Source of the DNA: Alphaproteobacteria bacterium
Lineage (GTDB): Bacteria; Pseudomonadota; Alphaproteobacteria; JAPULJ01
DNA length: 36,278 bases
Assembly (NCBI GenBank): GCA_027295145.1
Contig: JAPULJ010000173.1
Coordinates: 1 to 36,278 of the forward strand
Direction of reading: 5' to 3'
Program-made: the position numbers and the translations under genes
In this document: positions 1 through 36,278 of the stretch, in pieces
Layout of the letters: every line of letters starts with the position of its first letter
How positions within the stretch are numbered: the stretch's first letter is position 1
The notes under the pieces: model-generated
Databases searched by the model: none
Told to the model about the DNA's origin: nothing
What the model saw: only the letters and a program-made list of their open reading frames with translations

Positions 1-444
1 GAACAGCGTCCAGCCCAATGGCTGCGGCAGGACGATCAGAGTGATCGGCGTATAGGTCCCGGCGATCAGCAGAAATATCGATATATGGTCGAGAACCAGC
101 AGCACCCGCTTGGTCGAGCGATGCCAGACCCCGTGATAGAGCGAGGAGAAGAGAAAGGCGAGGAACAGGGTGGCACCGTAGATGGCGACGCTGGTCACCG
201 CTTTGGCATTGTCGGTGTACGCGGCGAGGACAACCAATAACGCCAACCCCGCAGCCGCCAGGACCGCGGCGACACCGGCGACGACCGCGTTGGCCAGCTC
301 CTCGTAGATGGTTTCGCCGCCGTGCTCGATGGCGCGCTTGATGTAAACGGCTCGCCGTGCACGGGTCAGTTTTTGCAGCAGACGATGACCGATGCTGCCG
401 ATCCGTCGGGGATCCTGACGCTGCGCTGTTCGTGCTCGATCCAT
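1..444 (-). CDS. Hemolysin III family (PAQR-like) membrane protein, 3' end outside the window
   Basis: An open frame runs from an ATG at 444 to the window edge, giving the first 148 residues of a protein whose C-terminus lies outside. After a basic N-terminus come hydrophobic spans and the family signatures EELAN, SSLYHGVWH and LDHISIFLLIAGTYTP. These match the conserved Ser-x3-His motif and the Asp-His-containing third helix of the HlyIII/YqfA/PAQR integral membrane family, in which Ser, Asp and His residues form a probable metal site. The first motif usually reads EE-x-N-x3-H, but here the His position is occupied by a non-His residue (NAVVAG). The physiological role of bacterial members is unclear and haemolysis should not be assumed. 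It follows the catabolic operon on the same strand after a 187-bp gap that holds only a weak hairpin (496-512) without a U-tract. Confidence 0.85.
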   Translation of the reverse strand, partial: MDRARTAQRQDPRRIGSIGHRLLQKLTRARRAVYIKRAIEHGGETIYEELANAVVAGVAAVLAAAGLALLVVLAAYTDNAKAVTSVAIYGATLFLAFLFSSLYHGVWHRSTKRVLLVLDHISIFLLIAGTYTPITLIVLPQPLGWTLF

Positions 445-631
445 CTGTCGCCGTCGCCAGTACGATCAAGTTCAAGAGTCAAATTTAGCGATTGGACTCG
501 CCGAATGCGAGTGCCGATCGGTATCTCGGGACTCATTTCACGAGATCACTACATTTTCCCGATTATCGACCGGCCGGTCTGTGGCGAGAGATCGAAGGCC
601 CGGCGGCGGTGGTTGGTGCGCCTCTCGTGCC

Positions 632-1555
632 TCACCTCTGGTTCTTGAAGGCGGCCAAGATCTCCGCCCCGGTCGCCGACCAAACGCCGTCGTGGCCCAT
701 GATGTGCGCGAGCGCCCGCTTAAGCGCCTTGATGCGGTGCGGCTGGCCCGACATCCAGGGATGGATGGTGATTGCCATGATGCGCCCGCCTTCCCTTTCC
801 GATTCGCCATAGAGCACGTCGAATTGGTCGCAGACCTGAGCCACGAAGTCGTCCTCGGAGTGGTGGTTCTGGAGCATGATGGTCTGGTCGTCGATCTCGT
901 AAGAATGCGGCATCGAGTGGATCTGCCCGTGCTTGGTTTCGAGCGCGTAAGGCATGTCGTCGTTGATCCAGTCGCAGACATACTCAATGCCCTCGGCGGC
1001 GATGAGGTCGAGAGTGTTGGCCGATTCCGACTTGGCTGGCGACAGCCAGCCGGTAACCTTCTGCCCGGAAGCCTCTCGCAGAGTCTTGAGAGCCTTGCGC
1101 ACGAGCTTGCGCTCGTCGGCCGCCGCCAGCCCTCCGTGGTGCAGCGCCCCCATGTCGACGCCGTGGGCAATGATCTCCCAATTGCGGCGCCTGACCTCCT
1201 CGATCAGCAGGGGATAGCGTTCGGCGACCCTCGAGTTGATCGCGACCGAGGCCTTAATGCCAAGCTCGTCCAGCACCTTCATCACGCGGAATATGCCGAC
1301 CCGGTTACCGTAGTCGCGAAGCGTGTAGTGGCGCAGATCGGGGTAGGGGGTGACCATGCCTCCCGGCGCCTTGAAGGGCTTGGCCGGCTGGTTGAGAGGG
1401 AAGAATTCGAGCGCCGGCACCACCCACAGAGCCACCCGGGCGCCCTCCGGCCAGCTCACGGGCTTCCGTTTCTGCAGGATCGACCACTCGTAGCGGTCCT
1501 GGTCCATACCGTAGCGCCGCTTGGGATATTCGAGATATTCCTTTGGCAGCGTCAA
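632..1555 (-). CDS. PuuE-like amidohydrolase of the polysaccharide deacetylase (NodB) fold, copy 2
   Basis: This 307-residue protein is paralogous to the gene just upstream. Shared landmarks are WPxGARVALWV (35-45), DYGNR (81-85), a single AHG histidine (H131), GW-LSPA (169-174) and IHPWMSGQPHRI (264-275). These resemble metal-independent allantoinase PuuE and bacterial imidases, which open cyclic amides or imides, more than peptidoglycan deacetylases: the TFDDG metal motif and the second His of the NodB metal triad are not visible. The TTG start at 1555 overlaps the upstream TGA (TTGA) and follows an AAGGGGGG ribosome site. Its N-terminus, with YPKRRYG, resembles the YPRDMxGYG start of PuuE. 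An alternative is ATG at 1507. It is the last gene of the seven-gene operon. The substrate cannot be read from sequence. Confidence 0.82.
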   Translation of the reverse strand: MTLPKEYLEYPKRRYGMDQDRYEWSILQKRKPVSWPEGARVALWVVPALEFFPLNQPAKPFKAPGGMVTPYPDLRHYTLRDYGNRVGIFRVMKVLDELGIKASVAINSRVAERYPLLIEEVRRRNWEIIAHGVDMGALHHGGLAAADERKLVRKALKTLREASGQKVTGWLSPAKSESANTLDLIAAEGIEYVCDWINDDMPYALETKHGQIHSMPHSYEIDDQTIMLQNHHSEDDFVAQVCDQFDVLYGESEREGGRIMAITIHPWMSGQPHRIKALKRALAHIMGHDGVWSATGAEILAAFKNQR

Positions 1556-2475
1556 ATTCCAGAGCCCCCCTTGCGCGCGGCGATGTCGGCCAGCGCGGTG
1601 TCATAGTGGTGCTCGTTGTACCACTCAGCGATCTCGCGCCCGGTCGTCAACCAAACGCCATCGTGGCCTGTGATGTACTCCAGGGCCTCGGCCAGGGCGC
1701 CGATGCGGTGGGGCTGGCCGACGGCGTATGCGTGCAAGGGTATGCACATCACCGTGCCCGACCCGGCCCCCTCCTCATAGAGCTGGTCGAAGTTGGCTTT
1801 GAGTTTGTCGGCATAGCTGCGCGGCGGCTGGAGGTTGACGTTGTAGACGATGATGTCGTTCATCTCGAGGGAATAGGGGATCGAGATGAATCGGCCCTGT
1901 CGGACCGTTACCGGCTGCGGCTGGTCGTCGCAGAACAGGTCACAGGTGTAGAGAATCCCGTACTCAGCGAGCAGGTCCATGGTTCGCTCGGTGTGCGTCA
2001 GGGCCGGAGCTAGCCAGCCGGCGACGCGCTGCCCAGTGTGCTTCTCCACGGTTTCGAGTGCATCTTCGATGATGGCGCGTTCCTGGGCTTCGTCCATGTC
2101 GTAGCAGTAGCGCGTGTTGTAGATGCCGTGGGAGAAGAACTCCCAGCCGCGATTTTTGCACTCTTCGATGATCTCGGGATGGTGCTCGCACACAGCCACA
2201 TTGAGCGAGACACTGCCGCGCACTCCATATCGATCGAGCACCTCCATCATGCGCCAATGGCCGGCGCGATTGCCGTAGTCGCGCTGGGCGTAGGGTAGAA
2301 TTGCGGGATAAGGGCGCGGCCAGGCAACACGTTTGGGACTGGCCGGCGGGTCGATCTCATAATACTCTATGTTGGGAGCCACCCACAGGGCAACCCGCGC
2401 GCCGTTTGGCCAAGTCAGCTTGGGGCGGTCGAGGTAGGGCCAGTAGTCGTAAAGGCCCGGATCTTCCTTCTCCAT
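1552..2475 (-). CDS. PuuE-like amidohydrolase of the polysaccharide deacetylase (NodB) fold, copy 1
   Basis: This is a 307-residue cytoplasmic protein of the PuuE/imidase branch. Landmarks are WPNGARVALWVAPNIEYYE (22-40), DYGNR (66-70), SHG with H116, GWLAPA (153-158), LHAYAVGQPHRI (247-258) and the C-terminal GHDGVWLTTGREIAEW. No signal peptide or membrane segment is present, which argues against a cell-wall deacetylase. The frame is open further upstream, but that part lies over the preceding gene and is a low-complexity Arg-rich shadow; ATG at 2475 is the natural start. It overlaps the next paralog by 4 bp. Two adjacent copies may form a hetero-oligomer or act on successive or different cyclic amides. 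Family assignment is secure, the reaction is inferred. Confidence 0.83.
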   Translation of the reverse strand: MEKEDPGLYDYWPYLDRPKLTWPNGARVALWVAPNIEYYEIDPPASPKRVAWPRPYPAILPYAQRDYGNRAGHWRMMEVLDRYGVRGSVSLNVAVCEHHPEIIEECKNRGWEFFSHGIYNTRYCYDMDEAQERAIIEDALETVEKHTGQRVAGWLAPALTHTERTMDLLAEYGILYTCDLFCDDQPQPVTVRQGRFISIPYSLEMNDIIVYNVNLQPPRSYADKLKANFDQLYEEGAGSGTVMCIPLHAYAVGQPHRIGALAEALEYITGHDGVWLTTGREIAEWYNEHHYDTALADIAARKGGSGI

Positions 2476-2504
2476 GATGGGCACTCGTCTTGTTGGTCGG
2501 GCGG

Positions 2505-3179
2505 TCAGTTGGCGGGGTGGTAGCTGTTCAGATATTCGACCACCTCGTCCGCGGCCACCACGTCGGCGTATTTCACCACCATGTCGTAGAGGTTGGCGAA
2601 ATGCGGGCTCTCGTGCTTGTCGGCGACGCACTCCTCGGCGACCACCGTACGATAGCCGTGGGACAGACTGTCGACGCAGGTGGCGCGCACGCAGCCGCTG
2701 GTCGAGCCGCCGGTCAAAATCAAGGTGTCAACCCGGTGCCACACCAGGAGCGATTGCAGGTTAGTCTCGTGAAAAGCCGAGGCCATGCGTTTGTTGATGA
2801 TGACGTCGCGGACGTGATCGATCTCGAGGCGGTCGTCGAATTCACCACGCCGTGAGCCCACTTTTATGTTCTGGAGGGAATCAGGCGTATCGGTGCGGGT
2901 TCCCCAGATCCCGCAATCTTCGCCCGATTCCATGTAGGCGACGTGGGTCCAGACCACGGGAAGGTTTTTCGATCGCGCAAGATTAGAAATCTGATTGACG
3001 TAATCGAGTTGCTTCTGGTGGGTCTCGTAAGCGGTCTTGAACTCGCCGACCAGCGTGTACGCCTTCTGCAGATCGATGTTGACGATTGCCGGCTTACGGC
3101 CAAAACTAAAACGCGGCCGGGTCGGATTGGCCTTGATATCCTCGTACATCTGTCGCGCGGTCTTGTCAGATTTCTCCAT
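2505..3179 (-). CDS. Isochorismatase-like cysteine amidohydrolase
   Basis: This 224-residue protein belongs to the isochorismatase-like hydrolases and looks closest to the N-carbamoylsarcosine amidase/maleamate amidase branch. The Asp-Lys-Cys triad is visible: D36 in NIDLQKAY, K130 in INKRMASAF, and C163 in GGSTSGCVRAT, the last with the usual cis-peptide context. Such enzymes release ammonia from a linear amide or ureido compound. In this operon it sits between the cyclic-amide openers and the hydratase/lyase pair, where a half-amidase would be expected. ATG at 3179 follows GGAG at a good distance and is preferred over the in-frame TTG two codons upstream. A 39-bp spacer separates it from the lyase gene. 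The exact substrate is unknown. Confidence 0.85.
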   Translation of the reverse strand: MEKSDKTARQMYEDIKANPTRPRFSFGRKPAIVNIDLQKAYTLVGEFKTAYETHQKQLDYVNQISNLARSKNLPVVWTHVAYMESGEDCGIWGTRTDTPDSLQNIKVGSRRGEFDDRLEIDHVRDVIINKRMASAFHETNLQSLLVWHRVDTLILTGGSTSGCVRATCVDSLSHGYRTVVAEECVADKHESPHFANLYDMVVKYADVVAADEVVEYLNSYHPAN

Positions 3180-3218
3180 TCTCAATCTCCATTAATTGTC
3201 TCACAAGCCCGTTTGGGA

Positions 3219-4112
3219 TCAGTCCTCCGCGCCCTCGTAGCGCTTACCCACCGCCAGCATGTCCGCCGTGCCGATCAGCTCCTGAAGCTCGGCGAAATCG
3301 AGCATGGATTGGCGTAACGGGCCGGTGGTGCCATGCTCGCGCAGGCTGGCGAAGTAGCCGCGCAGGTTCTTGGCTACCGCGCGGACAGTGCCGCCGGGAA
3401 AGATGACAAGCGAGAATCCTATTTCCTGAAGCGTTTCCGCCCCCAAGGCAGGCGTCTTGCCGCCCTCGACCATATTGGCCATCAGCGGGATGTCCGGCCC
3501 TAGCCGTTCGACAATCACACGCATGTCCTCGACCGAGGCCGGCGCCTCCACGAATAGCACATCGGCGCCCGCCTCGTGGTAACGCGCGGCACGTTCCAGT
3601 GCAGCCTCGAACCCCTCGACCGCAATGGCGTCGGTGCGGGCGATGATGAGCATCGCCTCGCTGGCCCGCGCATCGAGCGCCGCCTTGATCTTGCCTTCCA
3701 TCTCGCCGCTCGGAACTAGCCGCTTGTCGTCGAGGTGCCCGCAGCGTTTGGGTGTGATCTGATCCTCGATTTGTATCGCCGAGGCGCCGAGCCGCTCGAA
3801 CAGCTTGACCACGCGCATGACGTTGAGCGCGTTACCAAAACCGGTATCTGCATCAACAATGAGTGGAATGGTGATGCGCTCGCGGATCGCCGCCAAGGTT
3901 GCCGCGACCTCGTCCATGCCGACGAGCCCGACATCCGGCCGTCCGAGTCTCGCATAGGCGATCGAGGCACCGGAAAGGTATGCGGCGCTGAACCCTGCCT
4001 CCTCAATGAGCAGAGCGGTGAGTGCATCGTAACAGCCAGGCGCCACCAGGATTTCCGGGGCGGCAAGCAGGCGGCGCAGGCTGCTGCCAGCCCCTGTCGG
4101 CGCGAGGTTCAT
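3219..4112 (-). CDS. PEP mutase/isocitrate lyase superfamily C-C lyase (2,3-dimethylmalate lyase or methylisocitrate lyase type)
   Basis: This is a 297-residue TIM-barrel enzyme. It shows the metal-binding DADTGFGN (87-94), IQIEDQ with E116, and KRCGH (122-126), where C124 is the acid of the lyase branch; mutases lack this motif. Family members split 2-alkyl- or 2,3-dialkyl-malates, or methylisocitrate, into pyruvate or succinate plus an acid, and a few are oxaloacetate decarboxylases. Directly upstream and translationally coupled (ATGA) is the small subunit of an aconitase-like hydratase, the arrangement expected for hydration of an alkyl-maleate followed by cleavage, as in the dimethylmaleate hydratase/dimethylmalate lyase steps of anaerobic nicotinate breakdown. 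No citrate synthase-like gene is nearby, so a methylcitrate cycle is less likely. Start: ATG with AAGGA upstream. Confidence 0.85.
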   Translation of the reverse strand: MNLAPTGAGSSLRRLLAAPEILVAPGCYDALTALLIEEAGFSAAYLSGASIAYARLGRPDVGLVGMDEVAATLAAIRERITIPLIVDADTGFGNALNVMRVVKLFERLGASAIQIEDQITPKRCGHLDDKRLVPSGEMEGKIKAALDARASEAMLIIARTDAIAVEGFEAALERAARYHEAGADVLFVEAPASVEDMRVIVERLGPDIPLMANMVEGGKTPALGAETLQEIGFSLVIFPGGTVRAVAKNLRGYFASLREHGTTGPLRQSMLDFAELQELIGTADMLAVGKRYEGAED

Positions 4113-4609
4113 GCGGCCTGTCCTTTCAGCTTCTTTTCGAGATGGGGCAGCAGCCCGCCATCGGCGATCATTTCCAGCAGGTGCTCGGGGATCGGCGCGC
4201 AGGCGAGGTGCTCTACACTGTTGACAATGACGATCTTTCCGGCGCCCGGATCGACCTCCAGCGCTTGCCCCGCCTTAATCCTTCCAGCCTCGGCGCAGAC
4301 CAGCACCGGCAGGCCCAAATTCATGGCGTTGCGGTAGAAAATACGGGCGAAGGATTTTGCGATCACTGCGCCGACGCCAAGCTCGATCAACGCCGCCGCC
4401 GCCTGCTCGCGCGACGAGCCGAGCCCGAAATTCTCGCCGGCGACGACGATATCGCCCGCCGCGACGCGCGAAGCGAAACCTGCATCGATGGCTTCGAGGC
4501 AGTGCTTCGCCATCTCTTCGATCGGTGCTTTCAGATAGGTTCCCGGCGCCAGCGCGTCGGTATCGATACTGTCGCCGAATACCCATGCCTTGCCGCGGAT
4601 GGTTGTCAC
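4109..4609 (-). CDS. Aconitase-superfamily hydratase small subunit (LeuD-like, probably not leucine synthesis)
   Basis: This 166-residue swivel-domain subunit has the short archaeal-type LeuD length. It contains the FGDSIDTDALAPGTYL segment, GENFGLGSSREQA with the substrate-binding GSSRE, and SFARIFYRNAMNLGLPVL. In this family the loop after the D-x-I-x-T-D motif helps set the substrate (YLRT in isopropylmalate isomerase, YLVY in homoaconitase); here it reads YLKA, suggesting another substrate. The GTG start at 4609 overlaps the large-subunit stop (GTGA) and has GGAGAAGG upstream. The longer upstream open frame lies over the large subunit and is rejected. With the large subunit it should form a hydratase for a substituted maleate or malate. 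Confidence 0.86.
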   Translation of the reverse strand: MTTIRGKAWVFGDSIDTDALAPGTYLKAPIEEMAKHCLEAIDAGFASRVAAGDIVVAGENFGLGSSREQAAAALIELGVGAVIAKSFARIFYRNAMNLGLPVLVCAEAGRIKAGQALEVDPGAGKIVIVNSVEHLACAPIPEHLLEMIADGGLLPHLEKKLKGQAA

Positions 4610-5886
4610 GCTGCCTTCTCCACCAACATCGCGCGCGGGTCGGTGATGCGGCCGGTGACGGCGGAAGCGGCCACCGTGTACGGCGAAGCGAGGTAGACAA
4701 GTGATCCCGGGTGCCCCATGCGTCCCTTGAAGTTTCGCGCCGTCGCCGAGATACACACCTCGCCATCGGCCAGTAACCCAGCGCCGAGCCCAGCACAGGC
4801 GCCGCACCCGCTGGGCATCAGAATGGCCCCGGCCTCGGTCAGCGCGGCGAGCGTGCCGTCGGCAGCAGCGCCAGCGGTTACCCGTACCGAGGCCGGCGCG
4901 ACCAGCAGCCTCGTGCCGCGCGCCACACTGCGCCCGCGCAGTATTTCGGCGGCCATGTGGAGGTCCGATAGCTTGGCCCCGGTGCAGGCGCCGATATAGG
5001 CTTGGTCGATGGCGACATCGTCGATATCACCGACATCGCCAGCATTTTCCGGACTGTGCGGGGCCGCTACCTGGGGGGCCAGCGCACCAGCATCGAAACG
5101 GTGTGTCGCTTCGAATTCGGCGTCGTCGTCGCTTTGCCAAGCGGCCGCGTCGTCATCAAGTCGCGCACCGGCTTCGCGCAGATAGGCGAGCGTCGTCTCA
5201 TCGGGGGCGATGAGGCCGACCTTGGCGCCGAGCTCCGCCGCCATGTTGGAAAGCACCATGCGCTCCTGCATCGACATGCCAGCGATTGTGCTGCCGGTGA
5301 ATTCGATGGCCTTGTAATTGCCGACCGCCATGCCGAGGGAGCCGCACAGCTTCAGCATCATGTCCTTGGCGCAAGCGCCGAGGCCGAGCCCGCCGTGCCA
5401 TTCGATGCGGATGGTCGGCGGCACCTTGACCCATATCTCGCCGGTCGCCAGGACGCCAGCCATTTCAGTTGCGCCAATGCCCATCATAAAGGCGCCGAAC
5501 GCCCCACCCGTCGTTGAGTGCGAATCGCCGCCGGCGATGAACATGCCGGGGCGCAAGTGTCCACGCTCGGGCAACACGATATGGCAGATACCCTGCATGT
5601 CGTGGAAGTTCTCGACGCCCTCGTCGGCGACCCATCGCCGTGTCAGATCGAGGATCGCCGCGCTCTCGGCATCGATGGCGGGGACGTAGTGATCGGTGAT
5701 GACGACGAGCTTGGATGGATCCCAAACCTTGGCACCCAGTCGTTCGAGCATCGGCCCTACACGCCGTGGCCCGCTCGAATCGTGAACCATCGCCAGATCG
5801 ACCTTCGCCGTCACGATCTCGCCCGGGCGGGCCTTGTCCTGGCCGCAGGCGCGGGCGCAGAGCTTCTCCGCCAGGGTCATGGCCAT
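4606..5886 (-). CDS. Aconitase-superfamily hydratase large subunit (LeuC-like, 4Fe-4S)
   Basis: This 426-residue protein has the compact LeuC2/dimethylmaleate hydratase architecture. It contains GDSHSTTGGAFGAF (120-133), three cluster-ligating cysteines C301 (IGACTGAK), C361 and C364 (SGCGACAG), and ATARNFKGRMG (381-391). The enzyme adds water to, or removes it from, a dicarboxylate such as isopropylmaleate, homoaconitate or dimethylmaleate. No leuA or leuB is nearby, whereas a dialkylmalate-lyase-type gene follows, so a catabolic role fits better than leucine synthesis. ATG at 5886 is preferred; an in-frame TTG at 5898 and an ATG at 5880 are alternatives. It follows the regulator stop by 13 bp and overlaps the small subunit by 4 bp. 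Confidence 0.87.
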   Translation of the reverse strand: MAMTLAEKLCARACGQDKARPGEIVTAKVDLAMVHDSSGPRRVGPMLERLGAKVWDPSKLVVITDHYVPAIDAESAAILDLTRRWVADEGVENFHDMQGICHIVLPERGHLRPGMFIAGGDSHSTTGGAFGAFMMGIGATEMAGVLATGEIWVKVPPTIRIEWHGGLGLGACAKDMMLKLCGSLGMAVGNYKAIEFTGSTIAGMSMQERMVLSNMAAELGAKVGLIAPDETTLAYLREAGARLDDDAAAWQSDDDAEFEATHRFDAGALAPQVAAPHSPENAGDVGDIDDVAIDQAYIGACTGAKLSDLHMAAEILRGRSVARGTRLLVAPASVRVTAGAAADGTLAALTEAGAILMPSGCGACAGLGAGLLADGEVCISATARNFKGRMGHPGSLVYLASPYTVAASAVTGRITDPRAMLVEKAA

Positions 5887-5899
5887 GGGTGGACCCAAC

Positions 5900-6781
5900 T
5901 CATACGGCGGGCGACCAGATCTTGCGATCGCCCCCCTCGATGCGGTTCAGCGTCATCTGGTACTGGTAGCGGTCAGGGCGATAGAGCCCGGTGATGTATT
6001 CGACCGCGTTGCCATCCTGGTCGTAGACGGTGCGGCTGATGCGCAGCAACGGCGCGCCAACTTGGACGCCCAGCAGTGGGGAGATGCGGGCGTCGGCGAG
6101 AGTTGCGGTTAGGGTCTGGCGGGCCGAGGAGACGACGACTCCGCAGCGTTCGAGCAGGCCGAGCAGGGGCAGGCTGGCCAGATCGCCGCGGCTGTAGGAA
6201 CGCCCGATGCCGGCAGGCACATGGGTGGTGAGGTGGGAGAAGGGCTCGCCCTCGAGGCTGCGCACGCGAACCGCGCGTTGGACTTCTTGGCCGGTGTCGC
6301 AGCCGAGCGCCCTGGCAACACGATCGGAGGCCGGGACGTAGTCGAACGAGATCAGCCGGACACTGGTTTTCAGCCCCATTTGCAGGAGGTTCTCAAGCAA
6401 GCCCTCGACCGAGGATTGCACCGGCGCGGTCGCCGCTTCGTAGCGCACGACCGTACCTCGGCCGCGTTCGCGACTGACCAGTCCGTCGGCGGCAAGCTCG
6501 TTGAGCGCGCGTTTCGCCGTGACCCGGGAGACCCCATAGGCGTGCGTCAACTCGAGCTCGCTCGGCAGGATTGCACCGTTGGCGTAGCCGCCATTGACGA
6601 TTTCGTCGCGCAGGATAGTGTAGATCTGGTGGTAGAGCGGCGTCGGTTGCCGCGCATCGATGCGCTCACCACTGGGCCCGGGCGCCTGTTTGCCCTTCCG
6701 GCGGGGACGTTCGCCAGCGGTCACCACGGCTTTTTCGATCTGGGTCAAACCCCGACGCTCCCTTAAAATCCGGGCCTTCAT
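5900..6781 (-). CDS. GntR/HutC-type transcriptional regulator with UTRA ligand domain
   Basis: This 293-residue regulator has a basic N-terminal extension of about 45 residues, then a GntR winged helix (about 47-113: TPLYHQIYTILRDEI, ILPSELELTHAYGVSRVTAKRAL, DGLVSRERGRGT), and a UTRA effector domain (about 135-280). HutC-type members are usually repressors released by a pathway metabolite. It is the first gene of the minus-strand catabolic operon and is divergent from the quinone oxidoreductase gene. The promoter between them holds a 28-bp palindrome that recurs in front of the TRAP operon, so it probably controls itself, the hydratase/lyase/amidohydrolase genes and the transporter. ATG at 6781 is chosen; GTG and TTG codons lie immediately upstream in frame. 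Confidence 0.9.
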   Translation of the reverse strand: MKARILRERRGLTQIEKAVVTAGERPRRKGKQAPGPSGERIDARQPTPLYHQIYTILRDEIVNGGYANGAILPSELELTHAYGVSRVTAKRALNELAADGLVSRERGRGTVVRYEAATAPVQSSVEGLLENLLQMGLKTSVRLISFDYVPASDRVARALGCDTGQEVQRAVRVRSLEGEPFSHLTTHVPAGIGRSYSRGDLASLPLLGLLERCGVVVSSARQTLTATLADARISPLLGVQVGAPLLRISRTVYDQDGNAVEYITGLYRPDRYQYQMTLNRIEGGDRKIWSPAV

Positions 6782-6790
6782 CACCAATAT

Positions 6791-6818
6791 TCAAATGGTA
6801 TATTTGCATATCATTTGA
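6791..6818. promoter_or_regulatory. Palindromic operator, probable GntR/UTRA binding site (copy A)
   Basis: The arms TCAAATG (6791-6797) and CATTTGA (6812-6818) are perfect inverted repeats, extended by the half-matching GTAT and ATAT next to them. The site lies only 9 bp from the regulator ATG and in front of the divergent oxidoreductase. A second copy with 24 of 28 bases identical lies at 11233-11260. Recurrence in two divergent promoter regions of functionally linked genes makes it a strong operator candidate; the assignment to this regulator is inference from location. Confidence 0.8.
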
Positions 6819-6832
6819 AGCTTCGCTAGCCT
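6804..6832 (+). promoter_or_regulatory. Candidate sigma-70 promoter for the quinone oxidoreductase gene
   Basis: TTGCAT (6804-6809) and TAGCCT (6827-6832) are separated by 17 bp and lie about 60 bp before the ATG at 6890. The -35 element is inside the palindromic operator, so occupation by the regulator would block it. The match to consensus is moderate. Confidence 0.4.
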
Positions 6833-6889
6833 CGATATCCCGGCCGACGCAGCGACCGGTCTCATCTCCTGCGACGCTTGGGAGTCCCG

Positions 6890-7816
6890 ATGAAAGCGGT
6901 CCAATTTCACGAATATGGCGGCCCCGAGGTCGTGTCGCTGGCCGATATTCCGGCTCCCGCACCGGCCCCTTCGGAAGTCCTGGTGAGCATCGTTTCGGCC
7001 AGCGTCAATCCGATCGATTGGAAGATGCGGGCGGGGCTGGTGCGTGAATATTTCGATGTCGCGCTGCCCCATGTGTTGGGGCGCGACTTCTCGGGAGTCG
7101 TCCGCGCGGTGGGCGAGGACGTCGAGGGGATTGCTATCGGTGATGAGGTCTTCGGCGTTGCCGATGCGATGCGCCAGGGCACTCACGCCGAAGCCATCGC
7201 GATCGATGCGGGACTGCTCGCGCGCAAGCCGGAGGCGATCGATCACGCCGAGGCGGCGGCACTGGGGGCAACCGGGATGACGCTGATCGCGGCATTCGAG
7301 GACGCTGCTTCGATCGCGCACGGCCAGAAAGTTCTGATACACGGTGGTGCCGGCGGACTCGGGCATCTTGCCGTCCAGTATGCAAAGCACCGGGGCGCCG
7401 AAGTGATTGTCACCGCTGGCAAGGCTAATCACGAATTCGTCCGTGCCATGGGCGCTGGCCAGGTCATCGACTACACAAGCTGCGATTTCGCCGAGGTGGT
7501 GAGCGGGTGCGATCTGGTACTCGACACCATCGGCGGCGAGGTCCACAAGCGTTCACTGGCGGTGATCAAGCCTGGCGGCATCCTGGTCTATGTCACCGCG
7601 CAACCGATCCCGCCATACGCCGTCCGCGAGAATATATCGGTCTTGCGAGCACCAGTCAGGGGCGGGCGCGCAGTCTTCGAGCGCCTCGCCGAATTGGTCT
7701 CGCAAGGGGTTCTGGTCCCGGCGATCGAGCGCCGTTTTCCGCTGGCCGAGGCGCCGGCGGCCTACGCGCTTAGCGAGACCGGCCACGCGCGCGGCAAGAT
7801 CGTCCTCGAGGTCTAA
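6890..7816 (+). CDS. Zinc-free NAD(P)H quinone oxidoreductase/MDR-family reductase
   Basis: This 308-residue medium-chain reductase has a GroES-like N-terminal part (PGEVLVxV-type segment and NPIDWKMRAG) and a Rossmann part with HGGAGGLGHLAVQYA (151-165) for NADPH. The catalytic zinc ligands of alcohol dehydrogenases are absent, as in the quinone oxidoreductase/enoyl reductase branch. It may reduce a quinone or a conjugated C=C bond; in this context reduction of an unsaturated imide or alkyl-maleate derivative is possible but unproven. ATG at 6890 follows GGGAG, and the TTG 12 bp upstream is less likely. It is divergent from the GntR gene across the shared operator. Its stop overlaps the stop of the converging dctM gene (CTAA). 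Confidence 0.85.
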   Translation: MKAVQFHEYGGPEVVSLADIPAPAPAPSEVLVSIVSASVNPIDWKMRAGLVREYFDVALPHVLGRDFSGVVRAVGEDVEGIAIGDEVFGVADAMRQGTHAEAIAIDAGLLARKPEAIDHAEAAALGATGMTLIAAFEDAASIAHGQKVLIHGGAGGLGHLAVQYAKHRGAEVIVTAGKANHEFVRAMGAGQVIDYTSCDFAEVVSGCDLVLDTIGGEVHKRSLAVIKPGGILVYVTAQPIPPYAVRENISVLRAPVRGGRAVFERLAELVSQGVLVPAIERRFPLAEAPAAYALSETGHARGKIVLEV

Positions 7817-9441
7817 AACTTCACCCAGGGCAGCCAGGTGGCGATCCCGGGAAAGATGATGATCAGCGCGACCAGCAGCATGGCGCACGCCATGAACGGG
7901 ATCGCGGCGAGGCAGATTTCGCTAAATTTCGTACCCTTGGGCGCCACCCCCTGCATGACGAACAGCAGCAATCCGAAGGGCGGCGTGGTGAAGCTGATCT
8001 CCATCGCCAGCAGCATGATCACGCCGAACCAGATCTGGGTGACATCCAACGGCAGTCCGAAATTGAGCGTTTCGATGACCGGGAAGAAGATCGGCACGGT
8101 CAGCAGCATCATCGCGAGTTGGTCCATGAACATGCCGAGCAACAACAGGATCCCGAACATCATCAGCAGCATGACGTAGCCTGAGACGTCGAAGCTGGTG
8201 ACCCATTTGATCAGTGCATCGCTGGCCCCCGAAGCGGCGAGCACGTTGGCGAAAAGCGAAGAGCCGAGCAATATCATCAGCGCGATGATGGTGACCCGCC
8301 CCGCGCCCCACAACGACTTCCAGATGCCGCGCGCGAAAACGGCGTTTCTTTCGAAAAGCGTGCCCTCGTGCAGATGATCGTGAAGCGCGTCGGTGAAGCG
8401 CCCGAACGCCGGTGTCACTGGCCTCAGGAGAAATCGGAGCGGCGAAGTGACCGCGAGCACCAGCCCCGCCAGCAACGCGAAGACGAGGCGCGGCAGCAAA
8501 TGGAGGGTTAAAGCGAGCCAGTATCCGACACCAGCATCGTCCGAGGCTGCGATCGCGGCAGCGCGCCTCCGCGCTTCGAAGCGGGCCCGGATCGTCTCTA
8601 CCAATGGCGGGATGTAGTTGAAAATGACGGCCAGGATCAGTACGCCGACCGAGCCGTAGGCGGCTGCCTCGGAGGGTGTTGCGATGCCGCCCATGATAAG
8701 GCCGATGACCATCGCGATGATCGATACCATCGGCAGGATATCGCGCACCAACAGGATGAGGCGGGTGCGATAGGGGACGAAATCAACGTCGTAGGCCGGT
8801 GCCAAGTCGGGATTGATGGTGACGCGGACGAAGATCATCACGGTATACATCAAGGCCAGCACCACGCCTGGAACGATACCGGCGATCAGCAGTTTGCCGA
8901 TATCGATCTCGGCGATGGTACCGAGCAGAACCGCCAGCGCCGACGGCGGGATCAGCATGGCGAGACCGCCGGTGCCGAGGATCGGGCCGATCGACATGCT
9001 CTTCTTGTATCCGCGCTTGGTCATCTCCGGGACCATCAGCGTGCCGAGCAGCGCGGTCGAGCCCATTGAAGAGCCCGACAGTGTAGCCAGCGCAGTCCCG
9101 CCGGCGATGGTTACGTAGGAGAGCCGTGCCGGAACCCTGCCCATCAGCAATTCGACCGCGTTGAACATGCGGTTGGCGAGCCCGGTGTGAAAAAACAACT
9201 CGCCCATCAAAAGGAACATGGGGATCGGCACGATCGCGAAGATCGAGAGATTGGAGAAGGCGTTGTCGGTAAGCTGGAAGACGCTGGCCTGGAGATTTGC
9301 ATCGAAACTGCCAAAGCGCCCATAGATCAGGTAGGCGGTGACCGTGCACACGATGACAAACGCGATCCCTACGGGAAAGCCGATGAACATCAGGATCAGG
9401 ATCGAGCCCAGGAGAGCCAGGAGGATCCAGTACCACTCCAT
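7813..9441 (-). CDS. dctM: TRAP transporter large permease (DctM family)
   Basis: This 542-residue polytopic membrane protein imports an organic acid or similar solute, driven by a sodium or proton gradient, together with DctQ and DctP. Family features are the N-terminal GFPVGIAF and PIPMFLLMGELFFHTGL segments, SGSSMGSTALLGTLMVPEM, and the C-terminal FGLLLFVMQGVAPKG. It is about 110 residues longer than common DctM proteins because of a mid-protein insertion (about 285-385) with two more hydrophobic stretches and an Arg-rich linker; such long forms are known in the family. It starts directly next to the dctQ stop and converges on the oxidoreductase gene. The substrate is not predictable from the permease. 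Confidence 0.9.
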   Translation of the reverse strand: MEWYWILLALLGSILILMFIGFPVGIAFVIVCTVTAYLIYGRFGSFDANLQASVFQLTDNAFSNLSIFAIVPIPMFLLMGELFFHTGLANRMFNAVELLMGRVPARLSYVTIAGGTALATLSGSSMGSTALLGTLMVPEMTKRGYKKSMSIGPILGTGGLAMLIPPSALAVLLGTIAEIDIGKLLIAGIVPGVVLALMYTVMIFVRVTINPDLAPAYDVDFVPYRTRLILLVRDILPMVSIIAMVIGLIMGGIATPSEAAAYGSVGVLILAVIFNYIPPLVETIRARFEARRRAAAIAASDDAGVGYWLALTLHLLPRLVFALLAGLVLAVTSPLRFLLRPVTPAFGRFTDALHDHLHEGTLFERNAVFARGIWKSLWGAGRVTIIALMILLGSSLFANVLAASGASDALIKWVTSFDVSGYVMLLMMFGILLLLGMFMDQLAMMLLTVPIFFPVIETLNFGLPLDVTQIWFGVIMLLAMEISFTTPPFGLLLFVMQGVAPKGTKFSEICLAAIPFMACAMLLVALIIIFPGIATWLPWVKF

Positions 9442-10014
9442 CTAACGATCGTCGGCCAGATCGCGCTGGTGTTCTTTGAGCTCGATACGGTCGCTCGCCA
9501 CCCCTGCGATGCCGACATGCATCGGCTCTTCGGTAAAGACAAGGCGGAGAAACTCGACGCCCATCATGAAGAAACCGACCGGAAATGATATCGTGCTGAC
9601 CCAGAGCGGAATGTTGAACTGGGCGCGCATTTCGTCGAAAGCCATGGTGTCGCTCCAACGCTCGACGAATAGCTGCCACGTATACCAGGTCCACACGAAA
9701 CAGACCGCCGCGCAGGCAATCACGATACCCCGCGAGAGTATCCGGCGTGCTCTATCCGGGATCGCCGCGGTCAGGAGCTCGATGTAGATGTGGGCCCGCT
9801 GGCGGATCATCCAGGGTGAGCCAAGGAACAGAATGAAGATGAACCCGTACTCGATCGCGATGTTGGCGTAAGGTGAGTAGGACCAGCCGGCGGCGCGGAA
9901 TATCGTCGTGTAGACGATCAGCACCACGATCATGCCGACATAGACCGCCGCGATGGCCATGAGCAGCCACAGCAGACGCTCCCACAGCCGATCAAGCGCC
10001 TTGAGAAGTGCCAT
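9442..10014 (-). CDS. dctQ: TRAP transporter small permease (DctQ family)
   Basis: This is a membrane protein of about 190 residues with four hydrophobic segments and the DctQ signatures LWLLMAIAAVYVGMIVV near the N-terminus and LGSPWMIRQRAHIYIELL in the middle. It associates with DctM to form the membrane part of the TRAP importer. ATG at 10014 is chosen; an in-frame TTG four codons upstream (10026) is possible. The stop lies immediately next to the dctM start, implying coupled translation. A 66-bp spacer containing a GC-rich inverted segment (CCCCGGGGCC-like, near 10036-10056) separates it from dctP, a common place for attenuation so that the binding protein is made in excess. Confidence 0.88.
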   Translation of the reverse strand: MALLKALDRLWERLLWLLMAIAAVYVGMIVVLIVYTTIFRAAGWSYSPYANIAIEYGFIFILFLGSPWMIRQRAHIYIELLTAAIPDRARRILSRGIVIACAAVCFVWTWYTWQLFVERWSDTMAFDEMRAQFNIPLWVSTISFPVGFFMMGVEFLRLVFTEEPMHVGIAGVASDRIELKEHQRDLADDR

Positions 10015-10080
10015 TGCCTGCGCCAATGCTTCGATCCCGGGGCCACCGGCCCCGGGATCTCGTAAACCAAGCTTGTGCGC

Positions 10081-11085
10081 CTATTCCCGGTAGGCGGCGC
10101 GCAGCTGGGTCGCTATGTCGGTACTGCGGCCCGCCTTTTTCAGGCGGTCGATCATGCGCTTGTAGGCGGAGTCGACGGCCAGATTAACATAGGCCTTGGG
10201 GTTGGGCACCGTGTAGAACTTCATGCCCTCGGCCATCAGAGTCTTGCGCTCGGCGGCGGCAAGGCCCATGAGCTTTGCACGCGCGTAATCCTCATGCTCG
10301 ATTATGGTCGTCTGGAGAAGTTTTTGCGCCGCGGGGTTGAGCGACTTCCACTTCTTGAGGTTCATGATCCAGCCGATGTCAGTCTGGAAAAACTCAGGCT
10401 CGACCGCATGCCTCAGAAATTTGTCCCACTTCAGACCCTTGATTCCGATCGTCGCCCAGGCGGCCGCATCGACAACGCCCTTCTCCAGTGCCGAATAGGT
10501 TTCGGTCGCGCGGAAGGTGTGGGTGGTGGCTTTCATGGCGCGGAAAAAGGCGCCATAGATCGGGTTGTCGCGCAGCTTCACACCGGAGAAGTCGATCAGA
10601 CCATTGGCGCTGAACTTCGGCGGTTTCTTCATGTAGATGCGAAAACGTCCGCCCGCCGCGGTCCAGCCCAGATACTTCAGTTTGAAGTGCTTCTGGTGCA
10701 GGCCGTCCAGCAGCTTCATGCCGCCATTGGCACGAACCTTCGATGGAGAAGAATTCGAGGTCGCAACCGCCTCGGCCTCAGGGAGGCCACGCGCATAGAA
10801 TGCGGCCGGGGTGCAGGCGATATCGACGCGCCCCGCCCGAACCGCGGGCGGCTGCTTGAACATGCCGATCGAGTTAAACGGCAATATCTTGATGCTCACG
10901 ACGCCTTTGCCGCGGGTATTGATCTTCTTCACTAGCTCCTTGCATAGCTTTGTGTAGATCAGGAAGTCGGGGAACGGATTAACGAGCGTCAGTTCGGTTG
11001 CGGCGGCGTTGGCCGACCCCGATGACGCTCCGATCACAGCCGCGGCGCCTGCGGCCAGCATGATCGTTTTTAGATTTGTTTTCAC
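10081..11085 (-). CDS. dctP: TRAP transporter periplasmic substrate-binding protein (DctP family)
   Basis: This 334-residue protein has a clear signal peptide (basic MKTNLKT, hydrophobic core, cleavage probably after SANA near residue 27), then a DctP/TAXI-like binding fold (INTRGKGVVSIKILPF, VRAGRVDIACTPAAFYARGLPEA). It captures the solute in the periplasm for DctQM. The start is GTG at 11085, supported by a very good GGGAGG five bases upstream. It heads the transporter operon; about 150 bp further upstream is copy B of the palindromic operator, linking uptake to the GntR-controlled catabolic genes. The ligand is probably the cyclic imide, amide or dicarboxylate processed by those genes, but this is inference. 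Confidence 0.9.
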   Translation of the reverse strand: MKTNLKTIMLAAGAAAVIGASSGSANAAATELTLVNPFPDFLIYTKLCKELVKKINTRGKGVVSIKILPFNSIGMFKQPPAVRAGRVDIACTPAAFYARGLPEAEAVATSNSSPSKVRANGGMKLLDGLHQKHFKLKYLGWTAAGGRFRIYMKKPPKFSANGLIDFSGVKLRDNPIYGAFFRAMKATTHTFRATETYSALEKGVVDAAAWATIGIKGLKWDKFLRHAVEPEFFQTDIGWIMNLKKWKSLNPAAQKLLQTTIIEHEDYARAKLMGLAAAERKTLMAEGMKFYTVPNPKAYVNLAVDSAYKRMIDRLKKAGRSTDIATQLRAAYRE

Positions 11086-11218
11086 TATTGCCTCCCTAGC
11101 AGTGTTGGTACTTCTCGGTCTGATTCTGTCGATCGCTCCCTACCGCTCGCGCCGTTATTTGCGAGCAAAACCGGCCGCGCGAAGCGATTTCGCTGTGAAT
11201 CGGCGCAGAAAGGCTCGG

Positions 11219-11246
11219 TTTTCATTGCGAGCTCAAATGGTATAAT
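11219..11246 (+). promoter_or_regulatory. Candidate promoter for the tautomerase-SnoaL gene
   Basis: A perfect TATAAT (11241-11246) is preceded, 16 bp upstream, by TTTTCA (11219-11224). The -10 lies inside the copy B palindrome, so repressor binding would exclude RNA polymerase. Distance to the ATG at 11353 is about 100 bp. Confidence 0.45.
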
Positions 11247-11260
11247 GACATATCATTTGC
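11233..11260. promoter_or_regulatory. Palindromic operator, probable GntR/UTRA binding site (copy B)
   Basis: TCAAATGGTATA at the left and CATATCATTTG at the right reproduce copy A (6791-6818) with only four differences, three in the central spacer and one at the last base. It lies between dctP (minus) and the tautomerase-SnoaL gene (plus), about 150 and 90 bp from their starts. The same regulator probably acts here. Confidence 0.8.
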
Positions 11261-11352
11261 GGGGTGGCGAGTCGAAAGCGACAGCTCGTAGAACCGGTGG
11301 GTCAGCCCGATGCAGGCTGCGCCCATACGGAATATTCTCGAAGGAGGCGAAT

Positions 11353-11934
11353 ATGCCGGTGGTAACGATCACCCTCATCAAGGGCTACGCGGAAGAGGTC
11401 AAGACCGGCCTCGCCGAGCGTTTGACCGACGCCGTGCGGGCGTGCATTGCCGCCCCACTCGACGGCATCACAGTGCAGATCAACGAGGTTGCGCCATCGG
11501 GCTATATGCGTGGACGCGTCGCCCGCAAACCGGGCGCGCCGGTTCGCGATGCGGCGGCGGTGGTGCGCGACTTTCTGGCAACGATGGAGGCGCGCGACTT
11601 GAAGAAAGCCCAAAGCATGCTGGCGGATGAATTCACCATGGTATTTCCTGGCACCCCCCCGATGCGAGAGTTGGATGAATTGATCGCCTGGGCCAAGGAC
11701 CGCTACACCCAAGTCGCCAAGAGTTACGAGCGTTTCGATGTCGCCCCCGGCCCCGATAGCGTTGCCGTGTATTGCTTCGGCACACTGCATGGCGAATGGC
11801 TCGACGGGCGCACCTTCGAGGGCATCCGCTTCATCGACCGCTTTAGCGTTGCCGGCGGAAAAATCCTCGATCAGCGCGTATGGAACGATATGGGCGAGAC
11901 GATGTTGTCCGAGGCGGCGGAGGAGGATGCTTAG
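11353..11934 (+). CDS. Fusion of a 4-oxalocrotonate tautomerase-like domain and a SnoaL/NTF2-like domain
   Basis: This 193-residue protein has two parts. Residues 1-60 form a tautomerase fold with Pro directly after the start Met (MPVVTITLIKGY), the catalytic amino-terminal proline of 4-OT and CHMI enzymes once Met is removed. Residues about 65-185 look like a SnoaL/NTF2 domain (VVRDFLATMEARDLKKA, FVM-type cone strands, FEGIRFIDRFSVAGGKI), a fold found in cyclases and isomerases. ATG at 11353 has GGAGG eight bases upstream; the longer open frame from 11245 would bury the proline and is rejected. It probably isomerises a dienol or keto-enol intermediate of the pathway encoded nearby. Its stop overlaps that of the converging MATE gene (TTAG). 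Confidence 0.78.
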   Translation: MPVVTITLIKGYAEEVKTGLAERLTDAVRACIAAPLDGITVQINEVAPSGYMRGRVARKPGAPVRDAAAVVRDFLATMEARDLKKAQSMLADEFTMVFPGTPPMRELDELIAWAKDRYTQVAKSYERFDVAPGPDSVAVYCFGTLHGEWLDGRTFEGIRFIDRFSVAGGKILDQRVWNDMGETMLSEAAEEDA

Positions 11935-13292
11935 CGCGCTGCGTCTGCGGGTTCGGCCAGCGCCCGTTCGATGCGCGGATAAAACATCGCCAGCGTAATC
12001 CCCCGCGCCGCCATGAAAATGGTGAAGGCGAGCCATAGCCCGTGGTTGCCCATCGCCTCGGTCAGAAGCTGCTCGGCGACAATGAATATAACCAGCGAGG
12101 CGATCATTCCGTTGCGCATTTCCGCGCCGCGCGTGGCGCCGATGAAAATGCCGTCGAGCTGAAAACTCCACACCGAGACCAGTGGCGAGATCACAATCCA
12201 CGGCAAGAAACGCGCTGCCGTCACTTGCACATCAGAGATGCTGGTGAGCAGGGCGATGATGCTCTGCCCCGCCAGCAGATAGACAAGCGCAAAGCCGCCA
12301 GCGACAAACAACGCCCATTGGGTGGATATCACCACCACGTCTCGCAGCGCTCGCCTGTTGCGTTTTCCCACCGCACTTCCGACCAGCGCCTCGGCGGCGT
12401 GGGCGAACCCGTCAAGCCCGTAGCCAGTAAAAAGCTGGAAGTTGAGTAGTACCGCATTGCCAGCGAGGATCACATCGCCCATCGTCGCGCCGCGCGCGGT
12501 AAGCCAGGCGAAGGCGGTAACGAGACAGAGCGTGCGGATGAAGATGTCGAAATTGACCCGCATCATCCGCACGATCCGGCCACGGTGGGCGATCAACGCG
12601 GGTCTCCAAGCGCCGCCCACCTTTTTCAGCGGGCGCATGATCAATAATATTCCGAGGCCGGCGGAGCTCCACTCCGCGATCAGTGTGCCGAAAGCGACCC
12701 CGTCGATGGTCCAGCCGAGGCCGACGACGAAGTACAACGACAGCGCGATATTGAGCGCGTTCATGAAAACCGTCAGGACGACCGCTGCGCCGGGCCTCTG
12801 CATACCGAGCAGCCATCCCAGCACGACGTAGTTGGCGAGCGCCGCCGGCGCCCCCCATACCCTGATCCCGTAATAGGTGTGCGCCAACGTCTCGACCTTG
12901 CCGCTGGCTTCGATGGCGGCGAAGGCGAGCCAGCCGATCGGAACTTGCAGGGCGATGACCAAACTGCCGAGCACGGCAGCGAGTGCGAAGCCGCGCGCCA
13001 AGACGGCGCGAAGTTCGTCGGCGTCTCCGGCGCCCAGGGCCTGTGCTGTGAACCCAGTCGTGCCCATCCGCAGGAAGCCGAAACTCCAATAGACGTAAGT
13101 GAAGATGATCGAGCCGATCGCGACCCCGCCGATATAGGCGGGATCGGGAAGGTGGCCCATGACTGCCGTGTCGACCGCTCCCAGAAGCGGGATCGACAAG
13201 TTTGAGAGGACGATCGGCCCGGCTAGCCGTAAGACGCGGACGTGGGTGGCGCGCCGGCTGGCAGCGCTGCTAGCGGCAATCTTTTCCGTCAT
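11931..13292 (-). CDS. MATE family efflux transporter (DinF-like)
   Basis: This 453-residue protein has about 12 hydrophobic segments and the MATE pattern of two homologous halves. Characteristic parts are LAGPIVLSNLSIPLLGAVDTAVMGHL near the N-terminus and the matching second-half region with the conserved GLDGFAHAAEALVGSAVG. These resemble the DinF/NorM group of sodium- or proton-coupled exporters of cationic or toxic compounds. It starts with an ATG at 13292 and has no co-oriented partner upstream other than ggt, whose stop is 25 bp away. No substrate can be inferred. Confidence 0.87.
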   Translation of the reverse strand: MTEKIAASSAASRRATHVRVLRLAGPIVLSNLSIPLLGAVDTAVMGHLPDPAYIGGVAIGSIIFTYVYWSFGFLRMGTTGFTAQALGAGDADELRAVLARGFALAAVLGSLVIALQVPIGWLAFAAIEASGKVETLAHTYYGIRVWGAPAALANYVVLGWLLGMQRPGAAVVLTVFMNALNIALSLYFVVGLGWTIDGVAFGTLIAEWSSAGLGILLIMRPLKKVGGAWRPALIAHRGRIVRMMRVNFDIFIRTLCLVTAFAWLTARGATMGDVILAGNAVLLNFQLFTGYGLDGFAHAAEALVGSAVGKRNRRALRDVVVISTQWALFVAGGFALVYLLAGQSIIALLTSISDVQVTAARFLPWIVISPLVSVWSFQLDGIFIGATRGAEMRNGMIASLVIFIVAEQLLTEAMGNHGLWLAFTIFMAARGITLAMFYPRIERALAEPADAAR

Positions 13293-13316
13293 GCCGGCCG
13301 GTTTTTCATGCCGTTA

Positions 13317-15089
13317 TTAGCGTCCGACCGCGTAGCCCTGCATGAAGCGCGGGTTGGCGCCGGCCTTCAGCATCCCGTCTTCACGGGCGACGGCGGCGAG
13401 GCGGCCAAGCGACCAGGCATCGACGATCTCGACTTCGTGACCGCGGCGTTTAAGTTCGCTGATCGTTTTCTTAGGGTAGCGCGATTCCAGCTGGACATAT
13501 CCCGGCCGCGCCAAGCGTGGATAGAACGAGCTTGGCCAGTGAAAGCTTAAGAAAGCCGGAGTGTCGATCGCCTCTTGCAGGTTCATTGCGTGGTGCAGGT
13601 GGTGCATCAGGAAGCTCGCCGCCCACTGGTCCTGGCCTTCGCCACCGGGGGAGCCGAAGGCCATGTAGGGCTCGCCGTCACGCAACGCCAGCCCGGGGGT
13701 AAGGGTCGTGCGGGGGCGCTTGCCCGGCTCGAGGCACGAAGCAACCCCCTCTTCGAGCCAGAACATCTGCGCGCGCGAGCCTAAGGGGAAACCGAGCTCG
13801 GGGATCACCGGCGAGCTCTGCATCCAACCGCCGCTGGGCATCGCGGATACCGCATTGCCGTCAGCATCGATGACATCGACATGGACAGTGTCCGAGCTCA
13901 CTTCGCCCGTTGCGGCGAGGTTGGGCTCACCGACGCCGGCGGCCGGCGCGATAGCCTGGTTGCTCAAACTGGGCAGGCGCGGGGCGCGACCATCCGGTGC
14001 GCCGGGCCGCAATTCGAGCGAGGCAGTGTCTCCAATGAGCTTGCGACGATGCTCGTTGTAGGCATCGCTCAGCAGGGTTTCGAGAGGCACGTCGACGAAG
14101 TCGGGATCGCCGTACCAGGCGTCGCGGTCGGCGTAGGCAAGCTTGAAGCATTCGACCATAGTGTGGGCAAAGTCCGGCCCTTGTGGGTCCATGGCGCCGA
14201 GATCGAAACCCTTAAGCAGGGCCAGCGTCTGGTGGAACGCCGGGCCCTGGCCCCACGGGCCGGTCTTGCAAATGTCGAGGCCGGCATAATTGTAGCTCAG
14301 CGGGTCTTCGTAGGTCGGCTTCCAGGCTGCCAGATCCGCGCCGGTGAGCAGTCCACCATGCTCGCGGCCGCTCGAATCGAGCCATTCGGTGGTCCGGCAG
14401 AAGTTATCGATGCGTTCGGCAACGGCGCCCTCGTAGAACGCTTGACGCGCCGCCTCGATGCGCTTCTCGCGTCCGCCACCGCCAGCGTCTCCGGCTTCGA
14501 GCAGCAAGCGGTAAAAGCCTGCTAGCGCCTCGTTGTGGAACAGGCTGCCTGTGGCCGGCGCCTTGCCGCCCGAGAGATAGACCTCAGCCGAGGTTGGCCA
14601 CGCCTCAGTGAACAGTTCGGCGACATTGGCGATGTAGGCGCTCAACGCCGGCACCACAGGGTAGCCGTTGGCGGCGTAGCCGATGGCCGGCTCGAGGATC
14701 TCGGCGAGGCTCATCGTTCCGTGATCGTGGAGCAAAGTCAGCCAGCCGCCGACGGCGCCGGGAACAACCGCGGCGAGAAGCCCGGTGCCGGGCACCAGGT
14801 CCAGCCCGAAATCCCGGTAGCGCTCGATGCTGGCCGCCGCCGGGGCCGGCCCTTGCGCGCACAAGACGCGGGCGCGTTTTTCCCTGGCGCTGAAGAAAAT
14901 CACCGGCAGATCGCCGCCCGGCCCGTTTTGGTGCGGCTCGATGACCTGCAAGGTGAAGCCGGCGGCAACCGCGGCGTCGAATGCGTTGCCACCGCGTTCG
15001 AGCATGGCCATGCCGACGGTCGAAGCCAGCCAGTGAGTCGTTGCGACCATACCGAAGGTTCCGCGCAATTCGGGCCGTGTCGTGAACAT
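13317..15089 (-). CDS. Gamma-glutamyltransferase family Ntn hydrolase
   Basis: This 590-residue protein has the GGT fold: an N-terminal large-subunit part (GMVATTHWLASTVGMAMLE, GGNAFDAAVAA, GPGGDLPVIFF), then the autoprocessing and nucleophile threonine T401 in SSDTVHVDVIDADGNAVS, and a small-subunit part (MPSGGWMQSS, GLALRDGEPYMAFGSPGGEG). No signal peptide is seen, unlike periplasmic GGT, so a cytoplasmic enzyme is likely; many soil bacteria have such paralogs and some hydrolyse other amides such as glutaryl-7-ACA. It starts with ATG at 15089, 9 bp after the LABN gene stop region, and is followed by the MATE exporter. Whether it truly transfers glutamyl groups is uncertain. Confidence 0.85.
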   Translation of the reverse strand: MFTTRPELRGTFGMVATTHWLASTVGMAMLERGGNAFDAAVAAGFTLQVIEPHQNGPGGDLPVIFFSAREKRARVLCAQGPAPAAASIERYRDFGLDLVPGTGLLAAVVPGAVGGWLTLLHDHGTMSLAEILEPAIGYAANGYPVVPALSAYIANVAELFTEAWPTSAEVYLSGGKAPATGSLFHNEALAGFYRLLLEAGDAGGGGREKRIEAARQAFYEGAVAERIDNFCRTTEWLDSSGREHGGLLTGADLAAWKPTYEDPLSYNYAGLDICKTGPWGQGPAFHQTLALLKGFDLGAMDPQGPDFAHTMVECFKLAYADRDAWYGDPDFVDVPLETLLSDAYNEHRRKLIGDTASLELRPGAPDGRAPRLPSLSNQAIAPAAGVGEPNLAATGEVSSDTVHVDVIDADGNAVSAMPSGGWMQSSPVIPELGFPLGSRAQMFWLEEGVASCLEPGKRPRTTLTPGLALRDGEPYMAFGSPGGEGQDQWAASFLMHHLHHAMNLQEAIDTPAFLSFHWPSSFYPRLARPGYVQLESRYPKKTISELKRRGHEVEIVDAWSLGRLAAVAREDGMLKAGANPRFMQGYAVGR

Positions 15090-15098
15090 CAGCGATTC

Positions 15099-15404
15099 CT
15101 AATCGTCGATAGGGACCCGGTCGGCACGTTTGGCGCGCCGGGAATGGATGAAATAAAGATTGCGCGCATATATGAGTAATCCTCCAGCCTGACCGGCAAT
15201 GAATACCGGATCCTGCCGGTAGACAGCATAGGCCAGCAATGTCACCCCGCCGCCGAGGGAAAAATACCAGAAAGCGACAGGAACGATGCTTTGCTTGGCC
15301 CGTTCGGAGACGAACCACTGGATGATGAACCGCATCGAGAACAGAAACTGACCGGCGAACCCGATGCTGATCCAGATGATCTCGGCGGTAGTGAGAGCGC
15401 CCAT
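15099..15404 (-). CDS. Lipid-A-disaccharide synthase N-terminal (LABN) domain membrane protein
   Basis: This 101-residue protein has three hydrophobic segments and the pattern IGFAGQFLFSMRFIIQWFVSE-then-SIVPVAFWYFSLGGG typical of stand-alone LABN domain proteins. These small inner-membrane proteins commonly sit between a DPM-like GT2 and an ArnT-like GT39, as here, and are thought to help flip or move a polyprenyl-linked sugar. ATG at 15404 is chosen because sequence upstream overlaps the GT2 gene and lacks a membrane-protein pattern. It follows the GT2 stop by 10 bp, with a GAGGAGGA stretch inside the end of that gene. Confidence 0.85.
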   Translation of the reverse strand: MGALTTAEIIWISIGFAGQFLFSMRFIIQWFVSERAKQSIVPVAFWYFSLGGGVTLLAYAVYRQDPVFIAGQAGGLLIYARNLYFIHSRRAKRADRVPIDD

Positions 15405-15414
15405 GTTCAACGGA

Positions 15415-16137
15415 TCAATCCTCCTCTGACTTGGCTGGGTAGTGCGAGCGGCGCTGCAGCCACATAACGCCGAACAGGTCCCATATTCCGACCCACAAAC
15501 GATCGAAGACGCCGTATTTCGAACGCCCAGCCTGCCGCGGGCGGTGGTGGACATCGACCGAGACCACCTGGAGTCCCTGTTTGAGAAAGAGTGGCGGTAG
15601 GAAGCGGTGCATATGATCGAAGCGCGGTAGGTCGAGAAAGGCCTCGCGGGAAAATAGTTTCAGACCGCACCCCGAATCCGGTGTCCTGTCTTTCAATAGC
15701 CACGAGCGAACTCCGTTACCGATGAGCGAGGCAAAGCGGCGCCAGGCCGTATCCTTGCGGTTCACCCGCTGGCCACAGATGACAAGGCCGAGATCGGGTT
15801 CGCCGTCGGCGGTCATCCGGCGCCATAGCTCGGGGATGCTGGCCGGATCGTTCTGGCCGTCGCCGTCGAGGGTGGCAATGATCGGTGCCCGCGCCGCATT
15901 GACACCGGTGATTATGGCCCGGCTTTGCCCGCAACGCTGGGTATGCCTTAGCGAACGCAAGCGATTGTGTTTCTTTTTCGCCGCGCCCAGAGCTTCCCCG
16001 GTGCCATCTTCGCTGCCGTCGTCGATGTAGATGATCTCGAAATCGAGGACACTGACCAACGCCGTCTCGATCTCGGCGATAAGAGCGGCCACGTTTTCGG
16101 CCTCGTTGTAGACAGGGACGACGATGGACAAATCCAT
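15415..16137 (-). CDS. Family 2 glycosyltransferase (polyprenyl-phosphate sugar transferase, DPM1/ArnC-like)
   Basis: This is a 240-residue GT-A protein. It has MDLSIVVPVYNEAENV at the N-terminus, IYIDDGSEDGT, the metal-binding DGDGQNDP, and a DSGCGLKLFSREAF acceptor region as in dolichyl- or undecaprenyl-phosphate mannosyl/glucosyltransferases. It lacks the long C-terminal transmembrane pair of some ArnC proteins. It probably charges undecaprenyl phosphate with a sugar that the divergent GT39 enzyme transfers to lipid A or another envelope acceptor. ATG at 16137 is preferred because the catalytic domain starts right there and GAGG lies 8 bases upstream; ATG at 16158 is an alternative. Confidence 0.87.
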   Translation of the reverse strand: MDLSIVVPVYNEAENVAALIAEIETALVSVLDFEIIYIDDGSEDGTGEALGAAKKKHNRLRSLRHTQRCGQSRAIITGVNAARAPIIATLDGDGQNDPASIPELWRRMTADGEPDLGLVICGQRVNRKDTAWRRFASLIGNGVRSWLLKDRTPDSGCGLKLFSREAFLDLPRFDHMHRFLPPLFLKQGLQVVSVDVHHRPRQAGRSKYGVFDRLWVGIWDLFGVMWLQRRSHYPAKSEED

Positions 16138-16192
16138 AAAAACGGCCTCGGCCTGCATGGGGTCGCCGTGACGTGAAATACGGCCGGGTGAG

Positions 16193-16231
16193 CGGTCCGA
16201 ATTGACCGGTCCCCGTTTGTTGTCGTACTTA
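16193..16231 (+). promoter_or_regulatory. Candidate promoter and small palindrome before the GT39-PAP2 operon
   Basis: TTGACC (16202-16207) and TACTTA (16226-16231) are separated by 18 bp. The -35 element is part of an inverted repeat CGGTC-CGAATT-GACCG (16193-16208) that could be an operator. It lies in the 230-bp divergent gap between the GT2 and GT39 genes; the rest of that gap shows nothing recognisable. The call rests on consensus likeness only. Confidence 0.35.
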
Positions 16232-16367
16232 ACGCGGCGGAAATCGAGGCCGCTGAATAACACGAGTGCGGCGGCGGTTTCCAGTCGCGGATCGTATGCG
16301 GATGCGGCGGCCGCTTCGGGCCCCGTTGGCTTTTTAGTTCCGCGGACCATTGGGAGACCCCGAACCA

Positions 16368-18041
16368 GTGCCAAAGTCCCTCATCGGCGTGCGGCCATAT
16401 ATACTGTTGGGGCTGCTGTGCTTGGCTTTCTACTTGCCGGGGCTGGGCATGTTGCCGCCAGTCGATCGCGACGAGGCGCGCTTCGCCCAGGCGACGCGCC
16501 AGATGGCGCAATCGGGCAACTACATCAACATCCAATTTCAGAATACCCCGCGGCACAAGAAACCCGGCGGCATCTATTGGCTGCAAGCGGCCTCGCTCAA
16601 AGCCTTCGGTGAGGTCGATGCAAACCGCATCTGGCCCTACCGCCTGCCCTCGATCCTCGGCGCGATTCTCGCGGTATGGCTGAGCTTTGCCCTCGGCTGT
16701 GTTCTGTTCGAGCGGCGGGTCGCCTTCCTCGGCGCGGCGTTGCTCGCCAGTTCCGTGCTTTTGGTCGTCGAGGCCCACTTAGCCAAGACCGATGCCATGT
16801 TGCTGGCCACGGTAGTAGCGGCGCAGTACGCGCTGGCGCGGATCTTCATGGCCGCGCGTGAGGGAAGGGAAACAGGCTGGGGCGAGGCCTTGCTATTCTG
16901 GGGCGCGCTGGGAGCATCGGGGCTGATCAAGGGGCCGGTTGGACCAATGGTGGCCTTGTTGACCCTCGGCGGGTTGTGGCTCAGCAATCGCCGGATGGGG
17001 CTCTTGCGCCGGCTCAAACCGCTTGTTGGAATACCTCTGACATTGGCCATCGTCGCCCCGTGGCTGATCGCGATCATGGCCGCCACCGGCGGCAGCTTCG
17101 TCGGTGATGCCGTGCGCTCCGACCTCTTGCCCAAGCTGATCTCCGGTCAGGAAAGCCATGGCTTCCCGCCGGGCTATTTCCTCCTGCTGATGACTGCGAC
17201 CCTGTGGCCGGCTTCGTTCTTTGTCTGGCACGGTCTGGTCTGGGCGTGGCGGAATCGGCGCGAGGCCCCGGTCGCCTTCTGTATCCTCTGGGTCGTGCCG
17301 TCGTGGATCGTCTTCGAGCTGGTGCCGACCAAGCTACCCCACTACATCCTGCCGCTCTATCCCGCCCTGGCCCTGATTGCCGCGCGTGCCGCGTTCGCGT
17401 TGAGCGAGGGCGGTATCATCCGCTATCGAAGCTGGGACAGCCGTTTCGCCCTTTTCGCTTTCGCCGGCATCGCGCTCGCCATCGCCGGCGGATTGGTGGC
17501 GTTGCCGATCGTCCTCGACGGGCGCTTCGATCCGGTGAGCCTCATTCCCTTGGTGGCGGCCGCCTCGGTCGCTGTCTATGCTCTGAAGCGCGCTTTCGAA
17601 CGCCGTATGGTCGCCGGATTGAGCGCGGCGATTTTCGGAGCGGCGATCATTCTGGGCTCCTCGAACCAGTGGATCTTGCCGCGCATCGATGCGCTGTGGC
17701 TGTCGCGCTCGGTTAACATGATGGTTGAACGCTCGCGCGGGGGGGTCGAACGCGTACGCGCAGGACGCCCGACCCGTCCCGTCGTCGCCGCGGCGGGCTA
17801 CCACGAGCCGAGCCTGGTCTTTATGCTGGGTCGGCCAACCAAGCTCACCAAGGCCGAGGATGTTGCACAGCTTATGCGCAAGGATTCGTCGATATTGGGC
17901 CTGATCGCGGCGGAGAATGAGGCACCGTTCCGGCGGGCGCTTGCCGGCACCGCCGTGCGCGCTATCGGGACCGCCCGCGGGTTCAATTATTCAAAAGGCC
18001 GGTGGGTTGCGCTAACACTCTATCAGTCGGTGGTGCGATGA
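16368..18041 (+). CDS. Family 39 glycosyltransferase, ArnT-like integral membrane protein
   Basis: This protein of about 557 residues has some 12 hydrophobic segments and a GT-C fold. The first periplasmic loop has PPVDRDEARFAQATRQM, matching the catalytic D-x-D-E region of ArnT and protein O-mannosyltransferases. HKKPGGIYWLQA and LVPTKLPHYILPLYPALAL are further GT39/ArnT signatures. It would transfer a sugar from a polyprenyl phosphate carrier to an envelope acceptor on the periplasmic side. GTG at 16368 with GGGAG about 11 bases upstream is chosen; an in-frame TTG at 16350 is possible. The stop overlaps the ATG of the PAP2 gene (ATGA). Confidence 0.88.
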   Translation: MPKSLIGVRPYILLGLLCLAFYLPGLGMLPPVDRDEARFAQATRQMAQSGNYINIQFQNTPRHKKPGGIYWLQAASLKAFGEVDANRIWPYRLPSILGAILAVWLSFALGCVLFERRVAFLGAALLASSVLLVVEAHLAKTDAMLLATVVAAQYALARIFMAAREGRETGWGEALLFWGALGASGLIKGPVGPMVALLTLGGLWLSNRRMGLLRRLKPLVGIPLTLAIVAPWLIAIMAATGGSFVGDAVRSDLLPKLISGQESHGFPPGYFLLLMTATLWPASFFVWHGLVWAWRNRREAPVAFCILWVVPSWIVFELVPTKLPHYILPLYPALALIAARAAFALSEGGIIRYRSWDSRFALFAFAGIALAIAGGLVALPIVLDGRFDPVSLIPLVAAASVAVYALKRAFERRMVAGLSAAIFGAAIILGSSNQWILPRIDALWLSRSVNMMVERSRGGVERVRAGRPTRPVVAAAGYHEPSLVFMLGRPTKLTKAEDVAQLMRKDSSILGLIAAENEAPFRRALAGTAVRAIGTARGFNYSKGRWVALTLYQSVVR

Positions 18042-19612
18042 ACGACGCGCACCCGACCCCTGCGCCAGTTTCGGATGATGCGCTCACGCATGTCGAGCCT
18101 CCGGGTGCCCAGGCCCGGCCAGTCGCTTACGCCCTTACCGGCTTTGTCGTCGTCTCGGTCGGTCTTGCGGTCCTGCTTCGCCTAGTGCCCGAGATCGATC
18201 TCTGGGCCCAGGGATATTTCTATCGGCAGGGCGAGGGTTTTTTTCTCAGGGATAGTCCCTTCGCCCAGTTTTTTTACAAGGGCATCAAGTGGATGACGCC
18301 CGTCTTGGTGATCGGGCTGATCGCGGTGATCGGGCTCGGTCTAACCAGTTCCTTGCGCCGGTTGTCCGGCCTACGCCGACCGGCGATCGTGCTGCTTGCT
18401 TGCTTGGCCATCGGCTCGGGGCTCGTCGTCAACGCCACGTTTAAGGACAATTGGGGGCGCGCGCGTCCGTCGCAGATCACCGAGTTCGGCGGCAAGAAAA
18501 CCTTCACAGCTCCTTTCGTCATTGCCGATCAGTGCAAGCGCAATTGCTCGTTCGTGGCCGGCCATCCTTCGATACTGTTTGCATTTTTCGGTCTTGCCCT
18601 GTTCGCCCGGAAGCGGCGCGCGCTGGCGATCGGAACGGTTGCCGTGCTTGGCGGACTCGCCGGCCTCGCCCGGATCATGCAAGGCGCCCATTTCTTCTCC
18701 GATGTCGTGTTTTCAGGCGTCTTCATGTTCGTCACTTCTTGGATGCTCTACCGGCTGGTGATTGCAGCGCCTGAGATCAGCGGGCCGTTTTCACTGAAAG
18801 CGCCGCCGGCTATGCAGCGTGTCGGTGCCGAGCTGTGGGCGTTGATCCGGCAGCTAATCGCGATCGCCACGACAAGACCACTCGCCGATGCTCCGCCGCC
18901 CATAACCGTTCGCCAGCTATCGACGGCGGCACTGGCCGGCGTCGGTGTTGCGGCCCTGTGCATTGCCGGAATACTGTGGATCGACCGACCATTCGCGCTG
19001 CTGCTGAAGGAGCATACGGCGATTCTCGCCCTGGCCATCAAGCCGTTCTCCGAGTTGGGCGAGCCGACCATGTGGATTGGCGTGTCCTCGATCATGGGGA
19101 TCGCTCTGTGGCTGGCGATGCGCCGGTCGAGTGAACCTAAACGCGAAGCTGCTTACCGTCTCGGCTGGCAGCAATCGCTATACCTCCTCCTTTGCGTGGG
19201 AACCGCCAGCGCCGTTGCACCATTGGTCAAGATCGTGTTCGGGCGCGCACGCACTCGCCTGTTGTTCAACGACGGCGTCTACGAGTTTCGTTTTTTCGAG
19301 ATCGATTCGGGATACTGGTCATTTCCTTCGGGGCACGTTGCAACGATCACCGCGGTCGCGGTCGCGCTCTATTTTCTGTGGCCGCGTTTTGTGCGCTACT
19401 ATGTGGCGATCGTTGTTGTGGTCACTCTCAGCCGTCTGGTTCAGACGGTTCATTTCCCCAGCGATGTGATCTTTTCGATTTACCTTTCGACGCTCCTGTG
19501 CCTGATGACGAAACGCTGGTTCCAGCGCCGGGGGTTCGAGATATTCGGCCGCGAAGCGGGCGCCTGCCGTGCGCCGCCGGATCGGCCTCGCCGGCCGGCA
19601 CCAGCAGAGTAG
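18038..19612 (+). CDS. Membrane phosphatase with two tandem PAP2 domains
   Basis: This 524-residue polytopic protein contains two complete PAP2/acid phosphatase modules. The first has K136-x6-RP (KDNWGRARP), VAGHPS with H176, and R212, H218, D222 in ARIMQGAHFFSD. The second has K398-x6-R (KIVFGRART), FPSGH with H433, and R466, H472, D476 in SRLVQTVHFPSD. Such domains remove phosphate from lipid A, undecaprenyl pyrophosphate or phosphatidate (LpxE, LpxF, PgpB, BacA-like activities). Being coupled to an ArnT-like GT39 and near a GT2/LABN pair, it may dephosphorylate lipid A or recycle the polyprenyl carrier. Two full modules in one chain are less usual than a single one. Start: ATG at 18038 overlapping the previous stop. 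Confidence 0.87.
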   Translation: MNDAHPTPAPVSDDALTHVEPPGAQARPVAYALTGFVVVSVGLAVLLRLVPEIDLWAQGYFYRQGEGFFLRDSPFAQFFYKGIKWMTPVLVIGLIAVIGLGLTSSLRRLSGLRRPAIVLLACLAIGSGLVVNATFKDNWGRARPSQITEFGGKKTFTAPFVIADQCKRNCSFVAGHPSILFAFFGLALFARKRRALAIGTVAVLGGLAGLARIMQGAHFFSDVVFSGVFMFVTSWMLYRLVIAAPEISGPFSLKAPPAMQRVGAELWALIRQLIAIATTRPLADAPPPITVRQLSTAALAGVGVAALCIAGILWIDRPFALLLKEHTAILALAIKPFSELGEPTMWIGVSSIMGIALWLAMRRSSEPKREAAYRLGWQQSLYLLLCVGTASAVAPLVKIVFGRARTRLLFNDGVYEFRFFEIDSGYWSFPSGHVATITAVAVALYFLWPRFVRYYVAIVVVVTLSRLVQTVHFPSDVIFSIYLSTLLCLMTKRWFQRRGFEIFGREAGACRAPPDRPRRPAPAE

Positions 19613-19621
19613 GGCGCGAAG

Positions 19622-20467
19622 TTGCCAGCGAGCGAAAAATTCGAGGACTGGATCGGGCGATCTGAAATCGCCGAGGATATCCTGACCCCACGCATGGCCG
19701 CGCACATGGCCGCGAGCCTCGGTGCGCAGGGCGTGGGTGTGGAACCAGGCGACGCCTTGCCGGTCGGCTGGCAGTGGATGGTCTGCGCCGATGGGCCGGC
19801 GGCCAGCGAACTTGCGCGCGACGGCCTGCCCGAGCGCGGCGGCCTGCTGCCTCCCATTGCCCTGCCGAGACGCATGTGGGCGGGCGGGAATATGCGCTTT
19901 CACCAGCCCCTGCGCGTTGGCGAAAAGGTCCGGCGGACGACCGAGGTCAAGGACATCATATTCAAGGAGGGACGCAGCGGCGCCATTGCATTCGTTGCGA
20001 TGGGCTTCGCCTATTCAGGTGAACAGGGGTTGGCCATCGAAGAGCAGATGGACATCGCCTACCGCGCCGAGAAAATGCCGGGTGAGGCCCCGCCGCCGCC
20101 AGTTGCACCTCCCGCCGAAGCCATCTGGCGGCGCACCATCGAGCCCGACCCGGTATTGCTGTTCCGCTATTCGGCGCTGACCTTCAACAGCCACCGGATC
20201 CACTACGATCAACCTTACGTGACCGAGATTGAGGGCTACCCAGGCTTGCTCGTCCACGGTCCCCTCATCGCCACCCTGTTGTTCGACCTGATGCGCCGCA
20301 ACACCGATAAACCGCCGGCCCAGCTCTCCTACCGCGCTATGCGCCCGCTCTTCGCCACTGCCCCCTTCGAAGTCTGCGGCGCCCCAGGTGAAGACGCCAA
20401 GTCCTGCACCCTATGGGCCCTCGACCCCGAGGGCGCCGTGGCGATGCAGGTGGAGGTTGGGTTCTGA
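19622..20467 (+). CDS. Two-domain hot-dog (MaoC-like) acyl-CoA hydratase, mesaconyl-C4-CoA hydratase/HTD2 type
   Basis: This 281-residue protein has an N-terminal FAS1-like dehydratase domain (about 1-150, with LPRRMWAGGNMRFHQPLRVGE) and a C-terminal hot-dog domain with the hydratase signature FRYSALTFNSHRIHYD (181-196) followed by GYPGLLVHGP. N189, H191 and D196 fit the active-site pattern. The family includes mesaconyl-C4-CoA hydratase, itaconyl-CoA/mesaconyl-CoA enzymes and mitochondrial 3-hydroxyacyl-thioester dehydratase 2. The start is TTG at 19622, 9 bp after the PAP2 stop, with AGGGCG upstream; no ATG is placed well enough to keep the conserved N-terminus. The link to the preceding lipid genes is only positional. 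Confidence 0.82.
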   Translation: MPASEKFEDWIGRSEIAEDILTPRMAAHMAASLGAQGVGVEPGDALPVGWQWMVCADGPAASELARDGLPERGGLLPPIALPRRMWAGGNMRFHQPLRVGEKVRRTTEVKDIIFKEGRSGAIAFVAMGFAYSGEQGLAIEEQMDIAYRAEKMPGEAPPPPVAPPAEAIWRRTIEPDPVLLFRYSALTFNSHRIHYDQPYVTEIEGYPGLLVHGPLIATLLFDLMRRNTDKPPAQLSYRAMRPLFATAPFEVCGAPGEDAKSCTLWALDPEGAVAMQVEVGF

Positions 20468-20606
20468 TCCTAAATGCTTGGTGCCCGGCTTTCGGCAAGC
20501 CCGCTCGTCGGTAAGCTCAGAAGCGACCGCCCGGTGACTGAGGGAACATACAACCGCGCATTCTTATGATCGGTTGATAAACGGCTGCATTTCAGGACCC
20601 TCCGGA

Positions 20607-21473
20607 TCACCCCCCGTCCGCCGCCGACCCCTCCAATGTGGCGGGGCCGGGCTTGGTAAAATCGCGATCGTGATCGAGCGAAGGGACGCGGGCGCGGGTC
20701 TTGGCGACCTTCGCCATATCGATCTCGGCCAGGATCACGCCTTCTGCATCACCGCCATCGGCAAGCACTTCGCCCCAGGGATCGACGATCAGTGAATGGC
20801 CGTAGGTCTTACGGCCTTGCGCGTGCTCGCCGCATTGCGCGGGCGCGAATATAAAGCAGCCGGTCTCGATCGCCCGCGCCTGTACCAGAATGTGCCAGTG
20901 TGCGCGCCCGGTCGTTCGGGTGAAGGCTGCGGGAATGGTGATCAGTGAGGCGCCGGCATGGGCAAGCTCGCGGTAGAGTTGGGGAAAACGCATGTCGTAA
21001 CAGATCGACAGCCCCATCAGCCCCCAGGGGCTAGGCGCGATCACGGCCTGTGCGCCGGGATGGACATTGTCCGATTCGCGGTACCACTCGTCCTCGCGCA
21101 AATTGACGTCGAAGAGGTGGATCTTATCGTAGCGGGCGACGATGCCGCCGCTGGCGTCGATCAAGAATGACCGGTTAGCGATCTTGTCCGATCCCGGATC
21201 GCGGATCGACAGCGAGCCGATGAGGATCCAGGCGCCGGTCTCGCTGGCAAGTGCGCAAAAAGTGGCGAGGCCGGGATGCTCGGGCTCGGGAGGAGCTTTC
21301 TCGAGCGCGGTATCCACGTCGGGCTCGATCATCGTCGCATTCTCGGGTAGGGCGATGAAATCGGCGCCGCGTTTTCGCGCTTCATGGATCAGGGCTGTCG
21401 CCCGCTCGACATTAGGGCCAATCTCGGGCCCGGCGGTTAGTTGCACGCAAGCTGCTGTGAAGCGCGCGTTCAT
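20607..21473 (-). CDS. Carbon-nitrogen hydrolase, Nit1/Nit2-type (omega-amidase or deaminated glutathione amidase)
   Basis: This 288-residue nitrilase-superfamily enzyme has the catalytic triad E44 (ALPENA), K117 (RYDKIHLFDV) and C158 (GLSICYDMRFPQLYREL). The DVN segment and the FxRP-to-MRFPQ context are those of Nit proteins, which hydrolyse deaminated glutathione or alpha-ketoglutaramate. It overlaps grxC by 4 bp (ATGA), a conserved alphaproteobacterial pairing that supports a housekeeping glutathione-repair role rather than a part in the catabolic clusters. The 140-bp stretch to the converging hydratase gene has only a small GGCTT/AAGCC hairpin (20487-20501) without a U-run. Confidence 0.88.
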   Translation of the reverse strand: MNARFTAACVQLTAGPEIGPNVERATALIHEARKRGADFIALPENATMIEPDVDTALEKAPPEPEHPGLATFCALASETGAWILIGSLSIRDPGSDKIANRSFLIDASGGIVARYDKIHLFDVNLREDEWYRESDNVHPGAQAVIAPSPWGLMGLSICYDMRFPQLYRELAHAGASLITIPAAFTRTTGRAHWHILVQARAIETGCFIFAPAQCGEHAQGRKTYGHSLIVDPWGEVLADGGDAEGVILAEIDMAKVAKTRARVPSLDHDRDFTKPGPATLEGSAADGG

Positions 21474-21733
21474 GCGAGTGAGGTCAGCAGGCGGTCAAGC
21501 TCGCCCGCCGATTCCAGCGCCTGGAGTTCTTCGGAGCCGCCAATATGCCGCTCGCCGATCCAAATTTGCGGCACACTGGTTTCCCCGCCGGCCTTGGCGG
21601 CCATCTCGGCCCGGTGTTTGGGTCTGAAGGTGACGTCTATCTCCTCATACGCTACGCCCTTGCCGTCGAGCAGCGCCTTGGCGCGATAACAGAATGCGCA
21701 TAATCCCGTCGTATAGATCGTGATACCGGACAT
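21470..21733 (-). CDS. grxC: Glutaredoxin 3
   Basis: This 87-residue thioredoxin-fold protein has the redox motif C12-A-F-C15, TSVPQIWIGERHIGGSEEL with the cis-proline TVP-like turn, and the GG-S-E/D glutathione-binding segment. It reduces disulfides and glutathione mixed disulfides in the cytoplasm. The active site reads CAFC rather than the usual CPYC. It starts at ATG 21733 and is translationally coupled to the Nit amidase. A TATAAT on the minus strand (21799-21794) about 60 bp upstream is a possible -10 element. Confidence 0.93.
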   Translation of the reverse strand: MSGITIYTTGLCAFCYRAKALLDGKGVAYEEIDVTFRPKHRAEMAAKAGGETSVPQIWIGERHIGGSEELQALESAGELDRLLTSLA

Positions 21734-21882
21734 TCACGTCTCCGTTTCTTGGAAATCGCCCACATCCCTGCTAAATTTTCCCAATATGGACCAATTATAT
21801 TCGTCGGAACTTTTATATTGTGCTTTCGCCTGATTTTTACACGAATTCCGACGTTCTCAAAGCGGACGACCGGCTGCCACGC

Positions 21883-21910
21883 AAAAAAAGAGGGCCGGCA
21901 GAGCCGGCCC
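21883..21910 (-). terminator. Strong intrinsic terminator
   Basis: On the minus strand GGGCCGGC (21910-21903), loop TCT, GCCGGCCC (21899-21892) and then TC followed by seven T (21889-21883) form an 8-bp GC-rich stem with a U-tract. It ends transcription arriving from 22.1 kb or from the Crp gene and insulates grxC. The other strand has no U-run at the right end, so it works one way. Confidence 0.88.
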
Positions 21911-22089
21911 GAGTTTGGGGTCTGGAGAGAAGGCTCGAAAATCGAGCCTCGGGGAGGGAGCGAAAGGGAAGACATGACCCCGTGACCGGGGAGGGAGGGA
22001 TAAGCCGCAAGGGGGGGGTGCGGCTATGTGGTCACGAAATCGAAATCCTCCTTCGCGCTAACTCCGTGTGGCGGCAGTGCCGCCGACAG
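21883..22089 (-). ncRNA. Candidate Crp-controlled small RNA with C-rich loops
   Basis: The 505 bp between grxC and the Crp gene contain no convincing protein gene. On the minus strand, between a Crp-type promoter and a strong terminator, about 205 nt can form five consecutive hairpins: GGCGGC/GCCGCC (22084-22070), AGCCGCA/TGCGGCT with a loop of eight C (22025-22003), CCCCG/CGGGG (21991-21978), AGGCTCGA/TCGAGCCT (21949-21931) and the terminator stem. The single-stranded parts carry CCCTCCCTCCCC and CTCCCTCCCC. C- or CU-rich loops that pair with Shine-Dalgarno sequences are a hallmark of trans-acting sRNAs in alphaproteobacteria, such as the CcsR/cuckoo RNAs. Ends are inferred; the alternative is a long structured 3' untranslated region of the Crp mRNA. 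Confidence 0.6.
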
Positions 22090-22096
22090 GAGTGAC

Positions 22097-22137
22097 CTTA
22101 TGGGACGGGAGAGATCGGCGCTGTGACGGTCGTCACA
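22097..22137 (-). promoter_or_regulatory. Crp-type binding site with a class II-like promoter
   Basis: TGTGA-N6-TCACA at 22122-22137 is a perfect Crp consensus palindrome (extended arms GCTGTGAC/GTCACAGC). On the minus strand CATAAG (22102-22097) is a -10 candidate; the implied start near 22088-22090 puts the site centre about 40-41 bp upstream, the class II activation spacing. On the plus strand TATAAA (22153-22158) is also near but would drive only antisense RNA into the Crp gene end. The neighbouring Crp protein has the RETVAR helix known to read TGTGA. Confidence 0.65.
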
Positions 22138-22238
22138 GCTGGAGGAGTTTTTTATAAATTTGTCAGGAATGCCGGTAATCGGCGAATTCGTTGAGCTATT
22201 TCCGCCAAATAAACCGTTGGCCCAACGTTGGCGGGGAA

Positions 22239-22937
22239 TTAATTCCCGCCGGGTCCCTCGACGATCTCTTCGAGCTGATTAATATCGCTAACGAGGAGCG
22301 CATCGTCTTCTCGTTTGGCAATTCCCTTGCGCGAGAGATCGGAAAGAGCCCGGGCGACTGTTTCGCGTGTTGTCCCGGCGCGGCTGGCGACATCGGAATG
22401 GACCGGAACCGGGCGGATCGTGGAGCTATTGTCATCGCCGGCGTTCTCGCGAGCGAGACGCAGGATCTCGGCATAGACGCGGGAATAGGCGCCCAGGGTG
22501 CTGAGATCCATGATCCGATCGGTCGACCCGCGAATGATCTCGACAAGACGGATCATGACGCTGAGCGCGAATTCGGGATTTTCAGCCAAAGACTGGCGAA
22601 ATTGTTCGGGCGACATGGCTGCCACGGTGGTGTTATTGAGCGCCACCACGTTGGCCGAGCGCGGCGCACCATCGATCGCCGACAGCTCGCCGAAGACACC
22701 GCCGGCGCCGAGATCATCATAGCTCACTTCGCGTCCGGTATAGGAGTAGTTGACCACCCGAACCTTCCCGCGGACGACGAAGAACACATCGCCGGTGTCG
22801 CTGTCGCGGTCGATGATTTGCTCATCGCGGGTGAATTCACGCCAGCGGCACAGGGATTCGAGCTTTTGCCGTCCCGCCTCGGACATCGGCTCCAGAATTC
22901 CAATACCCTTGAGTGAGTGTTTCCCGGCTGCTGTCAT
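22239..22937 (-). CDS. Crp/Fnr family regulator, cAMP-binding type
   Basis: This 232-residue regulator has an N-terminal cyclic-nucleotide domain with the phosphate-binding cassette VFGELSAIDGAPRSANV (81-97), keeping G83, E84, R93 and S94, equivalent to Gly71, Glu72, Arg82 and Ser83 of E. coli Crp. A dimerisation helix follows (about 110-145), then a winged helix with recognition sequence TTRETVARAL (RETVAR at 191-196; RETVGR in E. coli). No N-terminal Fe-S cysteines of the Fnr type are present. It should bind cAMP and TGTGA-N6-TCACA sites; one lies about 100 bp past its stop. Start: ATG at 22937 with GGGGAG upstream. A palindrome GGCGGG-AATTAATT-CCCCGCC spans the stop codon and may stabilise the mRNA 3' end. 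Confidence 0.9.
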   Translation of the reverse strand: MTAAGKHSLKGIGILEPMSEAGRQKLESLCRWREFTRDEQIIDRDSDTGDVFFVVRGKVRVVNYSYTGREVSYDDLGAGGVFGELSAIDGAPRSANVVALNNTTVAAMSPEQFRQSLAENPEFALSVMIRLVEIIRGSTDRIMDLSTLGAYSRVYAEILRLARENAGDDNSSTIRPVPVHSDVASRAGTTRETVARALSDLSRKGIAKREDDALLVSDINQLEEIVEGPGGN

Positions 22938-23225
22938 TGGCCGCGCTCCCCAGCCTTTTTGGCTTTATGAGAATTTGTCTCCGTTACGGGACCCCATCCC
23001 GATCGGGCCGGCAGTAACCCCATCCCTGAAATACCAAAGAGGCGATCCTCCGTCTATTCTATTCGCCTTCGCCCATATCGACATTCCCGACGGAGTCAAA
23101 CCCTACGTCCACATGGCCGCGGTGGCAAATGTCGAAGGGGTGTATGCCGTTGCGGAATGAAACGACTCGGATGCTGAAGAATCGTCGGGAAGACTTCGAG
23201 TTTGGCGCGCCTTTTATGAGGCGTG
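22938..23225. other. Intergenic stretch upstream of the Crp gene, without a clear gene
   Basis: These 288 bp must hold the Crp promoter, but I see no convincing -35/-10 pair. The plus strand has a short in-frame piece ending at 23160 (...HMAAVANVEGVYAVAE) whose composition looks protein-like, possibly the end of a decayed gene, but no start site or family was recognised. Confidence 0.4.
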
Positions 23226-24839
23226 CTACAATTGGGCGGCTATTCTCATAACCAGCTCGCCCTTTTGAATCTTACGGGTCGGCGTGAGCGGCATCTCGTC
23301 AATGATTTCCAACCGCTCGGGCCAGCGCATCTTGGCAACTCCGTTCTCAGCGAGATAGGCAGTCATCTCCTGGAAAGTGATCGATGCCCCCGGCGCCAGG
23401 GTTGCGAACACGCAAATTCGCTCGCCCAGCACCTCGTCTGGCATGGGTACAATCGCCGCCAGAACGATTGCCGGATTTGCCTGCAGAAGGTTTTCGATAT
23501 CAGTCGGATTAATCTTGACGCCGCCGCGGTTGATTATGTCCTTTACACGGCCGGTGATGACCACATTGCCGTCGGCGTCGATGGTGGCGAGATCGCCCGT
23601 TCGGAAAAATCCATCCGCGGTAAAGGAATTTGCGTTGGCCTCGGCGTTGTTCAAATAGCCAGCCAAGATCGAATAGCCACGCACTTGCAACTCACCTTCC
23701 GCCCCAGTCGGCGCTTCGCTATCGTCCTCCGGATCAACGATCCGTGACTCGATGCCGGCGGTATTGCGCCCGGTGCTGGTGTGGCGTGTTTCCGCAGGAG
23801 CGTCGAGGGGGGTCTGCATGATCAGAATGGTCTCGGTCATGCCGAAGAGTTGGCCCACCCGACCGTTGGGAAGACGTCGCTCCAGTTCTGCCGCGACCTC
23901 GGGCGGACATACCGAGCCCGCGATCACCACGTCACGGACCGACGACAGGTCCACATCGTTCAAAAGGCCCGACTTGAGCGTGGCGGCGGCGTGGGCAGGA
24001 GCGCAGAAGACCACCGTCGGTTTGCCGTTGATCAACCGGTCTGCATATAGCTCGGGCGAGAAGAGCGACATTAAGACATTGGTTGCACCGGTGTAGAGAG
24101 CGAGCGTGGCGCAGGTCAGTCCGAACACATGGGTGAACGGCGGCGCAACCATGACCCGGTCGTCGGCGCTCAACTCGATCGTCGGCGCATATACGCGGAG
24201 GTTGGAGGTAAACGTTTCGTGGGTGCGGACTACTCCCTTGGGCGCAGCGGACGTGCCCGATGTGAAACACAAGATGCACGGATCCTCCGCTTGCGGCGGG
24301 TTGGCGATCGGCTTGGCTTCGGCTTTGGCGAGTATTTCGAAGAAGCTGTGATGACCCGTGCCGGCCTCTCCCACTACGATGACATGTGCCAACGAGGGGA
24401 TCTGCGTTTTGAGCCCCTCCATAGTTGCCGGAGCGTCGTATTTGGCACCGCCCTCGACGCAGATGACCGCCTTCGCTTGGCCGTGGTTCATAAGAGGCGC
24501 CATCTCACCGGCTCGGTACGGCATGTGCAGCGTGCACATCACGCCGCCCATCATTGAAATTCCGATATGGGCGACAATAAATTCCGGATTGTTGGGAAAT
24601 TGAATGGCGATCACGTCGCCACGCGCAAGTCCCAGATCAAGCAGGGCGTTCGCAAATTTGAGCGATTCGTGACGCAAATCGGCGTAGGTTAATTGCTGAT
24701 CGGGCGCGACGATAGCGAGCTTGTCCGGCGTTTGCTCAGCCCATCGGTCGATGTAGGTGACCACGGTGTCATCGTTCCAATAGCCGTCTACACGGAAGCG
24801 TTTAGCTAGTTCACTGGAATGCCTAGGAAAGTCGAGCAT
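23226..24839 (-). CDS. Acyl/aryl-CoA ligase (ANL superfamily), first paralog
   Basis: This 537-residue AMP-forming ligase activates a carboxylic acid to its CoA thioester. Visible motifs are the P-loop-like LCFTSGTSAAPKGVV, the A5 region FGMTETILIM, TGDLATIDADGNVVITGRVKDIINRGG with the hinge and A8 core, and the catalytic lysine in PTRKIQKGEL near the C-terminus. The N-terminus resembles cyclohexanecarboxylate-CoA and 2,3-dihydroxybenzoate ligases (ELAKRFRVDGYWNDDT). ATG at 24839 is preceded by GGGAGG six bases upstream; an in-frame GTG at 24887 also exists. It is divergent from a GntR/FCD gene and paralogous to the ligase at the right end of the window. The acid substrate is unknown. Confidence 0.88.
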   Translation of the reverse strand: MLDFPRHSSELAKRFRVDGYWNDDTVVTYIDRWAEQTPDKLAIVAPDQQLTYADLRHESLKFANALLDLGLARGDVIAIQFPNNPEFIVAHIGISMMGGVMCTLHMPYRAGEMAPLMNHGQAKAVICVEGGAKYDAPATMEGLKTQIPSLAHVIVVGEAGTGHHSFFEILAKAEAKPIANPPQAEDPCILCFTSGTSAAPKGVVRTHETFTSNLRVYAPTIELSADDRVMVAPPFTHVFGLTCATLALYTGATNVLMSLFSPELYADRLINGKPTVVFCAPAHAAATLKSGLLNDVDLSSVRDVVIAGSVCPPEVAAELERRLPNGRVGQLFGMTETILIMQTPLDAPAETRHTSTGRNTAGIESRIVDPEDDSEAPTGAEGELQVRGYSILAGYLNNAEANANSFTADGFFRTGDLATIDADGNVVITGRVKDIINRGGVKINPTDIENLLQANPAIVLAAIVPMPDEVLGERICVFATLAPGASITFQEMTAYLAENGVAKMRWPERLEIIDEMPLTPTRKIQKGELVMRIAAQL

Positions 24840-24970
24840 CTCGATCCTCCCGTTCTTTTCCTGATCCGTGAGCAGATCGAAGTCCACCGCCCCGCCTCGA
24901 CTGTCGCCGGCGGCCAGCGTCGCTCATTCAAGAATGGCCGAAGTTCACGGTCCAGATTAAAATATGGCAT
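24806..24970 (-). CDS. Short ORF overlapping the ligase start: leader peptide or displaced N-terminus
   Basis: A 54-codon frame starts at ATG 24970 with a good AGAGG ribosome site and ends inside the start of the ligase gene. Its first 28 residues (MPYFNLDRELRPFLNERRWP...) look like real protein, while the rest is Arg/Cys-rich as in a wrong frame. The adjacent ligase frame just there reads AVDFDLLTDQEKNGRIEM, also protein-like, so the two could once have been one N-terminus separated by a frameshift. Alternatively it is a translated leader coupling to the ligase. No family recognised. Confidence 0.4.
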   Translation of the reverse strand: MPYFNLDRELRPFLNERRWPPATVEAGRWTSICSRIRKRTGGSRCSTFLGIPVN

Positions 24971-24971
24971 C

Positions 24972-25004
24972 TCGACCTCTTTAAATACACGGCATATATT
25001 AAAC
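24972..25004 (+). promoter_or_regulatory. Promoter and probable GntR/FCD operator, copy 1
   Basis: TCGACC (24972-24977) and TATATT (24995-25000), 17 bp apart, form a promoter for the GntR/FCD gene about 90 bp downstream. The -10 overlaps the motif AAATAC-N6-TATATTAAAC (24983-25004), which recurs with one change outside the spacer at 30570-30591. The half sites ATAC and ATAT form an imperfect inverted repeat around five bases. Confidence 0.6.
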
Positions 25005-25093
25005 AAAGTCGGTCGACGTGCAAGATCGAGGTTTCTCGACTATCGTATCAATCCCGACGCTTTTTCCGCTCATAGATCAGAGCCCCAACCACT

Positions 25094-25837
25094 ATGACCG
25101 ACCAATCCCAAGCTGCACCAAAATCACGAGGACGCCCCAAGGGCACAGGTGCTAAGCGCGTATATGAGGGCCTGCGGGAAGATATCCTGCATTTACGGCT
25201 GCCGCCTGGTGCCAATATCGAAGAAGCCGCGCTTGAGAAGCGTTTCGAAGTGTCGCGCACGCCGGTGCGCGAGGCCTTGATCCGGCTTGCCTCCGAAGGG
25301 CTTGTTTCGCTTTTGCCAAACCGTAGCGCCCAAGTCGCCGACATTGCCATTTCGGACATCCCCCAATTCTTCGAGGCGCTCGACGTGTGCCAGCGCTTGG
25401 TGCTTCGCCTTGCCGCCCACCGGCACAGCGACGCGCATCTGGACGAATTGCGCGCCTTGAACCAGCAGTTCGCGACGGCCGCAAAGGCTCGTGATGTGGT
25501 CGCGATGAGCGAACTAAACCTAAACTTTCACACGATCACCGCGCGCGCATCAGGCAATAAATATATCGCCTCGCTCTATAATGAGCTGCTGTCGGTTGGT
25601 TTGCGTCTTGCGCGCTCCGCATTTGGCGCTGCGTTGGCGGAGAGAGACGTCGATGAAGGCTATTACAGGGAGGTCGTCGACCATCACGAAGCGATGATCG
25701 ACGCGCTTGCCCGGCGCGATCCGGACGCCTCGGAGGAGCTCGGCCAGAAGCATACGGACCTGTTTCGACGCCGTATCATTCGCGCAATCGAGTCCGACCT
25801 GTCCAGGGATATCGATCTGACTACGCTCGCCGGGTGA
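25094..25837 (+). CDS. GntR-family regulator with FCD ligand domain
   Basis: This is a 247-residue FadR-subfamily regulator. A basic N-terminus (KSRGRPKGTGAK) is followed by the winged helix (YEGLREDILHLRLPPGANIEEAALEKRFEVSRTPVREALIRLASEGLV, about 23-75) and a helical FCD domain (about 95-235). The FCD metal-site residues appear in LNLNFHTI, VVDHHEAM and LGQKHTDLF. Such proteins sense carboxylates or their derivatives. It is divergent from the CoA ligase gene, and its likely operator is repeated in front of hyuA and the molybdenum hydroxylase operon, suggesting that it controls the whole cluster. Its last 17 bp overlap the end of the converging alpha/beta hydrolase gene. Confidence 0.9.
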   Translation: MTDQSQAAPKSRGRPKGTGAKRVYEGLREDILHLRLPPGANIEEAALEKRFEVSRTPVREALIRLASEGLVSLLPNRSAQVADIAISDIPQFFEALDVCQRLVLRLAAHRHSDAHLDELRALNQQFATAAKARDVVAMSELNLNFHTITARASGNKYIASLYNELLSVGLRLARSAFGAALAERDVDEGYYREVVDHHEAMIDALARRDPDASEELGQKHTDLFRRRIIRAIESDLSRDIDLTTLAG

Positions 25838-26753
25838 CTTCTCTGGATGGCATGCTAGAGAGGAAGCCGCACAACGCGTCCCGACAGGCTTCCGGCTTCT
25901 CGATCTGAAGCATATGTGTGGTTCCCGGGATCGAGCGATAGGAAAACCCGCGATCCTTCGTGAGGGCAGCGCAGACCTGTGCCGGAGACTGGCCGGCCGG
26001 GTGCTTCGGATCTCCACATATAAAAGCCAAAGGCACGTCAATTAGTTCAAACAGGTCCCACGATATCAGCGCGGCGTTGTCGCGGTAATTTTGCGCCTCA
26101 ACACTCGGCGGGCAAGCGAGCATCCAGTCCTCGCCGTCCGGTCGTAGTATCGAGCGTGCCATCAGATCATGCGCGCCTTCGGTCCAGCCGGATAGAGACC
26201 GCGACTCGCCAAACAATATCGACAAAGCTTCAGGAGACTGAAACCGACATGGCCGTGCGCCGGCCCAATCGGCAAGCTTTAATTCGAACCCATTCGCGAG
26301 CGCGTGCAAAGGATGATGCTTCGGCGGCTGGATCGGTGGATCGAATAGAAACAGTCCATCGGGCAACGACGGGAAAGAGGTCGCTTGCAATAGGGCGATA
26401 ATCGCGGATAGGGAATGAAAGGCGCCATAAACAGGGACGCCCGGCCTGTACTCGCGAAGCTTCCGGTAGACGTGATCCAAATCACCGGCGTATCGGTCGA
26501 ACCCGGTCCGCATCGGGTCTTGTGGTGAGTTCCAACCGTGATGGCGAAGGTCGAACACAAAGAGTTCGAATTCGGCCATCAGCGAGTTCCAAAAGGGCGC
26601 GTACCCGTCGGTCGCAAACCCGTTGCCGTGACAGATCGCAAGCATAGGTCTGCGGAGATTGCGATAGCGACGCAATACAAGGCGCTCGCCATCGTCTAAA
26701 GGAACCGCAATTGTTTCGTCGGACGACGGAACCTGCAGTGACATAGCTCTCAC
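25821..26753 (-). CDS. Alpha/beta-fold hydrolase
   Basis: This 310-residue protein has the hydrolase-fold pattern: oxyanion-hole HGNGF (42-46), DLRHHGWN, a nucleophile elbow AFHSLSA with S114, acid D248 (ICGDPKHPAG) and H280 (GTTHMLQIEKP). The elbow reads F-H-S-L-S and lacks both glycines of the usual G-x-S-x-G, which is odd but known in some members. It could cleave an ester, lactone, carbamate or C-C bond of an intermediate. The start is GTG at 26753, overlapping the hyuB stop (GTGA), or ATG at 26744. As the third gene of the hyuA-hyuB operon it should act in the same pathway. Confidence 0.82.
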   Translation of the reverse strand: MRAMSLQVPSSDETIAVPLDDGERLVLRRYRNLRRPMLAICHGNGFATDGYAPFWNSLMAEFELFVFDLRHHGWNSPQDPMRTGFDRYAGDLDHVYRKLREYRPGVPVYGAFHSLSAIIALLQATSFPSLPDGLFLFDPPIQPPKHHPLHALANGFELKLADWAGARPCRFQSPEALSILFGESRSLSGWTEGAHDLMARSILRPDGEDWMLACPPSVEAQNYRDNAALISWDLFELIDVPLAFICGDPKHPAGQSPAQVCAALTKDRGFSYRSIPGTTHMLQIEKPEACRDALCGFLSSMPSREVTRRA

Positions 26754-28465
26754 GACGGCGTCTGCTGCGTGTAGTGTCGCCTTAGGAAATCCGTATCGAA
26801 CTTGCCACTTTCCGCATCCTCGGCCAACGCATCAGCCGCGCGTTCGCCTGGATTTCCGTAGCCACCCGCCCCGGGCGAACGGATGACCACCGCTTCCGAC
26901 GCGCCGATCCGCACGCCAATTGGCTTGTTGGGCAGCCGCCTCTGTTTGCCAGAACGATCCAAGTGTAAAAACTCACCCGGCTTGCCCTCGCCACCGTTGA
27001 AAAGGCCCCAAGGGCTGTGGGTGAAGCGTTCTCCCGCGCCGTTGAAAGTGCACTCGTGGCCGACCGGTTCCACCACCCGCTCCAGGCCCAAGCCACCTCG
27101 ATGACGGCCCGGCCCGCCGGAGTTCTCGACAAAACCGTAGGACCGCACCATCAGCGGATATTCCAGTTCGATCGCCTCGATCGGAAGGTTGGACGTGTTC
27201 GTGATGTGCACTTGCACGCCGTCCTTGCCGTCCTTGGCAAACCGACCACCGAAGCCGCCTCCCAACGTTTCCAGATAAACATACGTTTCGCCCGTGCGTG
27301 GATCGGTGCCTGAGAACACAGCCGTCGTATTGGCGCCATTCGCTGCGGCCACAGCAGCTTCGGGCAGGGCCGCGGACAGCGCACCAATGATGACATCGAT
27401 GATGCGCTGGCAGGTATTCGCCCGCGCGGCCACCGGCGCAGGGAAGCCAGCGTCGAGCAGCGAGCCTTTCTCGACCGTCAGCCGCGGCAGGTCCAGCATC
27501 CCCTGATTATTCGGTGCATCCGGATCCAACAGCGCCTTGAGCGCATAGCACACGGATGCCTCGGTCGCATTCCGGGTTACGTTGATATTTCCGTCCACCT
27601 GTTTGGCCGTGCCGGTGAAATCGAAATGGATATCCTCGCCCTTGATTGTGATCGTGACCTTGATCGGAATATCTTTTGTGCCCATCCCGTCGTCGTCCAT
27701 GATGTCCTGAAAGCTGTAGATGCCGTCGGGTATGGCAGCGACAGCCTCGCGCATACGCCGGGCAGTGCGTGTGATAATCTCGACGTATCCTGTGGTCACC
27801 GCTGGAACACCGTAATGCGCGATGATTTCGCGCAAGCGTGATGCGCCCAGCCGGCAGGCGGCGATCTGGGCAAAATAGTCGCCGCGTCGTTCCCTCGGTA
27901 CGCGAACGTTCAGCAGCACTAGATCCAACAGGTCAGTGTGCAATTCACCGCGCTCGAATAAGCGAATCACGGGGATACGTAGCCCTTCCTGGTAGATTTC
28001 GGTCATGCCGCCAGCCATGCTGCCCGGCACCGCGCCGCCGATATCGGCATGATGGGCGATGTTGCACATGAATGCGACCAGCGCACCGTCATGGAATACG
28101 GGCATTGCCATGTTGATGTCTGGCAAATGTGTGCCACCAGCCACGTGGGGGTCGTTGGCGATGAAGATATCGCCCTCGTGGACGTCATCGCCGAACTTAT
28201 CGAACAGGGCGCGCATCAACCCGCCCATGGAGGCCAAGTGGATTGGCAAGGAAGCTTCTGCCTGCACGATGAGCCGACCCGAGGAGTCCATGATCGCGGT
28301 GGAATGATCTCGCCGTTCCTTGATGTTGGTCGAATAGGCACTTTTCATTAGCGCGACAAAGGTCTCGTCGGTGACCGAGCGAAATGCATTGAACATGATC
28401 TCCAGCGTGATGGGGTCGAGTGTTGCATTACCCGAACCCGGCTTCGTTCTCGGTGACACGGTCAT
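26750..28465 (-). CDS. hyuB: Hydantoinase/oxoprolinase B subunit
   Basis: This is a 571-residue HyuB-family protein: LDPITLEIMFNAFRSVTDETFVALMKSAYSTNIKERRDHSTAI at the start, HLASMGGLMRAL, FIANDPHVAGGTHLPDINM, CNIAHHADIGGAVPGSMAG, and the C-terminal SGGPGRHRGGLGLERV. With HyuA it forms the ATP-dependent hydrolase family that includes hydantoinase, 5-oxoprolinase, N-methylhydantoinase and acetone/acetophenone carboxylases. No third carboxylase subunit is present, favouring ring-opening hydrolysis. It overlaps hyuA by 4 bp (ATGA), with GGGGAG as ribosome site, and overlaps the hydrolase gene downstream. Confidence 0.9.
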   Translation of the reverse strand: MTVSPRTKPGSGNATLDPITLEIMFNAFRSVTDETFVALMKSAYSTNIKERRDHSTAIMDSSGRLIVQAEASLPIHLASMGGLMRALFDKFGDDVHEGDIFIANDPHVAGGTHLPDINMAMPVFHDGALVAFMCNIAHHADIGGAVPGSMAGGMTEIYQEGLRIPVIRLFERGELHTDLLDLVLLNVRVPRERRGDYFAQIAACRLGASRLREIIAHYGVPAVTTGYVEIITRTARRMREAVAAIPDGIYSFQDIMDDDGMGTKDIPIKVTITIKGEDIHFDFTGTAKQVDGNINVTRNATEASVCYALKALLDPDAPNNQGMLDLPRLTVEKGSLLDAGFPAPVAARANTCQRIIDVIIGALSAALPEAAVAAANGANTTAVFSGTDPRTGETYVYLETLGGGFGGRFAKDGKDGVQVHITNTSNLPIEAIELEYPLMVRSYGFVENSGGPGRHRGGLGLERVVEPVGHECTFNGAGERFTHSPWGLFNGGEGKPGEFLHLDRSGKQRRLPNKPIGVRIGASEAVVIRSPGAGGYGNPGERAADALAEDAESGKFDTDFLRRHYTQQTPS

Positions 28466-30540
28466 TCGGCTGCTCCCCTATCGAGATCAACTGAAATGAT
28501 CAGATTCATCGAGGTATCGACGCTCACCTCGTCGCCCGGAAATACGATGGTGGTCGAATCCAATTGTTCGATGACTGCGGGGCCAGGAAATCTCATGCCC
28601 GCAGCAAGGGAAGTCCGCTCGTAGATCGACGTGTTTACCGGGTCATTGCCATCGAACCAAACAGGACGTCTATCGACGGCGTTCGGCGCGGCGTCCGAAA
28701 CGAGAGGCGCCAGGGGCGCCGGTATGCTGCCCAGGCGACCCACGGCGGTCAATCGAATGTTGACAATCTCGACAGGTTCACCGGCGTTTTGAAAGCCGTA
28801 GTAGCGCTCATGGACGGCGTTGAACCGGTCGATCACCGCAATAGAGTCGGCCGGTATGGGCAGCGTCCCCGGCTCGACTTCGCGGAATATTACGGGCAGT
28901 TCGAAATTTTGACCCACATAGCGCGCGTCCAACGTTACCGTTAGGCGTTGATCTTCTGTCGCGATCTGCTCCGCCTGGAACCAGTCGCGGGCTTCGGCAG
29001 CCAGCTCCTCCAAGATGAGCGTCAGGCGTGTTTCGTCGCCAACGTCTACCGCAAAGCGACCACTGCGCACGAAATCCTCCTTGAGGTCCGAGACGATCAG
29101 ACCCTGCGCGCATAGAATGCCTGGCGCAATGGGTACCAAAATTTCCTTCATGCTCAGCACCCGCGCCACTTCTACCGCATGCAATGGCCCCGCGCCTCCG
29201 AATGGCATGAGCGTATAGTCTCGTGGGTCAAGGCCACGCTCGACGGACATCGTCCGAACGGCACGAACCATGTTGGCGACGACGATACCGATAATCCCTT
29301 GTGCCGCTTTTTCGACCGTGAACCCCAGACGATCGGCGATGGGCTGAATTGCCTTGCGCGATGCGCCACCGTCCAACGCCATCTGCCCCCCGATCAGACC
29401 GCCCTCGGACAGGCGGCCCAGCACTAAATTGGCGTCGGTCACCGTCGGCTCGGTGCCGCCGCGATCATAACAGGCCGGCCCGGGATCTGCGCCCGCGCTG
29501 CTCGGCCCCACTTTCAATAGCTCGTCCCGGTCGAACCAGGCGATCGAGCCGCCGCCGGCCCCGACGCTGTGGATGTCCACCATTGGCAAGCGTACCGGAA
29601 AACCGGCGACATCGCGGTCGAGGCTGATGCCGGCATCATTGTTGCGGATCAATGTTACGTCGGCACTGGTTCCGCCCATGTCGAGAGTTACCACGTTGGG
29701 TCGGCCGGGATCGCGCGCCGCGTGGATCGCCCCGACCGCGCCGGCCGCGGGACCGGATAAAGCCGTGCGGATCGGAAAGTTTTTCGCTGTGTCGACCGAC
29801 ATCAATCCGCCGCTGGACTGGTAGATCCGCATCGGAGCCGCGGGAGCAAATTCGCTCAGCTCGACATCCAGATAACCCAAATAATCGCCCACTACGGGCT
29901 GGAGATAGGCGTTCAGAACTGTTGTGGAGAAACGCTCATATTCACGGAATTCGGGCCGCACCTGGGAAGACAGGCATACGTGCATCTGCGGAAAATGCTT
30001 CCGCAGCAGCTTACCGATGCGTTGCTCGTGCGCATCGTTCATGAAGGAAAAGAGGAAGCATACGGCACACGCCTGTGCGCCGCTTTGCTCGATCGCGTCA
30101 AAGGTGGCCGGAAGCGAGCTTTCGTCGAGCGCCACGACCGCTTCGCCGCTGCTGTTTACGCGTTCCAGAACTTCGAAACGGCGCTGCCGCGGGATCAAGG
30201 GTGCGGGTTGGTCGTTTTGGAGCGAGTACATATGTGGCCGAGTTTGGCGCCCGATCTCCAGCAGATCGCGAAAACCCGCCGTCGTGATCATGGCAACGGC
30301 GCCTCCCCGGCGTTGGATCAACGCGTTCGTGGCAACGGTGGTTCCGTGGCACAGTTGCTGGATCGTCTGGGGGTCGATTTCGAAGGCCTCGCACATCTCG
30401 CGCAAACCAGCTACGACGGCTTCGCCCGGGTTGCGTGGAGTGGACGGCCGTTTGTAATAATGCAAAGTGCCATCGCCCGTACTGGCCGCGAAAAAATCTG
30501 TGAACGTTCCGCCCACATCGACGCCGATTAGCCAGCTCAC
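28462..30540 (-). CDS. hyuA: Hydantoinase/oxoprolinase A subunit
   Basis: This 692-residue protein starts with LIGVDVGGTFTDFF, the phosphate-binding motif of the ASKHA ATPase fold. It continues with CHGTTVATNALIQRRG, TTAGFRDLLEIGRQTRP, VTLDMGGTSADVTLI and FGGAGPLHAVEVAR, all typical of HyuA/OplahA. It activates the amide carbonyl of a cyclic substrate with ATP for opening by the AB complex. GTG at 30540 has AAGGA nine bases upstream and keeps the start next to the glycine-rich motif; the longer open frame runs over the promoter and operator and is rejected. It is the first gene of the operon and divergent from the molybdenum hydroxylase genes. Confidence 0.91.
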   Translation of the reverse strand: MSWLIGVDVGGTFTDFFAASTGDGTLHYYKRPSTPRNPGEAVVAGLREMCEAFEIDPQTIQQLCHGTTVATNALIQRRGGAVAMITTAGFRDLLEIGRQTRPHMYSLQNDQPAPLIPRQRRFEVLERVNSSGEAVVALDESSLPATFDAIEQSGAQACAVCFLFSFMNDAHEQRIGKLLRKHFPQMHVCLSSQVRPEFREYERFSTTVLNAYLQPVVGDYLGYLDVELSEFAPAAPMRIYQSSGGLMSVDTAKNFPIRTALSGPAAGAVGAIHAARDPGRPNVVTLDMGGTSADVTLIRNNDAGISLDRDVAGFPVRLPMVDIHSVGAGGGSIAWFDRDELLKVGPSSAGADPGPACYDRGGTEPTVTDANLVLGRLSEGGLIGGQMALDGGASRKAIQPIADRLGFTVEKAAQGIIGIVVANMVRAVRTMSVERGLDPRDYTLMPFGGAGPLHAVEVARVLSMKEILVPIAPGILCAQGLIVSDLKEDFVRSGRFAVDVGDETRLTLILEELAAEARDWFQAEQIATEDQRLTVTLDARYVGQNFELPVIFREVEPGTLPIPADSIAVIDRFNAVHERYYGFQNAGEPVEIVNIRLTAVGRLGSIPAPLAPLVSDAAPNAVDRRPVWFDGNDPVNTSIYERTSLAAGMRFPGPAVIEQLDSTTIVFPGDEVSVDTSMNLIISVDLDRGAAE

Positions 30541-30559
30541 CCCCCAAGTTCCTTTACCG

Positions 30560-30610
30560 TTGCCAATTAAAATACTTACTGTATATAAAACATGCCGCTG
30601 CGTTGGGCAA
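30560..30610. promoter_or_regulatory. Divergent promoter pair over the GntR/FCD operator, copy 2
   Basis: A single TATATA (30582-30587), identical on both strands, can serve as -10 in both directions. Minus strand: TTGCCC (30610-30605) with a 17-bp spacer, towards hyuA. Plus strand: TTGCCA (30560-30565) with a 16-bp spacer, towards the hydroxylase operon. It lies inside AAATAC-N6-TATATAAAAC (30570-30591), the same motif as at 24983-25004; here ATAC-ttact-GTAT is a perfect inverted repeat. One repressor bound here would silence both operons. The remainder of the gap to 30769 shows nothing recognisable. Confidence 0.62.
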
Positions 30611-30769
30611 TCGTTCGCAGAAGGGCTATCTTCCTGCATTCACAAAGCCTGTAATCGATGCAATCCAGAGCGCTGAGAGTGAAATTGGCTCAAATAGTGG
30701 ACGGCCCTTCAGTTCCACCAGGCGACGGAACTCCTCATCTGGAAAAAATACAAATCCAAACGGTTTCTG

Positions 30770-33700
30770 ATGCCTGATTTTGCGATACCCGAAGAGTCTA
30801 CGGCGGGTAAACATGTCGGCCGACGGATGCTGCGGGTCGAGGACCGCGCTCTGTTAAAGGGACAGGGGCAATTCGTCGACGATATCCCGACCAAGAAAAG
30901 CACTCTGCACGCTGCCTTCTTGCGCTCGCCCCACGCCCACGCCGAGATTGTTTTGATTGACTGCTCCGAGGCGTTGAAATTGTCCGGCGTATTTGAAGTG
31001 GTCATCGGCGAGGATATGGTCCAGAAGACCGATCCGCTGATCGTCGGCTTCGAAAATCCCATCGACTACCACGGTCTAGCCATCGACAAAGTGCGCTATG
31101 TCGGCGAGCCGGTGGCGGTCGTCGCCGCCGTGGACCGTTACCGCGCCGAGGATGCGCTGGATCTGATAAAGATCGAATACAAAGTGCTGCCCGCTGTAGT
31201 TGACCCGCTGAAAGCGGCCGAGCCCGAAGCGCCGCTGTTACATCCCCGGGCCGCATCGAATTGCGTGTCAAAACGCAATTTCATTCATGGCGATCCGCAC
31301 AAAGCCTTTGCCGAAGCCGAACACACCGCGGAACTGACAATCCGCTATCCGCGCAACTCGATCACGCCGATCGAGACTTACGCCATCGTCGCGGAGTATG
31401 TGGAAGAGACCGACGGCTTCGACGTGATGTCCAACTTCCAGGGACCTTTCTCCGTGCATACGGTGATGGCGCTGGCGCTTCGCATCCGTACCGCCGCCTT
31501 GCGTCACCGAAGCCCGAAGAATTCCGGCGGTAGTTTCGGCTCCAAGCTGGTGATCTTTCCGTATATCGTCGTGCTGTGCGTGCTGGCACGCAAGGTCGGG
31601 CGCCCTATCAAATGGATCGAGGACCGGCTGGAGCACCTTTCCGCGTCCAGCGTCGCGCCCAACCGCGTGACCAAGATCGAGGCCGCCTACACCAAGCACG
31701 GCAAATTAACCGGCTTGCGGCTGACCCATTGGGACGATCATGGCGCCTATCTGCGTGCGCCCATGCCGGCGCCGATTTACCGTATGCACGGGGTTTCGAC
31801 CAACGGCTACGACATTCGCAACCTTGAGGTCACCAACCACATCATCATCACCAACAAATGCCCAACGGGCGCAGTGCGCGGCTTCGGCGGCCCGCAACTA
31901 TACTTCGCGGTCGAGCGCATGATGCACAAGATCGCAGTCTCGCTCGGCATGGATCCACTGGAATTGATCCGCAAAAATTTGGTCAAGGCCAACCAGTTCC
32001 CCTACCAGGCGATCGCGGGCGCATTGTTCGATTCCGGCGACTACCATCGAACAATCGACGAAACCGTAAAGGACGGCGATCTAGCCGAACTGAAAAAGCG
32101 CCGGGACGTGGCGCGCAAAGCGGGCAGGCTGTACGGCATCGGCTACGCTGCTTGCATCGAACCCAGCCAGTCCAACATGGGCTACATCTCCACCCTGAAA
32201 ACCGGCGAAGAGCGGGATCGCGCGGGGCGAAAGGACGGCGCCGTGGCCTCTGTCACCGTCTCCGTCGACGCGCTCGGTTCGGTCAATGTAGTGGGCGATT
32301 CCGTGCCCCAGGGCCAGGGCCACCAGACCGCGTTGGCGCAGATCGTTGCCGATCAGCTTGGCCTCGATCCCAAAGATATATTTGTCGCACTCGACACTGA
32401 CACGGCCAAAGACGGCTGGTCGATTGCCGCGGGAAACTATTCCTGCCGGTTCGCGCCGGCATCGGCGAGCGCCGCGCACGAAGCTGCGCAGCGCGTGCGG
32501 GACAAAATGGCGCTTATCGCCGCCACCACGCTGAACCTGCCGGCAGGGGATTTGGCGTTCTCAAACGGTAAGATTCACGCCCAGAACAACCCAGATAACG
32601 CGATCCCCTTCTACAGGGTCGGCGGCATTGCTCATTGGTCGCCGTCCAGCCTTCCAGATGGCATGGAGCCTGGCATCCGCGAAACCTCCATGTGGAACGC
32701 GCCGGAACTTACGCCGACCACCGCCAACGACGAAATCAACACATCACTGGCCTATGGTTTTGGTTTCGATTTCTGCGGCGTGGAAGTGGATCCCGACACG
32801 GGCGTTGTGCGCGTCGACAAATACGTCACCGCCCACGATTGCGGTACCATCCTCAATCCGGGGCTGGCCGAGGGGCAGATCCGTGGCTCCTGGGCCTCAG
32901 GTTATGGGGCGAGTTTCCTGGAGGAATTTTGTTACGACGACGACGGCAGTTTCCTTTCGGGCACGTTCGCCGAGTATCTGGTTCCGAGCGCCGCTGAATT
33001 GCCGGATCTCACATTGGTGCATCCGACGCCAAACCCCTCGCCCTACACGCGATTAGGCGCCAAGGGCATTGCCGAAGGCAACCAGTACACCACTCCGGTC
33101 TGCATCGCCAACGCGGTCGCAGATTCGCTAGGCATCGAAGATGTGCAACTGCCGCTGAACCCGGCCAGGGTGCTGGGCTGGATCAAATACAGCGAGCAGC
33201 CTCCGTCCGGACGCTCAGCGCCCGAGATTGTGACGGACGGCAAGCGCCCGACCATTGACGGCGCCGGTGAAATTGAAGTGCCGGCGCCGCCCCTAAAGGT
33301 GTGGGACATTCTGCTCGATCCAAATCAGATGGCAAAAATCGTGCCCGGCTGTGAAGCGCTTGAGGTGGTTGGCGAAAACAGCTTCCGAGGCTCGATCATA
33401 CTAGGCGTGGGCCCCGTAAAAGGCCGTTTTGATGCGCGGATAGAACTGACCGACCTCGACAAACCCAATCGCGCCAACCTCGTCGGCTCGGCCATTGGCG
33501 TGCTTGGCTCCTCGCGTGGCAATGGGTCTTTCATGTTGACGCCAACAGGCGCGGGCACGCTGGTCAAGTACAGCTATTCCGTCGAGCTGTCGGGAAAGGT
33601 TGCCGCCGTCGGTGGCCGGCTGATCCGCGGTGCGGCGCGGCATTTGATCGACCGCTTCATGCGCGCACTAGTACGCCAGGCCATCGGCGACGAACAGGAG

Positions 33701-33772
33701 GCCCAACCCCGCCCAGCGGGGTCCGGTTCGCTCTGGGCGAAGATCAAAATTATGCTCGGGGGCGGCCGATGA
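30770..33772 (+). CDS. Molybdenum hydroxylase large subunit fused to a CoxG/SRPBCC domain
   Basis: This is a 1000-residue protein. Residues 16-805 are the molybdopterin-binding subunit of the xanthine dehydrogenase/CO dehydrogenase family: GRRMLRVEDRALLKGQGQFVDDI, GGSFGSK (253-259), GAVRGFGGPQ (368-376 region), QGQGH (514-518) and GAKGIAEG with the catalytic glutamate E769. The active-site loop is of the xanthine dehydrogenase type RGFGGPQ and not the CO dehydrogenase type AYRCSFR, so CO oxidation is unlikely. Residues about 830-975 form a CoxG-like SRPBCC domain (PPLKVWDILLDPNQMAKIVPGCE, GPVKGRFDARIEL, LVKYSYSVELSGKVAAVGGRLI), normally a separate membrane-recruiting assembly protein. It likely hydroxylates an N-heteroaromatic ring. 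ATG 30770 has a weak ribosome site. Confidence 0.88.
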   Translation: MPDFAIPEESTAGKHVGRRMLRVEDRALLKGQGQFVDDIPTKKSTLHAAFLRSPHAHAEIVLIDCSEALKLSGVFEVVIGEDMVQKTDPLIVGFENPIDYHGLAIDKVRYVGEPVAVVAAVDRYRAEDALDLIKIEYKVLPAVVDPLKAAEPEAPLLHPRAASNCVSKRNFIHGDPHKAFAEAEHTAELTIRYPRNSITPIETYAIVAEYVEETDGFDVMSNFQGPFSVHTVMALALRIRTAALRHRSPKNSGGSFGSKLVIFPYIVVLCVLARKVGRPIKWIEDRLEHLSASSVAPNRVTKIEAAYTKHGKLTGLRLTHWDDHGAYLRAPMPAPIYRMHGVSTNGYDIRNLEVTNHIIITNKCPTGAVRGFGGPQLYFAVERMMHKIAVSLGMDPLELIRKNLVKANQFPYQAIAGALFDSGDYHRTIDETVKDGDLAELKKRRDVARKAGRLYGIGYAACIEPSQSNMGYISTLKTGEERDRAGRKDGAVASVTVSVDALGSVNVVGDSVPQGQGHQTALAQIVADQLGLDPKDIFVALDTDTAKDGWSIAAGNYSCRFAPASASAAHEAAQRVRDKMALIAATTLNLPAGDLAFSNGKIHAQNNPDNAIPFYRVGGIAHWSPSSLPDGMEPGIRETSMWNAPELTPTTANDEINTSLAYGFGFDFCGVEVDPDTGVVRVDKYVTAHDCGTILNPGLAEGQIRGSWASGYGASFLEEFCYDDDGSFLSGTFAEYLVPSAAELPDLTLVHPTPNPSPYTRLGAKGIAEGNQYTTPVCIANAVADSLGIEDVQLPLNPARVLGWIKYSEQPPSGRSAPEIVTDGKRPTIDGAGEIEVPAPPLKVWDILLDPNQMAKIVPGCEALEVVGENSFRGSIILGVGPVKGRFDARIELTDLDKPNRANLVGSAIGVLGSSRGNGSFMLTPTGAGTLVKYSYSVELSGKVAAVGGRLIRGAARHLIDRFMRALVRQAIGDEQEAQPRPAGSGSLWAKIKIMLGGGR

Positions 33773-34587
33773 AACCAGCTCCTTTCGATTACATCCGTGT
33801 CGACAGTGTTGATGAAGCCGTGGAATTGCTGGGCGAATATGGCGACGACGCACGTATCATCGCTGGCGGTCAGTCGTTGATGCCGATGCTGAACATGCGT
33901 TTGGCACGACCCGAAGTGTTGATCGATATCGCCCGCGTCCCCGAATTGGCTGGGATCAAGAGTGACGCAAACGCGGTCACAATTGGTGCTGTCACCACCC
34001 AGGGTGCGCTGGAAGAATGGGACGGTTTAGCCACGATGCTTCCTATTGTCGCGCAAGCGTTGCCAAATATTGGTCACTTCCAAACGCGCAACAGGGGCAC
34101 CGTTTGCGGATCGCTCTGTCACGCCGATCCCAGCTCGGAGTTGCCACTCTGTCTTGCCCTCTTGGGCGGCGAGGTCGAATTGTGCAGCAAGCGTGACACC
34201 CGCCGGCTTGCGGCGGACGACTTTCAGATTGGCGTGCTGACCACGGCCAAGGAACCGGACGAAATGGCCACATGCGCGATATTTCCCAAGGCGGCGGAAG
34301 ACGCGAGCTACGCTTTTGCGGAATTCCATCGCCGCCATGGCGACTTCGCGATTGTCGCCGTTGCGGCTATGCGGTCCGGCAACACAGTGCGCCTGGCCGT
34401 TGGCGGTGTCGCCGATCGGCCCGAAGTGCGCGAGTGGCAGGGTCTGGAAAACAACGTCATCGACGATGCGTTGAACGATTTTGCCTGGGACATGGGCGGC
34501 AGCGACGACATTCATGCAACCGCCCGGTTTCGTCGAGAGCTGGTCCGCCATATGGGCCGGCAGTTGATCGAGGAGACTGCCCAATGA
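33769..34587 (+). CDS. Molybdenum hydroxylase FAD-binding medium subunit (CoxM-like)
   Basis: This 272-residue subunit has the two FAD-binding motifs of the family, AGGQSLMPMLNMRLARPEVLIDI (first half within residues 32-54) and IGHFQTRNRGTVCGSLCHADPSSE (about 100-123), and the IGAVTTQ segment between them. It passes electrons from the 2Fe-2S clusters to the external acceptor. No 4Fe-4S insertion of the 4-hydroxybenzoyl-CoA reductase type is visible. It overlaps the large subunit by 4 bp (ATGA) and the small subunit by 4 bp, so the three subunits should be made in equal amounts. Confidence 0.9.
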   Translation: MKPAPFDYIRVDSVDEAVELLGEYGDDARIIAGGQSLMPMLNMRLARPEVLIDIARVPELAGIKSDANAVTIGAVTTQGALEEWDGLATMLPIVAQALPNIGHFQTRNRGTVCGSLCHADPSSELPLCLALLGGEVELCSKRDTRRLAADDFQIGVLTTAKEPDEMATCAIFPKAAEDASYAFAEFHRRHGDFAIVAVAAMRSGNTVRLAVGGVADRPEVREWQGLENNVIDDALNDFAWDMGGSDDIHATARFRRELVRHMGRQLIEETAQ

Positions 34588-35096
34588 AGAGGCTGGATCG
34601 CCACGATCGCCACTTGGTGCGCCTGACGTTGAACGGCGAGCCGGTCGAGGGGTATGCCGAGCCGCGCCTATTGCTAACAGACTTCCTGCGTTATGAGATC
34701 GGCGCAACCGGCACCCATGTCGGTTGCGAGCATGGTATCTGCGGCGCTTGCACCATCCGGATTGACGGCAAAGCGGTGCGATCCTGCCTGATGCTCGCGA
34801 TCCAGGTTGATGGCGCGGAGATCCAGACCATCGAGGGGTTGGCCGAACTTGACGGTAGTTTCGGTGAACTGCAGCAGGCCTTTCACGAAAATTTCGCCCT
34901 ACAATGTGGATTCTGCACGCCCGGCTTTCTGATGTCGCTGAGCGAGTATCTGGAGAAATACCCGGACCCGACGCGCGAGGAAATTAAGATTGCGCTGAGC
35001 GGCAATCTCTGCCGCTGTACCGGCTATCACGAAATCATCAATGCCAGCCTCGACGCCGCAAAAGCGCTTCGGGAAAAAAAGGAAGAAGCCGCCTAG
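34584..35096 (+). CDS. Molybdenum hydroxylase 2Fe-2S small subunit (CoxS-like)
   Basis: This 170-residue protein carries two [2Fe-2S] clusters: plant-ferredoxin type C48, C53, C56 and C68 (GCEHGICGACTIRIDG...SC) and the C-terminal type C108, C111, C143 and C145 (CGFCTPGF, CRCTGYHEI). All eight ligands are present. It moves electrons from the molybdenum site to FAD. ATG at 34584 overlaps the FAD-subunit stop; the longer upstream frame lies within that gene and is rejected. It is the last gene of the three-gene operon, converging on the second CoA ligase. Confidence 0.92.
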   Translation: MKRLDRHDRHLVRLTLNGEPVEGYAEPRLLLTDFLRYEIGATGTHVGCEHGICGACTIRIDGKAVRSCLMLAIQVDGAEIQTIEGLAELDGSFGELQQAFHENFALQCGFCTPGFLMSLSEYLEKYPDPTREEIKIALSGNLCRCTGYHEIINASLDAAKALREKKEEAA

Positions 35097-35132
35097 GCGG
35101 TCCCATCGACTCGTGGAAAGCATATCGGATAC

Positions 35133-35148
35133 GCCCGGAAATTCGGGC
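35133..35148. terminator. Weak bidirectional hairpin between converging genes
   Basis: GCCCG-gaaatt-CGGGC (35133-35148) followed by TCTTA on the plus strand lies in the 58-bp gap between the small hydroxylase subunit and the second CoA ligase. The stem is short and the U-tract poor, but the position between two converging operons suits a terminator. Confidence 0.45.
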
Positions 35149-35154
35149 TCTTAG

Positions 35155-36278
35155 CTAACTGGCCAGACGCTTTTCCAGCTCCTTCACCAGTTCGCCCTTG
35201 ACGATCTTGCGGGTTGGCGTCATCGGCATGGTTTCGATGGTTTCAAGCCGCTCCGGCCATTTCATCTTGGCCACCCCCTGTTCGGCGAGGTAGGCGCACA
35301 CATCGTCCAACGTCATTATCTCTCCGGGGGTCAGCTGCACGAACAGGCAGGCCTTTTCCCCCAAAACAGGATCGGGCATCGGGACGATGGCGGAGAATTG
35401 CACCTTCGGGTGATCGTCTACCAAAGCCTCGACGTCGATCGGATTGATCTTGATACCGCCGCGATTGATGATGTCCTTCACGCGCCCGGTTAGATAGACG
35501 TTGCCATCCTTGTCGATCTTGGCCAGATCGCCTGTACGGAACCAACCGCCTTCCCGCATCGTCGCTAAGTTCGCCTCGTCGTTGTTGAAATAGCCCGCGA
35601 AGACGAAGGCGCCACGCACTTCCAACTCGCCCTCTGCGTCTGGCCCTAGGGTTTTGCCGTCCAGGTCACACACCCGTAGCTCGTGCCCGTCTGGCGGCGT
35701 GCCGACGGAAGTCATGCGGATATAAGTGGGCGCATTGGGCGGGTTGATCATGGACATTAGAATCTCGGTCATGCCGAACATCTGGTAGACAGCGGCGTTC
35801 TTAAACGCATCCTCCACCTGCAAAAACACCTCCGGTGGACAGGCTGCGCCCGCCAGCACAGCCGTTCGGAGCGAGCTGGTTGCGTCCGGCGTCAGCGCTC
35901 CCGATTGCAGCGAGCCCAGGAAATGCGCTGGTGCGCAGAACATAACCGTCGGACGGCACTCCGCCATCGCTTCCGAGAATTTAGCTGGGGAATACATTTC
36001 CATCAGAACCACCGACGCACCGGCGTAGAGCGATATGCCGGCGACGCACATGCCGTAAATGTGGGTAAATGGAGGCGCCGACAGCACCCTGTCGCTTTGC
36101 CGGATATTGCAATCCGAGGACAGCAACCTGTGGCTCGCGCTCAGGGTGCGAAACGAGTGGACGACGGCCTTCGGCTGGGCGGAAGTCCCCGACGTGAACG
36201 CGAGAACGCAAGGATCGTCGGCCGAAGGTGGGTCTTCTATCTCCTTAGGCGCTGCGCTTTCTAAAGCCTCGAAGGCCA
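35155..36278 (-). CDS. Acyl/aryl-CoA ligase (ANL superfamily), second paralog, N-terminus outside the window
   Basis: The frame stays open to the window edge; the visible 373 residues start at ...AFEALESAAPKEIEDPPSADD and contain the AMP-binding LAFTSGTSAQPKAVVHS, FGMTEILMSM, TGDLAKIDKDGNVYLTGRVKDIINRGG and the catalytic lysine in PTRKIVKGELV. It is clearly paralogous to the ligase at 23226-24839, sharing long identical stretches such as GRVKDIINRGG and APPFTH. No internal start should be used; the true N-terminus is beyond 36278. Together the two ligases bracket the hydroxylase and HyuAB genes and may activate two different acids of the pathway, or an intermediate and a side product. Confidence 0.88.
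   Translation of the reverse strand, partial: AFEALESAAPKEIEDPPSADDPCVLAFTSGTSAQPKAVVHSFRTLSASHRLLSSDCNIRQSDRVLSAPPFTHIYGMCVAGISLYAGASVVLMEMYSPAKFSEAMAECRPTVMFCAPAHFLGSLQSGALTPDATSSLRTAVLAGAACPPEVFLQVEDAFKNAAVYQMFGMTEILMSMINPPNAPTYIRMTSVGTPPDGHELRVCDLDGKTLGPDAEGELEVRGAFVFAGYFNNDEANLATMREGGWFRTGDLAKIDKDGNVYLTGRVKDIINRGGIKINPIDVEALVDDHPKVQFSAIVPMPDPVLGEKACLFVQLTPGEIMTLDDVCAYLAEQGVAKMKWPERLETIETMPMTPTRKIVKGELVKELEKRLAS

Follow-up and report, generated by a model that had tools for sequence, protein, structure and literature searches.

Directly behind a crp-like gene, within the 36,278-nucleotide stretch of alphaproteobacterial DNA analysed here (the window), lies what is probably the gene of a Crp-activated small RNA (sRNA) that acts in trans through anti-Shine-Dalgarno sequences. 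Judging from sequence comparison, it is very likely that the locus yields a Crp-activated, terminated transcript. A Crp-regulated sRNA with anti-Shine-Dalgarno stretches had been proposed in a preliminary description of this DNA, and the proposal is supported by the recurrence of the Crp box, class II spacing, CU-rich linker and terminator in other Alphaproteobacteria. Much work on riboregulators under Crp control has been done in gammaproteobacteria but, as far as the open-access literature searched shows, not in the Rhodospirillales lineage. A crp-linked sRNA from Rhodospirillales, Azospirillum or Magnetospirillum was not found in that literature, and from their sequences the RNAs described here seem to form a family of nutrient-response RNAs that has yet to be described.

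The crp locus and its promoter

The crp-like gene (22239-22937, minus strand) codes for a protein of 232 amino acids with a cNMP-binding domain and a Crp-type helix-turn-helix (Pfam PF00027 and PF13545). The E. coli and Mtb CRP are among its closest solved relatives by sequence, and the protein scores below the NCBIfam cut-off for canonical CRP. The preliminary description had noted that the recognition helix matches the Crp box nearby; this helix reads TTRETVAR, and its R-E-T-V-A-R segment does not vary across 13 aligned Crp sequences, nor do the E-L and P-R-S-A residues of the nucleotide-binding cassette in the same alignment. The stretch that follows had been described as gene-free, and indeed nothing that could plausibly be a gene lies between the stop of crp at 22239 and grxC, which starts at 21733. 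On the minus strand the order is crp, Crp box, -10 element, predicted RNA, terminator and grxC, which lies on the same strand as the RNA unit. The source genome is a fragmented assembly with an estimated contamination of 6.8%.

The Crp box TGTGACGACCGTCACA (22137-22122, minus strand) is a perfect TGTGA-N6-TCACA site, as claimed earlier, and the only exact match in the window. Boxes with up to two mismatches are not in excess in the window (5 compared with 8.6 expected from shuffles), so the weight rests on the exact match and its setting. The -10 hexamer TAAGGT (22100-22095) is followed by a transcription start predicted at 22088, both from an alignment anchored on the box and in the preliminary description. 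Given this start, the spacing to the -10 element centers the box at -41.5, i.e., at the position characteristic of class II Crp promoters. The class II spacing suggested before thus holds, and the same geometry recurs in a set of 40 anchored loci, most of which share a TANNNT hexamer at this distance from the box. In the promoter of the window, a -35 element was not recognised.

The predicted RNA

The predicted sRNA is CU-rich, about 205 nt long, and occupies positions 22088-21884 of the minus strand, as delimited by the predicted start and the terminator. It begins with a 5' hairpin (22088-22067) whose core, GGCGGC-ACU-GCCGCC, is at 22084-22070. A perfect Shine-Dalgarno-like element, AAGGAGG (22053-22047), comes next and is paired in the predicted fold. 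A 7-bp hairpin (22025-22003) then has eight consecutive C residues (22018-22011) in its loop. Two anti-Shine-Dalgarno linkers had been reported, and both are in place: UCCCUCCCUCCCC (22000-21988), which is unpaired in the predicted fold, and CUCCCUCCCC (21960-21951), which is partly paired; each contains CCCTCCC. The last linker, UUCUCUCCAGACCCCAAACUC (21931-21911), is the CU-rich element common to the family and abuts the intrinsic terminator (21910-21884), whose stem (21910-21892) is formed by GGGCCGGC and GCCGGCCC around a TCT loop and is followed by the U tail TCTTTTTTT. The terminator can fairly be called textbook, as it had been. A hydrophobic or other plausible open reading frame (ORF) was not found in the RNA, which is probably non-coding.

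The fold is considerably more stable than those of dinucleotide shuffles, with a z-score of -6.7 when the box is included and of -7.6 for 22088-21884 alone. The minimum-energy and centroid structures both consist of the 5' hairpin, a long-range domain around the C8 hairpin, another hairpin and the terminator. The five successive hairpins envisaged in the preliminary description are not reproduced, since in both structures the C8 hairpin is nested in a long-range stem. The C8 loop itself is present in the window but is confined to it; among relatives it is only echoed by the C-rich loops of loci L022 and L017.

The unit recurs behind crp in Alphaproteobacteria

The organism of the window is the sole member of its order among the genomes compared, which is why distant crp homologues were used. 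A class-wide search gave 29 crp loci and an alignment-based scan 80 named ones, mostly from metagenome-assembled genomes of Rhodospirillales, with 101 distinct loci altogether. Other approaches gave little: a scan of genome contigs with a single protein query returned no crp matches, a DNA-level search of relatives returned only fragments of the terminator and box, and a search of plasmids for Crp found only more distant Crp proteins. Two loci with an alphaproteobacterial crp, L104 and L108, come from records named Mycobacterium sp. KBS0706 and Anaerolineae bacterium, which are probably misnamed or contaminated assemblies.

A TGTGA-N6-TCACA box with at most one mismatch is present within 250 nt past the crp stop in 34 of the 101 distinct loci. 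Two control regions, a 250-nt stretch before crp and the positions 400-650 nt behind it, contain such a box in none of them. We aligned 40 boxes, including that of the window and a few weaker ones added by eye, all picked blind to the -10 element. In this alignment, A occupies offset 38 in 36/40 loci and T occupies offset 42 in 34/40, which defines the TANNNT hexamer, while offset 49, the likely start, is A in 22/40; together, these features place the center of the box at -41.5. The 40 loci are phylogenetically non-independent, though the Crp tree on which they lie covers many families. L086, L095, L103 and L111 proved to be additional members, recognised by weaker boxes or by small ORFs, whereas some half of the crp loci compared have no recognisable unit. 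In L032, a degenerate array of GTGATGGCGATCCCC repeats, which look like multiplied half Crp boxes, precedes the real box (offsets of approximately 100-280 downstream of crp).

The 3' module is the other recurrent part. A CU motif such as CCUCC or UCUCC is found no more than 45 nt ahead of the stem in 31 of 36 family terminators and in 14 of 87 control terminators, i.e., other terminators of the same loci; the Fisher p value of 2e-13 overstates independence because the family rows are mutually related. A few of the stems counted fall within an ORF or immediately behind one and are probably not true terminators, and ten units have no recognised terminator. In the Azospirillaceae copies the 26-nt linker ACCTCCTTATGAGGCTCCCTTCATCT is invariant and similarity ends past the terminator. 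The preliminary description had looked to relatives for conservation of the stems; of these, only the terminator is kept across lineages, with varied stem sequences, and the internal stems differ in sequence and position. Three near-identical terminator units stand in tandem behind the crp-linked RNA of L030 (offsets of approximately 210-350 downstream of crp).

Many of the sister units differ from that of the window in coding for a small protein. A hydrophobic ORF of 29-33 amino acids follows the promoter in 22 of the 40 anchored units, and hydrophobicity sharply divides these 22 from the other 18, among which is the window. Such ORFs are found at 0-400 nt downstream of crp in 29/109 loci, where shuffles predict about 1.8, and at 400-800 nt in 1/109. 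Searches of Pfam and NCBIfam gave no family for the small peptides. In all 12 peptide pairs compared dN is lower than dS, and on this sequence evidence the small proteins of the sister loci (29-34 amino acids) are under purifying selection. Non-coding copies with box, -10 element, CU linker and terminator intact are scattered over many distinct branches of the Crp tree. Two cultivable organisms represent the types: the unit of Caenispirillum bisanense is non-coding and its box is perfect, while that of Aestuariispira insulae has the small ORF, with linker and terminator unrecognised.

Crp boxes, Hfq and cyclases elsewhere in the genome

Exact Crp boxes number 16 in the genome of the window, compared with 4 for a reversed-pattern control. 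One of them (contig G000:C209, 3174-3385; L146, 1501-1712) contains the identical 16-mer, has the -10 element TACATT and precedes a hydrophobic ORF of 38 amino acids, MSWRKSAIFAVDCAAVLLGVLIAAPFVLILTSPFLFLY. Another (G000:C23:24649; L150) is followed by a hydrophobic ORF of 41 amino acids, MSRDDTFWGRLGQRVLFGSAYLMVALIATPALLLLALPFLL. These two units imply that membrane peptides linked to Crp boxes exist in this genome away from crp. The contig of the latter, G000:C23, also contains a copy of the alphar8 RNA (see below) at 8649. A further exact box (G000:C66:1799-1814; L151), with the -10 element TAACGT, leads into a protein-kinase-like gene; the highest-ranking match for a nucleotide cyclase is some 350 nt away. 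The genome has an Hfq gene. Matches to the domain of class III nucleotide (adenylate/guanylate) cyclases number 63, which is very many, in an assembly that, as noted, has an estimated contamination of 6.8%; cAMP signalling and Hfq-type riboregulation are thus plausible in this organism.

Comparison with known RNAs

In Escherichia coli, Spot 42/SpfP and CyaR are sRNAs that serve carbon metabolism under the control of CRP. Of the two, CyaR is activated by CRP and uses a CCUCC-type loop, and Spot 42 also codes for a small protein. They are enterobacterial and are not known for such a linkage to crp, and the RNA of the window has no Rfam match to them. The CcsR/cuckoo RNAs of Rhodobacter, which the preliminary description had named as a functional parallel and which were compared here through the Rfam scan, share CU-rich loops with the RNA of the window, but we know of no Crp promoter or crp linkage for them. 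The best functional parallel for the coding sister loci is VcdRP of Vibrio cholerae, a CRP-controlled RNA which codes for a 29-aa protein and has a 3' pairing site that needs four consecutive C residues (PMC8672173). The parallel covers CRP control, the small protein and the C-stretch pairing site; however, vcdRP is repressed by CRP (PMC8672173), whereas the geometry of the crp-linked units predicts activation, and the copy in the window has neither an ORF nor any Rfam or sequence link to VcdRP. The 22 anchored units that have an ORF downstream of a box and -10 element, and hence a promoter that would be controlled by Crp, are best read, by analogy with VcdRP or Spot 42, as dual-function RNAs; the window has such a promoter and no ORF in the transcript.

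The preliminary description could not place the RNA in a known family, and this assessment stands: no Rfam 15 family reaches its gathering threshold in the window, and 13 sister loci match tRNAs only. The nearest family is alphar8/suhB/MmgR (RF00519), with 24.8 bits compared with a cut-off of 41 (E 0.0055, 501-nt query). Alphar8 RNAs, which include MmgR of Sinorhizobium and SisA-D of Caulobacter, are found in every alphaproteobacterial order except Rickettsiales, typically adjoin the gene of N-formylglutamate amidohydrolase (FGase), act via the 10-mer UUUCCUCCCU and, in Caulobacter, are linked to carbon starvation (PMC12559287). Sub-threshold suhB matches of 24-30 bits were obtained for 12 of the 18 loci tested, the window included, and the 12 suhB matches that a 64.5-kb scan gave were all located in the crp-linked 3' module and covered the model in full (1-77). 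In the window the match includes UUCUCUCCAGACCCCAAACUC and follows the alphar8 order of hairpin, CU seed and rho-independent terminator. Both groups of RNAs have a weak hairpin, a single-stranded CU-rich anti-Shine-Dalgarno seed, AAACUC/U, a GC-rich terminator and a tie to carbon economy. The crp-linked RNAs differ in scoring below the cut-off, in having a seed other than UUUCCUCCCU and a longer 5' part, and in their Crp box and crp linkage in place of an FGase neighbour. The canonical alphar8 copies of related genomes bear UUUCCUCCCU; in the window UUCUCUCCAGACCCC stands instead, and the neighbours are crp and grxC, although the FGase neighbour is typical rather than universal. Simple membership in alphar8 was rejected on these three grounds, i.e., score, 10-mer and neighbour gene. 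It looks as if the crp-linked RNA works as alphar8 RNAs do.

Alternative explanations

The RNA may nevertheless be a diverged alphar8 member that was brought under Crp control. Of the sub-threshold Rfam matches to the 3' module, suhB is the best-placed one in most crp-linked units, and the order of weak hairpin, CU seed, AAACUU and terminator is shared. We consider this origin unlikely, given the low score and missing 10-mer: the genome has two true alphar8 copies elsewhere (48.3 and 45.8 bits), and the window, which ranks third genome-wide, shares the level of 24 bits with other sites. These true copies also allow for a different relationship, in which the RNA would be a sponge whose GA-rich AAGGAGGA pairs with the UUUCCUCCCU seed of the alphar8 RNAs of the genome. 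Caulobacter CrfA is a precedent for such a sponge (PMC12559287), and the AAGGAGG element could serve the purpose. It is, however, an ordinary Shine-Dalgarno sequence that is paired in the predicted fold and is not conserved among the non-coding sister RNAs, which makes the sponge very unlikely.

The same element has another possible history. Its offset from the box is that of the small-ORF ribosome site in sister loci, and what follows it, only GTG ACC ACA TAG (22035-22024), recalls the M-S-T-T-W starts of the peptides. With the peptide present in half of the sister loci and two Crp-box-driven hydrophobic ORFs elsewhere in the same genome, the RNA could be a decayed dual-function transcript that lost an ancestral ORF for a membrane peptide of about 31 amino acids, so that the promoter, Shine-Dalgarno site and terminator still present would have little function. 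The intact non-coding copies in many separate lineages, the unusual richness of the CU linkers of the window and the strength of its fold speak against decay, to which we give a small chance, about as small as that of alphar8 descent. Finally, instead of a free sRNA the transcript could be a long leader of grxC, controlled by Crp and ending in an attenuator. It is true that grxC is downstream on the same strand and that L022 keeps the complete order of crp, box and RNA, grxC and CN-hydrolase. But the terminator is strong and U-tailed and is separated from grxC by about 150 nt, and the unit is retained where the next gene is not grxC. Behind crp, grxC was detected only in L022, L055 and L069, and the latter two, the nearest Crp relatives of the window in the tree, have neither box nor unit; tRNA genes follow the unit in L019 and L024. 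Since the downstream genes differ in this way, the unit is not tied to grxC, and the attenuator was rejected as a very poor candidate, no better than the sponge.

Proposed mode of action and implications

The Crp-activated trans-acting sRNA therefore remains our preferred reading. At high cAMP, Crp bound to the box at -41.5 would recruit RNA polymerase to a promoter with a -10 but no recognisable -35 element, and a transcript of about 205 nt would be made from about 22088 to the terminator, which ends at 21884. In this RNA the linkers, which are CU-rich and for the most part single-stranded, would base-pair with the Shine-Dalgarno regions of target mRNAs where these are rich in G, possibly joined by the C8 loop. 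This pairing, probably with Hfq, would block translation, and the RNA would act as a repressing branch of the Crp regulon. Its family would comprise transcripts that are linked to crp and driven by Crp in Rhodospirillales-type Alphaproteobacteria; many members also code for a membrane peptide of about 31 amino acids. Points against this reading are that anti-Shine-Dalgarno pairing is generic, that stems other than the terminator are not conserved, and that the unit is missing from the nearest Crp relatives and from roughly half of the loci.

It is possible, though we would put it at slightly under even chances, that an ancient unit of Rhodospirillales-type Alphaproteobacteria couples crp to its own Crp-driven transcript, which over evolution alternates between a purely anti-Shine-Dalgarno sRNA and a dual-function RNA with the membrane peptide, and that the two functions are split in the genome of the window. 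If so, this genome keeps the sRNA beside crp and Crp-box-driven membrane peptides at other loci. The coding and non-coding units constitute a natural series for the gain or loss of a small protein by an sRNA, and a crp-linked RNA kept at such depth would offer a handle on the post-transcriptional control of carbon and cAMP responses in the Rhodospirillales lineage.
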